Source: Gemmatimonadaceae bacterium (GTDB lineage: Bacteria; Gemmatimonadota; Gemmatimonadetes; Gemmatimonadales; Gemmatimonadaceae). From it: DNA of 64,000 nucleotides. Shown here one piece after another: positions 1 through 64,000 of this stretch. Every line of letters begins with the position of its first letter. Within the stretch, counting starts at the first letter, position 1. A program made the position numbers and the translations under genes. The notes beneath the pieces are model-generated. The model did not search any database. It saw only the letters and a list, made by a program, of their open reading frames with translations, and was not told the origin of the DNA. The DNA lies in NCBI GenBank assembly GCA_020852815.1, contig JADZAN010000046.1, positions 124,001-188,000 of the forward strand, in the 5' to 3' direction.

Positions 1-929
1 AAGACAAGGTGGGGGTGGCAACGGGGCTGGCCTACACGACGGTGGGGGGGGAGGTGTTGGAGATCGAGGTGGCGGTGCTCCCCGGGCGGGGGCGCGTGCA
101 CCTGACGGGTGCGCTGGGCGACGTGATGAAGGAGTCGGCCGGCGCCGCGCTGTCATATACGCGCGCCAACGCCGAGTCGTTAGGCGTCGACCGCGACTTC
201 CACAAGACGCGCGACATCCACGTGCACATCCCCGCGGGGGCCACGCCGAAGGATGGCCCCTCGGCCGGCATCGCCATCTGCACCGCGCTCGTGAGCGCGC
301 TGAGCGGGATCGCGGTCAAGGGGCACATCGCCATGACCGGGGAGATTACGCTGCGCGGGCGCGTCCTCCCCATCGGCGGGCTCAAGGAGAAGTCGGTGGC
401 GGCGCTCCGCGCCCAGCGCAGCGATGTGCTCATCCCGCACCTCAACGCGCGGGAACTCGAGGAACTCCCGGCCGACGTGCGCGCCGGCGTCGCTTTCCAC
501 CCCGTGGAGACGATGGACCAGGTGTTGCGCCTGGCGCTGGTGCGCGCACCGCAGGCGGTGCGGGAACCGGCGCGCGACGCGGCGCGTGACGTGTCGCGCG
601 AGGGGATCCCGGTCGCCGCGTCGGTCGTCGGGACGCCGGTGCCGGAGTCGCCAGCCGCAACGACGCGCCGTCCGGGGAAGGGAGCGCGTCGCGGGCGGGG
701 ACAGGCGGTTCCCGCGGCGCCTTCGGGTGCTGCAGTTCCCGCGGCGCCGACAACACCCGTGGTGCCGGCCGTCCCCGCAGTTCCGGCGCTCGCGCCCAGC
801 GCGCCGGTCGCGTCGCCGGCATCGCCTGCAGCGCCGGCAGCGCCCGCAGCGCCCGCAGCGTCGTCATCGCCGGCTTCGTCGTCGGCGCCGGCAGCGCCTG
901 CCTCGCCATCCAGCGAGATCGCGCACTGA
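1..929 (+). CDS. lon: Lon ATP-dependent protease, C-terminal part (5' end outside the window)
   Basis: This is the proteolytic domain of the cytoplasmic AAA+ protease Lon, which degrades misfolded and regulatory proteins. The frame is open through base 1, so the ATPase half lies upstream. Numbering from the GTG at 9, the catalytic serine is in DGPSAG (about residue 85, bases 261-263) and the catalytic lysine in GGLKEK (about residue 126). This is the Ser-Lys spacing of the family. The conserved domain ends near residue 180 and is followed by roughly 120 residues of Pro/Ala/Ser-rich low-complexity sequence that ordinary Lon proteins lack. The stop overlaps the engB start (TGATG). A lon-engB pairing is common in bacteria. 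Confidence 0.95.
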   Translation, partial: DKVGVATGLAYTTVGGEVLEIEVAVLPGRGRVHLTGALGDVMKESAGAALSYTRANAESLGVDRDFHKTRDIHVHIPAGATPKDGPSAGIAICTALVSALSGIAVKGHIAMTGEITLRGRVLPIGGLKEKSVAALRAQRSDVLIPHLNARELEELPADVRAGVAFHPVETMDQVLRLALVRAPQAVREPARDAARDVSREGIPVAASVVGTPVPESPAATTRRPGKGARRGRGQAVPAAPSGAAVPAAPTTPVVPAVPAVPALAPSAPVASPASPAAPAAPAAPAASSSPASSSAPAAPASPSSEIAH

Positions 930-1591
930 TGGTGCAGCCCGGGAAGGACCCCAGCGACCCGCTCGTCATCCGCGACCTGGAGTTCCTGGGGGGGATGGCG
1001 GTGCACGGGGGGTGGCGCCCCCCCGAGGAGCTTCCCGAGGTCGCCTTCATCGGACGATCGAACGTGGGGAAGTCGTCGCTGCTCAACCTCCTCGTCAGGC
1101 GCAAGGCGTTCGCCCGCGTGAGCCGCACCCCAGGACGCACCCAGGAGGTGAACTTCTTCCGGGTGAACCGGGACCTGGTCCTCGTCGACCTCCCGGGCTA
1201 CGGCTACGCCCGCGTCTCGAAGTCCAAGCGCCATTCGTGGCAGCCGCTCATCGACGGCTACCTGCGCATGACGTCGCAACTGCGCGGGATCGTCCTCCTC
1301 CTCGACATCCGGCGCGACCCGAACGAGGAGGACCTGGCGATGCTCGACTACCTGGCCGACCTCGAGATCCCGACGCTCATCGTGATCACGAAGGTGGACA
1401 AACTGGGAACAGCGGCTCGCCGCGAGCGGATGCACGCCGTGATGTCGGCGATCGGCGTCGATGCGTCGCAGGTGATCGCCTCCAGCGCCCACTCGGGTGA
1501 AGGGCGCACCGAGCTGGCCGAGGCGGTCGCCTCCCTCGTGGCGCAGCCCGCGTGGCGCCGCGACGCGGTCGCCGAGGGAGAGCGCGCGTGA
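929..1591 (+). CDS. engB: Ribosome-biogenesis GTP-binding protein EngB (YsxC/YihA)
   Basis: EngB is a small TRAFAC-class GTPase that assists large ribosomal subunit assembly. All G motifs are visible: G1 GRSNVGKSS (residues 42-50), the Thr-containing GRTQ switch (about 69-72), G3 DLPGYGYA (from 87), G4 TKVD (154-157) and an SSAHSGEG G5-like segment. The 220-residue length is normal for the family. The ATG overlaps the lon stop by one base (TGATG), indicating translational coupling, and the stop overlaps a GTG that could begin the next gene. Confidence 0.95.
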   Translation: MVQPGKDPSDPLVIRDLEFLGGMAVHGGWRPPEELPEVAFIGRSNVGKSSLLNLLVRRKAFARVSRTPGRTQEVNFFRVNRDLVLVDLPGYGYARVSKSKRHSWQPLIDGYLRMTSQLRGIVLLLDIRRDPNEEDLAMLDYLADLEIPTLIVITKVDKLGTAARRERMHAVMSAIGVDASQVIASSAHSGEGRTELAEAVASLVAQPAWRRDAVAEGERA

Positions 1592-1593
1592 CC

Positions 1594-1638
1594 GACGTGC
1601 GCGACGTGCGCGACGTGCGCGACGTGCGCGACGTCGGC
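1594..1638 (+). repeat. Tandem 9-bp repeat GACGTGCGC, four exact copies plus one variant
   Basis: Four exact units occupy 1594-1602, 1603-1611, 1612-1620 and 1621-1629; a diverged fifth (GACGTCGGC) follows to 1638. The tract lies between the engB stop and the most likely lipoprotein start. If the GTG at 1588 is used instead, it encodes a repeated Asp-Val-Arg tripeptide in front of the signal peptide. A repeat of this kind can change length by slippage without breaking the frame. Confidence 0.85.
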
Positions 1639-1650
1639 GTCGTGCGCGCC

Positions 1651-2325
1651 ATGCGCCGCCGGCTCGCGCTGGCCGGCGCCGCGTTGCTCCTGGCGGGGTG
1701 CGCCAATGCCCCCCCCGCCGCCCCCCCCGCCGCGCCGGTGCGCACCCCACCACCGTCGGCTGCAAACGCCGCCGCCGACCCGGCACGCGACAGCAGCGCA
1801 CAGTTGGTCCCGCCCGGCTTTGGCTCGCTGCGCCAGGACGACATCGCCCTCCGCGTCTCGCAGTTCGGGCTCCAGGTCCGCGCCCTCCCGCTCGACGAGA
1901 CGGTGATCCGCGTCCTCTCCCCCGACTCCTACCACGCCCTGCGCGACCTGATCGCCAGCCAGCTCGAGCGCCTGCGCGCGCTCCAACGGCGCACCGCCCT
2001 CCCCCGCCTCTCCGTCTGGTACGTCTCGTTCTTCGCCCTGCAACAAGGCGAGACACGCTTCTCCCCCATGGAGTTCAACATCTCCAACGTGGGACGCGAC
2101 TTCCAACCGCTCGACGTGATCCCCCTCTCCCCCGGCTTTGGCTCGCAGCGGCTGCGGCAGCGCGAGGTGCAGCACGCGCTCTACGTCTTCGACGGCCAGA
2201 TCGACGTCAACCAGCCCCTGGCCATCGTCTACGAGACCGCGCGCAACGACGAGTGGAGCATCCTGCTGCAGCGCATCGAGCGCGAACGGGCCCTCGTGCG
2301 CTCACGCGCGGCGGGGAAGCCGTAG
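1651..2325 (+). CDS. Putative lipoprotein of unknown function
   Basis: I do not recognise the family. The ATG at 1651 gives a textbook lipoprotein signal: MRRR, a hydrophobic stretch, then the lipobox LLAGC at about residues 13-17, followed by a Pro/Ala-rich linker (about 18-35). The remaining about 190 residues are soluble, of mixed composition, without obvious repeats. An alternative GTG start at 1588 overlaps the engB stop (GTGA) but would put about 20 residues of DVR repeats before the signal peptide, so 1651 is preferred. It is probably co-transcribed with engB and exported to the cell envelope. Confidence 0.75.
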   Translation: MRRRLALAGAALLLAGCANAPPAAPPAAPVRTPPPSAANAAADPARDSSAQLVPPGFGSLRQDDIALRVSQFGLQVRALPLDETVIRVLSPDSYHALRDLIASQLERLRALQRRTALPRLSVWYVSFFALQQGETRFSPMEFNISNVGRDFQPLDVIPLSPGFGSQRLRQREVQHALYVFDGQIDVNQPLAIVYETARNDEWSILLQRIERERALVRSRAAGKP

Positions 2326-2365
2326 CCCGCTCGCGACACGCTTCGCGGGACACCTTCCGCCGGTT

Positions 2366-2432
2366 GTCTCACCACCGGTAGACGCAGCGCCGCTGCACGG
2401 CGCCGGCACCGGCGCGCCACCGGTGATGACAC
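2366..2432. terminator. Imperfect long hairpin between convergent genes
   Basis: Arms at 2366-2379 and 2419-2432 are complementary over 14 bp with two mismatches, and the loop contains further GC-rich palindromes (CGCCGG-CA-CCGGCG). It lies between the lipoprotein stop (2325) and the NUDIX stop (2438), so it may act as a bidirectional terminator. There is no clear U tract. The arm contains CACCGGTAG, also present in the hairpin at 9329-9402. Confidence 0.55.
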
Positions 2433-2437
2433 CACCG

Positions 2438-2902
2438 CTACAGAATCCGCAGCACGTCCTCGACCGGCCCGGCGTCGCCCCCCTGCAACAGCGCGTACAC
2501 ATCGCGCAGCGTGGCGCGCGACCGCGGCCAGACCAGCCGCTCCAGCGCCTCATCCACGCTCACCCAGGCGGCGGCGTCGTGCTCGGCGCCCAACGTCAAC
2601 GCGCGCGAACTGTCCGCGAAGGCGGCAAAGACCACGGCGACCTGCACCACGCCAAAGCGGTGCAGGTAGAACGGGTGGCAGGTAACGTTGTAGAGCCGAT
2701 CCGCGGCGAGCCCGGTCTCCTCGCGCAGCTCGCGCTGGGCCGCCTCCTCGGGGCGCTCGCCCCCCTCGATGCGCCCGTGGACGACCTCCCAGGCCCCGGT
2801 GCACCGCGTCCCCTCACCGCGCCGCAGGATGAGGACGCGCCACCCGCCGAGCGCAGGATCGATGACGAAGACGTCGACGACGCCGACCTTGAGCTCCACC
2901 AT
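2438..2902 (-). CDS. NUDIX hydrolase
   Basis: This 154-residue protein is a NUDIX-fold pyrophosphohydrolase of nucleoside-diphosphate derivatives; its substrate cannot be assigned. The Nudix box (G-x5-E-x7-R-E-U-x-E-E-x-G-U) is complete at residues 43-65: G43, E49, R57, E58, E61, E62 and G64 are all present, with Leu59 and Leu65 as the hydrophobic positions. The start is the ATG of MVELKVGVV; the much longer open frame upstream is antisense shadow. It lies just downstream of the secretion-ATPase fusion on the same strand. Confidence 0.88.
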   Translation of the reverse strand: MVELKVGVVDVFVIDPALGGWRVLILRRGEGTRCTGAWEVVHGRIEGGERPEEAAQRELREETGLAADRLYNVTCHPFYLHRFGVVQVAVVFAAFADSSRALTLGAEHDAAAWVSVDEALERLVWPRSRATLRDVYALLQGGDAGPVEDVLRIL

Positions 2903-2967
2903 GCCGCCCCCTGAATGAAGACCGGGAGCACGGCTCGTGCTCCCGACAAGACCTTCGTGCTCCACGC

Positions 2968-5250
2968 CTACGACTTTCGAAGCAGGGCGCGCAAGCGCGC
3001 CGTCAGCGCCCGCGGCCTGAACGGCTTGGTAAGGAAGTCGTTGGCGCCGAGTTCGAAGACGCGAACCTCGTTGTCCTCGTCCCCCTTGGCCGTGAGGACG
3101 ATGACGGGGAGCGAGGCGGTGTTGGGGCGCGAGCGCAGGCGCGACAGGACGGCGTAGCCGTCGAGGCGCGGGAGGTTGAGGTCGAGGACCACCGCGTCCG
3201 GCGCTTCCTGGTCGATCTCGTCGAGGGCAACGATGCCGTCGGCCGCCTCGACCACGATGAAGCCGTCGCGCTCCAGCAGGTCGCGCAGCACAAGGCGGAG
3301 GGGCGCTTCGTCCTCCACGAGGAGGATGGTGCTCTTTCCGGCGCGGCGGCTGTTCGTGGTCGGAATGAGGTCGTCGACGAGTTCCAGCGCATCGTCGGTG
3401 AGGATCGAACCCCGGGCGAGCGGTGAAGGGGGCGGGGCCGGGCGCGTCGGCGGTGTGACGGGCGGGGCCGCCAGCGGCTGCCGGAGGATGCCGAATTCCG
3501 AAGTCGGAGTCGGGTTCAGGAGCCGAGGCTCGGCGCGCGCCTCCCGGCGGGGGGCGGGCTGGTCGATGGGGGCCTCGACGACGCGCAGGAGCTCCTCGAG
3601 GTCGGTGTTGCCTTCCAGCACGTGGTCGATCCCCGACTCCCAGAGCGAACGCATTCCGCTGTCCTTGGCCGCCTCGACGATCTTGTCGGTCGTCTCGCCG
3701 GAGGAGACGCGGCGTTCGACCTCGCCATCGGCGATGAGCACTTCCATCAGCGCCAGGCGCCCGCGGTAGCCGGTGTGGCCGCACTCGGCGCACCCGACGG
3801 CCTTGCAGAGCTGCGCCCCGGCGGGGAGCCAGCGTTGCAGCCGCTCGGCCACCGGTTCGGTGGTGAGCTGCCGGCAGTTGACGCAGAGGCGGCGGACCAG
3901 GCGCTGCGCCACGACCCCCTTGAGGGCGGCGCCGATCTTGTAGCTCTCCACGCCGATGTCGAGGAGGCGCGCCACCGACGACGCCGCGTCGATCGTGTGC
4001 AGCGTCGAGAGGACCAGGTGCCCCGTGAGCGAGGCCTGGATCGCGATTCCCGCCGTCTCCCGGTCGCGGATCTCGCCGACGAGGACGACGTCGGGGTCCT
4101 GGCGCAGGATGGAGCGCAGCGCGGCTGCGAAGGTGAGCCCCGCCTTCTCGTTCACTTGCACCTGCACCACGCCCGTGAGCTTGTACTCGACCGGGTCCTC
4201 GACGGTAACGATGTTGACGCCGCGCGTCTGGATGGTGCGCAAGGCGGCGTAGAGCGTCGTCGTCTTTCCCGACCCGGTGGGGCCGGTGACGAGGACGATC
4301 CCCTCGCGCAGGTTCACCAGGTGCTGGATGCGCTCGAAGTCGCGCTCGCTCATCCCCAGCCCTTCGAGCGAGAGGATGTTGTTGCTCGAGTCGAGGATTC
4401 GGATGACGACTTTCTCGCCGGCCGACGCGGGGAGCGTGGAGACGCGGAGGTCGACGCGCTTGCCATCGACGGAGACGCGCGCGCGCCCGTCCTGCGGGCG
4501 GAGGCGGTCGGCGATGTCGAGCCCCGAGATGATCTTGATGCGCGAGACGAGCGGGATCCCCACGGCGCGGGGGAGGGTGAGGGCGTGCCGCAGGACCCCG
4601 TCGATGCGGTAGTGCACCTGCACGCCGCGCTCCTGCGCCTCCATGTGGATGTCGCTGGCGCGCTGGCTGATCCCCTCGGCGATGATGTGGTCGACGAGGC
4701 GGATGATGGGGCGTTCGGAGGCCTTCTCGCTCGTGAGGTCGAGGTCGACCGAGGCGTCGGGGCCGTCGGTCACCGACTGCACGTCGTACTGCGTCATCCC
4801 CTCGAGGAACTTCTCGACGGCGCTCTCCGGGCGGTACAGCTCCTCGATGCGCTCGATGATGCGCGACGGCGCCGCCAGGTGCATGCGCACGGTGCGTCCG
4901 GTGGCGAAGCCCAGCGTGCGCTCGCAGTCCAGGTCGTGCGGGTCGGCGGTGGCGATGTCGAGGATCGAGTCCGTCACCTGCAACGGCACGATGCGGTACT
5001 TCCGCGCCAGCCCCTCGGGGACCGCATCGCGCGCCGCACCGGTCGACGACGCCAGGTCGGCGACCTTCATCCGGAAGCGCAGCGAAAGCGCGGCGAGGAT
5101 CGCGTCGTCGGTCGTGAAGCCGCGCCGCGTCGCCGTATCCCACAGGCTCTCGCCCCCGGGCTGGCGCAACTCGGCCAGCGCCGCCGTGTCCACCAGTCCC
5201 TCCAATGTCGGCAGGAGCCAATCATCGCGGGTGGGACGCATCGACGACAT
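2968..5250 (-). CDS. GspE/PilB-type secretion ATPase fused to a C-terminal response-regulator receiver domain
   Basis: The first about 600 residues form a type II secretion / type IV pilus assembly ATPase. It has an N-terminal MshEN-like domain, a Walker A GPTGSGKTT (near residue 330), the Asp box EDPVEY, a Walker B-like VLVGEIRD, a His box (GHLVLSTLHT) and a CVNC...CAEC zinc tetracysteine. A Pro-rich linker leads to a full CheY-like receiver (about 630-755) with the acidic pair DE, phosphoacceptor Asp in VLDLNLPRLDG, and Lys in TKPF. The start at 5250 is chosen because AGGAG lies 11 bases upstream; an earlier in-frame ATG at 5289 has no such site. No pilin, inner-membrane platform or secretin gene is nearby. 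Confidence 0.9.
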   Translation of the reverse strand: MSSMRPTRDDWLLPTLEGLVDTAALAELRQPGGESLWDTATRRGFTTDDAILAALSLRFRMKVADLASSTGAARDAVPEGLARKYRIVPLQVTDSILDIATADPHDLDCERTLGFATGRTVRMHLAAPSRIIERIEELYRPESAVEKFLEGMTQYDVQSVTDGPDASVDLDLTSEKASERPIIRLVDHIIAEGISQRASDIHMEAQERGVQVHYRIDGVLRHALTLPRAVGIPLVSRIKIISGLDIADRLRPQDGRARVSVDGKRVDLRVSTLPASAGEKVVIRILDSSNNILSLEGLGMSERDFERIQHLVNLREGIVLVTGPTGSGKTTTLYAALRTIQTRGVNIVTVEDPVEYKLTGVVQVQVNEKAGLTFAAALRSILRQDPDVVLVGEIRDRETAGIAIQASLTGHLVLSTLHTIDAASSVARLLDIGVESYKIGAALKGVVAQRLVRRLCVNCRQLTTEPVAERLQRWLPAGAQLCKAVGCAECGHTGYRGRLALMEVLIADGEVERRVSSGETTDKIVEAAKDSGMRSLWESGIDHVLEGNTDLEELLRVVEAPIDQPAPRREARAEPRLLNPTPTSEFGILRQPLAAPPVTPPTRPAPPPSPLARGSILTDDALELVDDLIPTTNSRRAGKSTILLVEDEAPLRLVLRDLLERDGFIVVEAADGIVALDEIDQEAPDAVVLDLNLPRLDGYAVLSRLRSRPNTASLPVIVLTAKGDEDNEVRVFELGANDFLTKPFRPRALTARLRALLRKS

Positions 5251-5558
5251 GTGGTCGCGAACTCCTGGCGAGGTCACGTGCGAGGTCACGTGCGAACTGG
5301 GAAGCGGGTCAAGCTAAAGGTAGTATGGACAGATCACCACGGAAGAATGGCGCGCCTTCGCGCACCGTTCGCACTCATCGAGCCATCTCACAGATGATCG
5401 CCAGCCTGCCGCCGCCCTCGCCGCCCGGGAGCCCTCGACCGTTGGTGCGATCGATTGAAGTATCGACGGCTGCGCGCGATTCCTCACGCGCTTGCACCTC
5501 GCCGCGATCCCCTCTTCCTCACGGCCATCCAACCCGGGCGAGCGCACCAGCGAGCCCG
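5251..5558. other. Intergenic region upstream of the secretion-ATPase fusion
   Basis: There is no credible gene in these 308 bases; short open frames here lack homology-like features and ribosome sites. The stretch includes a tandem 12-bp repeat next to the ATPase start (separate entry) and a locally A/T-richer stretch near 5310-5340 (CTAAAGGTAGTATGG) that could hold the promoter on the minus strand. I could not assign a convincing -35/-10 pair. Confidence 0.5.
5268..5291. repeat. Two tandem copies of a 12-bp repeat GCGAGGTCACGT
   Basis: Two perfect copies sit end to end, each contributing a CACGTG palindrome at the junction with the following GC. They lie just upstream of the preferred start of the secretion-ATPase fusion. 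They could be a paired binding site for a regulator or simply a recent duplication. Confidence 0.6.
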
Positions 5559-7703
5559 CTACAGAATCGACCAGAAATCTCGACTTACATCGACGCCCAA
5601 CGTCCACCTGCCCCGACGCAACCCGCGCGCGACGTCGACCCGCACGAGATCGAAGAACGTCAGCAGCCCCACACCAACCGAGGGGAACGAGCCGGCGCCG
5701 TTTGCTGGGGGCTGGGTGAGGGCACCGGCGGGGAGGTACCACGTCCCCCCGTTTCCCTCCACGGACACGACGTTATGCACGAACGGCGCGAGCCGAGCCT
5801 GCGAGGGTACACGCCCCCAGCGCCCCAATGACAGAGAGACGAATGGGATGGGCGTTCGCCACTCGACATGCTGCGTGGCGAGTGCCCTGCTGCGGAACTG
5901 GTGAAACGCGTACCCCGGCCCCGACTGCGGGCCGCCGGCAAAGAGGAGCAGTTGCGGCGCCACTCCCCCCTGGGCGTCGACAGCGCCGCCGGTGGCACGC
6001 ACCAGCCATTGCGACCGCCCCGACTCGCGCATCCACTCGGCCATGGCATAGGCGCGCGCATAGCCACGAGTCGTGAGCGTGTCCTCCCCCTCCCCCCCCG
6101 TCCACCCTCCCAGGCGTCCCGCGCGCAGCTCCCCGCGAAAGCGGAACGTCCCGCCCCACCACCACGCACCCAGCGGTCGCTCGACGGCGAGCGCAAACCG
6201 CGGTCCCTCCCCTCGCACGGCGGCGAGGGTGGGCTCGTACGTGCCGAACGACGGTCGCGCGGCCACGCGCACCGCCTGTTGCCACTCGTAGCCACCGTCC
6301 AGCCGAAGGCGCATCCCCGCATGGGTCCCAAGATGGAGGGCCAGCGTCGCGCCGCGCGTATCAAACGGTTGCGTATAGTCACTTCCGAACTCCTGGGCGG
6401 CGATGCTGTTCCGCACGCGTGACGTCTCCGGTTCGTCACCAGCCTCGCGGTACTCGCGAAAGGCACTGAGCCGCGCGGCCACGCCGTCGGCTCGCTCCCA
6501 GCCGAGCGAGATCGTCGCCTTCGGTTCGTGATCGGAGAGGGCAAAGCGCCCCACCGCGCCGATGTCGATGCCACTTCCCAGCCGTCGGCGAATCCCGCCA
6601 CCAATCGCCAACCCCTCGGCACGCGTGACGCGGGCAATGTCCGACATGGAGCGCACCGAGGGGAGCGTCGACTGCGTGCGTTGCAGCGCCTGCGAGCGCA
6701 CGAGGCGGCGCGCCTCTTCTTGCACCTGGCGAACGTCGTCGTCGGTGGCGACGGCGATGTCGTCAGGCAACCCGAGGATGACGTTCGAGCTGTCGGGCCA
6801 GCGGAACCGCTTGCGCCGGTCGCTCGGCGCGTACAGGATCTCCGGCCCCGGCGAGGCGGCGATGACTTGCGCCTCCGTCCCGCTGTTCACCCGGTAGTCG
6901 CGAATGTCCCAGCGCCCGCGAATGATCCCGCGCGCCGGGAAGTCCATCCAGCTCCCCGTGCGCCGGATCTCGATCTCCTGCCGCCGCGGCAGCCAGAAGC
7001 GCCCCTCGATGAGCGAGTTCTCGAGGACGATCGACACGTCCTCGAGCTGCTGGTCCTTGAGCGCGGTGCGCGTGAACGAGAACGCCATGCGCACCACCTG
7101 CGCGTCGTCTTTCGCGATGTAGACTGCGCCGACGGCGGCCGCCTCGCGCTCGTTGCGAGGCCTGATCTTCACCTCGTAGACGTCGATGGTGCGCCCCGGA
7201 ATCTCGAGGCGCAGCGAGTCGCTCAACTGGTAGCCGTAGGTGGCCAGCCCGCGCGCCGAGAGCGGGTGCGCCACATCCTGCACTTCATCGCCGTCGCCAA
7301 GGCGGATGATGTCGGGGAAGTTGTTCTGGACTATTCCCAGATGGTCGCGGTGGTAGTTGATGTCGGTGGGGAGGAGGAGCGTGTCGCGCCGCCCGACGAT
7401 CCATTGCTTGCTGTAGTTCGGCGCACGCCAATAGACTTCCAGCATCAGCTCGTCGGCCTTGACGACCTTGGGCGGGATGGGGAAGCCGTCGCCGACCTGG
7501 GCGAGGAATGTCAGGAAGCCGTGCGCCTGCGCCGTGTAGTCGGCGAGGCCGGAGTCGGCCAACTGGCGCGCTCGCCGCTCGGTGGCGCGTTCGACGAGCA
7601 GACGCGACGTGGAGTCGTTCCACGGACGCTGCGCGTGCGCCGCGCGCGCGACGACCACGCCGAGGGCAAGCGCTGCGAGCGCGCGGGCCAGCACACGGGA
7701 CAT
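5559..7703 (-). CDS. Large outer-membrane beta-barrel-like protein of unknown function
   Basis: This protein of about 714 residues begins with a signal peptide (MSRVLARALAALALGVVVA, cleavage near AHA). The N-terminal third is soluble. The C-terminal half alternates polar and hydrophobic residues with many Gly, Arg and aromatic positions, and ends in short strands (RWTLGVDVSRDFWSIL). This pattern suggests an outer-membrane barrel similar to Omp85/surface-antigen C-terminal regions, but no diagnostic POTRA or barrel motif was recognised. Two adjacent ATGs (7706 and 7703) are possible starts. It is divergently transcribed from trpE, with about 100 bases between them. Confidence 0.75.
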   Translation of the reverse strand: MSRVLARALAALALGVVVARAAHAQRPWNDSTSRLLVERATERRARQLADSGLADYTAQAHGFLTFLAQVGDGFPIPPKVVKADELMLEVYWRAPNYSKQWIVGRRDTLLLPTDINYHRDHLGIVQNNFPDIIRLGDGDEVQDVAHPLSARGLATYGYQLSDSLRLEIPGRTIDVYEVKIRPRNEREAAAVGAVYIAKDDAQVVRMAFSFTRTALKDQQLEDVSIVLENSLIEGRFWLPRRQEIEIRRTGSWMDFPARGIIRGRWDIRDYRVNSGTEAQVIAASPGPEILYAPSDRRKRFRWPDSSNVILGLPDDIAVATDDDVRQVQEEARRLVRSQALQRTQSTLPSVRSMSDIARVTRAEGLAIGGGIRRRLGSGIDIGAVGRFALSDHEPKATISLGWERADGVAARLSAFREYREAGDEPETSRVRNSIAAQEFGSDYTQPFDTRGATLALHLGTHAGMRLRLDGGYEWQQAVRVAARPSFGTYEPTLAAVRGEGPRFALAVERPLGAWWWGGTFRFRGELRAGRLGGWTGGEGEDTLTTRGYARAYAMAEWMRESGRSQWLVRATGGAVDAQGGVAPQLLLFAGGPQSGPGYAFHQFRSRALATQHVEWRTPIPFVSLSLGRWGRVPSQARLAPFVHNVVSVEGNGGTWYLPAGALTQPPANGAGSFPSVGVGLLTFFDLVRVDVARGLRRGRWTLGVDVSRDFWSIL

Positions 7704-7808
7704 CATGAGCGAATATCAGCGGGTGCGCCGTGCACCAGCAAGCACCAGCGAGCAGCAGCAAGCGCCGGCAAGCACCAGCGCTCACGCGCAAGCACCGGAG
7801 CGCCTGAC

Positions 7809-9326
7809 GTGACCTTTGCCGATTTTGAACGCCGCGCGCAGACGGGGACGCTCGTCCCGGTGTGGCGCGACATCCTGCTCGACACCGATACGCCGGTCTC
7901 CGCCTTCGCCAAGCTGCGGCGAGCGCCATTTGCCTTCCTCCTCGAGTCGGCACCGGCCGGTGGCGAGACGTGGTCGCGCTACACCTTCATCGGGACCGAA
8001 CCGCACTCGGCGTGGCGACTCACGGAGCAGACGGTGGAGGAGTGGACGCCGTCGCTCGGCTGGCACGGCGCGCACACCGTCGACGATCCCATCGACGACT
8101 TGCAGCGCCGGGTGCGCGCGTTGCGCCCGGCGAGCGCCCCCGAGCTTGGCGAGTTCTGGGGGGGCGCGGTGGGCTTCTTCTCCTACGACGTGGTGCGGGC
8201 GATCGAGAATCTCCCCACCCCTCCGCGGCGCGGCGTTGCAGCTCCCGACGCCTGCTTCGTCTTCACGCGCTCGCTGGTGGTGATCGACAACTTGCGGGGG
8301 CAGGCGAGGCTGGTGGTGGCGGTGGACACCTCCGGGACGGGGGACGGGGGACGGGGGACGGGAGTGGCGCTGCGCGCCGCGTATGACCAGGCGTTAGGCG
8401 AGTTGGATGAGCTGGAGCGCAGGCTGCGGGAGCCGTCCGACCTTTCCGCGCTGCACTTTCCGGCGGATGCGCCGCGCGCAGAGGGGCGGTCGACGTATGC
8501 GCGGGAGGACTTCGAGCGCGACGTGGAGCGCATTCGCGAGTACATCTTCGCGGGAGACTGCTTCCAGGCGCTGTTGGCGCGGCGCATCGAGGTACCGCTC
8601 GACTTCGACACGACGACGTTGTATCGCGCACTGCGCGTCCTCAATCCGTCGCCGTACATGTACCACCTCATCCTCGACGGCGTGGAGCTGGTTGGCTCCT
8701 CGCCCGAACTCCTCGTGCGCGTCTCCGACGGCAACGTCACCGTGCGCCCGATTGCCGGGACGCGGCCACGCGGGCGCACGCCGGCCGAGGACGCGGCGAT
8801 GGCGGAGGAGCTGGCCGGCGACGAGAAGGAGCGCGCCGAGCACGTGATGCTCATCGACCTGGGGCGCAACGACGTCGGGCGCATCGCCGAGTACGGGAGC
8901 GTGAATGTCACCGAACTCATGACGGTCGAGCGCTACTCGCACGTATTGCACCTGGTGAGCGAGGTGCAAGGGAAGCTGCGCTCCGGACTCTCGGCGCTCG
9001 ACGCCTTCCGCGCGACCTTCCCGGCGGGGACGATGACCGGGGCCCCCAAGGTGCGCGCCATGCAGATCATCGACGAACTCGAGCCCGAACGGCGCGGGCC
9101 GTACGCGGGAGCGGTGGGCTACATCGCCGCCGGCGACCAGCGCATGGACCTGGCCATCACCATCCGCACGTGCGTGGTGGCGGGAGGGGTGGCCAACGTG
9201 CAGGCCGGCGCAGGCATCGTGGCCGACTCGGTCCCTTCGCGGGAGTGGGAGGAGACCGAGAACAAGGCGCGCGCCATGTTGACGGCGATTGGCCGCGCCC
9301 GGGCCGCCGGCCCCGGTTCGCGCTAG
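7809..9326 (+). CDS. trpE: Anthranilate synthase component I
   Basis: TrpE makes anthranilate from chorismate with ammonia supplied by TrpG, the first step of tryptophan synthesis. The tryptophan feedback-site motif LLES is near residue 37, followed by the SRYTFIG segment. The chorismate-binding core is complete: SSPELLVR, PIAGTRPRG, DLGRNDVGR, PAGTMTGAPK and GPYAGAVGY. The GTG at 7809 gives a 505-residue protein of normal length; the large upstream open frame is antisense to the neighbouring barrel gene. About residue 175-187 the protein carries a Gly/Thr-rich insert encoded by a 7-bp tandem repeat (8334-8365), in the loop between the two halves. No trpG is adjacent. Confidence 0.93.
   Translation: MTFADFERRAQTGTLVPVWRDILLDTDTPVSAFAKLRRAPFAFLLESAPAGGETWSRYTFIGTEPHSAWRLTEQTVEEWTPSLGWHGAHTVDDPIDDLQRRVRALRPASAPELGEFWGGAVGFFSYDVVRAIENLPTPPRRGVAAPDACFVFTRSLVVIDNLRGQARLVVAVDTSGTGDGGRGTGVALRAAYDQALGELDELERRLREPSDLSALHFPADAPRAEGRSTYAREDFERDVERIREYIFAGDCFQALLARRIEVPLDFDTTTLYRALRVLNPSPYMYHLILDGVELVGSSPELLVRVSDGNVTVRPIAGTRPRGRTPAEDAAMAEELAGDEKERAEHVMLIDLGRNDVGRIAEYGSVNVTELMTVERYSHVLHLVSEVQGKLRSGLSALDAFRATFPAGTMTGAPKVRAMQIIDELEPERRGPYAGAVGYIAAGDQRMDLAITIRTCVVAGGVANVQAGAGIVADSVPSREWEETENKARAMLTAIGRARAAGPGSR
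8334..8378 (+). repeat. G-quadruplex-type heptamer repeat plus hairpin, inside trpE
   Basis: Four perfect copies of GGGACGG run from 8334 to 8361, followed by GAGT and a short hairpin GGCGC-TGC-GCGCC (8366-8378; 5-bp arms, 3-nt loop). This is the same element architecture as at 35002, 52475 and 59106. It is read in frame as a Gly/Thr/Asp/Arg-rich loop of TrpE. Confidence 0.8.
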
Positions 9327-9328
9327 AA

Positions 9329-9402
9329 GTGGTTTCAACACCGGTAGCCGCGCCGTTGCCGGCGCAGCGCGCCGGCGCTGCGGCTACCGGTTTTGAAACC
9401 AC
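9329..9402. terminator. Long near-perfect inverted repeat after trpE
   Basis: The arms 9329-9351 and 9380-9402 are complementary over 23 bp with a single mismatch (C/A at the eleventh base). The interior holds a second GC-rich palindrome around GCCGGCGC. It begins two bases after the trpE stop and ends 42 bases before the cyclase start, so it probably terminates or stabilises the trpE transcript. There is no U tract. The arms share CACCGGTAG and GGTT/TCA blocks with the hairpin at 2366-2432. Confidence 0.7.
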
Positions 9403-9444
9403 CTGTAGGCGGATCGCGCCGGCCTCGGCATATTCCCACACGAA

Positions 9445-11055
9445 ATGACGTTCCGACTCGTCAGTAGCGACGGGAACATCCAGTTCGAGCTTCGCCCGGG
9501 GATGCCGATGATTCTCGGGCGCGCGCTGAACAGCGACCTCCCGGTCCTCGACCCCACCATCTCGCGCCGACACGCCGAGGTGAAGGCCGACGACGCCGGC
9601 GTTTCCGTGCGCGACCTGGGGTCGAGCAACGGAACGTTTGTCGCCGGTGCTCGCGTGGGGAGCGCGCGCCTGGCAGGGGGCGAGAAGATCGTCTTCGGCA
9701 AGGTGCAGTTCGAGATCCGCGAACTGTCGCCGATGCTCGTGGACGATGCGAGCGCGGAAAGCGTGCGCCGCGTGGCGCGCGCCGGAACCACGATCATTCG
9801 CCAGGTCCCCGTCCCCAGCGCCGACCAGGCGCTCGAGCTGGCGTTGCGCGCCAGCGGCGTGCAGAAGGCCATCGAGGACGGACAGGCCGGACTCACGCCG
9901 GCGGAGCGCGACCGGCTCAAGCTCACGCTCCTCCTCGAGATCTCGAAGGCGCTCACACGCACCATCGACGTTGCCGAAGTGCTGGAGAAGATGGTGCAGT
10001 TCACCTTTCGACTCCTCGACGTTGGCCACGTCTCGATCCTGCTGTTCGACGAGAACGAGCAGTTGGTGCCGCGCATCGCGCGCACGCGTGGCGGCGAGCA
10101 CGCACCGCGCCCCATCTCTCCGACGCTGGCGAGCACGGTCATCCAGAAGAAGGTCGCCGTCCTCTCCGACGTGGCTGGCGACTCGCATCGTGTGACGCCG
10201 ACTGGCGGTCTCAGCACGGGGATGGCGCGCAACGCCGCGTGTGCGCCGCTCATCGCGGGCGAGGGGCGCGTCCTTGGCGTGCTGTACGTCGACAGTCTCA
10301 CGCCCACGTCGCGCGTGAGCGATGAGGACCTCGACTTCCTGGTGTCGTTTGCGGGAATCGGCGCGGTGGCGCTCGACAACATCCGGGCGGAAGAGCGCAT
10401 CCGGCAGGAGTCGCGCATCCGGGACAACTTCGAGCGCTTCTTCACGCCGCATCTCGCGGCGCGAATCGCCGCCTCGCCGCAGGCGCTGGGGTTGGGCGGA
10501 GAGCGTCGCGTGGTCGGCGTCCTCTTTGCCGACATTCGCGGCTTTACCGAACTCTCGGCGCGCATGGCGCCTGACGAGACGGCGCGCTTCCTCACCGAGT
10601 ACTTCTCGGAGATGGTCGACGTCGTGTTCCGGCACGGCGGGACGCTGGACAAGTTCATCGGCGACGCGGTGATGGCGCAGTGGGGGGCGCCGATCAGCGC
10701 CGTGGACGACGCGGACCGGGCGGTGGAGGCGGCGCTCGACATGATGCGGGCGGTGGATCACCTCAATGCGCGCTGGCGCAGCGAGGGGAGGCCGGAGATC
10801 CAGGTGGGGATCGGGTTGAGCCACGGCGAGGCGTTTGCCGGCTACCTGGGATCGGAGCGGCGACTCGAGTACACGATCATCGGCGACACGGTCAACACCG
10901 CCTCGCGCCTGTGCGCGTGGGCGGAGGGGGGGGAGATCCTCGTGTCGGAGTCGATGCGTGCCGCGTTCACGCGCGGGCACACGTTAGGCGACCGCGAGCC
11001 GCTCACGCTGCGCGGCAAGGCGGAGCCGGTGCCGGTGTTCCGCGCCCTCCGCTAA
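9445..11055 (+). CDS. FHA-GAF-class III adenylate/guanylate cyclase
   Basis: The protein has 536 residues. Residues 1-95 are a forkhead-associated phosphothreonine-binding domain (GRALNSD, SRRHAEV, SSNGTFVAG). About 150-330 is a GAF sensory domain. About 355-530 is a class III cyclase homology domain. The metal-binding aspartates are in FADIRGFTEL and DKFIGDAVMA, and the transition-state region is in YTIIGDTVNTASRL with Asn and Arg both present, so it looks active. Lys in LDKFIGD and Thr in EYTIIGD are compatible with ATP use, so cAMP is the likelier product. It is probably cytoplasmic, because no membrane segment is seen. The next gene starts one base after the stop. Confidence 0.92.
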   Translation: MTFRLVSSDGNIQFELRPGMPMILGRALNSDLPVLDPTISRRHAEVKADDAGVSVRDLGSSNGTFVAGARVGSARLAGGEKIVFGKVQFEIRELSPMLVDDASAESVRRVARAGTTIIRQVPVPSADQALELALRASGVQKAIEDGQAGLTPAERDRLKLTLLLEISKALTRTIDVAEVLEKMVQFTFRLLDVGHVSILLFDENEQLVPRIARTRGGEHAPRPISPTLASTVIQKKVAVLSDVAGDSHRVTPTGGLSTGMARNAACAPLIAGEGRVLGVLYVDSLTPTSRVSDEDLDFLVSFAGIGAVALDNIRAEERIRQESRIRDNFERFFTPHLAARIAASPQALGLGGERRVVGVLFADIRGFTELSARMAPDETARFLTEYFSEMVDVVFRHGGTLDKFIGDAVMAQWGAPISAVDDADRAVEAALDMMRAVDHLNARWRSEGRPEIQVGIGLSHGEAFAGYLGSERRLEYTIIGDTVNTASRLCAWAEGGEILVSESMRAAFTRGHTLGDREPLTLRGKAEPVPVFRALR

Positions 11056-11056
11056 C

Positions 11057-11893
11057 GTGGGCGTGCAGGTCACCATCGTCGGCGCCGTGCCGCCGGGCTA
11101 CGTGCGCCTCGACCTGCCGCAGGGCATCGCCGTGGTGCACCACAAGGTGGCCGAGTCCACGCGCGCGGCGCTGGCCGCGGGGACGCTGTACGCCTGGGCG
11201 GCGGCGCACCCCGATCGCCGCCAGATGCAAGGGCGCCTCCCCGTCTATGCCGCCCCGCTCCCCGACGGTGCCCCGACCGTGGTCGTGCGGCACGCACGGC
11301 ACGGCGGGATGCTGGCCCCGGTGCTGCGCGACCTCTTTCTCCCCCCCACGCGCGCGCCGCGCGAGTTGCGCACGGCACTCATCCTCGCGCAACTCGGCGT
11401 CCCCACGCCGCCCGTTGCGGGGTACGCCGTGTATCGCGCCGGCCCCATCCTGCGGCGCGCCGACGTGATGACGCTCCTCCTCCCCGGTGAGGACCTGGGG
11501 GCCATGCTGCGCGCGTCGGCGAGCGATGCCGACCGGGAGCGGCTGGTCACCCCCGTGGCGGCGCTGCTGGGGGCGCTGACCCAGGCGGGGGCGTGGCACC
11601 CCGACCTCAACGTGAAGAACATCCTCCTCGTCCCCGACGATGCGGGTGAGTTGCACCCGGCGGTGCTCGACGTCGATCGCGTGCGCTTCGTGCCGCCCGG
11701 CGATCCCAACGTGCGCGAGGCCAACTTCCGGCGCCTCGAGCAGTCGCTCGACAAGTGGCGCGCCCTGCACGGCGCCGGCTTCACGAGCGACCAGCGGCGC
11801 GCGATTCACGAGCGCCTCCTGCAGGATGAGGCGGTCGAGGCCACGCACCGCGCGCTGGCGCTCGACGCCCACATGCCCACCGACCTCACATGA
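11057..11893 (+). CDS. Kdo kinase / WaaP-like lipopolysaccharide kinase
   Basis: This 278-residue protein has the atypical protein-kinase fold of LPS core kinases. The catalytic loop HPDLNVKNILL is at residues 181-191 (His181, Asp183, Asn188), and the metal-binding Asp lies in VLDVD (about 203-207). The closest described role is phosphorylation of Kdo or heptose in the lipid A-core region. The GTG start follows the cyclase stop by one base (TAACGTG). A family 9 glycosyltransferase follows, supporting an LPS inner-core function. Exact acceptor specificity cannot be read from sequence. Confidence 0.8.
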   Translation: MGVQVTIVGAVPPGYVRLDLPQGIAVVHHKVAESTRAALAAGTLYAWAAAHPDRRQMQGRLPVYAAPLPDGAPTVVVRHARHGGMLAPVLRDLFLPPTRAPRELRTALILAQLGVPTPPVAGYAVYRAGPILRRADVMTLLLPGEDLGAMLRASASDADRERLVTPVAALLGALTQAGAWHPDLNVKNILLVPDDAGELHPAVLDVDRVRFVPPGDPNVREANFRRLEQSLDKWRALHGAGFTSDQRRAIHERLLQDEAVEATHRALALDAHMPTDLT

Positions 11894-11936
11894 TCGCCGC
11901 GCCATCACCCTTCCCGGCGCGACCAGGAGCACTCCC

Positions 11937-12977
11937 ATGAAGGACGCCAAGCTCGACCGCGTGGGGATCGTGATGATGAGCGCCGTGGGCGATGCCGTGC
12001 ACGTCCTCCCCGTCATCAACGCCATCAAGCGTCACCAGGCAAGCGCGCACATCACGTGGGTGCTGCAGCCGGGGCCGGCCACGCTGGTGCGCGGGCATCG
12101 CAGCATCGACGAGATCGTCATCTTCGACCGCTCCAGGGGGCGGCGTGCCTTCACCGACGTGAAGCGCGAACTCGCGCAGCGCCCGTTCGACCTCGTCCTC
12201 GACCTGCAGGTCTACTTCAAGGCGGGACTCGTCACGTCGTTCACGCGCGCCCCCATCAAGCTGGGCTTCGACAAGGCGCGCGCCCGCGACCTCAACTGGC
12301 TCTTCACCACGCATCGCATCCCGCCGCACCCGGTGGGGCAGCACGTGCAGGACCAGTACTTCGAGTTCCTCACCGCGTTAGGCATTCCCTTCGAGCCGGT
12401 CACCTGGGACCTGGGCCCTACCGACGAAGAGCGCGCCTGGCAACGGGGCTTCTTCGCCCCCATCGAGCGCCCCACCGCGGCGATCGTCGTCGCCACCAGC
12501 AAGGCGGAGAAGGACTGGATCCCCGAGCGATGGGCGCAGGTGGTCGACGTCCTGTACGAGGACTACGGGTTGCAACCGGTGCTGGTCGGCGCCCGCACGG
12601 CGCGGGAGCTGGCGGCCGAGCAGGTGATCATGGCCAAGGCACACCACCGCCCCATCTCGGCGCTGGGGAGCGGGCTGCGGCGACTCGTCTCGATCCTCGA
12701 TGGCTCGTCGCTCGTCCTTGCCCCCGACACCGGCCCGCTGCACATCGCCGTGGCACTGCAGCGCCCGGTGATCTCGCTCATGGGATACACGAACCCCAGG
12801 CGCACCGGACCGTACCGCGCCTATCACGACCTCCTCATCGACGCCTACGGCGACCCCGGCGAGGACTATCCGATCAGCATGGAGAACCGCCCCGGACGCA
12901 TGCCCAACATCACCGTCGACGACGTGCTCACCAAGGTCGAGCATTGGCAGCGGACGTACGGGAGCGTGCGACCTTAA
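11937..12977 (+). CDS. Family 9 glycosyltransferase (ADP-heptose:LPS heptosyltransferase-like)
   Basis: The 346-residue protein has the GT-B fold of heptosyltransferases that add heptose to the LPS inner core at the cytoplasmic face of the inner membrane. Visible are the N-terminal VGIVMMSAVGDAVHVLPV motif, the start of the C-terminal Rossmann half (AAIVVATSKAEKDW) and the nucleotide-sugar site LAPDTGPLHIAVAL. The ATG at 11937 has AGGAG a few bases upstream. It lies downstream of the Kdo-kinase-like gene, presumably in one operon. Confidence 0.87.
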   Translation: MKDAKLDRVGIVMMSAVGDAVHVLPVINAIKRHQASAHITWVLQPGPATLVRGHRSIDEIVIFDRSRGRRAFTDVKRELAQRPFDLVLDLQVYFKAGLVTSFTRAPIKLGFDKARARDLNWLFTTHRIPPHPVGQHVQDQYFEFLTALGIPFEPVTWDLGPTDEERAWQRGFFAPIERPTAAIVVATSKAEKDWIPERWAQVVDVLYEDYGLQPVLVGARTARELAAEQVIMAKAHHRPISALGSGLRRLVSILDGSSLVLAPDTGPLHIAVALQRPVISLMGYTNPRRTGPYRAYHDLLIDAYGDPGEDYPISMENRPGRMPNITVDDVLTKVEHWQRTYGSVRP

Positions 12978-13069
12978 CGTCGCCCCTTCTTGCCGCGTCC
13001 AATGTCCGGGTGAGTTTTCAGTCTGCACCCGACGCGACCATCGTATCCCATACCCTCCCCGGAGGACCC

Positions 13070-13447
13070 GTGAAACGTTTGTGGATGTCGCTCGCCGCCG
13101 CGCTCCTCGTCGTCGCTTTCGCCGCACCACGCGCGCACGCGCAGGGCGGACCGCCGCCGGGTGGCCAGCGTGGCCCCGGGCGCATGATGGAAATGCTGAT
13201 GCAGGGGATCACGCTCGACGACGCGCAGAAGGCGAAGGTCGACTCGATCCAGGCCAAGTACCAGAAGGAGATGCCGCCGTTCACGCCCGGCGAACCGCCG
13301 GCCCCTGAGGCGATGCAGAAGCGCCGCGAACTGATGACGAAACAGCAGGACGAGATTCGCACCGTTCTCACGGCCGACCAGCAGAAGGTCTTCGACAAGA
13401 ACGTGGCCGACATGCGCGAACGCATGGGACGCCGCCCAGGCAACTGA
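13070..13447 (+). CDS. Spy/CpxP-like periplasmic protein
   Basis: This 125-residue secreted protein has a signal peptide (VKRLWMSLAAALLVVAFAA, cleavage near AHAQ). A helical mature domain carries the LTADQQ (LTxxQ) motif, Met/Gln-rich helices and a Pro-rich spacer. Members of this family are ATP-independent chaperones or envelope-stress sensors in the periplasm. The GTG at 13070 has a strong GGAGG five bases upstream. The gene stands alone between the heptosyltransferase and a terminator. Confidence 0.8.
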   Translation: MKRLWMSLAAALLVVAFAAPRAHAQGGPPPGGQRGPGRMMEMLMQGITLDDAQKAKVDSIQAKYQKEMPPFTPGEPPAPEAMQKRRELMTKQQDEIRTVLTADQQKVFDKNVADMRERMGRRPGN

Positions 13448-13485
13448 CCGAAGGCTGTTTCCAGCGCCACACGCACGGAACGCAG

Positions 13486-13519
13486 ACGGGGGACGGAATC
13501 ACGCGATTCCGTCCCCCGT
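13486..13519. terminator. Perfect 15-bp hairpin between convergent genes
   Basis: Arms ACGGGGGACGGAATC and its exact complement flank an ACGC loop. It lies between the Spy-like stop (13447) and the maf stop (13546) and should work in both directions as a stem-loop. The left arm starts with the same ACGGGGGACGG block that forms the dispersed heptamer repeats elsewhere in the window. Confidence 0.8.
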
Positions 13520-13545
13520 TCACGCATGTCCGAGGCGCGCCTCGC

Positions 13546-14151
13546 TCACCCGTCCGCGTCGAGTCCGCGGAAGTGGTACGTGACGCCCACCTCCCGCAGC
13601 AGCGCCACCAGCCTGCCTAACGCCAGCCCCATCACGGCGAAGTAGTCGCCGTGGATCCGCTCGACGAGCGTGGCACCAAACCCCTGGATGCCGTACGCCC
13701 CCGCCTTGTCCATCGGCTCGCCGGTGGCGACGTAGTCGCGGAGCTGCGCCGGCTGCAAGGGCCGGAACGTCACCTCCACCGCCTCCACGCCGGAGACGAG
13801 CCCCCCGCCACGTGCAACAGCAACGGCGGTGTAGACCCAGTGCGTGCGCCCCGCCAGGCGCGCCAGCATGCGCTCGGCGTCGGCGGCATCGGTGGGCTTG
13901 CCCAGCACCTCGCCGTCGATCACGACGATCGTGTCGGCACCGATCACGACCGCGTCGGGCATCGCCCGCGCCACCACCTGCGCCTTCTCGCGCGCCAGCC
14001 GCTCGGCGTGCGCCGGCGGATGCTCCCCCGGGAGGTACGACTCGTCGATGTCGGCCGGACGCACCTCGTGCCCGATCCCGACCTGCGCCAGCAACTCGCG
14101 CCGCCGCGGCGACTGCGAGGCGAGCACGACGCGGAGCGGCGTGTCGCTCAT
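13546..14151 (-). CDS. maf: Maf-like nucleoside triphosphate pyrophosphatase
   Basis: Maf proteins hydrolyse dTTP/UTP or modified nucleotides to monophosphates and pyrophosphate, a house-cleaning role linked to septum formation. The signature LASQSPRRRELL is at residues 10-21, with the catalytic-region VIGADTIVV and GKPTD motifs, and the YGIQG segment near the C-terminus. The length of 201 residues is normal. It is the last gene of the minus-strand run beginning at arsR, directly after dtd (one base between genes). Confidence 0.93.
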   Translation of the reverse strand: MSDTPLRVVLASQSPRRRELLAQVGIGHEVRPADIDESYLPGEHPPAHAERLAREKAQVVARAMPDAVVIGADTIVVIDGEVLGKPTDAADAERMLARLAGRTHWVYTAVAVARGGGLVSGVEAVEVTFRPLQPAQLRDYVATGEPMDKAGAYGIQGFGATLVERIHGDYFAVMGLALGRLVALLREVGVTYHFRGLDADG

Positions 14152-14152
14152 C

Positions 14153-14617
14153 TCATCGCTCCAGCCAGAGCGTCACCGGGCCATCGTTCACGATGTCGAC
14201 TTCCATCGACGCCCCGAACTCTCCCGTCTCGACCTTCGCCCCCGTGGCGCGCAGCATCGCCACGAAGCGCTCGTACAGCGGGATGGCCTGCTCCGGGCGC
14301 GCCGCGTCGATGAACGAGGGGCGCCGCCCCTTGGCCGCGTCGCCGTACAGCGTGAACTGCGACACCACGAGCAGCGAGCCCGCCACGTCGCCTAACGCCA
14401 GGTTCATCTTGTCCTCGGCGTCGGAAAAGAGGCGCAGCCCCACGACCTTCTCCGCCATCCAGCGCAGCTGCTCCTCACCGTCGGTGTGCGTGAAGCCCAC
14501 CAGGAGGACGAAGCCCTTGCCGATGCGCCCGGCTACGCGCGAGGCCACGCGCGAGGCGCGGTCAACCTCGCGAATGCGCACCTCGCCGCGCGAGACCCGC
14601 TGCACCAGGACGCGCAC
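14153..14617 (-). CDS. dtd: D-aminoacyl-tRNA deacylase
   Basis: Dtd hydrolyses D-amino acids (and mischarged glycine) from tRNA. The 154-residue protein shows the family signatures: MRVLVQRVSRG at the N-terminus, SQFTLYGD (about 90-97) and the C-terminal cross-subunit NDGPVT motif that contains the Gly-cisPro-like active-site element. It starts at a GTG three bases after the aquaporin stop and ends one base before maf, so these genes are translated together. Confidence 0.95.
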   Translation of the reverse strand: MRVLVQRVSRGEVRIREVDRASRVASRVAGRIGKGFVLLVGFTHTDGEEQLRWMAEKVVGLRLFSDAEDKMNLALGDVAGSLLVVSQFTLYGDAAKGRRPSFIDAARPEQAIPLYERFVAMLRATGAKVETGEFGASMEVDIVNDGPVTLWLER

Positions 14618-14620
14618 CGC

Positions 14621-15286
14621 CTAACGCTCGCCTCGCAACCAGCGCAGCACCAGCGCCGCCGCGACCATCCCGGCCATCGGTGCGGCCCAATAGATCCACA
14701 GCGAGTCCAAGCGCTGCCCGATGAGCGCCGGCCCCAGCGAACGGGCCGGGTTCATCGACGCTCCGGTGAGCGGTCCGCCCATGAGGACGTCGAGCGCGAC
14801 CGCCATGCCGATCGCCACCGCGGCGCCCCCACCGCCCCATCGATCGTCCGACGTTGCCCCGACCACCGTAGCCATGAGGACAAACGAGAGCCAGAACTCG
14901 ATGGCGAAGGTTGCCCCCACGGAGACCGTGGGGATTGTCGCGCCAAGGCTCCCCGCGTTGCCCAGTGTAGCGAGGAGGATGAGCGAGGCGATCGAGGCAC
15001 CGGCACACTGCGCCAGGACGTACCCCGCCGCCTCGCGCGCCGGGAACTTCCCCGTCACCACGAGGGCGACGGTGACCGCTGGGTTGATGTGCGCCCCCGA
15101 GATGCCGCCGATGGTGGCGATGAGCACCGTGACCAGGAAACCCCAGGTCAGGGCGATCCCCGTCAGCCCCAACGCCCCCTGCGAGATCACGTTGGTCATC
15201 ACACTCCCGGTCCCCACGAGGACCAGGAGACAGGTGCCGAGCAGCTCGGCGGCAAGGCGGCGGGAGAGCGGAGGGGTGTCGGCCAT
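14621..15286 (-). CDS. Aquaporin / MIP-family channel in the ars operon
   Basis: This is a 221-residue six-helix channel with both NPA boxes intact: SGAHINPAVT (about 64-73) and GASMNPARS (about 175-183). MIP channels conduct water or small uncharged solutes such as glycerol and arsenite. It sits 56 bases after arsM in an operon headed by arsR, and no ArsB or Acr3 efflux pump is in the window. It may therefore act as the arsenite exit channel, as AqpS does in Sinorhizobium. That role is inference from context. A plain AqpZ role remains possible. Confidence 0.88.
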   Translation of the reverse strand: MADTPPLSRRLAAELLGTCLLVLVGTGSVMTNVISQGALGLTGIALTWGFLVTVLIATIGGISGAHINPAVTVALVVTGKFPAREAAGYVLAQCAGASIASLILLATLGNAGSLGATIPTVSVGATFAIEFWLSFVLMATVVGATSDDRWGGGGAAVAIGMAVALDVLMGGPLTGASMNPARSLGPALIGQRLDSLWIYWAAPMAGMVAAALVLRWLRGER

Positions 15287-15341
15287 GGCGGAGGGGAAGT
15301 GGACGCGGGAATGGTGTCGCCCCCGGCGCCGCGGCGCCAGC

Positions 15342-16364
15342 CTAACGCGCCGGCTTCCGCGCCCGCACGAAGGCGCTCATGACCTTCCCTTCCACGGCGG
15401 GAATCAGCGACTCGGCGTCCAACCCGGCCGACTCGATCAGGGCGCGGGCGTCTGCGGCGGTGTAGACGCGCGTGGGCTCGATGCCGATGTCGCGGAAGCC
15501 GGCACGCGCGAGAAGCGCCGCGTAGTCTCCCTCCTCGAGCGCCCCGGACACACACCCCGTGAAGAGCGCAACGCTGCGTTGCACCTCGCTCGGGAGCTCG
15601 CCGCGCAGCACCACATCCGACACCGCGAGGCGCCCCCCCGGCCTGAGGACGCGAAACGCCTCGCGCATTACCTGCGGCTTGTCGGCCGAGAGGTTGATGA
15701 CGCAGTTGGAGATGATGACGTCGACGCTGGCGTCGGGGAGTGGAATGTGCTCGATCTCTCCCTTGAGGAACTCGACGTTGTTCGCGCCGGCCTTGGCCTG
15801 GTTGTCGCGCGCGAGGGCGAGCATGTCGTCGGTCATGTCGAGGCCGTACGCCTTGCCGCCGGGGCCTACCCGACGCGCCGAGAGAAGGACGTCGATCCCG
15901 CCCCCCGAGCCCAGGTCGAGGACCACCTCGCCAGGCGACAGCTCGGCGAGCGCGGTGGGGTTGCCGCAACCTAACGACGCGAGGAGCGCCGTCGCGGGAA
16001 TCCCCTCCACCTCACCTGCCTCGTACAGATCGGTCGTGATCGGGTCCCAGACTTCGCCATCGCCGCCACAGCACGAGGTCCCGCACCCGCAGGAGGGGGC
16101 GTTCCCCTCGACCGCACGGCGCGCCGCCTGCGCGTACTTCTCACGCACCGTCGCGCGCAGCGCCTCGCCACCAGCCGGTGCGTGCGGCACGGGAGCGCTG
16201 GAGGGCGACAACTCCGCCGCGGCCCCCGACGACACGACCGCTGCGCGTGCGGCGCTCACCGCGCTTCCCTGCACCTGCTTCGCGCGCCCCGCAATTGTCG
16301 TCGTTTGCACCTGCTGGTCGCTGCAGCACCCCGGCGCGCAGCATGCCTCGTCATGGTCCGACAT
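15342..16364 (-). CDS. arsM: Arsenite S-adenosylmethionine methyltransferase
   Basis: ArsM methylates As(III) stepwise to volatile or less retained products using SAM. The 340-residue protein has the SAM-binding motif [13 protein letters not shown] and the three arsenic-ligand cysteine contexts typical of the family: [16 protein letters not shown] and FTGCVSGAL. The N-terminus is unusual, with two extra cysteine clusters (CCAPGCC and SCGCGTSCC) separated by an Ala/Ser/Pro-rich linker. The ATG at 16364 is preferred over 16376 because GAGGTG lies six bases upstream on the minus strand. The gene is followed by the aquaporin. Confidence 0.94.
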
Positions 16365-16411
16365 ATTGCACCTCACGATAGTGGTCGCCGCGTCATGGCG
16401 GCGGATGAAGG

Positions 16412-16864
16412 TCAGTTGGACAAGACCAGGCGCATGGCGACCGCCGATGCACAGCAGGTCTCGGAGAACTCCCGCGATTGCCGCACGAGCGAGGGGGCGG
16501 ACGCACGATCAGCGGGTTCGAAGCCAAAACGCGGGAAGTAGGCGGCAGCCGTGTTGGTCAGGAGCCAGACCTCCCGCACGCCGTGTGTTGCCGCCCATTG
16601 CAGCCGGTCGCGCGTGAGCGCCTCCCCCACCCCCTTCCCACGCCACGCCGAGTCCACCGCCGCCGATCGGAGGAGCGCAGCGCTCCCGTAGCGCTCGATC
16701 CCTTCCACGCCGATCAGCCCCGCCGGGCACTCGGCGATGGCATAGCCGTCGCCGAACTGGTCCTCGACGCCGTCGATGGGGAGCGATGCCTGGGCCACGA
16801 GTCGCAGTACGTCGGCGAGATCGTCGGCGCGCGCCGCCCGAACGCGAAAGCCCGAGTGCGTCAT
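16412..16864 (-). CDS. arsN2: GNAT N-acetyltransferase, ArsN2-like
   Basis: The 150-residue protein is a single GNAT domain. Its acetyl-CoA loop is in [12 protein letters not shown], and the late [15 protein letters not shown] segment is characteristic of GNATs found in ars operons. The C-terminal [15 protein letters not shown] also matches that group. Relatives called ArsN acetylate organoarsenicals such as arsinothricin; the substrate here is inferred. The ATG at 16864 follows GGGAG by a short spacer. It lies between arsR and arsM on the same strand. Confidence 0.8.
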
Positions 16865-16945
16865 GATCCGTCTCCCGAAAGGTGGTGATGAACCAGCCAT
16901 CCATCGATGTTCATCGATGCATCTCGCGAAAAAAGGGGAGAACCC

Positions 16946-17311
16946 TCACGCCAGCGCTCCCAACCGGGAGGACAACCGGCTGCGCATCTCGCCAAAGACC
17001 TCGCGCCGCACTCGGTAGTACATCCACTGCCCCACCTTCTCCGACTCGACCAGCCCGGCCTCGCGCAGGATGCGCAGGTGATGCGAGACCGTGGGCTGCT
17101 TGACGGGGACCGCCGCCTCGAGGTCGCAGACGCAAACGCGTCCTTCGTTGCGCCCCAGGACGTCGAGCAGTTGCAGCCGGATGGGGTGGGCCAGGAGCTG
17201 GAGATCCTCTGCAAGGCGCTCGGCCTCACGCACGGCGATGCGCGGACGTACGCCGCTGTCGCAGCACCGTTCCCCCAACTGCCGTTCGACGATTTCCAGC
17301 ACCTTGGCCAT
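16946..17311 (-). CDS. arsR: ArsR/SmtB-family arsenic-responsive repressor
   Basis: This 121-residue winged-helix repressor heads the ars operon. The recognition region is VKQPTVSHHLRILREAGLV. Cysteines suited to binding As(III) are Cys16-Cys17 (ERCCDSG) and Cys60/Cys62 (VCVCDLE). The first pair plus one later Cys resembles the Corynebacterium-type ArsR site rather than only the classical CVC site. It is likely autoregulated through the AT-rich dyad directly upstream. The promoter places the transcript start at or within a few bases of the ATG, so the mRNA may have almost no leader. Confidence 0.92.
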   Translation of the reverse strand: MAKVLEIVERQLGERCCDSGVRPRIAVREAERLAEDLQLLAHPIRLQLLDVLGRNEGRVCVCDLEAAVPVKQPTVSHHLRILREAGLVESEKVGQWMYYRVRREVFGEMRSRLSSRLGALA

Positions 17312-17316
17312 GGTGG

Positions 17317-17345
17317 ACAGTACGGAGTATATCGAAGTTTGTCAA
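17317..17345 (-). promoter_or_regulatory. arsR promoter with probable ArsR operator
   Basis: On the minus strand TTGACA (17345-17340) and TACTGT (17322-17317) are separated by exactly 17 bases. An alternative -10, TATACT, lies inside the spacer. The interval is conspicuously AT-rich for this genome and has GTAT...ATAC ends (17327-17348) forming an interrupted dyad, as expected for an ArsR site overlapping the promoter. Only five bases separate the -10 hexamer from the ATG. Confidence 0.65.
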
Positions 17346-17383
17346 TACGTCATTCGCCACCACGACGAAAACCCCCAAACGAA

Positions 17384-17413
17384 AGAAGACGAGAGCCCAG
17401 GCCCTCGTCTTCT
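17384..17413 (-). terminator. Intrinsic terminator downstream of glmS
   Basis: Ten-base arms (AGAAGACGAG and its complement) enclose a 10-nt loop. Read on the minus strand, the stem is followed by TTTCGTTTGGGGGTTTTCG. It sits about 45 bases past the glmS stop and before arsR. Confidence 0.75.
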
Positions 17414-17452
17414 CGTCCTCTCGTCCTCTCGTCCTCTCGTCCTCTCGTCCTC
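17413..17452. repeat. Five tandem copies of the octamer TCGTCCTC
   Basis: Five exact 8-bp units fill the space between the glmS stop and its terminator hairpin. Read on the minus strand the unit is GACGAGAG in another register, one base different from the GACGAGAA tandem repeat at 51972-52011. Confidence 0.9.
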
Positions 17453-17457
17453 CGCCC

Positions 17458-19287
<1,830 letters not shown>

Positions 19288-19302
19288 GTCGATTCGGTGT
19301 GA

Positions 19303-20673
19303 TTATGCCGCCAACGCGTCCAACGGCGCGCGGCAACGGCGTACCAATTCCCTCGCCTCCTCCTCCGTCGGTGCCTCGGCGATCACCCGCACGATCGGCT
19401 CGGTTCCCGACGGCCTCACGTGAACCCATCGATCGGGCCAGGTGAGCCGCAGTCCATCCTGTGTGTCCACCGACGCATCGGCGAACGCCTCCCGCAACGA
19501 TCGGTAGACCTGGTCGAGCGGCGCGTTGGGCCGGTCGAGCTTGTCCTTCACGATCCGGTACTGGGGATAGCGGGAGACAACTGCAGACAGCGTGCCGTCG
19601 AACTCGTGCAGTAGCTGGAGGATGAGCGCCGCGGCGAGCGGCGCGTCGCGCCCCAGGTGCAGTTCGGGGAGGATGACACCGCCGTTCCCCTCCCCCCCGA
19701 CGACCGCCCCCACCGCCCGCATCTTGACCGCCACGTTCACCTCCCCGACCGGGGCAAGGACCAGCTCGCACCCCGCCTCCCTGGCGATGTCGGCCACGAT
19801 CCGCGACGTCGAGAGATTGGTGACCACTGGGCCGCGCCGCTTGGCCAGAATCACCCGCGCCGCCAGCGCCAGCGTGTAGTCCTCCCCGATCGCTCGCCCT
19901 TGGTCGGAAACGAGCGCCAGGCGGTCCACGTCCGGGTCGGTCGCGAAGCCAACCACCGCGCCGCTCGACTTCACGAGCGCCTCCAGTTCGCCGAGGTTCT
20001 CGGCCACCGGCTCAGGGGGGCGATGGAAGCGACCGTGCGGCTCCAGGTTGATCGCGCTTACCCGGCAACCAAGGCGCTCCAACAGCTTGGGGAAGATCGT
20101 GACGCCGGCGCCGTGACAGGCATCGAGCGCCACGTGGAAGCCGCGAGCGCGAATCCCGCGCACGTCCAGAAACGGGAGCGCCAGGATCTGGTCGATGTGC
20201 CGGTCGATGGCCGCGTCATCCGCCGAGACCGCGCCGAGCTTGTCCCACGTTGCCCTCGGGATGCGCGACTCGAGGAAGGCGCGCATCGCTGCCCCTTCGG
20301 CGGCGTCGAGAAAGAGCCCGGCGGGGCCGATGAACTTGAGGGCGTTCCACTCGACCGGGTTGTGCGACGCGGTGATCGCCAGCCCCCCGGCTGCGTGATG
20401 GTGCTCGACCGCCATCTGGACGGTGGGGGTGGGAGCCATCCCGATGTCGAGGACGTCGGCCCCGACCGACTGCAGCGCCGAGACGACGGCGCGGTGGAAC
20501 ATGGGACCGGAAACGCGGGAATCGCGTCCGACCACGATGACCCTGGACGTCGATCGCGCGATGGAGAAGGCGCCGAAGGCGGCGGCAAACTGGCAGGCGA
20601 TCTCGGGTGTGAGAGCCTCCCCCACACGTCCGCGGACCCCCGATACGCTGACCATCAGCCCTTCAAATCTCAT
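19303..20673 (-). CDS. glmM: Phosphoglucosamine mutase / phosphohexomutase
   Basis: The 456-residue protein is an alpha-D-phosphohexomutase. The phosphoserine loop TASHNP (about residues 100-105), the metal-binding DPDVDR and the phosphate-binding RPSGTEP are all present. Position directly upstream of glmS supports conversion of GlcN-6-P to GlcN-1-P, although phosphomannomutase activity cannot be excluded. The upstream region is shared with the divergent gene at 20903 and contains a CRP-type palindrome. An internal Met at residue 7 (MVSVSG) is an alternative start. Confidence 0.9.
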   Translation of the reverse strand: MRFEGLMVSVSGVRGRVGEALTPEIACQFAAAFGAFSIARSTSRVIVVGRDSRVSGPMFHRAVVSALQSVGADVLDIGMAPTPTVQMAVEHHHAAGGLAITASHNPVEWNALKFIGPAGLFLDAAEGAAMRAFLESRIPRATWDKLGAVSADDAAIDRHIDQILALPFLDVRGIRARGFHVALDACHGAGVTIFPKLLERLGCRVSAINLEPHGRFHRPPEPVAENLGELEALVKSSGAVVGFATDPDVDRLALVSDQGRAIGEDYTLALAARVILAKRRGPVVTNLSTSRIVADIAREAGCELVLAPVGEVNVAVKMRAVGAVVGGEGNGGVILPELHLGRDAPLAAALILQLLHEFDGTLSAVVSRYPQYRIVKDKLDRPNAPLDQVYRSLREAFADASVDTQDGLRLTWPDRWVHVRPSGTEPIVRVIAEAPTEEEARELVRRCRAPLDALAA

Positions 20674-20737
20674 CCAATGCTCCGCACAGAGTGCGAGGAA
20701 AGTAGCGGCGAAACTGTTGTAGGCAAGGCACTTACGA

Positions 20738-20753
20738 CGTGATACACATCACA
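20738..20753. promoter_or_regulatory. CRP/FNR-type palindromic site
   Basis: CGTGA-TACACA-TCACA matches nine of the ten conserved positions of the TGTGA-N6-TCACA CRP consensus. It lies in the 229-base divergent region, 65 bases upstream of glmM and about 150 bases upstream of the gene at 20903. A class III cyclase in the same window makes a cAMP-responsive regulator plausible, but no crp-like gene is visible here. Confidence 0.6.
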
Positions 20754-20902
20754 AAACCTAACGAGCGACCGACACGGGGCAGCGTCGCCGCTTAGTTTCC
20801 GCGCGTTCGGCTCGGGGCTCACGGCCGACACCGCTACGGCCCCCGAGGTCCGACCTCCCGTATGACGCTCGACCCCCCGGTTCCTTTTCGTCACGCTTCT
20901 CC

Positions 20903-21853
20903 ATGAGCAACCCGCTCGCATACCTCCCGCTTGCGCTCGCCGGCGCCAACGGAGCGCTGAATGGCCTTTCCGTACGGCGCCTCGTCTCGGCAGGCGTGGC
21001 GCTGTTGCAACGAAGCGCGCCGCTCGTTCGCTCGCTCTCGGGGCACAGGTCGGGGATCCTCCTCCCGCCGTCGCCGGCGCTGCTCGTCGCGCTGGCGGCG
21101 AGTGAGGGGCGAGCCGCCGCCCTCCTCGATCCCGACGCTTCGACCGACGAACTGGCGATTGCGCTCCGGCGCGAGGATGCGGCGGCGGTATTCACGACCA
21201 TCGCGCTTGCCAATCGTCTCCCGTCCGGACTACCGGTCCTGTTGCTGGACGAGGCGCCCGAACGCGCCACCTGGTTGTGCGACGGCGATCGACGAACGAT
21301 CGACCTCGCCTGGCACGGCGGGCTGCACCTGACGGGCGAGGCGGATGAACCCGGGGCCGACGAGGCGGTGCTGGTGGCGAGCGGCGACGACCGGCAGCGC
21401 GACGCCCTCGGCGTCCCCATCACGCATCGGCGCGTGATGGCCAGTGCGGTGGCGACCGGCGTCCGCGAGCGGTTGGGGGAACGCGATCACACGCTGACCA
21501 TCGCCGCATCGCCCACCCTGTTCGCGGTGGTGGCCGGGGTGGTGGCGCCACTGATGGCCGGCGGTCGCGTGACTACCGCCGAGCGCGTGGAGCTGGACGG
21601 TGTGTGGGCGATCGAACAACTGGAGACGGCCGGCGTCTCGGGGATCGTGGCACCGGCCGCGGCGTACGGCGTGCTGCTGGACGCACTACACGCGCGCGGC
21701 CGCGCGCTCGACGCGCCGGTACTCCAACGATGCCTTGCCGGCAGTACGGGAGGGGAGCTCGACGACACTCTGGCCAGGCGCTGGTACGATGCGACCGGCG
21801 TCCGGCTGCGCGTCGGCGACGTGGTGGGGAGCGACGGCGCCTTCGGCGCCTAA
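20903..21853 (+). CDS. Degenerate, truncated ANL-superfamily (acyl-CoA synthetase-like) protein
   Basis: The 316 residues follow the N-terminal layout of AMP-forming acyl/aryl-CoA synthetases: early GHRSGILLPPSPALLVALAA, a middle segment and GITHR-like text. Key motifs are lost. Where the phosphate loop TSGTTGxPKG should be, the sequence reads VASGDDRQRDALGVPITHRR. The protein ends at GVRLRVGDVVGSDGAFGA, the point where the YGxTE motif would occur, and has no C-terminal lid domain. It is therefore probably not an adenylating enzyme; it may be a binding protein or a decaying gene. Its TAA stop shares the CCTAACG heptamer with the TAG stop of the convergent HD-GYP gene. Confidence 0.65.
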   Translation: MSNPLAYLPLALAGANGALNGLSVRRLVSAGVALLQRSAPLVRSLSGHRSGILLPPSPALLVALAASEGRAAALLDPDASTDELAIALRREDAAAVFTTIALANRLPSGLPVLLLDEAPERATWLCDGDRRTIDLAWHGGLHLTGEADEPGADEAVLVASGDDRQRDALGVPITHRRVMASAVATGVRERLGERDHTLTIAASPTLFAVVAGVVAPLMAGGRVTTAERVELDGVWAIEQLETAGVSGIVAPAAAYGVLLDALHARGRALDAPVLQRCLAGSTGGELDDTLARRWYDATGVRLRVGDVVGSDGAFGA

Positions 21854-22959
21854 CGCACGCCCATGGGGGCGAGCCCCTGTGCGGGCCCCCCCTCGACAAT
21901 CGCCGCCTTGTCGATGGCGCCGGAGTGCAGCGCATGCAGGAAGGCATCGACCACATCGGGGTCGAACTGCGCCCCCGAGCAGCGGCGCAGCTCGGCGATG
22001 GTGGCTTGCAGTGGAACGCCAGGGCGGTACGGGCGCTCGCTCGTCATGGCGTCGAAGGTGTCGGCCACGGCGGCAATGCGCGCCTCGAGCGGGATGTCGA
22101 GCCCGGCGAGTCCATCGGGGATCCCGCGTCCGTCGAAGCGCTCGTGGTGCGAGCGCACGATGTTGAGCGCCAGCGGCATTTCCCCGAGGAGCGGCCCCAG
22201 GATGCGCCATCCCACCACCGGATGCGTCATGATGTGCTGGTACTCGTCGTCGGTGAGCGGTCCCGCCTTGTTGAGGACGCTCTCGCGCACGCCGATCTTG
22301 CCGATGTCGTGCACCTTGCCGCCAAGTTCGATTTGCCGGACGATGTCGGCGTCGAGTCCCAGCGTACGCGCAATGACGGTCGAGTACTTCGAGACGCGAA
22401 GCGAGTGTCCGTGCGTGTACGGGTCCTTGACTTCGAGCGCTTCCGCCAGCGACTGGATCGACGCGAGGAAGAGTTCCTCGAGGCGCCGCGCCTGCACCGA
22501 GACCTTGATCTCGAGCAGTTCCTGGTAGTCGCGGTTCTCGAGGATGAGGCGGCGCTTTTCCAGCGCCTGCCGCACGCGTGCGCGCACTTCCTCCAGGTGA
22601 AATGGCTTGGTGAGGTAGTCCATCGCCCCTTCGGCCAAGCAGTTCACCGCGGTGCTGACATCGGCCACGGCGGTGATGAGCATGACCGCCGTGTCGGGGT
22701 AGCGCGAGCGCACCGAGCGCAGGAGCCCCATGCCATCGAGTTCCGGCATGTGGAGGTCGGTGAGGATGAGGTGTGCGGGGCGGCGTTCGAGGGAGATGAG
22801 CGCCTCGGCACCGTTGCTCGCCTCCTCGCAGCTGAAGCCGTCGCTCTGCATGAGGCGCACGAGCACGCGGCGAAGGTGCGGCTCGTCGTCGACGACGAGG
22901 CAGCGGAGGATCTCGGGAGTGTCGAGCGCCGGCGCCGGCGCCGTGGGGGTCTGCGTCAT
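21850..22959 (-). CDS. Response regulator with HD-GYP domain
   Basis: The 369-residue protein has an N-terminal receiver (about 20-135; phosphoacceptor in ILTDLHMPELDG, Lys in TKPFH), a short coiled segment and an HD-GYP phosphodiesterase domain (about 165-355) that usually degrades cyclic di-GMP. The HD pair (GGKVHDIGKIG) and HHERFDGRG are intact, but the signature reads GIP instead of GYP. Start ATG 22959 gives a compact protein; a longer frame upstream is antisense to the metB-like gene. It is convergent with the ANL-like gene, and their stop codons overlap. Confidence 0.9.
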   Translation of the reverse strand: MTQTPTAPAPALDTPEILRCLVVDDEPHLRRVLVRLMQSDGFSCEEASNGAEALISLERRPAHLILTDLHMPELDGMGLLRSVRSRYPDTAVMLITAVADVSTAVNCLAEGAMDYLTKPFHLEEVRARVRQALEKRRLILENRDYQELLEIKVSVQARRLEELFLASIQSLAEALEVKDPYTHGHSLRVSKYSTVIARTLGLDADIVRQIELGGKVHDIGKIGVRESVLNKAGPLTDDEYQHIMTHPVVGWRILGPLLGEMPLALNIVRSHHERFDGRGIPDGLAGLDIPLEARIAAVADTFDAMTSERPYRPGVPLQATIAELRRCSGAQFDPDVVDAFLHALHSGAIDKAAIVEGGPAQGLAPMGVR

Positions 22960-23076
22960 GGGTACTTCCTGTTCTCGCCCTGAATGGACCGGGACATCAC
23001 GCGCGGCACGCCCGTCAGCGTTCCGCGCGCGGGCCCACGATGTATCTTCTCGCCGACTACATCCAAACACAAATCC

Positions 23077-24249
23077 ATGTCGCGCATCTTCGACGATGAC
23101 TTGAGGTTCGGCACGGGCACGCGCGCCGTACACGCCGGGCAGCGCCCCGACCCCACCTCGGGGGCGATCATGACCCCGATCTTCCAGACGTCGACCTACG
23201 CCCAGGAGGCGTTGGGACGCAACAAGGGGTACGAGTACGCCCGCGGGAAGAACCCCACGCGCGAGGCGCTGGAGCGCAACATCGCCTCCCTTGAGGGGGG
23301 CACGCACGGCTTCGCCTTCGCCAGCGGAATGGGGACGGTGGACTCGATCATGAAGCTGTTCAAATCCGGCGACCGCATCCTGTGCGCGGACAACATGTAC
23401 GGCGGGACGCCGCGCCTGTTCGACCGGATCCTGGTCAACATGGGGCTGCAGTTCACGTACGTCGACACGCGCGATGCGCAGCGCGTGGAGGACGCGATGA
23501 CGCCGGACGTCAAGGCGATCATCGTCGAGACGCCCACCAACCCGCTGATGTGGGTGACCGACCTCTCGGCCGTGGGCGGGATTGCGCGGCGGCACGGGGC
23601 GCTGTTCATCGTCGACAACACCTTTGCCACGCCGGTCTTCCAGCGCCCGCTGGAGCACGGGGCGCACATCGTCTTCCACTCGACCACCAAGTACCTAAAC
23701 GGTCACAGCGACATGGTGGGCGGCTGCGCGGTGGTGAACGACGACGAGCTGGCGACGCGGCTGCAATTCATCCTCAACGCCGCCGGCGCGGTGCCTGGCC
23801 CGTTCGACGCCTGGCTGGTGCTGCGCGGGACCAAGACGTTGCACCTGCGGATGGCGGCGCACGACGCCAACGGGCGGCGCATCGCCGACTGGCTGGCCGC
23901 ACGCCTGGGGGACGAGCGCGTCTACTACCCGGGGCTCGCCTCGCATCCGCACCATGCCCTGGCCGCGCGACAGATGTCGGGCTTTGGCGGGATGATCTCT
24001 ATCGAGTTGGGGTCGCGCGAGAAGGCCGAGCGAGTGGTGAACGCGTTGCACCTGTTCACGCTCGCCGAGTCGCTGGGGGGGGTGGAGAGCCTGGTCTGTC
24101 ACCCGGCCACCATGACGCACGCCTCGGTCCCCCCGGAGCGCCGTGCCCGGCTGGGGATTACCGACGGACTGGTGCGCTTCTCGGTGGGTGTGGAAGACGT
24201 GAACGACCTCCTGGCCGACATCGACCACGCGTTCCAGGGCGTCGCGTAG
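23077..24249 (+). CDS. Cystathionine gamma-synthase/lyase-type PLP enzyme
   Basis: The 390-residue fold type I PLP enzyme belongs to the Cys/Met metabolism family (MetB, MetC, CGL, MetZ). The PLP lysine is in HSTTKYLNGH; YARGKNPTR (phosphate-binding region), SGMGTVDSIM and VETPTNPL are also canonical. Motifs do not separate synthase from lyase activity. The gene is divergent from the HD-GYP regulator with about 117 bases between, and ends about 120 bases before the M48 protease gene. Confidence 0.9.
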   Translation: MSRIFDDDLRFGTGTRAVHAGQRPDPTSGAIMTPIFQTSTYAQEALGRNKGYEYARGKNPTREALERNIASLEGGTHGFAFASGMGTVDSIMKLFKSGDRILCADNMYGGTPRLFDRILVNMGLQFTYVDTRDAQRVEDAMTPDVKAIIVETPTNPLMWVTDLSAVGGIARRHGALFIVDNTFATPVFQRPLEHGAHIVFHSTTKYLNGHSDMVGGCAVVNDDELATRLQFILNAAGAVPGPFDAWLVLRGTKTLHLRMAAHDANGRRIADWLAARLGDERVYYPGLASHPHHALAARQMSGFGGMISIELGSREKAERVVNALHLFTLAESLGGVESLVCHPATMTHASVPPERRARLGITDGLVRFSVGVEDVNDLLADIDHAFQGVA

Positions 24250-24330
24250 CCGCGGCGGGACGGGGCGCGACACTTTCCCCCCCGCCCCGACGTAGAACAA
24301 GCACACAGCGGCCCGGAGTGTCGCCCCCGA

Positions 24331-24363
24331 ACTCCCGTCCCCCGTCTCCCGTCTCCCGTCCCG
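24331..24363 (-). repeat. G-quadruplex-type heptamer repeat upstream of the M48 protease gene
   Basis: Read on the minus strand the tract is four variable heptamers of the form ACGGGRG ending in ACGGGAGT, the same ending as the other four copies. No stable 9-bp hairpin follows here. It lies 9 bases before the M48 protease start, on the template strand for that gene. Confidence 0.75.
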
Positions 24364-24371
24364 ACCTTGCC

Positions 24372-25352
24372 ATGGCCGAGCGCATCGTACTGACCGACAT
24401 CTCGTCCGCCGCCTGGGAGCACCCAGCCGACCGCGCGGCGCTCAACGCGCTGCGCGCCATTCCCGGCTTCGATCAGGTGGTACGCAAGGTCGCCTCGTTT
24501 TTCGGGGAGCGCGGGGTGCGCCAGATCTTCCTGGCCAATGCGGTGAAGGTTGGCCCCACCCAGCGCCCCAGGTTGTGGGCCCAGTACCAGGAGGTGCTGG
24601 CAACGCTCGACTGGAAAGAAGTCCCGGAGCTGTACGTCACGCAGACCCCGCTGGTAAACGCGGCCGCCGTCGGCTTCGACAAGCCGTTCATCGTTCTCAA
24701 CTCGGGGCTGATGGAGCTGCTCGACGAAGAGGAGCGCCGCGACATCGTGGGGCACGAGCTCGGGCACATCATGTCGGGGCACACCACCTACACGACGATT
24801 GCGATCATCATCCTCACGGTGGGGATCCAGAACCTCCCCTTCCTGGCCGGGATCGCGCTCCTCCCCTTCCAGCTGGCGCTGATGGAGTGGTACCGCAAGG
24901 CCGAGTTCTCGGCGGACCGCGCCGGGCTCCTCGTGACGCAGGACATTCGCGTCACCGCCAGCACCTTCATGAAGATGGCGGGAGGGAAGGAACTCGACGA
25001 CACGCTTTCGGTCGACGCCTTCCTCGAGCAGGCGTCGCACTACGAGGGGCAGAGCGAGTTTGCCGACAAGGTCTGGCAGGTGATCAACACCGCGTTCCGC
25101 ACGCACCCCTTTGGCACGGTGCGCGCCGCCGAGCTTCAACGCTGGGTGAGCGCCGGGGAGTACGAGAAGATCCTTCGCGGTGACTACCGCAGGCGCAGCG
25201 ACGCGACCACCCCACCGCTCTCGTCGGACATCGAGGACGCGGTCGGTTATTATGGGGAGCAGGCGCGCGGGGCGGTCGACTCGTTGAGCGGGGTGCTCGA
25301 CCGGGCGCGCGATGCCTTCAACAGCGCCTTCAAGGGATCGTCCGGGACGTGA
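24372..25352 (+). CDS. M48-family zinc metalloprotease (HtpX/Ste24-like)
   Basis: The protein has 326 residues. The zinc site is VGHELGHIMSGH, with the third ligand in EFSADRAG about 55 residues later. Two hydrophobic segments between them (IIILTVGIQNLPFLAGIALL) suggest a membrane-associated protease, as in HtpX. Family members degrade damaged membrane proteins. The C-terminal 70 residues are charged and without recognised domain. Its stop overlaps the purD start (GTGA). A G-rich heptamer repeat lies just upstream. Confidence 0.88.
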   Translation: MAERIVLTDISSAAWEHPADRAALNALRAIPGFDQVVRKVASFFGERGVRQIFLANAVKVGPTQRPRLWAQYQEVLATLDWKEVPELYVTQTPLVNAAAVGFDKPFIVLNSGLMELLDEEERRDIVGHELGHIMSGHTTYTTIAIIILTVGIQNLPFLAGIALLPFQLALMEWYRKAEFSADRAGLLVTQDIRVTASTFMKMAGGKELDDTLSVDAFLEQASHYEGQSEFADKVWQVINTAFRTHPFGTVRAAELQRWVSAGEYEKILRGDYRRRSDATTPPLSSDIEDAVGYYGEQARGAVDSLSGVLDRARDAFNSAFKGSSGT

Positions 25353-26632
25353 AGATTCTGCTCCTCGGCAGTGGCGGCCGCGAACACGCCATCGCATGGA
25401 AGCTCGCACAGGATGACTCGTCGCTCGAACTGGTAGCCGCTCCCGGCAACCCAGGCATTGCCACCATCGGCCGCTGCGTCCCGGTCTCGCCGACCGACGC
25501 GGCGGCCGTTGTCGCATTGGCGGAGGCAGAGCGCCCGGAGCTGGTGGTCATTGGCCCCGAGGCGCCGCTGGCGGCGGGGGTCAGCGACGCGCTGCGCGCG
25601 GCGGGGTTCAGGGTGTTCGGCCCGTCGAAGGCGGCGGCCGCGCTCGAGGCGTCGAAGCGTTTCGCGAAAGAGGTGATGTTCGCCGCCGGGGTCCCGACGG
25701 CGCGCGCCTCGTGGCACTCGGACGCAGCCTCGGCCAGGCTGGCGGCGCGGATGTCGGGTGCTCCCGTGGTGATCAAGGCGAGCGGGCTGGCTGCGGGGAA
25801 AGGGGTCGTCGTGGCGCAGACGCTCGACGAGGCGGAGTTGGCGATCGACCGGATGTTCCAGGGGGCATTCGGTTCGGCCGGCGCGGAGGTCCTGGTCGAG
25901 GAGTTCATGGCGGGGGAGGAGCTGTCGGTCTTCGCGGTGACGGATGGTGAGCACTTCGTGCTCCTGCCAGCCGCGCAGGATCACAAGCGGCTGCTCGACG
26001 GCGACGAGGGGCCCAACACCGGGGGGATGGGGGCGTACGCCCCGGTCTCGATCGCGACTGACGCCGTGCTCCGGTTCACCGCGGAGCATATCGTATTGCC
26101 CACGCTGGCCGAGATGCGCCGTCGCGGGACGCCGTTCAGCGGGCTGCTCTATGTGGGGCTGATGCTCACCGAGGCCGGGCCCAAAGTGGTGGAGTTCAAC
26201 TGTCGCTTCGGGGATCCAGAAACGCAGGTGGTGCTCCCGATCATGGCCAGTAGCATCTTGACGCTAATGCTCGGTGCCGCCGAGCCTGACGGGTTGGCGC
26301 AGGCGAGCGCGCCGGTATGTGTCGCGGGGGCCGCGGTCACGACGGTGGTCGCCTCGCCAGGGTATCCTGACACGCCCATCACGGGAGCACCGATCGTGCT
26401 CCCAGAGCATCCTGCCAGCATCTCCATCTTTCACGCCGGGACGAAACAGCGTGGCGACGGGGCGTTGGTAACGGCTGGGGGGCGCGTATTTTCGGTTACG
26501 GCGGTCGCTCCGACCTTCGAGGCAGCACAGAGACTGAGCTTGGCAACCGCCGAATCGATCGACTTCCCCGACAAGGTGCTCCGCCGAGATATCGGGTGGC
26601 GCGAGCAGGCGCGCCGTGCCGGAGCTTCCTGA
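25349..26632 (+). CDS. purD: Phosphoribosylamine-glycine ligase
   Basis: PurD is an ATP-grasp enzyme that joins glycine to phosphoribosylamine in step two of purine synthesis. The 427-residue protein begins with the canonical MKILLLGSGGREHAIAWKL and has VVIGPEAPL, FGPSKAAA, the ATP-grasp VIKASGLAAGKGV, QDHKRLLDGDEGPNTGGMGAY and the metal-binding EFNCRFGDPETQ. The GTG start overlaps the protease stop by four bases, and the end overlaps mutM by 17 bases. Confidence 0.96.
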   Translation: MKILLLGSGGREHAIAWKLAQDDSSLELVAAPGNPGIATIGRCVPVSPTDAAAVVALAEAERPELVVIGPEAPLAAGVSDALRAAGFRVFGPSKAAAALEASKRFAKEVMFAAGVPTARASWHSDAASARLAARMSGAPVVIKASGLAAGKGVVVAQTLDEAELAIDRMFQGAFGSAGAEVLVEEFMAGEELSVFAVTDGEHFVLLPAAQDHKRLLDGDEGPNTGGMGAYAPVSIATDAVLRFTAEHIVLPTLAEMRRRGTPFSGLLYVGLMLTEAGPKVVEFNCRFGDPETQVVLPIMASSILTLMLGAAEPDGLAQASAPVCVAGAAVTTVVASPGYPDTPITGAPIVLPEHPASISIFHAGTKQRGDGALVTAGGRVFSVTAVAPTFEAAQRLSLATAESIDFPDKVLRRDIGWREQARRAGAS

Positions 26633-27473
26633 AGTCGAGACGATAGCGCGGGAGTTGGACGCGCGCCTGGCGGGGCGAATCGTCGTCGAGGTCGCCGTCC
26701 GGCGAGCCGACGTGCTCCGTGGGGAGCATCGGGAGCGAATGGGAGAGATCCTGCGGGGCGACCGCCTGCGGCGCGCGTGGCGGCGCGCCAAGACCGCCGT
26801 GCTTTCCTTCGACCGCGGCTGGCACCTCCTGGTGACGCCGCGCTTCACCGGCGCGGTGCTCGTATTCGAAGGTGGCCGTGCTGCCGCACCCCCTGGTGAG
26901 ACGGCCGGCCCCCCCGAGGACGATCCGTATGCGGCGCTGGTCTGGCGCCTCGCCGACGGCGGCGCCTTCTGGTATCGCGACGTGCGACGACTGGGGACGG
27001 TGACGCTGGTCGACGACGAGGCGTTGGACGAGTTCGACCGATCGCTGGGACCAGAGCCACTTGACCCGAGCTTCGATGCCGACCGATTATCGGTACTTCT
27101 TCGGGGCTCCCGCTCGGCGATCAAGAAGGTGCTGATGGACCAGCGCGTGTTGGCTGGGGTGGGGAACATCTACGCGAACGAGGCGCTGTGGCGCGCGCGG
27201 ATCGATCCGTCGCGCGAGGCGCGCTCGCTTGTCGCCGTGGAGGTGGAGCGCCTGCACGCCGAGCTGCGGTCGATCCTGACGGCGTCGATCGCGGTGCGCG
27301 GAACGACCTTCCGGGACTATCGCGATCCGTCGAACAGGGCTGGCGGGTTCGCGGCGCAGCTCCAGGCATATGGCCGCGGGGGCGAGCGCTGCAAGTGCTG
27401 CGGCGCCACCCTCACCGAGACACACGCCATCGACGGGCGATCGACCGTCTTCTGTCACCGATGCCAGCACTGA
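26616..27473 (+). CDS. mutM: Formamidopyrimidine-DNA glycosylase
   Basis: MutM (Fpg) removes 8-oxoguanine and formamidopyrimidines by base excision. The N-terminal catalytic proline and glutamate are in MPELPEVETI. The conserved lysine is in RRAKTAVLSF (about residue 54), the helix-two-turn-helix has GVGNIYANEALW, and the C-terminal zinc finger has CKCC and CHRC. The 285-residue length is typical. It starts at a GTG inside purD and overlaps the following uvrC-like gene by 13 bases. Confidence 0.95.
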   Translation: MPELPEVETIARELDARLAGRIVVEVAVRRADVLRGEHRERMGEILRGDRLRRAWRRAKTAVLSFDRGWHLLVTPRFTGAVLVFEGGRAAAPPGETAGPPEDDPYAALVWRLADGGAFWYRDVRRLGTVTLVDDEALDEFDRSLGPEPLDPSFDADRLSVLLRGSRSAIKKVLMDQRVLAGVGNIYANEALWRARIDPSREARSLVAVEVERLHAELRSILTASIAVRGTTFRDYRDPSNRAGGFAAQLQAYGRGGERCKCCGATLTETHAIDGRSTVFCHRCQH

Positions 27474-28588
27474 CCCTTTCGCAGCGCCAGTCGGAGGCGA
27501 GGCGCCTAGCGGAGCTGCGCGATCACGTGCGCGGTTCGGCGAGCGACCGCCCGGGGGTGTACCGGATGCTGGGCGAGGGGGGCGAGGTGGTGTACGTGGG
27601 GAAGAGCAAGAAGATCCGCACGCGCCTGATGTCGTACTTCCGCGCCGAGTACCCCAAGGACAAGGGGGCGCGCATCGTGCGCGAGGCGGCGACGATCGAG
27701 TGGAGCTACGTGCCGAGCGAGTTCGCGGCGCTGCTCGAGGAGCTGCGGCTCATCAAGCGCTATCGCCCGCGGTTCAACGTGGCGATGAAGCGCGACGACC
27801 GGCACTACGCGTTCGTGCGCGTCTCCGGCGGCGTTGCGCCGCGGCTCACCGTGGTGCGCGGCACCAGCGCGGGCGAGCGTGGCGGCGTCTACTACGGCCC
27901 GTTTGTCGGTGCCGAGCGGTTGCGCGACGCGCTGCGCGAGCTGGGAGACACGCTGGGGCTGCGCGACTGCACGCACGACGGGCGCATGCAGTTTGCCGAC
28001 CAGCGCGAGCTGCTGCCGTTGCCGGCGCGAACGCCGGGGTGCATCCGGCACGAGATCGGGACGTGCCTGGGGCCGTGCGTGGCGGCGGTGCATGCGCATG
28101 TGTACGGCGATCGCGTACGCCAGGCGCGGGCCTTCCTCGAGGGGACGCACGACGAGCCGCTGGAGCGCCTGCGGGTGGCGATGCAGGAAGCCAGCGACGA
28201 CCTGGCGTTCGAGCGTGCGGCGGTGTTGCGCGACAAGCTGCACCGGCTGGAGTCGCTGCGTGAGTCGTTCTCGCGCCTGCGCTTTGCCGTCGAGTCGCTC
28301 ACCTTTGCCTACATCGTCCCCGGACATGAGGGCGCCGACCGCTTCTACCTGATCCGGCACGGGGTGATCAGGGGCGAGCACGCGGCGCCGCAAACGCCTG
28401 ACGAGTGGGAGGCGCTGCGCGAGGGGTGCCGCCGCGTCTTTGGCGAGGGGGCGACGAGCACACTCTCGACGGTGCCCGCGCACGAGGTGGACGAGTTGCT
28501 GCTGGTGACGTCGTGGTTCAGCGTGCGGCCAACGGAGCTGCAATCGACGGTGCCGGCCGACGCGGTGCGGACGCTCTGGGGCGCCTGA
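27461..28588 (+). CDS. UvrC-like GIY-YIG endonuclease lacking the C-terminal nuclease half (Cho-like)
   Basis: The 375-residue protein has the UvrC N-terminal GIY-YIG domain (GVYRMLG, VVYVGKSKKIRTRL; about 30-110), the conserved GPF and CxxxxxGxCxGPC segment (CIRHEIGTCLGPC) and a UVR-type region (about 225-260). It stops without the RNase H-like endonuclease and HhH domains of full UvrC (about 600 residues). E. coli Cho has this abbreviated design and makes only the 3' incision. It is overlapped with mutM, so base-excision and nucleotide-excision functions are co-expressed with purD. Confidence 0.85.
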   Translation: MPALTLSQRQSEARRLAELRDHVRGSASDRPGVYRMLGEGGEVVYVGKSKKIRTRLMSYFRAEYPKDKGARIVREAATIEWSYVPSEFAALLEELRLIKRYRPRFNVAMKRDDRHYAFVRVSGGVAPRLTVVRGTSAGERGGVYYGPFVGAERLRDALRELGDTLGLRDCTHDGRMQFADQRELLPLPARTPGCIRHEIGTCLGPCVAAVHAHVYGDRVRQARAFLEGTHDEPLERLRVAMQEASDDLAFERAAVLRDKLHRLESLRESFSRLRFAVESLTFAYIVPGHEGADRFYLIRHGVIRGEHAAPQTPDEWEALREGCRRVFGEGATSTLSTVPAHEVDELLLVTSWFSVRPTELQSTVPADAVRTLWGA

Positions 28589-28620
28589 CGAGCGCACGGC
28601 GTTCGCGCGCTTGGGCGGCG

Positions 28621-30453
28621 TCAGCGAGTGGCCGGGTCGAAAGCCGAGTCGATTGCCCGCTTGAGCTCGGCCATGGCGTACGGCTTGGAGAGGAGCATTG
28701 TCGCGCGGCCGAGTGCTCGCACCTCGCGCGTGGCCTCGCCGGCGAAGCCGCTTACCACCAGCGCGGGGAGGTTGGCGCGGTGCCGGCGAAGCGCGGCGAT
28801 CATCTGCGTCCCGGTGCGCCCCGGCATCCGATAGTCGGTGATCACCAGCGCGCAGCTCTCGGCGTTTTGGGAGAACCACTGCTCCGCGGCGTCGGGTGTG
28901 GCGTGCGCGACGGCGTGGTGGCCCAGTGCGGCGACCACACGGCGCACCGTCTCCAGCACCACGGGTTCGTCGTCGACGAGCAGGATGGTGCGCGGACGCG
29001 TGGCCAATGCGCCGTGCGGTGCCCCCGGTGTGCCTGGCGCGCGGACGAGGTCATCCACCGCGAGCGCCGAGTGGTGACCCACATCGTCTGGTGGCTCGTC
29101 GTGGTCCTCGCCCGCCGACGGGAAGGTCACCGTCACGATGGTTCCAACGCTCACCGCGCTCTCGATCTCAATCGTGCCGCCTAACGCATGCACCAGGGCG
29201 CGCACGGTGGCGAGCCCCAGCCCGTTCCCGTCGCGCGCCTTGGTGGTGAAGAACGGCTCGTAGACGCGAGCAAGCGTCTGCTCGCACATGCCGTTCCCGT
29301 TGTCGCGCACGCGCAGGCAGGTCACGCCGCGACGCTGCTCGCACGCCGGGTCGATCTCCAGCACCACCACGCCGCCGTTCGGCATGGCCTGCGCGCTGTT
29401 GGTGGCGAGGTTCATCACGACCTGGTGCAGTTCGGCGCTCGACGCATGGACCATGACCGGGCCCGGCACCCGGACGTCGATCCGGACGCCGGCCGAGGCG
29501 TACGAACGGACCAGACGCGCCACTTCGCGCACCACCTCGGAAAGGTCGCTCGTCGCCGACGAGTCCACCTCGCCCTTGCGCAGCTGCAAGATGCGCTTGA
29601 CCAGATCGCGCCCGCGCTCAGCCGACGCGCGAATGTCATCCAGCAGCTCGAGCGACTCCGCGTTTGCCGTTGCCGAGAGCAGCTCGACGTTGGCGAGGAT
29701 TGGCGCCAGCAGGTTGTTGAAGTCGTGGGCCACCCCTCCCGCGAGCGTTCCCAGCGCCTCGAGCTGCGCCCCGCGCCTGCGCTCTGCCTCGGCGCGCAGC
29801 CGAGCCTCGGCTTCGCGTTCGAGCCCGGCGACGAGCAGCCCCACCGACACCGTCGCCGTGAGGCCGAGCATCGCCGTCGTGAGCCCGGCCAGCGACCAGG
29901 CCGAGAGCATGAAGTCGCGGCCCGCCGCCCAGGGCATCGTCCCCATGGACACGCCGACGCCGAGGACGACGAAGACCGCGACGTTCATCATGACGACCGC
30001 AACACCGGCCCGCACGCCCAGCAGGAGCCCGGCGGCCAGCGCCGACATCGACAGCCAGACGGGCCCCGCCGCCACCAGCCCCGCCTTGGTCAGCGTGAGC
30101 GTACCGACCGCGAAGAGCGAGGCGACGAGGGCCCAGGCGCGCGTGCGGAAGGTGGGACGCTGACTGTACAGCATGAAGCAGGTGGCCACGTAGCAGGAGA
30201 CATCGAGCGCGGCAATCGCGTACAGCCCGCGCGAGGCGAGGACATGGATCGCGAAGGTGAGCGTGGGGAGCCCGAACACCACGACCGCGCCGAGGAGGGC
30301 GGCGAGAATGCGGCCGCGCCACTGGTCGAGCGCCGACGCCTCGTCGAGCCCGAAACGCGCCGCCGTCTGGCGCGTCCACGCGCTGGTCCAGTTGCGCAGT
30401 CGATCGAAGGGGGGAACGGGAGTGGTGGGCACGACAAGAGTATCGGCCGTCAC
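28621..30453 (-). CDS. Membrane hybrid histidine kinase with C-terminal receiver
   Basis: The 610-residue sensor has about six predicted membrane helices (about 48-215), then a dimerisation/phosphoacceptor region with His in GGVAHDFNNLLAPI. A GHKL ATPase domain follows (NLATNSAQAM N-box, VRDNGNGM, GNGLGLATV). A receiver (about 495-605) has Asp in VITDYRMPG and Lys in SKPYA. The HDFNN H-box with a terminal receiver is the hybrid type that usually passes phosphate to a separate partner. No partner regulator is adjacent. It is divergent from the DUF2490 gene. Confidence 0.9.
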   Translation of the reverse strand: MTADTLVVPTTPVPPFDRLRNWTSAWTRQTAARFGLDEASALDQWRGRILAALLGAVVVFGLPTLTFAIHVLASRGLYAIAALDVSCYVATCFMLYSQRPTFRTRAWALVASLFAVGTLTLTKAGLVAAGPVWLSMSALAAGLLLGVRAGVAVVMMNVAVFVVLGVGVSMGTMPWAAGRDFMLSAWSLAGLTTAMLGLTATVSVGLLVAGLEREAEARLRAEAERRRGAQLEALGTLAGGVAHDFNNLLAPILANVELLSATANAESLELLDDIRASAERGRDLVKRILQLRKGEVDSSATSDLSEVVREVARLVRSYASAGVRIDVRVPGPVMVHASSAELHQVVMNLATNSAQAMPNGGVVVLEIDPACEQRRGVTCLRVRDNGNGMCEQTLARVYEPFFTTKARDGNGLGLATVRALVHALGGTIEIESAVSVGTIVTVTFPSAGEDHDEPPDDVGHHSALAVDDLVRAPGTPGAPHGALATRPRTILLVDDEPVVLETVRRVVAALGHHAVAHATPDAAEQWFSQNAESCALVITDYRMPGRTGTQMIAALRRHRANLPALVVSGFAGEATREVRALGRATMLLSKPYAMAELKRAIDSAFDPATR

Positions 30454-30557
30454 ATTCCTCGGTTGAAGCGACTGGCACGGCGGTGCGAGTTCGGCGAGCC
30501 ATCACGCACCGCTATCTTGGGTGCGCTCGCACGCATTCGTTCCCGAACCCGCCCCTC

Positions 30558-31364
30558 ATGTCACGGTCGCATCTGTCCTGCCGCCACGGCGCCGTCCTGG
30601 CCGCGGGGGTAGCCTCGCTCCTCGTCCTCACGCCCAGCCGCGGCGCGGCCCAGGGGTCGCGCCAGACCCGCGAGAACTTCAACGCCTGGTTCAACGTGGT
30701 GGGGGAGAACCGGCTGAGCCGCCAGTGGTACCTCGACTACGACGTGAGCCTGCGGCGCAGCGGACCGTTGGAGGAGATGCAGCAGCTCCTTCCGCGCCTG
30801 GGGGTGCGATACCAGGTGAACCCCGCGGTGCGCGTGACGTGGGGGTATGCCTTTGCGGAGACGTGGCCGTACGGCAAGCTCCCGAACACGTTCCGTTTCC
30901 CCGAGCACCGAATGTGGGAGCAGCTGCAACTCAACCACGCCGTCGGTCGCGTGGCGCTCAACCATCGCTACCGCCTGGAACAGCGGTGGCTGGGGCGCGT
31001 GGCGTTGGAGGATGGCGATGAGGCGGTGCAGAACTGGGTGCGCACCAACCGCATGCGCTACCGCCTCCAGGCTACACTCCCGCTGCAGGGGAAGACGCTG
31101 GACGACGGCGAGTTCTACCTGCAGGGGAACAACGAGCTGTTCATCAACTGGGGGGCCAACGTGCAGTTCAACGTCTTCGACCAGAACCGGACCATCCTCG
31201 CGGTGGGGCGGCGCTTCTCGGAGAAGCTGCGCGCGGAGGTGGGGTACATGGAGCAGGTGGTGGAGAAGTCGAGCGGCCGCCAGCTGGAACGGAACCACAC
31301 ACTCATCTTCGCGCTGTACCCGAACCTCTCGTTCTGGCACGACGCCAGGGAGGGGGGCAAGTAG
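30558..31364 (+). CDS. DUF2490-family outer-membrane protein
   Basis: The 268-residue protein has a signal peptide (hydrophobic stretch to about residue 35, cleavage near GAAQ). A barrel-like domain matches DUF2490 in style: FNAWFNVVGENRLSRQWYLDYDVSLRR, repeated Tyr/Arg-rich strands and WGYAFAETWPY. The function of the family is unknown; a small outer-membrane barrel is likely. The ATG at 30558 puts the signal peptide at the N-terminus; upstream GTG at 30483 would bury it. Confidence 0.78.
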   Translation: MSRSHLSCRHGAVLAAGVASLLVLTPSRGAAQGSRQTRENFNAWFNVVGENRLSRQWYLDYDVSLRRSGPLEEMQQLLPRLGVRYQVNPAVRVTWGYAFAETWPYGKLPNTFRFPEHRMWEQLQLNHAVGRVALNHRYRLEQRWLGRVALEDGDEAVQNWVRTNRMRYRLQATLPLQGKTLDDGEFYLQGNNELFINWGANVQFNVFDQNRTILAVGRRFSEKLRAEVGYMEQVVEKSSGRQLERNHTLIFALYPNLSFWHDAREGGK

Positions 31365-31400
31365 CCGGCACCGTTCGAGATCGCCCCGCCTAACGTTGCG

Positions 31401-31895
31401 TCAGTACGCCAGGTCGACCAGTTCGACGTCGAACGCCCCGTCGGGGGCAATGGTCAGGCGCGCGACGCTGGGGGTGAGGTCGAAGCGGCGTGGCCCCGCG
31501 GCGCCGGGATTGATCACCAACCGCCCGCCGGCCCTGGCGATGAGCTGCCGGTGTGTGTGCCCGTAGACGATCACGTCGGCGTCGTAGGCGGCGAGCAGGC
31601 GTTGGACCGTGGGGACGCCGAGTTCGTGGCCGTGGCTCACGTGGATGCGGACACCGCGTTCCGACCGCTCGATTTCGCGCACCAGCTGCGGGTCGTCGTA
31701 CGCGTCGCAGTTGCCGTAGACCGCGCGCACCGGGGCAATGAGTGCGAGCTCCATCAGCACGTCGTCGCCGCAGACGTCGCCCGCGTGCAGGATGCAGTCG
31801 ACGCCAGCCAGGGCGCGATGCACGTCGGCGCGCACCTGCCCGTGCGTGTCGGAGATGAGGCCGATGACCAGCGGCTGGTCGGCGGCGGGAGGCAT
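31401..31895 (-). CDS. YfcE/MJ0936-type metallophosphoesterase
   Basis: The 164-residue calcineurin-like phosphodiesterase has the metal ligands in order: SDTHG (about 15-19), HAGDV, YGNCD, SHGHE and GHTH. Its substrate is unknown; relatives cleave artificial phosphodiesters and some act on 2',3'-cyclic nucleotides. It follows the ubiX-like gene by two bases and is the last gene of the menaquinone run, probably by operon position rather than function. Confidence 0.88.
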   Translation of the reverse strand: MPPAADQPLVIGLISDTHGQVRADVHRALAGVDCILHAGDVCGDDVLMELALIAPVRAVYGNCDAYDDPQLVREIERSERGVRIHVSHGHELGVPTVQRLLAAYDADVIVYGHTHRQLIARAGGRLVINPGAAGPRRFDLTPSVARLTIAPDGAFDVELVDLAY

Positions 31896-31897
31896 CG

Positions 31898-32521
31898 TCA
31901 GGCGTTGAGCGCGTCCGGTTCCCCGCCCCACCGCCTGACGAGTGCGTGTTCCACGTCGAGGTGGTCGAGGATGCGCGCCACGACGAAGTTGACGAGGTCG
32001 TCGATCGCGCGCGGCTGGTGGTAGAAGCCGGGCGAGGCCGGCATGACCACGGCGCCGGCCTGCGTGAGGCGGAGCATGTTCTCGAGGTGGAGCTGCGAGT
32101 ACGGCGTCTCGCGCGGGACGAGGATGAGGCGGCGGCGTTCCTTGAGCATGACGTCGGCGGCACGTTCCACGAGCGAGCGCGAGCTCCCCTGTGCAATGGC
32201 CGACAGCGTCCCCATCGAGCAGGGGCAGACCACCATGCCGTGCATGCGCGTCGAGCCCGACGCCGGCGACGCGCCGCGATCGCCATCGTTGAACGCCGTC
32301 ACGCAACGGTCCCACCCGTCGGCCCCAACGTGTGCGCGCAGCGCCATCTCGTCGGCGATTCCCATCTCGGTGGCGAGGAGTCGGTAGCCATGCGACGAGA
32401 CGACCAGCCAGACCGTGCGCTGCGCGGCGACCAGCGCCTCGAGCAGGCGAACGGCGTACGGCGCACCGGAGGCGCCGGTGATGGCGACCACGATCGGGAG
32501 GTGCCCGTGCCCGGCGCTCAT
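31898..32521 (-). CDS. ubiX: UbiX/MqnM-like flavin prenyltransferase
   Basis: This 207-residue protein makes the prenylated FMN cofactor that UbiD-type decarboxylases need. The FMN/dimethylallyl-phosphate motifs are present: ITGASGAPYAVRLLEAL (about 14-30), VVCPCSMGTLSAIAQG, and the RRLILVPRETPYS segment. The ATG at 32521 overlaps the ubiA stop (ATGA), so the pair is translationally coupled. In an organism with menaquinone, the partner decarboxylase would act in the futalosine pathway. Confidence 0.92.
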   Translation of the reverse strand: MSAGHGHLPIVVAITGASGAPYAVRLLEALVAAQRTVWLVVSSHGYRLLATEMGIADEMALRAHVGADGWDRCVTAFNDGDRGASPASGSTRMHGMVVCPCSMGTLSAIAQGSSRSLVERAADVMLKERRRLILVPRETPYSQLHLENMLRLTQAGAVVMPASPGFYHQPRAIDDLVNFVVARILDHLDVEHALVRRWGGEPDALNA

Positions 32522-33471
32522 CCGGCGAGCGGGAAGGTGGTCACCCATCCGTTGGCCGCCAGCAACCGCTCGGCGAGGACGAAGAGGAAGAAGGCGATGG
32601 AGATGACGCCGTTCATGGTGAAGAAGGCTGCGTCGAGCCGGGACAGGTCATCGGCCTTCACCAGGGAGTGCTCGTAGAGGAGGAGGGCGGCGACGACGAG
32701 GACCCCCGCCAGGTACAACGCCCCGCCCCCCGCCACGGCGCCGACGACGGTGAGCGAGGCCAGCGTCGTCAGGTGCAACACGCGCGACAGGGCAATCGCC
32801 CGCACGCGCCCCAGCGCCACGGGGATGGAGTGCAGCCCGTGCGCCTTGTCGAACGCCTCGTCCTGCAGCGCGTACAGGATGTCGAAGCCGCCCCCCCACG
32901 TGGTGACGGCGAGCGACAGCACGAGCGGCATCCACCACGGCTCGGGCCACCGCCCGGTGACCGCGAGGTACCCGCCGACAGGTGCAATCGACATCCCGAG
33001 GCCCAGCACCAGGTGCGACCAGCGCGTGAAACGCTTGGTGTACGAGTAGAAGCAGACCCACGCCAGCGCCAGCGGCGAGAGCAGCGCGCACAGCCGGTTG
33101 AGCGACCAGGCGCTGTACACGAACAGGACCGACGCCACTGCCACCGAGACCGCCGCCTCGCGAACCGTCATCGCCCCGCTCGGGATCTCGCGCATCGACG
33201 TCCGCGGGTTGTCCGCATCGATGTCGCGATCGACGATGCGGTTGAAGCCCATCCCGGTAAAGCGGGCGCAGGTGAAGGCCACGATGACCCAGCCGACCAT
33301 CGCCACCGTCACCGGCGATCGGTACGACGCCAGCGTGACCCCAACGAGCGTGAACGGGAGCGTGAAGATGGTGTGCGGGAGCTTCACGAAGTTGGCGTAC
33401 TTGATGAAGCGCGTAGAGCCATCGAAGGTCTGCCCTTCGCGCACCGGCACTCCCCCGGGCGTGCGGCTCAT
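32518..33471 (-). CDS. ubiA: UbiA-family prenyltransferase (MqnP-like)
   Basis: The 317-residue membrane protein has about eight helices and both Asp-rich prenyl-diphosphate sites: NRIVDRDIDADNPRT (NxxxD..D) and DILYALQDEAFDKAHG. It attaches a polyprenyl chain to an aromatic acid. Its neighbours are ubiD-, ubiX- and ubiE/menG-type genes and no chorismate-lyase gene is present. 1,4-Dihydroxy-6-naphthoate of the futalosine menaquinone pathway is therefore a likely acceptor; 4-hydroxybenzoate remains possible. It overlaps ubiD and ubiX by four bases each. Confidence 0.88.
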   Translation of the reverse strand: MSRTPGGVPVREGQTFDGSTRFIKYANFVKLPHTIFTLPFTLVGVTLASYRSPVTVAMVGWVIVAFTCARFTGMGFNRIVDRDIDADNPRTSMREIPSGAMTVREAAVSVAVASVLFVYSAWSLNRLCALLSPLALAWVCFYSYTKRFTRWSHLVLGLGMSIAPVGGYLAVTGRWPEPWWMPLVLSLAVTTWGGGFDILYALQDEAFDKAHGLHSIPVALGRVRAIALSRVLHLTTLASLTVVGAVAGGGALYLAGVLVVAALLLYEHSLVKADDLSRLDAAFFTMNGVISIAFFLFVLAERLLAANGWVTTFPLAG

Positions 33472-34991
33472 CTCCCGTCTCCCCCCAGCGTTCGCTGGGG
33501 CAAGCGTTCCCGTGTCCCGTCCAGCCCCAACTTCGGCCACATTGCATCCACGCGCTGCCGTGTCGCCTGGTCCATCTCGATCACCTTGGGCCACTGGCGA
33601 GTGAACCCCTCTTCGGGCCACTTGCGCGTGGCATCGATCCCCATCTTGCTCCCGTAGGTGAAGGCGCGCGAGGCGTGGTCAAGGACATCCACCGGCCCCA
33701 TGGTGAAGCGCGTGTCGCGCTCGGGGTCGATGTTGTTGAGCGCCACCCACCACGCCTCCTGCGGGTCGCGCACGTTCACCTCCTTGTCGACCACGACCAG
33801 CACCTTCGCCAGCGACATGAGCCCCTGTCCCCACATGGCGTTCATCACCTTGTACGCCTGCCCGGGATACTGCTTGTCGATCGAGACAAACACGAGATTG
33901 TGGAAGATTCCTTCCGCCGGCATGTGATAGTCGACGACCTCGGGGATCGTCAGCTTCAACAGCGGGAGGAAGATGCGTTCGGTGGCATGGCCGAGGTAGA
34001 AGTCCTCCATGGGCGGCTTGCCGACGATCGTCGTGCCGTACACGGCGTCCTTCCGCATCGTGACGGCCTTCACCTGCACGCGCGGATAGAGATCGGCCTC
34101 GGAGTAGAAGCCGGTGTGGTCGCCAAACGGCCCCTCCACCACCAGCGCCTCCGCCGGATCGATCTCCCCCTCGATCACGATCTCCGCATCCCACGGCACG
34201 TCGAGGTCGCAGGTGAGCGCCTTCACGAGCTTGACCGGCTCCTTGCGCAGGAAGCCGGCGAAGAGATACTCGTCGATGTTAGGCGGAAGCGGCGCCGAGG
34301 CGGAGAAGACGGTGGCGGGGTCGGCACCGACGACGATGCAGACCGGCATCTTCTCGCCCCGCTCGGCCATCTCGCGCCAGTGGGCGGCCCCGACCTTGTG
34401 GCGCTGCCAGTGCATCGCCACCGAGTCCTTGCCCAGCTGCTGCACCCGGTACATCCCCACGTTGCGGATGCCCCGCTTCGGATCCTTGGAGACGACCGCG
34501 GTGAGCGTGATGAACGGACCGCCATCCTCGGGCCAGCAGGTGAGGACGGGGAGCCTGTCGAGATCGATGTCCGCGCCACGCCAGACGACTTCCTGGCACG
34601 GGGCGCTCCCGCTCTTCACTCTCGGAGGGAACTTGCCGATCTCGAGGAGCCGCGGGAGGAGCGACAGCTTGGAGAGGAAACCGTCGGGGACCTTGAGGTC
34701 CATCATCTGCGTGATGCGAGTGCCGATCTCGTCGAGGCGCTCCACACCTAACGAGATCGCCATGCGGCGAAACGAGCCGTAGGTGTTGATCGCCACCGGG
34801 AAGCGCGAGCGCGTCCCGTCACGCAGCACCGGGTGCTCGAAGAGGAGCGCCTTCCCGCCCCCCGGCATCTTGGAGACGCGGTCGGCAATCTCGCACAGCT
34901 CGAGGTGAACCGACACGGGATGGGAGATGCGAACCAGTTCGCCTGCCCGCTCGATCTCGGCGAGGAACTGCTGGAAGTCGTTGAGGGGCAT
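33468..34991 (-). CDS. ubiD: UbiD/MqnL-like prenylated-FMN-dependent decarboxylase
   Basis: The 507-residue protein removes the ring carboxylate of a prenylated quinone precursor. UbiD family landmarks include the N-terminal FQQFLAEIERAGEL and SRFPVAINTYGS. The prFMN/metal region VVGADPATVFSAS, EGPFGDHTGFYS (with the catalytic Glu of the E-x-PFGDHxG motif) and the C-terminal MGIDATRKW are also present. The start ATG 34991 is followed upstream by the G-rich repeat/hairpin element. The stop overlaps ubiA (ATGA). Confidence 0.94.
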   Translation of the reverse strand: MPLNDFQQFLAEIERAGELVRISHPVSVHLELCEIADRVSKMPGGGKALLFEHPVLRDGTRSRFPVAINTYGSFRRMAISLGVERLDEIGTRITQMMDLKVPDGFLSKLSLLPRLLEIGKFPPRVKSGSAPCQEVVWRGADIDLDRLPVLTCWPEDGGPFITLTAVVSKDPKRGIRNVGMYRVQQLGKDSVAMHWQRHKVGAAHWREMAERGEKMPVCIVVGADPATVFSASAPLPPNIDEYLFAGFLRKEPVKLVKALTCDLDVPWDAEIVIEGEIDPAEALVVEGPFGDHTGFYSEADLYPRVQVKAVTMRKDAVYGTTIVGKPPMEDFYLGHATERIFLPLLKLTIPEVVDYHMPAEGIFHNLVFVSIDKQYPGQAYKVMNAMWGQGLMSLAKVLVVVDKEVNVRDPQEAWWVALNNIDPERDTRFTMGPVDVLDHASRAFTYGSKMGIDATRKWPEEGFTRQWPKVIEMDQATRQRVDAMWPKLGLDGTRERLPQRTLGGDGR

Positions 34992-35001
34992 CGTTAGGGG
35001 C

Positions 35002-35053
35002 GGACGGGGGACGGGGGACGGGGGACGGGAGTGCGCGCGGCTGCGCCGCGCGC
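35002..35053 (+). repeat. G-quadruplex-type heptamer repeat plus 9-bp hairpin between ubiE and ubiD
   Basis: Heptamers of the ACGGGGG type fill 35002-35030 and end ACGGGAGT. A perfect hairpin follows: GCGCGCGGC (35033-35041), loop TGC, GCCGCGCGC (35045-35053). G runs of five separated by AC fit a very tight G-quadruplex. The element is on the strand opposite to the flanking genes and fills most of the 103-base spacer. Confidence 0.85.
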
Positions 35054-35094
35054 GGGGCCTCCGCCAGGGAGGCGCGTCTCCTTTCTCGCTGTCG

Positions 35095-35841
35095 TCACTT
35101 CACACCCACGTGAATCGCGGCCACCCCGAGGGTCAGGTCGAGATAGCGAACGTCGGCGTAGCCCGCCTCGCGCATGGCCTGCGCCAGCGCTTCCTGCACC
35201 GGAAAGTTTGCCACCGACTGCGGAAGGTAGTTGTAAGCGGTCTTGTGGCCGCTGATCGCGCCGCCAATCCTCGGAAGGATGTTGTGGAAGTAGGCGTGAT
35301 AGCCGGCGCGCACCACGGCGCTCCTCGGCGTCGAGAACTCGAGGATGACGAAGCGCGCGCCGGGCTTGAGCACGCGGCGCACCTCCCGCAACCCGGCACC
35401 AAGGTCGGCAAGGTTGCGGATCCCGAAGGCGACAATGGCGCCATCGAGGGCGTTGTCGCGGTACGGGAGTTCGAGTGCATCGCCATTGACCGGCGCGAGG
35501 ATCTCCCGCGAGACCTTCCCATCCCCGGCCAGCAGCATGGGGAGCGCGAAGTCGGTGCCGAGGACGTAGCCGCGGAACCCTGCCTCCCTGGCGAGCTGAG
35601 TCCCGACGTCGAGCGTCCCGGCGCACAGGTCGAGATACGTCCCCGACGGCGCACGATCCCACGCCAACTCGCGAATGGCCCGGGCGCGCCACCGCTTGTC
35701 GATGTTGAAGCTCAGCAGGTGATTGAGGAGATCGTAGCGCGGGGCGATCTCCGAGAAGATGCGGCGGACATAGGCCCGCTTGACGGCGCCCCCTTCGGCG
35801 GCGGCGCGCGCCTCTACCGCATCGAGATCGGTCGAGGTCAT
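35095..35841 (-). CDS. menG: Demethylmenaquinone/ubiquinone C-methyltransferase
   Basis: This class I SAM methyltransferase does the last step of menaquinone synthesis. UbiE signatures are visible: RIFSEIAPRYDLLNHLLSF (about 28-46), the SAM motif YLDLCAGTLDVG, the second signature VAFGIRNLADL with ALREV-like text, and ILEFSTPR. The ATG at 35841 is preferred; an in-frame ATG at 35880 adds 13 residues without a clear ribosome site. It precedes the ubiD-ubiA-ubiX homologues on the same strand. Confidence 0.93.
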   Translation of the reverse strand: MTSTDLDAVEARAAAEGGAVKRAYVRRIFSEIAPRYDLLNHLLSFNIDKRWRARAIRELAWDRAPSGTYLDLCAGTLDVGTQLAREAGFRGYVLGTDFALPMLLAGDGKVSREILAPVNGDALELPYRDNALDGAIVAFGIRNLADLGAGLREVRRVLKPGARFVILEFSTPRSAVVRAGYHAYFHNILPRIGGAISGHKTAYNYLPQSVANFPVQEALAQAMREAGYADVRYLDLTLGVAAIHVGVK

Positions 35842-35917
35842 GAGGCTGCGAAAGTTGGGCGGGAGCCGGGTGGCGGGCAAGCACGGCGTGCCGAGTCACG
35901 GTGACAACATCGGACGC

Positions 35918-35931
35918 GACAAGCGCTTGTC
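35918..35931. promoter_or_regulatory. Perfect 14-bp palindrome between menG and the sigma-factor gene
   Basis: GACAAGCGCTTGTC is fully self-complementary and lies in the 172-base divergent region, 77 bases upstream of menG and 83 bases upstream of the sigma-factor start. It is a candidate operator for a dimeric regulator of one or both genes. Confidence 0.5.
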
Positions 35932-36013
35932 CTAGACCGTCTTGGGCGCACTCCTTAGCTTGCCAACTTCGCGAACCCGGGGCGCGTTCCCACGGGGTTC
36001 CGCCACCGACGGC

Positions 36014-36616
36014 ATGGCCCCTCTTCTCGATCTACGCAACCTCCCCGACGCCGACCTCGTCGCGCTGGCCCAGGAAGGGCGCGAGGCGGCCTACCGGGAA
36101 TTGGTGCGACGATACGAGCGCCCCGTCTTCTCCCTGATCTTTCGCATGGTGCGGGATCGGGAGGTCTCCGAGGACCTCGCCCAGGACACCTTCATCAAGG
36201 TCCTGAACCACATCGACAAGTACCGGCCGGAGTTCAAGCTCTCCAGCTGGCTGTTCAAGATCGCCAACAACGTCGCGATCGATCACCTGCGTAAACGACA
36301 GCTGGAGACGATCTCTATCGACGGCTCGCCGAACGCACTCTCGGCGGCCGAGCGGGAGGCCACGTCGTTCGACGTCGTCGCGCGGCAGGAAACGGCGCTC
36401 GAGGAGATGGAGGCGCGCGAGCTGGGATCGGCCATCGAACGGGCGATCCAGAAGCTCCGCCCCGAGTACCGCGCCTGCATCATGCTGCGTCATGTCGAAG
36501 GACGCTCGTACGAGGAGATCGCGGCCACGCTGGACCTGCCATTGGGAACCGTCAAGACATACATCCACCGCGCCCGGCACCAGCTGCGGGACGCACTCGA
36601 TGGGCTGCGGGATTGA
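36014..36616 (+). CDS. ECF-type RNA polymerase sigma factor
   Basis: The 200-residue sigma-70 family protein has only regions 2 and 4. Region 2 includes DLAQDTFIKVLNHIDKY and the DNA-melting helix FKLSSWLFKIANNVAIDHLRKR (about 70-95). Region 4 has EEIAATLDLPLGTVKTYIHRAR (about 170-191). Such factors switch on envelope or stress regulons. The gene is followed after 73 bases by a zinc-type anti-sigma gene, the usual partner arrangement. The ATG at 36014 is chosen over 35942, which adds a non-conserved Arg-rich leader. Confidence 0.93.
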   Translation: MAPLLDLRNLPDADLVALAQEGREAAYRELVRRYERPVFSLIFRMVRDREVSEDLAQDTFIKVLNHIDKYRPEFKLSSWLFKIANNVAIDHLRKRQLETISIDGSPNALSAAEREATSFDVVARQETALEEMEARELGSAIERAIQKLRPEYRACIMLRHVEGRSYEEIAATLDLPLGTVKTYIHRARHQLRDALDGLRD

Positions 36617-36689
36617 CCCGCGGGCTCACCCGCGTGTCGGCTGAAACCGGCGCCAGAGGGGCGGCGTAGGAACCACCGGAGGCATTCAC

Positions 36690-37277
36690 TTGGACCATCG
36701 GCATCTACTCCCCGAAGAGATCGATCTCCTCCTCGATGGCGAGGAGGGGTTCGGCGTGAACCCGCTCAAGGCGCACCTGGCGCAGTGTGCGGGGTGTCGT
36801 GCCGAGTTCGAGGCGCAACGCAAAGTGACCCTCGCGCTGGAGGTGCTGCCCCACATCGCCCCCACGGCTCGCTTCGCCGAGAAGGTCATGGCCAACGTGC
36901 AGGTCTTCGAGCCATGGCACGTGTCGTTGCGTGACTCGATCCGGCGCGCCCTCCCGCAAACGCAGGTGGGGCGCACGCTCGTGTTCGGGACCGGCGGGGT
37001 GATGGCGGTCACGGTCACGATGCTCACGGTCTGGCTCGCCCATCGGGCCGACGCCGTTCTCTTCCTCTTCGCGCTCGTGGGTGAGCGTGCGCGCGAGGCG
37101 GTGTCGCTCGGCGTGCACGACGCCGTGGTCGCAACCGTCGGTCAGGGGGCGGCCTCCACCGTTTCGGCCAACGGACTGGCCGGGATCGCCGTGGCGCTCA
37201 CGGCACTCGCGATCGCCGTGCTCGGAACCGCCTACGGACTCAAGACGCTGGCGACGGCTGCGCGCCGGAGAGGGTAG
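36690..37277 (+). CDS. Zinc-binding (ZAS-type) membrane anti-sigma factor
   Basis: The 195-residue protein begins at TTG 36690, with GGAGG seven bases upstream (36677-36681). Near the N-terminus HLAQCAGC gives the H-x3-C-x2-C zinc motif of anti-sigma domains. Two transmembrane helices follow (about 110-130, VMAVTVTMLTVWLAH; about 165-185, GIAVALTALAIAVLG). It would hold the upstream sigma factor at the inner membrane until a signal releases it. The next gene begins two bases after its stop. Confidence 0.85.
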   Translation: MDHRHLLPEEIDLLLDGEEGFGVNPLKAHLAQCAGCRAEFEAQRKVTLALEVLPHIAPTARFAEKVMANVQVFEPWHVSLRDSIRRALPQTQVGRTLVFGTGGVMAVTVTMLTVWLAHRADAVLFLFALVGERAREAVSLGVHDAVVATVGQGAASTVSANGLAGIAVALTALAIAVLGTAYGLKTLATAARRRG

Positions 37278-37278
37278 C

Positions 37279-38403
37279 GTGCGCCTCCGGACCTGGTCAC
37301 CCGCCGCGATCCTGCACCTCGCGCTCGCGGCACTCTCTCCCATCGTTCTCCTGGCCCAGCAGGCGGGGCGCGCCACCGCTGCCGACAGCTCCACGACCGG
37401 CGGCATCGCTGGCACCACGGCAGCGCGCCCATCCGCCGATTCGCTCGTGCTCGGCGGGCGCGTCATTGCCGCCGGCACCACGGTTCGCGGCCCGGTGGTG
37501 GTGGCAGGCGGCGATCTCGTCGTTCGCGGCACCGTCGACGGGACGGCGGTGGCCATTGCCGGCGACGTCGAGGTCACGACTGGCGGCAAGGTCACGGGCG
37601 ATGCGATCGCTGCTTTCGGCGAGGTGCACGCGCCAACAGGCACCGTGGGCGGCGAGGTGCGCTCGCTCACCGGGCGCTGGGGAGAGAGCCTGCGCTCCAC
37701 CATGCGCGGCGATGGGCTCGAACCCACCAAGCGGTCGCCACTGCAATTCGCCCTTGGCTGGTATGTCGTGATGCTCCTCATCGGGCTCGGCGTGCTGGTC
37801 TTTGCCAGCAGCTACCTGGACGGCGTGGTCGACGTCCTGCAGGAGTCTTTTTGGCGGTCGTTCTTCGTGGGGATCGCGGGCGAGCTGGGGATCTTCCCGG
37901 TGATGTTTCTCCTGGTGGTGGCGCTTGCGGTGACGGTGATCGGCGCCCTGCTGATTCCCTTTGCCGTGGTGGCCTTCGTCTTCGCCGTTGCGGGGTTGGC
38001 GACGCTGGGCTTCATCGCCGTCGCGCAGCTGACGGGGGGGAGCATCGGGGGGCGCGCCGCGGCGCGGCTGAGCGCGCGCGGGAGTGCGTTGCGCGCCGTG
38101 ACCGTCGGCGTGTCGATCTACATGGGGTTGTGGCTGGTGGCTACCGCGCTGGGCGCCGTTCCGGCGGCGGGGATCTCGAGCCGCATCATCGCGCTCCTCG
38201 TGACGTACGTGGCGATCACGGCCGGTTTTGGTGCGGCGCTCCTGTCGCGCGGCGGGACGCGGCGCGACGCGGCGGTGGTGCAGGCCGCGGCGCCGGCCCA
38301 GGACGCCGCAAGCTGGCAGACGCCCACCCCGGTCACCGGGGTCGTCGCCGCGCGGCGCCCGGTGGTGGCGGGCAAGGGAGAGGCGGGGGGACGTTCTCGT
38401 TAG
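37279..38403 (+). CDS. Membrane protein with bactofilin-like (polymer-forming) repeats
   Basis: The 374-residue protein starts at a GTG two bases after the anti-sigma stop. It has a signal peptide, then about residues 55-125 of short hexad-like turns (GGRVIAAGTTVRGPVVVAGG..., VRGTVDGTAVAIAGDV) resembling the bactofilin right-handed beta-helix, and then four or more transmembrane helices (about 160-330). Its place in a sigma/anti-sigma operon suggests an envelope function, either as an effector or as part of signal sensing. I do not recognise a named family for the whole architecture. The stop TAG lies in a CGTTAGG heptamer. Confidence 0.75.
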   Translation: MRLRTWSPAAILHLALAALSPIVLLAQQAGRATAADSSTTGGIAGTTAARPSADSLVLGGRVIAAGTTVRGPVVVAGGDLVVRGTVDGTAVAIAGDVEVTTGGKVTGDAIAAFGEVHAPTGTVGGEVRSLTGRWGESLRSTMRGDGLEPTKRSPLQFALGWYVVMLLIGLGVLVFASSYLDGVVDVLQESFWRSFFVGIAGELGIFPVMFLLVVALAVTVIGALLIPFAVVAFVFAVAGLATLGFIAVAQLTGGSIGGRAAARLSARGSALRAVTVGVSIYMGLWLVATALGAVPAAGISSRIIALLVTYVAITAGFGAALLSRGGTRRDAAVVQAAAPAQDAASWQTPTPVTGVVAARRPVVAGKGEAGGRSR

Positions 38404-38430
38404 GTGCGCGCGCGGCATGCACGCCGCGCG

Positions 38431-39714
38431 CTACAGCACCACCATCGTCACGGCCGCCGCAAACATCAGCGCCACCGCCACCGTTACCACGGCGCGCGCC
38501 GGCCAGCGGGATTCCTGCCCGCGCATGATGCGCGCGTCAGAAGCCACGAGGAGAATGCCGAGGAGGAGGAACGGCGCCAGCACGCCGTTGATGACCGCGC
38601 TCCAGAACAGCGCCCGTATCGGGTTCACGTTCGCGAAGTCGAGCGCCACGCCAGCCACGAGTGCGAGGACGAAGACGGCGTAGAATCGCGGGGCACCCTG
38701 CAGGCGCTCGTCGATCCCGGAGGCCCACCCGTACAGTTCGGCGAGCGCGTACGCCGACGATCCGGCGAGCGTGGGAATGGCGAGGAGCCCGGTGCCGATG
38801 AGCCCAACTGTGTACAGCAGGGCGGAGAGTCGCCCGGCCAGCGGCTCCAGCGCCTGCGCCACCTCGCGGCTGGATTGCGGCGCGGTGAGGCCGTGCCGGT
38901 TGAGCGTGAGTGCGGTGGTGAGGATGATGAAGTACATCGCCACGTTCGAGAAGAGCGACCCGAGGGCGACGTCGACGCGACGGTGCGAGAGTTCGGCGGG
39001 CGTTGCACCCTGACGTTCCTCGGTCGAGAATCGCCCGCCGAGCTTCTCCTCCTCCACCTCCTGCGACGCCTGCCAGAAAAAGAGGTACGGGCTGATGGTG
39101 GTGCCGAGGATGGCCACGAGCGTCGCCCACCCCTCTCGACCCTGCGGAGGACGCGGCATGAACGTGTCGCGCAGGACCGACGACCAGTCCGGCCCCACCT
39201 TGAGCGCGGTGATCACATAGGCGAAGAGGACGATGGCGAGCCACTTGAGGACGCGCGCAATGTCGGCGTATCGCCAGGCAATGGTGGCCCACCCGATCGC
39301 GATCGCAAAGACCACGACCCACGCGTGCGATCCAACTCCGGTAAGCAGCTCGGCGGCATCGGCCATTCCCGCGAGGTCGGCACCGATATTGATCGAGTTC
39401 GCGCCAAGGAGCGCCACGCTCGCCACGACGAGGACGGGGCGCGGGAGGCGGTGCCGCAGCGCGGTGGTGAGCCCCTGCCCCGTGACCATCCCGATGCGGG
39501 CGCACATCACCTGCACCGCGGTCATCAGGGGCCAGGTGAGGAGTGCGGTCCACAGCATCGACGTCCCGAACTGGGCGCCGGCAATGGAGTAGGTGGCGAT
39601 GCCCGACGGATCGTCGTCGGCGGCGCCGGTGATGACGCCCGGGCCGAGCGAGTGCCAGATGCGACTCAGCCGTGCGAAGGGGTTGAAACGATCGCCCACG
39701 CCGTCAGCCGCCAC
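38431..39714 (-). CDS. Divergent Nramp-superfamily metal transporter
   Basis: The protein of about 427 residues has about eleven helices and the Nramp TM1 signature in altered form, ADDDPSGIATYSIAGAQ instead of DPGN. At TM6, where metal-selective Nramps have the metal-binding Met of an MPH motif, this protein reads TTISPYLFFWQASQE. Loss of that Met is also described for the Nramp-related magnesium transporters, so the substrate may not be Mn or Fe. The start is uncertain: GTG at 39714 or 39699. It is convergent with the bactofilin-like gene. Confidence 0.82.
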   Translation of the reverse strand: MAADGVGDRFNPFARLSRIWHSLGPGVITGAADDDPSGIATYSIAGAQFGTSMLWTALLTWPLMTAVQVMCARIGMVTGQGLTTALRHRLPRPVLVVASVALLGANSINIGADLAGMADAAELLTGVGSHAWVVVFAIAIGWATIAWRYADIARVLKWLAIVLFAYVITALKVGPDWSSVLRDTFMPRPPQGREGWATLVAILGTTISPYLFFWQASQEVEEEKLGGRFSTEERQGATPAELSHRRVDVALGSLFSNVAMYFIILTTALTLNRHGLTAPQSSREVAQALEPLAGRLSALLYTVGLIGTGLLAIPTLAGSSAYALAELYGWASGIDERLQGAPRFYAVFVLALVAGVALDFANVNPIRALFWSAVINGVLAPFLLLGILLVASDARIMRGQESRWPARAVVTVAVALMFAAAVTMVVL

Positions 39715-39892
39715 GCCGCACCGACGCGAGGGCGGCGCGCACTGCGTCGCACGACCGGTCAGGTGCGCATTCCATGTCGATCCTGCCAACCGACGTGTGC
39801 ACGCGACGCTCCTGCTGTTGAGGATTTGGCGCCCGCGCGCCACTCGCGGACCATACACGGCGCGCGCGGCGGGCGGGAGAGGCGCGCATGCC

Positions 39893-41521
39893 CTACGGCG
39901 CGCGCCAGGTGGCCGGCGGGCTCAGGTTCCCCACCCGGTCGATCGCGTACAGCACCACGCCGTCGGTGCGCGCTCCATTGACAGTGGCCGGGACGGAGAT
40001 GGTCGATGTGGTGGCGGGAACGCGCTGCGCGTACCAGACAATGACGTTGGCCGAGGAGCGCGTGCGCCAACGCACCCACCACCAGCGCACCGGCTCCGCG
40101 GCCGCGGGTGTCACCGTCAGCTGCCAGGTGGCCGCGCCCGCCACCGCGTTTCCCAACGAAGGGCTCGCGGGGGCGTCGGCGTCGATCCAGGACATGGCCG
40201 GCGGGACGGCGGGGGTGGCAAAGCTCCCCGACGCCAGGGTGGAGAACAGGTTGTCGCGGTTGGCGAAGACGAGCGATGCGCGGAACAGGATGACACCGGG
40301 CGACGTCCCGCGCAGCCGCACCGATTGCACCTGGTTCGCGATCTCGGCGGCGGTGAAGGCACTCGCGGTCCCGTCGGCGACTCGATAGGCGGCGAGCCCG
40401 GGCCAGACGTGACGCGCTGCGGCGTTCTGCGCCAGCCACCAATCGAGCAGCGCATTGAACGGCTGCCCGCTGCTCCCGATGGCCCAGTAGAGCTGCGGCG
40501 CGAGGTAGTCGACCCAGCCGCGCTGGAGCCAGGTGCGCGAGTCGGCGTACAAGTCGGCGTAGGCATCGAGCCCCGTGACGCCCGATGGATTGCCGGGGCG
40601 CCAGATGCCAAACGGTGAAATGCCGACGCGCAGCCAGGGCTTGCGCGCCTTGGCCTCCGCGTACATGCGCTGCACGAATCGGTTGATGTTGTCGCGTCGC
40701 CAGTCGCCACGCGACAGCGTGCCGCCGGTGCGCGCATAGCGCGCGTAGGTCGAGTCGTCGGGAAAGGTGAGCGCGCCGTTGGCGTTGGGATACGGATAGA
40801 AGAAGTCGTCGATGTGGACGCCGTCGATGTCATAGCGCTGGACGACGTCGCTCATGACGGCGATGGTGTGGTCCTGCACCTCGGGCTCGCCGGGGTCGAA
40901 CCAGAGCCCCACGCCCGCGCCGGTAACGCGGTCGCGCGGGACGCGGCGCAGGTCCGGGCGGCGCGCGGCGAAGTGGGAGGGGGCAAGGCGCGCGGTGTCG
41001 CCGGCATTGCCGGCCCGGAACGGGTTGAACCAGGCGTGCAGCTCGAGGCCGCGCTCGTGCGCCGAGTCGATCGCCAGCCGCAACGGATCGTAACCGGGAT
41101 CGACGTCGCTGCGCCCGGCGAGCGCGGTCGCCCAGGGCTCCGTGCCGCCGGCGTACAGCTTCTCCCCGTTGACGCGCACCTGCAGGACGACCGCATTCGC
41201 CCCCATCTGCACCGCCTTGTCCAGCAGCGCCACCAGCTCGGCGCGCTGCTCGGCGGGGCTCAGTGTCGTGCGCGACGGCCAGTCGAGGTTCCCGACCGTG
41301 GCAATCCAGAGCCCGCGGAACTCGCGCGACACGTCAGGGATGACGAAGGCGGTGTCGGGGGGCGGTGGTGGCGTTCCCGGGGCGATCGGATCGTCGGCGC
41401 CGGAACAGGCCGCACTCACGACAATGGCGGCCGCGCCAACCAGCGCCGGCGCCCGCAGCGGGGCGTTAGCCAACGCGCGACGCAAGGCGCGAACGGGTCC
41501 GGTCGATATGCGACGATTCAT
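39893..41521 (-). CDS. YngK/GHL10-type glycoside hydrolase-like lipoprotein
   Basis: The 542-residue protein has a lipoprotein signal (VVSAACS lipobox, about 36-42) and a Pro-rich spacer, then a TIM-barrel domain. It starts REFRGLWIATVGNLDWPSR and includes VNGEKLYAGG, LELHAWFNPFRAG, IDGVHIDDFFYPYP (acidic pair at the expected catalytic site) and VGISPFGIWRPG. These are hallmarks of the DUF187/GHL10 family, thought to act on cell-wall-like glycans. The last about 100 residues look like a fibronectin-type domain. ATG 41521 is chosen because it gives a compact signal peptide. Confidence 0.88.
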   Translation of the reverse strand: MNRRISTGPVRALRRALANAPLRAPALVGAAAIVVSAACSGADDPIAPGTPPPPPDTAFVIPDVSREFRGLWIATVGNLDWPSRTTLSPAEQRAELVALLDKAVQMGANAVVLQVRVNGEKLYAGGTEPWATALAGRSDVDPGYDPLRLAIDSAHERGLELHAWFNPFRAGNAGDTARLAPSHFAARRPDLRRVPRDRVTGAGVGLWFDPGEPEVQDHTIAVMSDVVQRYDIDGVHIDDFFYPYPNANGALTFPDDSTYARYARTGGTLSRGDWRRDNINRFVQRMYAEAKARKPWLRVGISPFGIWRPGNPSGVTGLDAYADLYADSRTWLQRGWVDYLAPQLYWAIGSSGQPFNALLDWWLAQNAAARHVWPGLAAYRVADGTASAFTAAEIANQVQSVRLRGTSPGVILFRASLVFANRDNLFSTLASGSFATPAVPPAMSWIDADAPASPSLGNAVAGAATWQLTVTPAAAEPVRWWWVRWRTRSSANVIVWYAQRVPATTSTISVPATVNGARTDGVVLYAIDRVGNLSPPATWRAP

Positions 41522-41684
41522 CCAGGTCGAGCGATTGCCCAACGGGCCATGCGAGGATACTCCGGTGACACTTCGCCCGATGGCCTGTCCGGCATTCGAC
41601 GGCGCAATGTCCCCGGTCGCGCCGACAGACGCGAGCGAATCGGCAACCTAGCATGATGGCATCCCCTTGGAGACAGGAGGTCCC

Positions 41685-42320
41685 ATGCGATCCCGTTTCC
41701 TGCTGCTGGCGATGGTCCTTGGCGCTCCGGTCGCGCTCGGTGCGCAGGCGGCGCCGCCGGCCCGGCGGGGCAAGGACGTCGAGACGTTCGAGGTGGCGAA
41801 GCTTCCCCCCAGGCCCGCGAGCGAGATCGAGAAGGAGATCTTCGCCCTGCTGCGGACGCATCGCAAAGGCGACCTGACCGATGCCTCGCGCATCCACCTC
41901 AAGTTGGCGCAGTACTACAAGGAACGCGGGGAAGAGTTGCTGGAGGACGTCTGCAATCAGAAGGCGACGGAGGCGTGGGCCGCGGCCTCGGGCGAACGTC
42001 CGTCGTCGGCCGGTTCGCAGGGCTCGCCGCCGTTCGATCCTGAAGGCGCATTCAGCGGGCTCTTCACGTACGTCGACGACCTCAAGGTGGAGCACACCTG
42101 GGAGTTCTTTGCCGACGGGACGTTTGCCCACGCCGTGGCGTCGGCCGAGCAGCGACAGCCCATCGCGCCGCGCGAACTGGGATGGTACACGGTGAAGGGA
42201 TCGAAGATGCGGCTGTGGCAGTTCAAGTCGCGCGCCGACCGCACCGTGGAGTTCCAACTGCTCGAAGCAGGCGCGCTCGGGGCCGTGCTCGACGGCGTGA
42301 AGCTGCAAGCCGTCAGGTAG
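41685..42320 (+). CDS. Secreted protein of unknown function
   Basis: The 211-residue protein has a clear signal peptide (MRSRFLLLAMVLGAPVALGAQA) and a strong AGGAGG five bases before the ATG at 41685. The mature part is Glu/Lys-rich with predicted helices in the first half and alternating strand-like text near the end (WEFFADGTFAHAV, LGWYTVKGSKMRLWQF). That end resembles lipocalin-like or calycin-type small domains but is not assignable. It is divergent from the glycoside hydrolase gene. Confidence 0.7.
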   Translation: MRSRFLLLAMVLGAPVALGAQAAPPARRGKDVETFEVAKLPPRPASEIEKEIFALLRTHRKGDLTDASRIHLKLAQYYKERGEELLEDVCNQKATEAWAAASGERPSSAGSQGSPPFDPEGAFSGLFTYVDDLKVEHTWEFFADGTFAHAVASAEQRQPIAPRELGWYTVKGSKMRLWQFKSRADRTVEFQLLEAGALGAVLDGVKLQAVR

Positions 42321-42374
42321 CGCCGCGCCATCGGTGCAGCGCCACCGCAGAGAGCCGTGTACATTGTCGGGCGC

Positions 42375-43940
42375 ATGATTCGACCTGTCGCTCACAAGGC
42401 ACGGCGCCCGCTGCGCGTGGCGCTGCTCGCGTCGGTGGCGCCGCTCGCCGTCTCCCTCGCCTCGTGCAAGGCGGGGGACGGGGCGGGGGTGGCCTGTCGC
42501 GTGACACACGTGGCGGTCACGGCCGCCAGCAGCACGATGCGCGTGGGCGATGCCGTCACGTTGCACGCGTCGGCCACCGCGCAGGGATGCAGCGCCGCCG
42601 AGTTGGCCCCGGCGTGGAGTTCGCAGGACGGCACCATCGCCAGCGTGAACGCCAGCGGCGTGGTCACGGCGCTCGCCGCCGGGTCGACGTCGATAGTGGC
42701 GAGCATCCGCGGCGTCCAGGCGCTGGCGCAGGTGACAGTCATGGCGCCTGTGGCCAGTGTGCGCGCCACGCCGGCGAGCGCTTCGCTGGTGACAGGAGAA
42801 TCGTTGCAGCTCTCGGCGACGCCGCTGGATGCGCAGGGGGGCGCGCTGGCCGGCCGCACCGTGTCGTGGCAAAGCGGCGATGCATCGATCGCGACGGTCA
42901 GTGCGTCGGGACTCGTCACCGCCATCACCCCCGGCGGCCCCGTCACCGTCACCGCCAGCAGCGAGGGGCGTAGCGCGGCGGTGGCCATCACGGTCACGCC
43001 GCCGCCGCGCATCGCGCTCTCGGCCACCGCCGTCGACTTCACCGCGACCGCGGGACAGGCCAACCCCGCCGCGCAGTCCGTCGTCATCACCAACGCGGGT
43101 GGCGGGACGCTGGCGAACCTTGTCGCCGGGCCGGTGACGTATGGGGCAGGAGCGTCCGGCTGGTTGCAGCTGTCGCTCCCCGGGGCCGCCGCCGCACCGC
43201 TTGCGCTGCTGTCGCTGCAACCCGTGATCACCGCGCTCGCCGCGGGGCGGTACACCGCCACCGTCCCCGTCGCCGCTCCAGGGGCTTCCAACTCTCCGCA
43301 GCAGGTCAGCGTCTCGCTCACGATCCAGGCCACGACCGTGCGCAGCGTCACCGTGTCGCCGGCGCCCTTCCTCCTCGCCGTGGGGGGAAAGCAGCAGATG
43401 TCGGCCACCCTGCGCGACGCCGCCGGCGCGGTCGTCACGGGGCGCGCGGTGAGCTGGAGCAGCTCCAATCCGGCCGTTGCCGCCGTCGACGCCGCCACGG
43501 GGCTCGTCACCGCCGCCTCCACCGGTGTGGCGTCCATCAGCGCCACGGTGGACGGCGTCTCCGGTGCCGCGTTTGCCTACACGGGCACCGCCTCGGCGTA
43601 CGATGGCGCCTGGCGCGGGAGCGCGGGTTCCGGGCGCACCATCACCTTCACCGTCTCGTTAGGACGCATCGCCTCGCTCGCCCTCAACGTGGGGACGCCG
43701 CCAGGTTCGCCCTGTTCGCTCACCTATACCGCGGCGCCGCTTACCCTGATCGCCGGCAACGCCTTCTCGTTCACCACCAGCGGCGGTACCGCCTCGGGAA
43801 CCATCAGCGGGAGCTTTCTCTCCGCTGCCAGTGCCCAGGGGAGCTACGGGACGATCACCTTCGACGATTACCTGTGCCCGCCCACGCTCCTCGTGTCGGG
43901 GCAGGTTGCAGGTGCAACGTGGACGGCCTCCAGGCAGTAG
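42375..43940 (+). CDS. Lipoprotein with bacterial Ig-like (Big_2) domains
   Basis: The 521-residue protein has a lipobox (SLASCK, about 27-32) followed by at least three Ig-like repeats. Big_2 pieces are recognisable as VxxVTVSPAxxxLxVG...LSAT, then WSSSNPAVAAVDAATGLVTAASTGVASISATV. The first (about 40-120), second (about 125-210) and fourth (about 325-410) follow this pattern. The third is a different all-beta segment. Such surface proteins mediate adhesion or carbohydrate contacts. Codon use is as in neighbours. Confidence 0.85.
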   Translation: MIRPVAHKARRPLRVALLASVAPLAVSLASCKAGDGAGVACRVTHVAVTAASSTMRVGDAVTLHASATAQGCSAAELAPAWSSQDGTIASVNASGVVTALAAGSTSIVASIRGVQALAQVTVMAPVASVRATPASASLVTGESLQLSATPLDAQGGALAGRTVSWQSGDASIATVSASGLVTAITPGGPVTVTASSEGRSAAVAITVTPPPRIALSATAVDFTATAGQANPAAQSVVITNAGGGTLANLVAGPVTYGAGASGWLQLSLPGAAAAPLALLSLQPVITALAAGRYTATVPVAAPGASNSPQQVSVSLTIQATTVRSVTVSPAPFLLAVGGKQQMSATLRDAAGAVVTGRAVSWSSSNPAVAAVDAATGLVTAASTGVASISATVDGVSGAAFAYTGTASAYDGAWRGSAGSGRTITFTVSLGRIASLALNVGTPPGSPCSLTYTAAPLTLIAGNAFSFTTSGGTASGTISGSFLSAASAQGSYGTITFDDYLCPPTLLVSGQVAGATWTASRQ

Positions 43941-43943
43941 GCG

Positions 43944-44705
43944 TTACGCCCTGTACCAGACCACGGTCGCGCCGCGCGACAGGTTGAGCACCTTTGCCGC
44001 GTTCCCTTCGCGCACGGCAATCTCCAGCAGTCCGGTGGAGCCGCTGATGGCCACCGGCGCGCCCACCGGGACGTCGGCGTAGGTGGCGCGAATCGGGACC
44101 GGACGCCCGCTGGCGGCCACCACGCCGGCGCGCGCGCCTAACAAGTTGGTGATGGCGTTCCCGAACCGGTCGATCGCGATCACCTCGCCCAGCACGGCGC
44201 CGTCCTCGCGGCGCACCGCCTCCTTGGTGCGGCGCACCAGCGGCGACTCGTGCACGGGGCCCAGGGCATCGAGCGGGTGTCCGTTGGCCAGCGCCGCGGC
44301 CGCGGGGGCAAAGACGTCGCGCCCGTGAAAGGTGCGCGACGCCGACGGCGGAATGGGGAGCGCCACCGCGCGCGCCCCCGCCAGCAGCAACGCCGGCGAC
44401 AGGATCCCGTTGTCGGGACCCACGAGGAAGCGGCGATCGCTCTCCACCGCCAGGCAGGCGCGCGTCGTCCCCACCCCAGGGTCCACCACCGCCAGGTGCA
44501 CCGTCCCCTCGGGAAAGCGGCGCCAGTAGCGCGCAATCGTCAGCCGCGCGAGTTCCACGTCCTGCGGCGGAACGTCGTGCGACAGGTCGACGATCGGCGA
44601 CTCCGGGGCGAGCGTGAGGAGCACCCCCTTCATCTCGGCGACGTAGCCGTCCGCCGTCCCGAAGTCGGTGAGCAGGGTAATGGGCGAGGTCGGCGTGGGG
44701 CGCAT
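43944..44705 (-). CDS. SAM hydrolase (DUF62, S-adenosyl-L-methionine hydroxide adenosyltransferase)
   Basis: The 253-residue DUF62 enzyme converts SAM and water to adenosine and methionine; halogenating relatives are fluorinase and chlorinase. Conserved motifs are LLTDFGTADGYVAEMKG (about 10-26), DLSHDVPPQDV, VVDPGVGT, GPDNGILSPAL, FHGRDVFAPAAAAL and DRFGNAITNL. No extra fluorinase-type loop was noticed between the two domains. The ATG overlaps the MATE stop by one base (ATGA), completing an mrp-MATE-SAM hydrolase overlapping set. Confidence 0.9.
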   Translation of the reverse strand: MRPTPTSPITLLTDFGTADGYVAEMKGVLLTLAPESPIVDLSHDVPPQDVELARLTIARYWRRFPEGTVHLAVVDPGVGTTRACLAVESDRRFLVGPDNGILSPALLLAGARAVALPIPPSASRTFHGRDVFAPAAAALANGHPLDALGPVHESPLVRRTKEAVRREDGAVLGEVIAIDRFGNAITNLLGARAGVVAASGRPVPIRATYADVPVGAPVAISGSTGLLEIAVREGNAAKVLNLSRGATVVWYRA

Positions 44706-46153
44706 CACACAGTCTTGCGCTTCCACCGCCCGCTGCGCCAGAGGAGCATCATTGCCACCCCGCGCCCCGCCGCCGTGACCGAGATGGCCCACCAGATCCC
44801 CACCGGCCCCCATAGCGATGCCCACCACGCCGCCAATGGGATGCGCATCGCCGTCAGCGCGGTTGAGGTGATCATGGGCGGCACGGTGTCGCCCGCCCCG
44901 CCCAGCGCCCCCTCCAGCACCACTTCCGCGGGGAGGAGGAGCTGCGACAGCGCGTTGATCCGCAGGTACAACGCCGTCTCGTCCACCACCGTGGGGTCGT
45001 TGGTGAAGACGCGCGCCAGCGTCTCGGGAATGGCGAGTGAGGCGATGGCCATGACCAGCGCCGGCGCCATCGCGAACGCCATCGTGATCCACCCCGCGCG
45101 CTCGGCACGTTCCACCCGGCGGGCGCCGAGGTTCTGCCCAACGACCGCGGCAGCGGTGGCGCCGAAGCCGACGCCGAACATGTAGAGCCAGCTCTCGATG
45201 CGGTGCCCCAGCCCCAGCGCGGCCAGCGCCGGCGTCCCGAAGTGCGTCGTGGTCCGCGTCATCGCCACGTAGATGAACGAGAAGATCACCCCGGTCACCG
45301 CGGTGGGGAGCCCGATGCGCAACACGCGCTGTGCAACCAGCAGGATGGCGCGCACATCGCCAATGCGCGGCAGCGCGCTGGTTGGCGTGCTGCCGCGCGC
45401 GGCGACGGGCGCCGGCGGCGTGTCGTGCAGTTCCGACAGGTGCAACGCCTCGACGCCGACATGCCGTCCGGGGGCGAGGAGCATTCCGCGCCGGCGCAGG
45501 AGCCAGACCCCGATCGCGAATGCCGCACCGCGCGTGGCCACCAGTGCCACGGCCGCCCCCTCGATCCCCAGGCGAGGGGCCGGCCCCAGGCCGAGGATGA
45601 GCACCGGGTCGAGGAGGAGCGTGCACGCCACCGAGACCGAGAGGAGGAGGAGCGGCGTGCGCGTGTCGCCCGACGCGCGGAACGTCGCGTCGACACAGAA
45701 GAAGCCATAGATGAGCGGGAGCCCCAGGAAGTACGTGCGCAGGTAGTCGCGCGCGAGCGCCGTGACCTCAGGCGGCGTCTGCATGAAGGCGAAGAGCGCT
45801 CCGACGCTGAACGCCCCCGCCAGCCCCACCACGGCGCCGAGGGCGAGGGCGAAGAACAGCGCCCCGCCGGCCACGCGCGCCGCCTCCTCGGGACGCCCTT
45901 CGCCGTGCCGGCGCGCCGCGAGTGCGGTGACGCCGAGGGCGACCCCTTCGGCGATCGAGACCACGAGCCAGACCCAGAAGATCCCGGTCGAGACGGCGGC
46001 GAGCCCAGTGGGGCCGATGCGCGTCCCGACCCAGTACGCGTCCATCGACGCGAACAGCGTCATGAGGAGGTTGGACGCGACCGCCGGGATGGCGACGCGC
46101 CGGATGACCCGCGGAAGCGCGTCGTCGACCAGCGCCCCCGCGGCGACGCTCAT
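44705..46153 (-). CDS. MATE-family multidrug/cation efflux transporter
   Basis: The 482-residue membrane protein has 12 predicted helices in two repeats typical of MATE transporters, which export cationic compounds using Na+ or H+ gradients. It starts RRVAIPAVASNLLMTLFASMDAYWVG, the classical first helix region. The second half includes TPALAALGLGHRIESWLYMFGVGFGAT. The ATG overlaps the mrp stop by four bases and the stop overlaps the SAM hydrolase start. Confidence 0.9.
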   Translation of the reverse strand: MSVAAGALVDDALPRVIRRVAIPAVASNLLMTLFASMDAYWVGTRIGPTGLAAVSTGIFWVWLVVSIAEGVALGVTALAARRHGEGRPEEAARVAGGALFFALALGAVVGLAGAFSVGALFAFMQTPPEVTALARDYLRTYFLGLPLIYGFFCVDATFRASGDTRTPLLLLSVSVACTLLLDPVLILGLGPAPRLGIEGAAVALVATRGAAFAIGVWLLRRRGMLLAPGRHVGVEALHLSELHDTPPAPVAARGSTPTSALPRIGDVRAILLVAQRVLRIGLPTAVTGVIFSFIYVAMTRTTTHFGTPALAALGLGHRIESWLYMFGVGFGATAAAVVGQNLGARRVERAERAGWITMAFAMAPALVMAIASLAIPETLARVFTNDPTVVDETALYLRINALSQLLLPAEVVLEGALGGAGDTVPPMITSTALTAMRIPLAAWWASLWGPVGIWWAISVTAAGRGVAMMLLWRSGRWKRKTV

Positions 46154-47295
46154 GCCATCGCGCCTAACGACGCGGCCAGGCGGTCGGCCAGCGCGGTGAG
46201 CGCCTTCGCGGCCGGCGACGCCGCATCGGCCTCCACCACCGGACGCCCGGTATCGCCCCCTTCCATCACGCGCGGATAGAGCGGGACCTGCGCGAGGAGG
46301 GGGAGTTCGCACTCGTCGGCCAGCTTCTGCCCGCCGCCGGTGCCGAACAACGCCGTGGGCTTGCCGCAGTGCGGGCACTCGAACCACGACATGTTCTCGA
46401 CGATCCCCAGCACGGGGACCCCGGTGCGCTGGAACATCCGCACGCCGCGCAGCGCATCGCCAACGGCGACCTCCTGCGGCGTGGTGACGATCACCGCTCC
46501 CGTCACCTGCGTGGCCTGCACCAGCGAGAGCTGCGCGTCGCCCGTGCCCGGCGGCATGTCGACGATGAAGAAATCGAGCTGTCCCCAGTCCACGTCCCTG
46601 AGGAACTGCGTCGTGATCTTCATGACGATCGGGCCGCGCCAGATGGCCGGCTGGTCGCGCTCGATGAGGAGCCCTAACGAGATGAGCTTCACCCCGTGCG
46701 CCTGGTGCGGGATGATCTTCTCGTCCTGGACCAGCGGCGCCCCGTCCACCCCCATCATCCGCGGGACGTTGGGGCCGTAGATGTCGGCATCCATGAGCCC
46801 CACACGCAACCCGCGACGCGCCAGCGCCACCGCGAGGTTCACCGCGATCGTCGACTTCCCCACCCCGCCCTTGCCTGACGAGACGGCGATGATGCGCCCC
46901 AACTGCGGATAGGGGACCGGCTGCGGAGCGCTGGGGCGCGGGGCGGCGGGACGGTCATCCATCACCGGGAGCGCGCGTGGCGCACCGCCCGCGCCATTGG
47001 GGCGCCCTCCGGCACCGGTAGCGGCCGCGGCACCACGCCCCGGGGCAAGCTCCGAGGGGTCGCGCACCGCCACCTGCACCGAGCTCACCCCCTCCACCGC
47101 TTCCACCGCCTGCCGCACGGTGCGCACCAGCGTGGCATCGTCGCTGGGCGCCAGCACCACCGTCAGGTGCACCTTTCCCTCGAGCGTCGTCCCGATGTCG
47201 CGCACCATCTGTGAGGTGAGGACGTCCTCGCCGGTGCGAGGGTTCCGGATCGCCGCGAGCGCGGCGCCAATGCGTGCCTGAAGGGTGGTGGCCAT
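46150..47295 (-). CDS. mrp: Mrp/ApbC Fe-S cluster carrier ATPase
   Basis: The 381-residue protein has an N-terminal DUF59/MIP18 domain (about 1-80), an Ala/Gly/Pro-rich linker and a deviant P-loop ATPase (SSGKGGVGKSTIAVNLA, about 137-153). DMPPGTGDAQLS and the Fe-S binding CPHCGK are also visible. Mrp proteins ferry 4Fe-4S clusters to targets. The start ATG 47295 is well inside a longer shadow frame. The ATPase is followed by the MATE and SAM hydrolase genes with overlapping ends. Confidence 0.94.
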   Translation of the reverse strand: MATTLQARIGAALAAIRNPRTGEDVLTSQMVRDIGTTLEGKVHLTVVLAPSDDATLVRTVRQAVEAVEGVSSVQVAVRDPSELAPGRGAAAATGAGGRPNGAGGAPRALPVMDDRPAAPRPSAPQPVPYPQLGRIIAVSSGKGGVGKSTIAVNLAVALARRGLRVGLMDADIYGPNVPRMMGVDGAPLVQDEKIIPHQAHGVKLISLGLLIERDQPAIWRGPIVMKITTQFLRDVDWGQLDFFIVDMPPGTGDAQLSLVQATQVTGAVIVTTPQEVAVGDALRGVRMFQRTGVPVLGIVENMSWFECPHCGKPTALFGTGGGQKLADECELPLLAQVPLYPRVMEGGDTGRPVVEADAASPAAKALTALADRLAASLGAMA

Positions 47296-47459
47296 GTCGG
47301 GAATCCCGCGGAATGTCAGGAAGTGTTTGGGCCTCGCGCGCCAGGGGCGGCGCAAGACCGGCGATGTGTGCAGCGCGTATCGCAGCAGACGAGGGACCAC
47401 CGTCCCCTGCGAATCGTTTGGGCAGCGCATGGGGCGCCACCGGAATGCGTCGAATGCTT

Positions 47460-48494
47460 CTACGGCGTCGGGGCGAGTTCCCCGACGTAGGCGCGGGCCG
47501 CCTCGACCACGCGATCGCGCACGGCGTCCAGCGATCCCGTGATCAGCGCCCCCGATGCCTTCGCGTGACCGCCACCGCCGAACTCGCGCGCGAAGCGGTT
47601 CACGTCTACATCGCCGGTGCTGCGGAACGACACCTTCACCTTGCCGTAGCCCAGGTCGCGGAAGAAAAGCGCAAGGCGCGTCCCGGCAATCGACCGCGGA
47701 TGCTCCACGATCCCGTCCAGGTCCTCCGGGCTCACTTCGTAGCGGTCCAGCGCATCGGCGGTCACGCAGATCCACGAGATCCCGTGCGTCGCGTCGTGCC
47801 CAAGCGAGTGCAGCGAGTCGCGCAGCAGCAGGAGGCGCCCCGGCGACACCGACGCGTAGATGCGACGGTACATCTCCTCGGGATCGACCCCCTTGGCGAG
47901 AAGCGTTGCCGCAATCGCGTGACAGCGCGGCGTGGTGTTCGAGTAGCGAAAGCCGCCGGTATCGGTGAGGATCGCCGTATAGAGCGCCTCGGCAATCGCC
48001 GGCGTGATGTCGAGGTCGAGTTCCGCCGCAAAGTCGAACAGCAGCTCTCCGGTGGCGCAGGCGGCAACGTCGTCGAAGACGATCTCGCCCGCCGGCTCCT
48101 CGGTGGGGACGTGATGGTCGATCACGATGCGCGGGACCTTGAGCGTGCGCACCGTGTCGGCCAGGCCGCCCAGGCGCTTCATGTCGCTCACGTCGAGCGC
48201 CACGACGCCATTCACCGCGCGAAGCGCCGAGGGACCCTTCGCGGTCGCGTCGGTGATGTCCGGCCCCAGGAGATAGGTGAAGATCGAGGGCCACGGTGTC
48301 GGGTTCACGACGATGGCGCGAACGCCAATCTGTGGCAGCAGGCGCGCCAGGGCAGACACGGAGCCTGCGGCGTCGCCATCGGCGTTGATATGCGTCGTCA
48401 GCGCCACCAGGGGCGTCGTGCGAAGCGTCTCGGCGATACGCGCGATCGCCTCACGACGGGGAGCGGGGACGGCGAGCAGTCCGGTCAATGGCAC
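47460..48494 (-). CDS. nrnA: DHH/DHHA1 phosphoesterase (NrnA-like oligoribonuclease/pAp phosphatase)
   Basis: The 344-residue protein has the DHH domain motifs THINADGDAAGS, ALDVSDM and VIDHHVP, and the DHHA1 motif FGGGGHAKASG near the C-terminus. NrnA degrades short RNAs and dephosphorylates 3'-phosphoadenosine 5'-phosphate. Possible starts are GTG 48494 or TTG 48488; the more upstream GTG 48527 falls inside a hairpin. The gene follows the amino-acid permease terminator. Confidence 0.87.
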   Translation of the reverse strand: MPLTGLLAVPAPRREAIARIAETLRTTPLVALTTHINADGDAAGSVSALARLLPQIGVRAIVVNPTPWPSIFTYLLGPDITDATAKGPSALRAVNGVVALDVSDMKRLGGLADTVRTLKVPRIVIDHHVPTEEPAGEIVFDDVAACATGELLFDFAAELDLDITPAIAEALYTAILTDTGGFRYSNTTPRCHAIAATLLAKGVDPEEMYRRIYASVSPGRLLLLRDSLHSLGHDATHGISWICVTADALDRYEVSPEDLDGIVEHPRSIAGTRLALFFRDLGYGKVKVSFRSTGDVDVNRFAREFGGGGHAKASGALITGSLDAVRDRVVEAARAYVGELAPTP

Positions 48495-48515
48495 GGAACG
48501 TAGGGACAAGCGAAA

Positions 48516-48539
48516 GCGGCGCTCCACCCGGAGCGCCGC
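48516..48539 (-). terminator. Perfect 10-bp hairpin between permease and nrnA
   Basis: Arms GCGGCGCTCC and its complement with an ACCC loop, preceded on the minus strand by TTACTTTAC. It is the second of two stem-loops in the permease-nrnA gap and may be part of the terminator or of the nrnA leader. Confidence 0.55.
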
Positions 48540-48570
48540 CCGTAAAGTAACAGCTTGGGGAACCGAACGG

Positions 48571-48607
48571 CTCCACCGCCGGCGGTCGCGGCCGTGCGGC
48601 GGTGGAG
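48571..48607 (-). terminator. Terminator hairpin directly after the permease gene
   Basis: Perfect 10-bp arms CTCCACCGCC and complement with a 17-nt structured loop, starting five bases past the permease stop on the minus strand. Confidence 0.7.
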
Positions 48608-48611
48608 TGCC

Positions 48612-50087
48612 CTAGTACTTCGTTCCCGCCCGCTCCGCCGCCTGGACGCGCGAATGGTGACGCCCGTACAGGAAGTAGATCGCGAGGCCGATCGCCAGCC
48701 AAATCAGCAGTCGCAGCCAGGTGTCGGGCGGGAGCCCGTACATCATGTAACCGCAAATGAGGATGGAGAGGATCGGGACGACCGGAACCAGCGGCGTCCG
48801 GAACGGGCGATGCAGGTTGGGCTGGCTGTAGCGCAGCACCAGGACGCCGGCCGAGACGATGACGAACGCGAGGAGCGTCCCGATCGAGACGAGTTCGCCG
48901 AGGAGGCCGATCGGGAAGAGCCCGGCAACCACCATCGCGAAGCAGCCGGTGATGATCGTCGAGATGTACGGCGTCTGGTACTTCGGGTGCACCTTGCCGA
49001 AGACCGGCGGGAGGAGGCCGTCGCGCGACATCGCGAAGAAGATGCGCGGCTGCCCGAGGAGCATGACGAGCACGACCGACGCGAGGCCGGCAATGGCGCC
49101 GAGTGCGATGAGCGGCTTGAGCCACTCGAGCCCCGGCCCCGCCTTGGCAATGGCCACGTAGACCGGATCGGGGACGTTGAGATCCCTGTAGTTCGCCACA
49201 CCGGTCATCACGCGCGCCATCAGGATGTACAGCACGGTGCAGATGGTGAGCGAACCGAGGATGCCGATGGGAAGGTCGCGCTGCGGGTTCTTTGCCTCCT
49301 GCGCCGCCGTGGACACGGCGTCGAAGCCGATGTAGGCAAAGAAGATCACGCCGGCCGCGCGCACGATGCCGCTCAGCCCAAAGCGCCCGAACGCTCCTTC
49401 GTTAGGCGGAATGAACGGCTGCCAGTTCTCCGGCTGCACGTACATGAAGCCGAAGCCGATCACGAGGAACACGATCGTGACCTTGACGAAGACGATCACG
49501 TTGTTGAGCTTCGCCGACTCCTGGATCCCGATGACCAGCAGCACGGTGAGGATCGCCACCAGGAACATCGCGGGCAGGTTGATGATCGCCCCGCTCGCCA
49601 CCAGCGTGTGCGTCCCCTCGACGTTGAAGGGCGCATTGGCCAGCGATGCCGGCACGTTGATGTGCAGGTAGTCGCGCAGGAACGAGGTGAAGTAGCCAGA
49701 CCACCCCACCGCCACCGTCGAGGCGGCGAACAGGTACTCGAGGATGAGGTCCCACCCGATGATCCAGGCCACCAGCTCGCCCAGCGTCGCATACCCGTAG
49801 GTATACGCGCTCCCGGCAATGGGGATCATCGAGGCAAACTCTGCGTAGCAGAGCCCCGCGAAGAGGCACCCCGCGCCGGCGAGGACGAACGAGAGGACGA
49901 TGGCCGGCCCCGCATACTGCGCCGCCGCCGTCCCGGTGAGGACGAAGATGCCGGCGCCGATGATCGCGCCGATGCCGAGCAGGGTGAGATTCAGCGCGCC
50001 GAGCGATCGCTTGAGTGTCGGCTCGCCGTCCACACCCTCGGCCTCGCGCATCAGCAGGTCGAGGCTCTTCTTGGATAACAGACCCAT
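48612..50087 (-). CDS. APC-superfamily cationic-type amino acid permease
   Basis: The 491-residue protein has 12 or more helices and the APC signature near the N-terminus, LGIGAIIGAGIFVLTG (about 36-51). FAYIGFDAVSTAAQEAKNPQRD, typical of the cationic amino-acid transporter/YfnA group, follows in the middle. The substrate is not determined. The ATG at 50087 follows GGAG with a good spacer. A G-C hairpin with a T run lies in its 5' leader, and a nested dyad at 50231-50260 is a possible operator. Confidence 0.9.
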   Translation of the reverse strand: MGLLSKKSLDLLMREAEGVDGEPTLKRSLGALNLTLLGIGAIIGAGIFVLTGTAAAQYAGPAIVLSFVLAGAGCLFAGLCYAEFASMIPIAGSAYTYGYATLGELVAWIIGWDLILEYLFAASTVAVGWSGYFTSFLRDYLHINVPASLANAPFNVEGTHTLVASGAIINLPAMFLVAILTVLLVIGIQESAKLNNVIVFVKVTIVFLVIGFGFMYVQPENWQPFIPPNEGAFGRFGLSGIVRAAGVIFFAYIGFDAVSTAAQEAKNPQRDLPIGILGSLTICTVLYILMARVMTGVANYRDLNVPDPVYVAIAKAGPGLEWLKPLIALGAIAGLASVVLVMLLGQPRIFFAMSRDGLLPPVFGKVHPKYQTPYISTIITGCFAMVVAGLFPIGLLGELVSIGTLLAFVIVSAGVLVLRYSQPNLHRPFRTPLVPVVPILSILICGYMMYGLPPDTWLRLLIWLAIGLAIYFLYGRHHSRVQAAERAGTKY

Positions 50088-50115
50088 CAGGGAGTCTCCG
50101 GTGGAGAATGGAAAA

Positions 50116-50139
50116 GGGCGATCGCCGCCACGATCGCCC
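50116..50139 (-). terminator. Terminator-like hairpin in the permease leader
   Basis: Arms GGGCGATCG and its exact complement with a 6-nt loop. On the minus strand the stem is followed by TTTT and ends about 28 bases before the permease ATG. It could terminate read-through from guaB or act as an attenuator for the permease. Confidence 0.6.
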
Positions 50140-50230
50140 GACGTTACACCAGCCGCCCCGGCTCGACTCCTGCCGCTGTCAGCGTCGGAGTGGCACCCCT
50201 GCCCTGCGTAAGGCGCGGGCAAAGTGCGGC

Positions 50231-50260
50231 CGTGCGTTCGGGCTTGTCAAGCAACGCACG
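50231..50260. promoter_or_regulatory. Nested 8+5-bp dyad with TTGACA in its centre
   Basis: Outer arms CGTGCGTT and AACGCACG enclose CGG and the inner palindrome GCTTG-T-CAAGC. The inner part includes TTGACA on the minus strand, so the dyad would overlap a -35 element of the permease promoter. I could not find a convincing -10. Confidence 0.5.
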
Positions 50261-50267
50261 CAAACGA

Positions 50268-50297
50268 AATCGCGGGCCCCCAGAAGGACCCGCGACT
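50268..50297 (-). terminator. Terminator hairpin downstream of guaB
   Basis: CGCGGG...CCCGCG with inner GG/CC pairs and one C-A mismatch lies about 65 bases past the guaB stop; on the minus strand it is followed by ATTTCGTTT. Confidence 0.6.
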
Positions 50298-50359
50298 TCT
50301 GACACGCACCTGACATTGCCGCTATTGCGCCCGCCGGCGCCAGCGGCAAGCGCCGCCGC

Positions 50360-51949
<1,590 letters not shown>

Positions 51950-51971
51950 TCAAGTTCGGATGAGAGCAGAG

Positions 51972-52011
51972 GACGAGAAGACGAGAAGACGAGAAGACGA
52001 GAAGACGAGAG
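51972..52011. repeat. Tandem octamer GACGAGAA, four copies plus a GACGAGAG variant
   Basis: Four exact units (51972-52003) and a fifth differing at the last base (52004-52011) lie between guaB and the gene ending at 52026. It is one base away from the octamer repeat at 17413-17452. Confidence 0.9.
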
Positions 52012-52025
52012 GAGCGATGCGTTCG

Positions 52026-52469
52026 TCAGGAGGGGGAGGGGTTCTCGTTCTGGTCGGGGGTGGGTGGGGCGTCGGTGGCGGGGGGGGTGGTGCCTGGGGC
52101 GGGGGTCTGCCCGGTGGTGCTGCCGCTGCTGGTGGTGGTTTGGGTCACGGTCTTGGCCACGTCGCTCGCGGTGTTCACGATGTCGGTGGCGACCGACTTG
52201 CCGGCGGCCGCGACGCCGTTGAGGACCCCCATGGCCTGGTTCAGGAGCCCCATGGTCTGCGAGATGGCCGATGCCGACACCTTGCCGGCGCGCAGCGTGT
52301 CCTCGACCCCTTCGGTGAAGCGGGTGAAGATGTTCGCGGAGGGCGACTCTTTCTGCGCGTAGCGCGACGCCATGAACTCGACGTAGTCCAGGACGGCGTA
52401 GCCCTTTTCGTCCGAGAGGGTATCGAGCTGGCGGACGATGCGGTCGCGGAGGTGGGGGGAGAGGGGCAT
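52026..52469 (-). CDS. Small protein of unknown function with low-complexity tail
   Basis: The 147-residue protein starts MPLSPHLRDRIVRQLDTLSDEKGYAVLDYVEFMASRY, which resembles DUF2281-type N-termini but is not a confident match. A helical middle (about 60-105) and a Thr/Pro/Ser-rich tail follow (about 105-147). There is no signal peptide. It is on the same strand as the M15 peptidase cluster, after the G-rich repeat element. Confidence 0.6.
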   Translation of the reverse strand: MPLSPHLRDRIVRQLDTLSDEKGYAVLDYVEFMASRYAQKESPSANIFTRFTEGVEDTLRAGKVSASAISQTMGLLNQAMGVLNGVAAAGKSVATDIVNTASDVAKTVTQTTTSSGSTTGQTPAPGTTPPATDAPPTPDQNENPSPS

Positions 52470-52474
52470 ACGAC

Positions 52475-52526
52475 GGACGGGGGACGGGGGACGGGGGACG
52501 GGAGTGCCGGTCGCTTCGCGACCGGC
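52475..52526 (+). repeat. G-quadruplex-type heptamer repeat plus 9-bp hairpin
   Basis: ACGGGGG-type heptamers (52475-52501) end ACGGGAGT, followed by GCCGGTCGC (52506-52514), loop TTC and the exact complement (52518-52526). It lies between the start of the gene at 52469 and the M15 peptidase stop at 52607, opposite to the direction of both. Confidence 0.85.
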
Positions 52527-52606
52527 GGGGGGCGATGAGCCGTGCTGAAGGCGCGCGGGGCGGCGTAGGAATCTACGGCGCGCGGGGCGCGGAGGGTTTC
52601 AGGGCG

Positions 52607-53653
52607 TCAGCTGCGCCAGCGCGCCTTCTCGCCGCGCGCGTCGATGTGGGCGTAGGAGGCGCCGCCCTGCGTGTAGACGCCCAGGCCGCCCACGAGGTCG
52701 GGGTACTTCTTTTCGACGATCTCCACCGCCAGCTCGATCAGTCGCACGTCCTTCGCATTCACCACGCCGTCCCGGTTGGCATCGATGGCCACGTCGGCGG
52801 CGTCGCCGTACTGGTGACGCGAGTCGGCGGCGGCGCGGGGGACGCGCCGGTTGTACAGCGGGGTGCGGAAGCCCGAGTGAACGTCGACCTCGACCGGGGC
52901 GCGCCCTTCGCCGCCGTGCCAGCTGGCGATCTCGTCGAAGATCAGCTCGAGCTTGTCGAGGAGGCGCCCGTCCACCGCCGCATAACGAGGCCACCCCTTC
53001 TGTTCATCGTGCGTGATGAAGTCGCCCACGCGCATGTGCGCCGACAGCGCCAACTCGGCGAGCGGCTGCTCGATCTCGAGAAAGCCGCGCGGCCCCGGCG
53101 TCGTATCGCCCGTGCGCTCGCCGTTGTAGTAGCCGATCTGGTAGCCGTTGAGTGCACCCCCCTGCTTCTCGCCAAACGGGACGAGGACGGCGAGGGTGAG
53201 CGAGTCGATGATGGTGGCGCCGCCGCGGTTGCGCACCGCCAGCCGGTAGAAGCCGGGTCGCCGCGGGGCGTCGAACGTTCCCGCCACGGCACGCGCGGTA
53301 TCGACCGAGGCCAGCTCGCCCAGCGGGATCCACTCGAACGTGACCGACGACGGCGCGGCATCCAGCTCGAGGGGGAACTGCACGCGTTCGCCGGGGAGGG
53401 CGAAGCGCATGTTGACGCCGCGGCTGCGGCCGAGTGCCGTGGCCGCGAGGCGTGCGACCGGCGGCGGCGGCAACGGCTCCACGGCGGCCGGCGGGCCGAA
53501 GGCGGCGTCGGCCTTGCGCAGCGCCAGGAAGCTGCCTAACGCGAGGATGACGAAGGCGAGCGCGGAGATGGCGCGCGTGCGGAACTGACTGGCGCGCCGC
53601 GCCTGGCGCGGCGGCGGCGGATACTGCGGGAAGTTCTCGAACGGATTGGACAC
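52607..53653 (-). CDS. M15-family (D-Ala-D-Ala carboxypeptidase-like) peptidase with a dockerin-type calcium loop
   Basis: The 348-residue membrane-anchored protein has an N-terminal transmembrane helix (about 28-45) and a Pro-rich stalk. A C-terminal zinc-peptidase domain follows: VDVHSGFRTPLYN, SRHQYGDAADV (metal His and Asp) and YAHID (third ligand). Inserted right after the metal site is DANRDGVVNAKDVRL, an EF-hand/dockerin-type calcium loop. It should trim peptidoglycan stem peptides. The upstream paralogue (53660-54658) has two such loops, so this is a tandem duplicate pair. Confidence 0.85.
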   Translation of the reverse strand: MSNPFENFPQYPPPPRQARRASQFRTRAISALAFVILALGSFLALRKADAAFGPPAAVEPLPPPPVARLAATALGRSRGVNMRFALPGERVQFPLELDAAPSSVTFEWIPLGELASVDTARAVAGTFDAPRRPGFYRLAVRNRGGATIIDSLTLAVLVPFGEKQGGALNGYQIGYYNGERTGDTTPGPRGFLEIEQPLAELALSAHMRVGDFITHDEQKGWPRYAAVDGRLLDKLELIFDEIASWHGGEGRAPVEVDVHSGFRTPLYNRRVPRAAADSRHQYGDAADVAIDANRDGVVNAKDVRLIELAVEIVEKKYPDLVGGLGVYTQGGASYAHIDARGEKARWRS

Positions 53654-53659
53654 CGCGCC

Positions 53660-54658
53660 CTAGCTCCGCCCCCAACGCGCACGCGAGCCGCGCACGTCCA
53701 CGTGCACGAACGGGCCGTGTGCCGACGTGGCGCGATACAGTCCCGCCCCACCCACCAGCTCCGGATAGTTGGCCTCGATGCGCTCCACCGACTCCAGCAC
53801 GACCTTCGCGTCTCGCGTGTCGACACGCCCATCGCGGTTGAGGTCGTCCATGCGCCCGTCGCCGTTGTTGTCGACGAAGACGTCGGCCGCGTCGCCGTAC
53901 TGGTGTCGCGAGTCGGTCGCCCGCCCGCCACGCTTCCCCACCCCCTGGGCGTTGTACTGCGGCGTCCGGAAGCCCGACATCACCGAGAGGCGCGCCACCG
54001 CGTAGCCACGGGTGCGAAGGTCGGTCATCAGGAGTTCGAGCTTGTCCACCAGCGCCTCGCGCAGCACGAGGTACTTGGGCCAGACATCCTGCTGGTCGTG
54101 CGTGAGAAAGTCGCGCAGCCGGAAGTTGTCCGAGAGCTGCGTGTCCTGGTTGGACGGCGTGACCTCGATGAATCCCTCGGGCGACTTGGTCGAGGCCCAG
54201 AGCCCTCGCTTCTCTCCCGGCCAGAAGCCGACGCGGTAGCCGCCCAGCTTCCCGCGCTCGCGCGCCTGGAAGGGGAGGAGGTTGATGAGCGAGAAGCGGC
54301 GCCCGCTGGCCGAATCGGCCGCGTGGTAGATGCCCGGGCGCTGGATGGCGCTGTCGCCGAACAGCTCGCGCAGGATGCGGATGCCGCTGTCGCGCCGCGG
54401 CGAAACCAGGCGCGCGCGCAGCTTCCCGCTGCGCCCAGCCATGCTGTCGGGAAGCGGGACGGGGGCGCTCGCCGTGACCGCGCCGACCACCGGTGCGCTG
54501 GCGTTGAGCGCCCCGACCGCCGGATACGACGCGGCGGCGCTGGCAGGAGCCAGCGCGGCAACCGCGAACGATGTCAGGGAAGCGCGAATGGCGCGCGAGA
54601 GGTGGGGCACGAAGCGGATGTCCCGTCTTCCGGTGGAGGCCAGATCAATTTCGGTCAT
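53660..54658 (-). CDS. M15-family peptidase paralogue with two calcium loops
   Basis: The 332-residue protein is a divergent tandem paralogue of the next gene. It has a signal/anchor segment (about 25-48), a shared fold with LGGYRVGFWPGEK and the C-terminal zinc motifs MSGFRTPQYN, DSRHQYGDAADV and FVHVDV. After the metal-site Asp are DNNGDGRMDDL and LNRDGRVDTRDAKVV, two dockerin/EF-hand-like loops in a row where the neighbour has one. Six bases separate the two genes. Expected role: peptidoglycan peptide cleavage in the periplasm. Confidence 0.83.
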   Translation of the reverse strand: MTEIDLASTGRRDIRFVPHLSRAIRASLTSFAVAALAPASAAASYPAVGALNASAPVVGAVTASAPVPLPDSMAGRSGKLRARLVSPRRDSGIRILRELFGDSAIQRPGIYHAADSASGRRFSLINLLPFQARERGKLGGYRVGFWPGEKRGLWASTKSPEGFIEVTPSNQDTQLSDNFRLRDFLTHDQQDVWPKYLVLREALVDKLELLMTDLRTRGYAVARLSVMSGFRTPQYNAQGVGKRGGRATDSRHQYGDAADVFVDNNGDGRMDDLNRDGRVDTRDAKVVLESVERIEANYPELVGGAGLYRATSAHGPFVHVDVRGSRARWGRS

Positions 54659-54757
54659 TACGACCGGTTATGTCACCCCTTCCGCTCCGCCAAGGTTCCC
54701 CCCGGATTACCGTCGGGTCAGCGGGAGATTTCGCCGGGTTTGGGGTGCCGCGAACGT

Positions 54758-55615
54758 TCAGTAGATGTAGACGGGAGTCCCCACCGGGACGATGCGGAAA
54801 AGCGTCTCGATGTCCTCGTTGCGCAGGCGCACGCACCCGTGCGACGCGGCGCTCCCGATCGAGCTGGGGACGTCGGTACCGTGCAGCGCGTAGCCGTCGC
54901 CCAGGTTGAGGCGGTGCGTCCCCACCACCCCGGGAAAGCGACGCTGGTTGGTCCCGAACGGGGGAATGACGACCTGCCCGTTGACGATCAGGTCGCGCCC
55001 CTCCCCAGCCTCCAGCACCTCGACCGTCCCGTCGGGCTGGCGGCGAACGATGTTGCTCCCGTCCACGGCGAGGGTGTCGCCATTGGGGAGTGGAATGAGG
55101 TCGCTGCGCTTGAGCGCCAGGAGGCCGAGCTTCTTCTTGTGCGCCACCTCGACATAGTGCCAGTCGGGGGGGACCCAGGCGGGCTCGCTCTCCTTGCTCT
55201 GCACCACGAGGCGCCCGCGCGGCGTCTCGAACTTCCACTGGTTGCCGCCCCCCTTGTCGAGGACCTTCCCGCTCCCGGTGGCAACGCGCGTGGTGAAGAG
55301 GAGCGAATCGCCATCCCGATACCACAGGCGGCGGTCGGCGATGCTCACCACGATGTATGCCCGCCCCTGCGTCGTATCGACCGGGGCGTCGACGATGGTT
55401 TGCAGCGAGTCAGACACCGCCCCCACTTTCCGCTTCACGTCCTCGAGCACCTCGAGGTTGTCGTTGAAGACCATGCGGGCCACGTCGCGCTTGTAGCGCG
55501 CCGTGACGGTGGCGGCGCCAAGTCCGGCGCTCCCCACCAGCAGGAGGGCGACGAGCGTCACGAGGACGCGCGCCGGCGTCCCGCCGTGCTTGAGGAAGTG
55601 CTGAACGTGGCTCAT
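54758..55615 (-). CDS. L,D-transpeptidase (YkuD domain)
   Basis: The 285-residue membrane-anchored protein has one N-terminal helix (about 16-35) and a C-terminal YkuD catalytic domain. The active-site His is in YALHGTDV, and the Cys in ASHGCVRL 15 residues later. It forms 3-3 cross-links in peptidoglycan or attaches proteins to it. The ATG overlaps the stop of the upstream paralogue (ATGA). It lies in a run with two M15 peptidases, which would supply or trim the same stem peptides. Confidence 0.92.
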   Translation of the reverse strand: MSHVQHFLKHGGTPARVLVTLVALLLVGSAGLGAATVTARYKRDVARMVFNDNLEVLEDVKRKVGAVSDSLQTIVDAPVDTTQGRAYIVVSIADRRLWYRDGDSLLFTTRVATGSGKVLDKGGGNQWKFETPRGRLVVQSKESEPAWVPPDWHYVEVAHKKKLGLLALKRSDLIPLPNGDTLAVDGSNIVRRQPDGTVEVLEAGEGRDLIVNGQVVIPPFGTNQRRFPGVVGTHRLNLGDGYALHGTDVPSSIGSAASHGCVRLRNEDIETLFRIVPVGTPVYIY

Positions 55616-56319
55616 TCGTAGAAGTACACCGAAAGTCCCGGCGTGATGATGGGGGCGATGGCGCGCAGGTCGCGCCGCGACATGCGCACGGCACCGGGCA
55701 GAACATACCCACTATCGGCCAGGAGGCCGGAATCGGGGAGGGCGTAGATCACCGTCCCTCCCGTGAGGACGAGCGCATCGCGCCCCAGGACACCCGGCAG
55801 GAGGCGGTCGCTTGGGGGGGGCGTCGCCATGTCGCCAAAGACCCAGGTGGGGACCTCCCACGCGTCGCGCGGGCGCAAGACGCGTTCGACCGAACGTGCC
55901 CCCCGGGGGCGCACCACCCGCACCGTTTCCGCTCCCCCTCCCACGACCCGCTCGGCGCCGAGTTCGACGCGCATCTGCCGCAGGAGCGCTCCGTCGCGCT
56001 CGAGGAACATCGTCCCGCTGTCCATCGCCACCGACAGATGCAGGGCACGGTCGCCCGACGCCTGTCGCCGAATGAGTTCCAGCATGACGGCGACCTTGTT
56101 CTCTTCCGACTCGGCGACCATGTCGGTCTTCTGGCGCTCGGACTCGGACATGCCGGCGCGCAGCCGAGCCGTCTCGCCGCGATAGCGCAGGTAACGCACG
56201 CCGAGGATGGCGTCGCCCACCTGGAAGAGGGCGATGAGCGTGGAGAGGATGGCGACCGTGCGCGGGTACGCGCGGCGCAGCGCGGCGAAGCCGCCCGCGG
56301 GATGATGCGGCGCGCTCAT
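55612..56319 (-). CDS. Catalytically dead L,D-transpeptidase-like paralogue
   Basis: The 235-residue protein has one N-terminal transmembrane helix (about 21-40) and a charged, probably coiled segment. Its C-terminal domain aligns with the downstream YkuD enzyme: YALPDSG against YALHGTD, then GAVRMSRRDLRAI against GCVRLRNEDIETL, and LSVYFYE against TPVYIY. Both catalytic residues are lost (His to Pro, Cys to Ala). It is thus probably a regulator or scaffold of the true enzyme, translated with it through the ATGA overlap. Confidence 0.75.
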   Translation of the reverse strand: MSAPHHPAGGFAALRRAYPRTVAILSTLIALFQVGDAILGVRYLRYRGETARLRAGMSESERQKTDMVAESEENKVAVMLELIRRQASGDRALHLSVAMDSGTMFLERDGALLRQMRVELGAERVVGGGAETVRVVRPRGARSVERVLRPRDAWEVPTWVFGDMATPPPSDRLLPGVLGRDALVLTGGTVIYALPDSGLLADSGYVLPGAVRMSRRDLRAIAPIITPGLSVYFYE

Positions 56320-56393
56320 CCCGGCTTGGGCTTGCGTGTAGATTGCCAGCTTCGTTCGTGTGTCGTATTCACGCCACCGGCTCCCCGGCCAAG

Positions 56394-57935
56394 ATGCCCC
56401 GACCCAGTACTCGTCCCGTCGTCCTCGTCGTCATTGACGGTTTTGGCCATCGCGACGCCACGGAAGGTAATGCCGTCGCCATGGCCCGCATGCCCACGTG
56501 GTCGCGGTTGTGGGCCAAGGCGCCCCGGACGCTGCTCGACGCGAGCGGGCTGGCGGTGGGGCTTCCGGCGGGGCAGATGGGGAACAGCGAGGTGGGGCAC
56601 CTCAACCTGGGGGCGGGGCGGGTGGTGAAGCAGGACCTGGTCCGGATCGAGGAAGCGATCGCCGACCGGTCGTTCTTCAGCAAGGCGGCCTTTGTCGACG
56701 CCTGCGCCCACGTGAAGCGGAACGGCGGGACATTGCACCTGCTGGGGCTCCTGGGCGACGGCGGCGTGCATGCCATGGAGTCGCACCTGTTTGCCCTCCT
56801 CGACCTGGCGGAGCAGCAGGGGGTGACGCGCTTGGCGATCCAGGCGCTGATGGACGGACGCGACACGCTCCCGACCAACGGCTACGGCTACATGCAGAAG
56901 ACGCTCGCCATGGCGGCGGGGCGGGCGCAGGTTGCCTCGTTAGGTGGGCGGTACTTCGGGATGGACCGCGACAAGCGGTGGGAGCGCGTCAGGAAGTGGT
57001 ACGATTCGGTGACCGGGGTGGGCCCCACCACGGACGACCCGCTGGCGGCGATCCGCGCGGCGTACGATCGCGGCGAGACCGACGAGTTCATCACGCCGAT
57101 GACGGTGGTGAAGGACGGCGTCCCGGTAGCCCCGATCCGCGACGGCGATGCGATCATCGGCTTCAACTACCGCTCGGACCGGATGCGCCAGATGGTGCGC
57201 GCGCTCACGCAGGGCGACTTCGCCGGCTTCGACATCAGCGCGCGACCGAGCCGTTTGCACCTGGCGACGATGACGTCGTATGACGAGACGTTCTCGTTCC
57301 CCGTCGCCTTCCCGCCGTTCTCGATGGCCCGCATCGTGGCCGAGGTGGTGTCGGAGACGGGGATGACGATGTTTCGCACGGCGGAAACCGAGAAGTACCC
57401 GCACGTGACCTACTTCTACAATGGCGGGATCGAGGCGCCGTTCGCCGGCGAGGTGCGCAACCTGGTGGCGAGCCCCAAGGTCCCGACCTACGACCTGCAG
57501 CCGGAGATGTCGGCGGCGGGTGTGACCGACGTCCTCGTCGAGGCGATCGAAAGTGGATCGTACGACTTCACGCTGTGTAACTACGCCAACGCCGACATGG
57601 TCGGGCACACCGGCTCCATCCCCGCCGTCATCAAGGCGCTGGAGACGGTGGACTCGTGCCTGGCGCGCGTCATCGCGGCGGCGGAAAAGCAGGGGGCGCG
57701 CCTGCTCATCACCGCCGACCACGGCAACTGCGAAGTGATGATCGATCCCGAGACGGGGGGGCCGCACACGGCCCACACGACGAACCCGGTGCCGATGGTG
57801 GTGTTGGACCCGGATGGCGATCGCCCGATGCAGAGCGGTGGTGCGCTGTGCGACGTGGGCCCGACGATCCTCTCGATGCTGGGGATCGAGCAACCGACCG
57901 AGATGACCGGGCGCGCCCTGCGCCTGCCGTCCTAA
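56394..57935 (+). CDS. gpmI: 2,3-bisphosphoglycerate-independent phosphoglycerate mutase
   Basis: GpmI interconverts 3- and 2-phosphoglycerate in glycolysis using two Mn2+ ions. The 513-residue protein has the metal-site VVLVVIDGFG (Asp), the phosphoserine region MGNSEVGHLNLGAG, LMDGRDT, GFNYRSDRMRQM and the C-terminal ITADHGNCEVMID. The ATG at 56394 is preferred over an upstream frame extension of 17 residues. It is divergent from the L,D-transpeptidase cluster. Its TAA stop lies in a CCTAACG heptamer. Confidence 0.96.
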   Translation: MPRPSTRPVVLVVIDGFGHRDATEGNAVAMARMPTWSRLWAKAPRTLLDASGLAVGLPAGQMGNSEVGHLNLGAGRVVKQDLVRIEEAIADRSFFSKAAFVDACAHVKRNGGTLHLLGLLGDGGVHAMESHLFALLDLAEQQGVTRLAIQALMDGRDTLPTNGYGYMQKTLAMAAGRAQVASLGGRYFGMDRDKRWERVRKWYDSVTGVGPTTDDPLAAIRAAYDRGETDEFITPMTVVKDGVPVAPIRDGDAIIGFNYRSDRMRQMVRALTQGDFAGFDISARPSRLHLATMTSYDETFSFPVAFPPFSMARIVAEVVSETGMTMFRTAETEKYPHVTYFYNGGIEAPFAGEVRNLVASPKVPTYDLQPEMSAAGVTDVLVEAIESGSYDFTLCNYANADMVGHTGSIPAVIKALETVDSCLARVIAAAEKQGARLLITADHGNCEVMIDPETGGPHTAHTTNPVPMVVLDPDGDRPMQSGGALCDVGPTILSMLGIEQPTEMTGRALRLPS

Positions 57936-57972
57936 CGAACGCAACCGACCAGACCGCGCACACCGCGACGTG

Positions 57973-58674
57973 ATGATGAACCGTTTGTTGCCCCTGCTGG
58001 GGCTGTGCACCGTGGCGGCGCTCGCGCCGCGCGATACCATGGCGCAGGTCGGGTATACCCCGCGCAAGTCGCCCTATCGTGACCTGCACGGGCGCCAGGA
58101 ACTGACGATCTTCGGCGGGCAGTACACCGCCGGCGTCGATCCGGCCGGGGTGGCCCCGGTGAGCGGCCCGACGTTCGGCGCGCACTACGAGTTCCACATG
58201 ACCGGGCCGGCGTATTTCACCGTCCAGTCGATGCTCGTGATGTCGGAGCGCACCGTCCTTGACCCCACCAAGCTCCTCGTGCTGCGCGACCTGGGGAAGA
58301 AGAACGTCAACCTTCTCCTCACCGACATCGGCTTCGCCCTCAACCTCACCGGCTACAAGTCGTGGCACGGGATCGTCCCATCGTTAGGTGGCGGGCTGGG
58401 GATCGCCGCCGGCTTCGACGCGCCGGACGTGGGGCAGTACAAGGTCGGCTATCCGTTCATGCTCACCTTGCGCCCGGCGATCAAGTTCGCCCCCGGCGGG
58501 CGCTGGCAGGGGCGCATCGACGCGGGGAACTACTTCTACCGCATTCGCTACCCTGACTCGTACTTCACCAAGTCGACCGCCGACCCGGCGGTGCTCGAGG
58601 TGTCCGACGGCCGCAACGTGTGGAAGCGCAACCTCGGCCTCACCGCCGGGATCACGTACACGTTCGGGCGGTAG
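57973..58674 (+). CDS. Outer-membrane beta-barrel-like protein of unknown function
   Basis: The 233-residue protein has a signal peptide (hydrophobic segment to about residue 20, cleavage near TMAQ) and a strand-rich body with repeated aromatic/Gly positions, ending ITYTFGR. The pattern fits a small outer-membrane barrel. No known family was recognised. GTG 57970, ATG 57973 and ATG 57976 are all possible starts. queD begins immediately after the stop. Confidence 0.72.
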   Translation: MMNRLLPLLGLCTVAALAPRDTMAQVGYTPRKSPYRDLHGRQELTIFGGQYTAGVDPAGVAPVSGPTFGAHYEFHMTGPAYFTVQSMLVMSERTVLDPTKLLVLRDLGKKNVNLLLTDIGFALNLTGYKSWHGIVPSLGGGLGIAAGFDAPDVGQYKVGYPFMLTLRPAIKFAPGGRWQGRIDAGNYFYRIRYPDSYFTKSTADPAVLEVSDGRNVWKRNLGLTAGITYTFGR

Positions 58675-59106
58675 GTGGCACGGGCGTACCTCACGCGCCG
58701 CGTGACCTTTGCCGCGGCGCACCGCTACCGGCGCCCGGAATGGGACGACGAGCGCAACCTGGCCACCTTTGGCGCCTGCGCGCGCCCAAACTACCACGGG
58801 CATACGTACGTGTGTGACGTGACGGTGGGCGGTGAACTCGATGAGGTCACGGGCTTCATCGTCGACCTCGGCGCCCTGGACCGCGTGCTCGCCGCCGAGG
58901 TTCACGCACGCTACGACCACGCCAACCTCAACCTCGACATCCCCGAGTTCGCCGAGGGGAAGCTGGTCCCCACCGGCGAGAATGTGGCGCGACTGATCTT
59001 CCAGCAGGTGCGCGCGGCGTTGCAGGCGTTAGGCGCGAGCGCCGAGGTGGTGGAGGTGCGCGTGGCGGAGGATGCGACGCTGGCGTCGGCGTATCGGGGG
59101 GAGTGA
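58675..59106 (+). CDS. queD: 6-carboxytetrahydropterin synthase / 6-pyruvoyltetrahydropterin synthase-like
   Basis: The 143-residue protein has the zinc ligands His16 (AAAHRY), His41 and His43 (NYHGHTY) and the catalytic-type Cys35 (GACARPN). Asp/His in YDHANLN complete the proton-relay set. QueD makes 6-carboxytetrahydropterin from dihydroneopterin triphosphate in queuosine synthesis; PTPS activity is possible. It starts at GTG 58675 directly after the barrel stop. A heptamer/hairpin element begins at its stop. Confidence 0.9.
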   Translation: MARAYLTRRVTFAAAHRYRRPEWDDERNLATFGACARPNYHGHTYVCDVTVGGELDEVTGFIVDLGALDRVLAAEVHARYDHANLNLDIPEFAEGKLVPTGENVARLIFQQVRAALQALGASAEVVEVRVAEDATLASAYRGE

Positions 59107-59169
59107 GGGGGGACGGGGGACGGGAGACGGGAGACGGGAGACGGGAGTGCCGCGGCCGGTGGCCGCGGC
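59106..59169 (+). repeat. G-quadruplex-type heptamer repeat plus 9-bp hairpin, after queD
   Basis: Heptamers of the forms ACGGGGG and ACGGGAG fill 59106-59148 and end ACGGGAGT. A perfect hairpin follows: GCCGCGGCC (59149-59157), loop GGT, GGCCGCGGC (59161-59169), then GGTCTTGTTTG. In this copy, which runs with the gene, the stem plus T-rich tail could act as the queD terminator. Confidence 0.85.
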
Positions 59170-59369
59170 GGTCTTGTTTGGGGGTGCGGGGGGCGGGTGC
59201 GGCGGGGCATCTTTGGGCGATGAGAGAGCGCGAGTGCGGCGCGTGCGCTGCCGCTGAGTTCAATGCGCCGGTGTGCGCGGGCGTCGGCGCCCCACACTCG
59301 CGTGACCCGGGCGTGCGCGCCCCGCGTTCCCCGCGTACCCCACGCGCCGCGCGCGTCCGGCGTTAGGTG

Positions 59370-59972
59370 ATGCACTGCACCGGGGTGATACTGGCCGGCG
59401 GAGGGGCCACGCGCTTCGAGGGGCGCCCCAAGGGGCTCGAGGTGGTGGGGGGGCGCCGCATCATCGACCGCGTGGCCGCGGCGCTGGGCACCGTGACCGA
59501 CGCGCTGCTCCTCATCGCCAACGATCCCGGCGCCGACGCCTGGCTCCCCGGCGTGCGCACGTGCGGCGACGTGCGAGCGGGCGAGGGGAGCCTGGGCGGG
59601 TTGCACGCGGCGCTCTCGCATGCCGAGGCTGGCGTGCTGGTGGTGGCGTGGGACATGCCCTTCGTGAGCGCCCCCCTGCTCCAACGGCTTCGCGCGTTAG
59701 GCGAGGACGGCCACGACGCCGCGGTCGCCGAGAGCGGGGGCCGGCGGGGCGTGGAGCCCATGTGCGCCTGGTATGGACCGGGTGCGCTGGAACCGATCAC
59801 GCAGGCGCTGGACCGCGGCGACCGCCGCGCGACCGCTGTGCTCGACCACCTGCGCGTCGCGCGCCTCCCCCTCGAGGAGGTGCAACGCTTTGGCGACCCC
59901 GCGAAGCTCTTCCTCAACGTGAACTCGCGCGACGAGCTGGCCCGCGCGGCGCAGCTCGCCAGCGCGCCCTGA
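59370..59972 (+). CDS. mobA: Molybdenum cofactor guanylyltransferase (MobA-like)
   Basis: MobA attaches GMP to molybdopterin to form MGD. The 200-residue protein has the nucleotide-binding LAGGGATRFEGRPKGLE (about 8-24), the GSLGGLHAAL segment and the metal-binding VVAWDMPF. The ATG at 59370 is preferred over a GTG at 59367. The gene precedes a degenerate mobB and, further on, moeA, so the locus is a molybdenum-cofactor cluster interrupted by dacB. Confidence 0.88.
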   Translation: MHCTGVILAGGGATRFEGRPKGLEVVGGRRIIDRVAAALGTVTDALLLIANDPGADAWLPGVRTCGDVRAGEGSLGGLHAALSHAEAGVLVVAWDMPFVSAPLLQRLRALGEDGHDAAVAESGGRRGVEPMCAWYGPGALEPITQALDRGDRRATAVLDHLRVARLPLEEVQRFGDPAKLFLNVNSRDELARAAQLASAP

Positions 59973-59976
59973 CCGC

Positions 59977-60190
59977 ATGCCTCTCTTCCGCTCCATCGTC
60001 GGCCGCAAGCACGCGGGAAATGCCGCGCTCGCGGTGCAGCTGGCGGCGGCGCTCCGCCGGCGCGGGCTGCGCGCGATGACCATCGAGCACGGGGGAAGCC
60101 GAGCGCGTGGCGATGATCGCTCCCGACCGCCTGGCGGTCGTGATGCGCTGGGGCCAGGAGCGGGCGGCGGGGGAAGTGTCGGAACGGTAG
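59977..60190 (+). pseudogene. mobB: mobB remnant (internal deletion, frameshift and broken P-loop)
   Basis: The first 38 codons read like the N-terminus of MobB, the GTP-binding partner of MobA. The phosphate loop is GRKHAGNAA instead of GRKxxGKTT, so the essential Lys is gone. After IEHG the reading changes to the +1 frame, where EAERVAMIAPDRLAVVMRW is recognisable MobB C-terminal text up to the stop at 60188-60190. The segment between them (the conserved His/Asp region) is missing. In the first frame the sequence runs on into dacB, giving an artefactual fusion. Confidence 0.7.
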
Positions 60191-60321
60191 ATGGCAGACG
60201 GGACGACGCTCGGCGCGCGGCGAGAGCCTCGCGCGCCCTCGGCCGGCGCGATATCGTGCGTGGCGCCGAGCGTGCGCACCTCCACCGCGGGGCGACGCCG
60301 GCGACTCCCCGACGCGAACCC

Positions 60322-61899
60322 ATGTCACGCGCCATCCGAACGACTGCCCGCCCCCCCGCGCCTGCGCGCCGTGCCCGCTCGCGCCAGCGGCTCGCCGCCG
60401 TCGCCGCCTTCGCCGCGACCGCCTCGACGCTCGCCGGCTGCACTCGCGCCAGCGCGCACGGTGCCCCATCCATCCGAATGCACGCCGAGGTTGCCGCACT
60501 TCGCCACAGCGTCGACTCGATGGTGGCCGCGCCGCAGTTCCGCAGCGCACAGTTGGGGATCCTGGTGGTCGACCCGGTGAGCGGCGACACGCTGGTGTCG
60601 CACAACGCCGGCAAGCTGTTCATGCCGGCGTCGAACCAGAAGATCCTCACCGGGGCGGCGGCGTTGCAGCTGCTGGGGCCGGACTTCCGCTTCAGCACGA
60701 CCATGGCCGCCAGCGGCCCGGTGGCGGACGGCGAGGTGCGCGGCGACCTGGTCGTGAGCGGCACCGGCGACCCCAGCGTGAGCGACCACATGGCCGGCGA
60801 CGCCATGCGCCCGCTGCGCGCCATGGCCGACTCGCTCGCCGCACGCGGCATCACCCGCATCGCCGGGGCCATCGTCCCCGGTGCCGACGCCTTTCCCGAT
60901 GTCACGTTAGGCTACGGCTGGTCGTACGATGACCTCGACTTCGCATACGCGGCGGGGGTGGACGAGCTGTACTTCAACGAGGGGTTCGCCCGCATCGTCG
61001 TTCGCGGCGGGGCGACCGCCGGCGAAGCGCCCACCGCGCGCACGCTTCCCGCAACCACCGTCCCGCGCGTACGGATGTGGGCGCAGACCACGGCGCCCGT
61101 CGCGGCGGCCACGGCCAGCGCCCGCCGCTCCCGTACGCTCACGGTGCGGCAGGATTCCACCGACAACGCCACGGTCATCATCGACGGGAGCATTGCGGCT
61201 GGCGACTCGGCGGTGCTGACCATCACCCAGCGCGATCCGTCGCGAGCCTATCTGTTGGCGCTGGCGGAGGCGGTACGCGAGCGCGGGATTGCCGTCACCG
61301 CCGGAGTGTCGATGTGGCGCGGGACGTCGACCTATCCGCTCTTCTCCCTGCTGTCGCCCCCGCTCACCGATGTGCTCAAGGCGTTCGAGAAGCCGTCGCA
61401 GAACCAGATCGGGGAGATTCTCCTGCGCACGCTGGGACGCGCGCGCGCGGGCGTGGGGACCGCCGACAGCGGCGCGCGCGTGGTGCGCGACCAGCTGCTG
61501 GCATGGGGTGCTGCCTCCGACGGCTTCGTCTATCGCGACGGGAGCGGGCTCTCGCGGCAGGATGTCGTCACTCCCGAGACGATCGTGCGCGTGCTCGACG
61601 CGATGCGGCAGTCCAGGGACTTCTCGACCTTCTACGACGCCCTCCCCATCGGCGGCGTGGACGGAACGATCGCCAATCGCATGAAGGGAACGCCCGCCCA
61701 GGGCAACGTGCACGCCAAGACCGGAACCCTCGACATGGTGCGCTCGCTCTCCGGCTACGTCACCACGGCCGACGGGCGCCTCCTCCTCTTCAGCGTCCTC
61801 GCCAACCATTTCGTCGTCCCCACGCGCGAGATCGAGCGGGTGCAGGACACGCTGGTGAGCCGGCTGGCATCGTTGCGCCTGACGGCAGGGGCGCGCTGA
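60322..61899 (+). CDS. dacB: D-alanyl-D-alanine carboxypeptidase/endopeptidase (PBP4, S13 family)
   Basis: The 525-residue periplasmic lipoprotein-like enzyme has an N-terminal signal (lipobox STLAGC, about 35-40). It has the three S13 motifs: SxxK in PASNQKIL (about residue 100), a SxN-type motif in KPSQNQIGE and KTG in HAKTGTL. It cleaves peptidoglycan stem peptides or cross-links. The start at 60322 is in frame with the mobB remnant upstream, so automated callers may extend it wrongly to 59977. The stop overlaps moeA (TGATG). Confidence 0.9.
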   Translation: MSRAIRTTARPPAPARRARSRQRLAAVAAFAATASTLAGCTRASAHGAPSIRMHAEVAALRHSVDSMVAAPQFRSAQLGILVVDPVSGDTLVSHNAGKLFMPASNQKILTGAAALQLLGPDFRFSTTMAASGPVADGEVRGDLVVSGTGDPSVSDHMAGDAMRPLRAMADSLAARGITRIAGAIVPGADAFPDVTLGYGWSYDDLDFAYAAGVDELYFNEGFARIVVRGGATAGEAPTARTLPATTVPRVRMWAQTTAPVAAATASARRSRTLTVRQDSTDNATVIIDGSIAAGDSAVLTITQRDPSRAYLLALAEAVRERGIAVTAGVSMWRGTSTYPLFSLLSPPLTDVLKAFEKPSQNQIGEILLRTLGRARAGVGTADSGARVVRDQLLAWGAASDGFVYRDGSGLSRQDVVTPETIVRVLDAMRQSRDFSTFYDALPIGGVDGTIANRMKGTPAQGNVHAKTGTLDMVRSLSGYVTTADGRLLLFSVLANHFVVPTREIERVQDTLVSRLASLRLTAGAR

Positions 61900-63149
61900 T
61901 GTTCACCGTCGCCGAGGCGAGCGCCCGCAGCCTGGCCGGCATCGCGCCGCTGGGGGTCGAGCGCGTGCAGCTGCTCGACGCCGTGGGGCGCGTCCTCGCG
62001 CGCGATGCGGTCGCCAGCTACACGCTCCCGCACTGGGACAACTCGGCGATGGATGGCTACGCGGTGCGCGCCGAAGACATCGCCGCCGCCAGCAGCAACG
62101 CTCCGGTGCGGCTCCGGGTGCTGGAGACCGTCGCCGCAGGCGGCTTCCCGACCCTCCCGGTGCGCCAGGGGCTCTGCACGCGCATCATGACGGGCGCCCC
62201 GATCCCCGATGGTGCCGATTCCGTGGTCCGCGTCGAGGACACCGATGCCGGGCTCGAGGTCGTGGCCATCCGCGACGCACGCGACGCGCGCAAGAACATC
62301 CGCCCGCGCGGCGAGGACTTCGTGGGCGGCGCCACCGTGATCCCCGCCGGGACGCCGATTGCGCCGGCGCAGGTCGGTGTCCTTGCCTCGTTAGGGCTGC
62401 CCTCGGTCGAGGTCCACCGCCGCCCCGTGGTGGCCATTCTCGGCTCCGGCGACGAGCTCGTCGACCTCGATCGCTTCCACGAGGTGCTGGCGGGACGGAA
62501 GATCGTCACCTCCAATTCGTACAGCATCAGCGCACTCGTCAGGAGCAACGGCGGGATCCCGCTCCTCCTCGGCAACGCCGGCGATACGCCGGCGTCGTTG
62601 CGCGCCCTCCTCGAGCAGGCTCGCGGCGCCGACCTGATCGTCACCTCCGCCGGCGCCTCGGTGGGGGCGTTCGACTACACGCGCGACGTCCTGGCATCGT
62701 TAGGTGCGACGATCGACTTCTGGAAGGTGCGCATGCGCCCCGGCGCCCCCATCGGCTTCGGCGCCCTGCACGGCACACCGTGGGTCGGGCTCCCCGGCAA
62801 CCCGGTGTCGGTGATGGTGACGTTCGAGCTGTTCGTGCGCCCGCTGCTGCGGCGCATGCAGGGGCACGAGCGCCTCTTCCGCCACCCCGTCCCCGTCGTG
62901 CTCGACGACGGCGTGACACTCGGCGCACGGCTCACGCACTTCCTGCGCGGCATCGTCGACGTGGGCAACGACGGACGCCTCCACGCCCGACTCACCGGGC
63001 CGCAAGGGTCCGGAATCCTCACCTCGATGGCGCGGGCCAACGCGCTGCTCGTGGTCCCCGAGGATCGCTCGCGCTGCGAGGCGGGCGATGTGGTCCATGC
63101 CCTCCTCGTGAACGAGGACGCCCATCTCGCCGAGTCGTTCTCGCTGTGA
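61899..63149 (+). CDS. moeA: Molybdopterin molybdenumtransferase
   Basis: MoeA inserts molybdenum into adenylylated molybdopterin. The 416-residue protein begins MFTVAEASARSLAGIAPLG and has PHWDNSAMDGYAVRA (about 46-60), RIMTGAPIPDGADSVVRVED, VAILGSGDELV, SAGASVGAFDYTRDV and GLPGNPVSVMVTFELFV, all family hallmarks. The ATG overlaps the dacB stop by one base. The stop overlaps the next gene start (GTGA). Confidence 0.95.
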   Translation: MFTVAEASARSLAGIAPLGVERVQLLDAVGRVLARDAVASYTLPHWDNSAMDGYAVRAEDIAAASSNAPVRLRVLETVAAGGFPTLPVRQGLCTRIMTGAPIPDGADSVVRVEDTDAGLEVVAIRDARDARKNIRPRGEDFVGGATVIPAGTPIAPAQVGVLASLGLPSVEVHRRPVVAILGSGDELVDLDRFHEVLAGRKIVTSNSYSISALVRSNGGIPLLLGNAGDTPASLRALLEQARGADLIVTSAGASVGAFDYTRDVLASLGATIDFWKVRMRPGAPIGFGALHGTPWVGLPGNPVSVMVTFELFVRPLLRRMQGHERLFRHPVPVVLDDGVTLGARLTHFLRGIVDVGNDGRLHARLTGPQGSGILTSMARANALLVVPEDRSRCEAGDVVHALLVNEDAHLAESFSL

Positions 63150-63835
63150 CCGTTGCAGGTGACGACGCCTGGTGGGAGCGCGAGCTGGACGCGCTCCGCG
63201 CGCGCTTCGACGTGGCCGAGACCGAGGTCACCTGCGGCAACCGCCGCTTTGTCCTCGCGCACCCGCGCAACGCCGAGTCGCTGATCGACGAAGACGCGTT
63301 CGAGCGCGACGAGCGCCTCCCCTACTGGGCCGACGTGTGGCCCTCGGCGCGCGTCCTGGCCGAGCACGTGGCGCGCCACAAGGGGAACGGACGGCGTGCC
63401 CTGGAACTCGGCTGCGGGAGCGGGCTCGTCGCCTGCGCCCTCGCGCACGCCGGCTATCGCGTCACGGCAACCGACTACTATCCCGAGGCGCTCGAGTTCA
63501 CGCGCGTGAACGTGGCGCGCAACACCGGACATCGCATCGTCACGCGAATGGTCGACTGGCGCGACATGCCGCGCGATCTGGGACGCTTTGACGTGGTTGT
63601 TGCCTCGGACGTGCTGTACGAGCACACGCACGGGGACCTGGTGGCCGATGCAGTCCTCGCCACGCTGTCCGACGAGGGATACGCGCTCATCGCCGATCCG
63701 GGGCGGCTCTCACTCGCCAACTTCCTGGCCAGCGCCGAGGAAGGGGGGATGGCACTCACCGAGCACTGGGTCGCCCCGTTCGAGGAAGGATCGCAGAAGC
63801 AGCAGATCCAGTTGCACGTGCTGCGCATCCGGTAG
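63146..63835 (+). CDS. Class I SAM-dependent methyltransferase
   Basis: The 229-residue protein has the SAM motif ALELGCGSGLVACALA (about 85-100), the acidic motif II ATDYYPEAL and motif IV region FDVVVASDVLYEH. Conserved FVLAHPRNAESLIDE and LPYWADVWPSARVLAE near the N-terminus match the METTL21/Nnt1-type protein-lysine or small-molecule methyltransferases. The target is unknown. It starts at GTG 63146 within the moeA stop. Confidence 0.85.
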   Translation: MTVAGDDAWWERELDALRARFDVAETEVTCGNRRFVLAHPRNAESLIDEDAFERDERLPYWADVWPSARVLAEHVARHKGNGRRALELGCGSGLVACALAHAGYRVTATDYYPEALEFTRVNVARNTGHRIVTRMVDWRDMPRDLGRFDVVVASDVLYEHTHGDLVADAVLATLSDEGYALIADPGRLSLANFLASAEEGGMALTEHWVAPFEEGSQKQQIQLHVLRIR

Positions 63836-63879
63836 CGGGGCATGCGCGAGCCGGCGCGCGAGCTGTCGCGCGCGGAATC

Positions 63880-64000
63880 TCACCCGTTCATCGCGCCCTT
63901 GGGGATGCCAGCAAAGAGCGTCGCCAGCGGGAGCACGAACGCCGGTGCGCCAGCCGTTGCCCGCCACTCCATGGCCGACTCGAGTTGGCGGAGCGAGGTA
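63880..64000 (-). CDS. C-terminal end of a minus-strand gene (start beyond the window)
   Basis: An open frame enters from the right edge and ends at a TGA (63882-63880). The visible about 39 residues end in a hydrophobic stretch (FVLPLATLFAG) followed by IPKGAMNG. Family and function cannot be assigned from this fragment. It is convergent with the methyltransferase. Confidence 0.5.
   Translation of the reverse strand, partial: TSLRQLESAMEWRATAGAPAFVLPLATLFAGIPKGAMNG

Follow-up and report, generated by a model that had tools for sequence, protein, structure and literature searches.

The window, that is, the whole stretch of 64,000 nucleotides from a Gemmatimonadaceae bacterium that was analysed, carries on its minus strand two neighbouring genes, here called A and B, whose open reading frames are both complete, are spaced by six bases and encode tandem paralogues with 42% identity over the compared part (Table 1). 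The most hydrophobic 17 residues of each protein are located at the N-terminus (28-44 in A, 29-45 in B), and these segments fit the export of both proteins, which is probable. By hmmscan, A is over the cut-off of Peptidase_M15_2 (33.2 vs 27 bits) and under that of M15_3 (21.4 vs 23.2), and in the six-frame search it is under the former (24.2, cut-off 27) and over the latter (23.6, cut-off 23.2). B is under both by hmmscan (M15_3 22.6 vs 23.2; M15_2 20.9 vs 27) and over the 23.2 bits of M15_3 in the six-frame search (24.3). The M15 ligand motifs SxHxxGxxxD and HxD, whose residues we take from knowledge of the family to bind zinc, are found in both proteins, and the ligands are invariant across alignments of 26, 77 and 51 sequences. 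Within SRHQYGDAAD the S, R, H, G, A and last D are invariant in the alignments of relatives. The equivalent residues of YcbK are named as His169, Asp176 and His209 in the accessible part of PMC3927764. A search of the bacterium's own genome with A (E <=0.001) gave four places, A and B themselves and two elsewhere whose products are 50% and 47% identical to A.

Table 1. Features of the A/B locus; positions are those of the window.
Feature	Position	Strand	Description
Gene A	53660-54658	minus	M15-type zinc peptidase of 332 aa, probably exported; long form with weak unit and conserved loop
A SRHQYGDAAD (residues 250-259)	53882-53911	minus	Predicted zinc ligands H252, D259
A first unit DNNGDGRMD (residues 263-271)	53846-53872	minus	Weakly conserved, 58/108 distinct A-type segments
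A conserved F-hand-type loop DLNRDGRVDTRD (residues 272-283)	53810-53845	minus	Strict motif in 99/108
A helix after loop (residues 281-297)	53768-53818	minus	DSSP on AF2 model
A HVD (residues 319-321)	53696-53704	minus	Predicted third zinc ligand H319; H and D invariant
Gene B	52607-53653	minus	Tandem paralogue of A, 348 aa; short form (one loop); hydrophobic N-terminal segment
B SRHQYGDAAD (residues 278-287)	52793-52822	minus	Predicted zinc ligands H280, D287
B conserved F-hand-type loop DANRDGVVNAKD (residues 291-302)	52748-52783	minus	Strict motif in 61/62
B helix after loop (residues 300-316)	52706-52756	minus	DSSP on AF2 model
B HID (residues 336-338)	52640-52648	minus	Predicted third zinc ligand H336; H and D invariant
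YkuD L,D-transpeptidase (LDT), SHGCVR motif	54758-55615	minus	Upstream of A; YkuD E 2.9e-25
LDT-like protein without catalytic Cys	55612-56319	minus	Two-sequence BLASTP with adjoining LDT gives E 4e-7
Small protein between B and guaB	52026-52469	minus	Match in 72/100 loci examined; family matches all under cut-off

Upstream of A lie an L,D-transpeptidase (LDT) and an adjoining LDT-like protein, in which PGAVRM (P-GAVR) aligns with the SHGCVRL stretch of the LDT. SHGC[VI]R is kept in 56/56 aligned LDT rows, and the Cys is absent from the motif stretch of the LDT-like protein in all 48 loci having a match; judged by its sequence, the latter protein seems to be an L,D-transpeptidase partner that is inactive yet conserved. 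Downstream of B there is a small conserved protein and then guaB. A tandem repeat with a unit of about ten bases (gacgagaaga) occupies approximately 51970-52010, between guaB and the small gene, and a repeat-like translation also occurs beside the paralogue on contig C15 (L002). Among 100 loci (L034-L113, L116-L135), an operon neighbour accompanies A and B together in 53, A alone in 13 and B alone in 9 (L123, entered as B in this count, is mislabelled), and it is absent from the other 25; the loci were picked by similarity to A, some by hand, and these shares are not natural frequencies. For 60 operon copies the upstream sequence extends over 1.7 kb or more; 47 of these have an LDT match on the same strand within 1.5 kb upstream, and three of the remaining 13 (L070, L071, L073) have one further off.

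The initial annotation had pointed to calcium-loop sequences close to the zinc motif in both paralogues, and the strings it quoted are present as written on the minus strand. Open frames of at least 60 residues in the six frames of the window (102,235 residues) contain three Dx[DN]xDG cores, all of them in A and B and between zinc ligands two and three. Out of 20,000 shuffles, 39 (A) and 14 (B) produced the full 12-residue loop by chance, and 302 (A) and 164 (B) the core by itself. The confinement of the three cores to A and B and their rarity in the shuffles therefore place the motif beyond chance, and the ligand pattern at positions 1, 3, 5, 6, 9 and 12 of a Dx[DN]xDG calcium loop is matched. 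The combination of peptidase and loop, proposed as something to look for in other genomes, is widespread among the relatives collected: 204 rows gave 170 distinct segments, 108 of A-type (124 rows) and 62 of B-type (80 rows), and 99 of the former and 61 of the latter retain D.[DN].[DN]G. By position, the A-type loop has D1 in 108, D/N3 in 106, D/N5 in 108, G6 in 101 and D12 in 108 segments, and the B-type loop has D1 in 62, D/N3 in 62, D/N5 in 61, G6 in 62 and D12 in 62. Taking both types together, Asp occupies positions 1 and 12 in 170/170 segments and D/N position 5 in 169/170; the anchor pattern used for the A-type demands Asp at 1 and 12, none of the 108 segments failed it, and an anchor-free column count on an earlier, smaller locus set gave D at both positions in 97/97 (A) and 53/53 (B). 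Calcium binding by this conserved loop is likely.

The two paralogues differ in the number of units, although not as one loop against two. B has the single loop ascribed to it. As far as its sequence tells, A has one sound loop and one overlapping weak unit rather than two independent loops, since D.[DN].[DN]G of the first unit is intact in only 58 of the 108 segments, one group reading like VNGARDWMS, and Asn274 is at once position 12 of the first unit and position 3 of the second loop. By register with the helix that comes after it, the loop of B matches the second loop of A. The zinc motif had been described as followed at once by the loops, which holds for B, with its loop starting 4 residues after the zinc Asp, and not for the conserved loop of A, which starts 13 residues after it. 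Thrombospondin-type-3 repeats, considered for the double unit of A on account of the overlapping pattern, were absent from the Pfam matches up to E 10.

The structures predicted by AlphaFold2 have a mean pLDDT of 91.3 for A (alignment of 77 rows) and 90.9 for B (51 rows), and ten-residue blocks across the loop reach 96-97 in A and 96 in B. In both models the strand bearing the zinc Asp leads straight into the loop, and a 17-residue helix assigned by DSSP begins at loop position 10 (residue 281 in A, 300 in B). A helix starting at position 10 is the canonical register of an EF-type loop and its exiting helix. The incoming element is a strand in both models, so the arrangement is strand-loop-helix and not the helix-loop-helix of an EF-hand; loops of the Dx[DN]xDG type bind calcium in strand-loop-helix contexts, according to the accessible part of PMC3123361. 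The top VIA-align rows for both models, in lists used for M15 and Hedgehog rows only and at Z values near 8 that are modest, are M15 peptidases and Hedgehog, which points to an M15 fold: 1lbu for A (Z 8.5, rmsd 3.7, 125 aligned), LysECD7 (8.9, 3.1, 112), 1lbu (8.6, 3.2, 121) and ChiX (8.0) for B, and Hedgehog at approximately 7 for B (up to 7.5) and approximately 6 for A. For A, a Foldseek search of the PDB yielded nothing at E <=0.001, with Ply500 (1.3e-3) as its best match, and PDB searches with the single sequences of A and of MepK returned chance-like matches only. In the PDB profile search the zinc half found 1lbu (E 9.5e-5), and the loop-helix half found dockerins, with a best E of 2.7e-4 from two stretches and all others at 0.05 or above. 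Together these data support the description of A and B as M15-type zinc peptidases with a predicted calcium loop of EF/dockerin type between zinc ligands two and three. The placement of that loop in the active-site region is right in terms of sequence; in space, the loop is separated from the zinc Asp by a predicted strand, which should take the calcium site to some distance from the zinc.

An acidic loop in this position might also be a sequence relic, or serve solubility or substrate charge, without binding any metal. The degenerate first unit of A in about half of the relatives indicates that the region tolerates some ligand loss, which fits such a reading. However, the Asp residues at positions 1 and 12 of the conserved loop do not vary, position 5 departs from D/N in a single segment, and the helix begins at position 10 in both models, and we regard a loop without metal as very unlikely.

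The loop-helix element also resembles the F-hands of type I dockerins, sharing the pattern D.N.DG.V(D/N)..D and the helix that comes after it, and it had been proposed to dock a partner; a dockerin-like module for a partner such as cohesin is the form this idea would take. The resemblance in sequence consists mostly of weak matches. Pfam Dockerin_1 (PF00404) gives A 10.3 and B 13.1 bits, far under its cut-off of 22.9, and the name dockerin is not warranted: unlike type I dockerins, which have two, A and B have a single sound loop-helix, and it sits within an enzyme, inside the catalytic domain and between the zinc ligands. Elsewhere in the genome, Dockerin_1 does exceed its cut-off in two domains, L114 (C16:7286-7450) and L115 (C45:16677-16841). 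The Pfam cohesin model, which matches in 1/14 control genomes, is without a match in this genome. Docking is thus scarcely credible as the function of the loop.

Calcium within the M15/Hedgehog fold is already known from the T5 endolysin and from Hedgehog, the T5 loop being placed elsewhere than that of A and B. We take the zinc ligands of the T5 endolysin, EndoT5, to be H66, D73 and H133, residues that are present at those numbers in its sequence, and its calcium loop to extend presumably from 113 to 123. The accessible part of PMC10487532 lists W114, G118 and H121 in this loop, and reports that EndoT5, an M15_C peptidase, is activated by calcium via a mobile loop close to the active site. 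EndoT5 resembles A and B as an M15 zinc peptidase whose sequence places a calcium loop between the second and third zinc ligands; its loop, however, comes after the central helix, toward the third zinc ligand, whereas that of A and B lies between strand and helix. Hedgehog and the bacterial Hedgehogs (M15A-like, with Zn and two Ca) share the fold and unite zinc and calcium in one domain, but their calcium ligands are other acidic residues and precede the zinc motif, which we take to be located at H141; to our knowledge the Hedgehog calcium site has no Dx[DN]xDG loop. Those ligands are E90, E91, D96, E127, D130 and D132; Hedgehog is described as calcium-regulated in the portions available of PMC8052667 and PMC6027127. 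In the open-access literature searched, no loop of this type was found at this place of the M15 fold, and the part of PMC6403190 that is accessible describes none. LysGH15, another lysin, is likewise a peptidoglycan hydrolase with an EF-like loop, its calcium site being called 'EF-hand-like' in the title of a paper. The calcium-binding CHAP domain of LysGH15 has the unrelated fold of a cysteine peptidase.

These precedents bear on whether calcium would act as a regulatory switch in A and B, ordering the loop and helix and opening or completing the zinc site, so that wall cutting follows external calcium. The nearest experimental precedent, the T5 endolysin, uses calcium as a switch, and the calcium regulation of Hedgehog, of the same fold, leans the same way. 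Against it, the EndoT5 loop is on the other side of the central helix from that of A and B, and the latter is confidently predicted to be ordered and hardly varies in either paralogue. Furthermore, a single non-paired F-hand in the calcium-containing periplasm suits constant occupancy. A switch is therefore unlikely, and in our judgement a structural staple is preferable, because the loop is near-invariant, is confidently ordered in the models and would reside in the periplasm, a compartment normally supplied with calcium.

E. coli MepK (YcbK; Peptidase_M15_2/DUF882), a peptidoglycan L,D-endopeptidase, is one of the closest known systems. Its zinc motif, GGxGxY and HxD blocks align with those of A and B, one-against-one profile comparison with the A/B family gives E 7.3e-7, and its gene is directly behind an L,D-transpeptidase gene, ldtD, as A and B usually are behind theirs; MepK differs in being without a calcium loop. 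MepK acts with the L,D-transpeptidase YcbB (LdtD) on 3-3 links, as stated in the accessible parts of PMC9249393 and PMC12729407. Given the order behind LDT, the same order of mepK and ldtD in E. coli and this reported joint action, a shared role of A, B and the LDT in 3-3 cross-link turnover would be the likeliest. The 3-3 specificity as such is a guess, since A and B score 23.2 and 12 bits, far below the cut-off of 185, with the MepK equivalog NCBIfam NF053624. A and B could instead be calcium-stapled enzymes that cut another bond, as D,D-carboxypeptidases or L-Ala-D-Glu endopeptidases, unrelated to the LDT. The closest folds would agree with this, namely 1lbu (a DD-peptidase), LysECD7 and ChiX (by its title an L-Ala D-Glu endopeptidase), yet fold does not set specificity, and the conserved order behind LDT and the profile similarity to MepK speak for a connection with the transpeptidase; we regard another bond as the less likely outcome.

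We thus consider it probable that A and B are exported, MepK-like M15 peptidases that cut the 3-3 links of the co-encoded LDT and hold one calcium ion as a structural staple. Both enzymes would cut or trim peptidoglycan stem peptides and would probably open the 3-3 cross-links made by the transpeptidase. The turn joining the ligand strand to the central helix, between the second (Asp) and third (His) zinc ligands, would have become an F-hand-type loop, with calcium ligands at positions 1, 3, 5, 9 and 12. The single ion, probably always bound in the periplasm, would cap the central helix and fix the strand presenting the zinc Asp, and would act in this way as a staple holding the active site in shape, neither as an on/off gate nor as part of a docking module.

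The family was traced in 121 genomes drawn from the phylum, 51 of which have a match at E <=0.001: 41 belong to the window's family (its own genome included), 6 to another family of the order, two of them by short stretches only, and 4 to other families of the class. A scan of a genome collection gave 199 relatives, and the 80 examined are mostly labelled Gemmatimonadota or its genera, the exceptions being three Acidobacteriota, one Kuenenia and two plain 'bacterium' labels. The short form was found in 80 loci, which belong to the window's family or bear the labels Gemmatimonadota or its genera, except for L049 (Kuenenia), L058 and L095 (both 'bacterium'). The A and B of L049, labelled Candidatus Kuenenia stuttgartiensis, group with Gemmatimonadaceae rows, and its contig is probably mislabelled or mis-binned. 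Of the more distant families, eight loci (L116-L123) were examined, and all are of the long form. The two further members in the window's genome, L002 on contig C15 and L003 on contig C9, are also long, with the first-unit core intact in both (DANRDG and DDDGNG, respectively).

In a quick tree of 129 rows A and B fell on opposite sides with weak support (68, 66), and the MepK branch had a length of 7.2. A more careful tree was obtained by dropping MepK and one long phage row, thinning to 73 rows and leaving out the loop columns; its root consists of three loopless phage peptidases at the end of a long branch, and the terminal branches of L120 and L121, two of its four basal rows, are long as well. 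Here B forms one clade (100/99) nested in the long form behind a 98/94 branch, and A is basal and paraphyletic. The long form is probably ancestral, and a single loss of nine residues in B is the likeliest course, as B is nested in the long form; this reverses the modular gain suggested by the initial annotation. The ancestral trait would be the length, and a second calcium site is not surely ancestral, because the basal rows, although all of the longer length, mostly have a first unit that is not a clean calcium motif.

Loopless relatives have a short turn in place of the loop, which reads EGIALSNI in MepK; two of the four phage sequences have QGISVEQV and KGVKPLDV, and the T5 endolysin has NGKIDWNDLE. 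The F-hand may have grown on this short strand-to-helix turn of loopless M15 enzymes. A phage origin was considered and rejected, the viral and phage relatives inspected being without the loop. In viral contigs a single-sequence scan found no relative and an alignment scan found 37 distant M15 relatives, none of which shows D.[DN].[DN]G in the 45 residues that follow the zinc motif, although L179 ends with its contig after 14 residues. A further 60 phage records match weakly, with the loop absent in all four that were inspected, and plasmids gave no match. A broader proposal would make these proteins a Gemmatimonadota-centred group of Zn/Ca L,D-endopeptidases, opening 3-3 cross-links and usually encoded beside an LDT and an inactive partner of it, in which external calcium sets activity or lifetime and the F-hand arose in place; we hold it to be speculative and quite improbable.

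With A and B, the zinc fold of M15 peptidases and Hedgehog would gain one more calcium site, at a different place, from which the loop might govern the strand bearing a zinc ligand. Moreover, in the conserved operon a maker of cross-links and their presumed cutter travel together, and the two paralogues constitute a clean pair for asking whether calcium stabilises such an enzyme or switches it.
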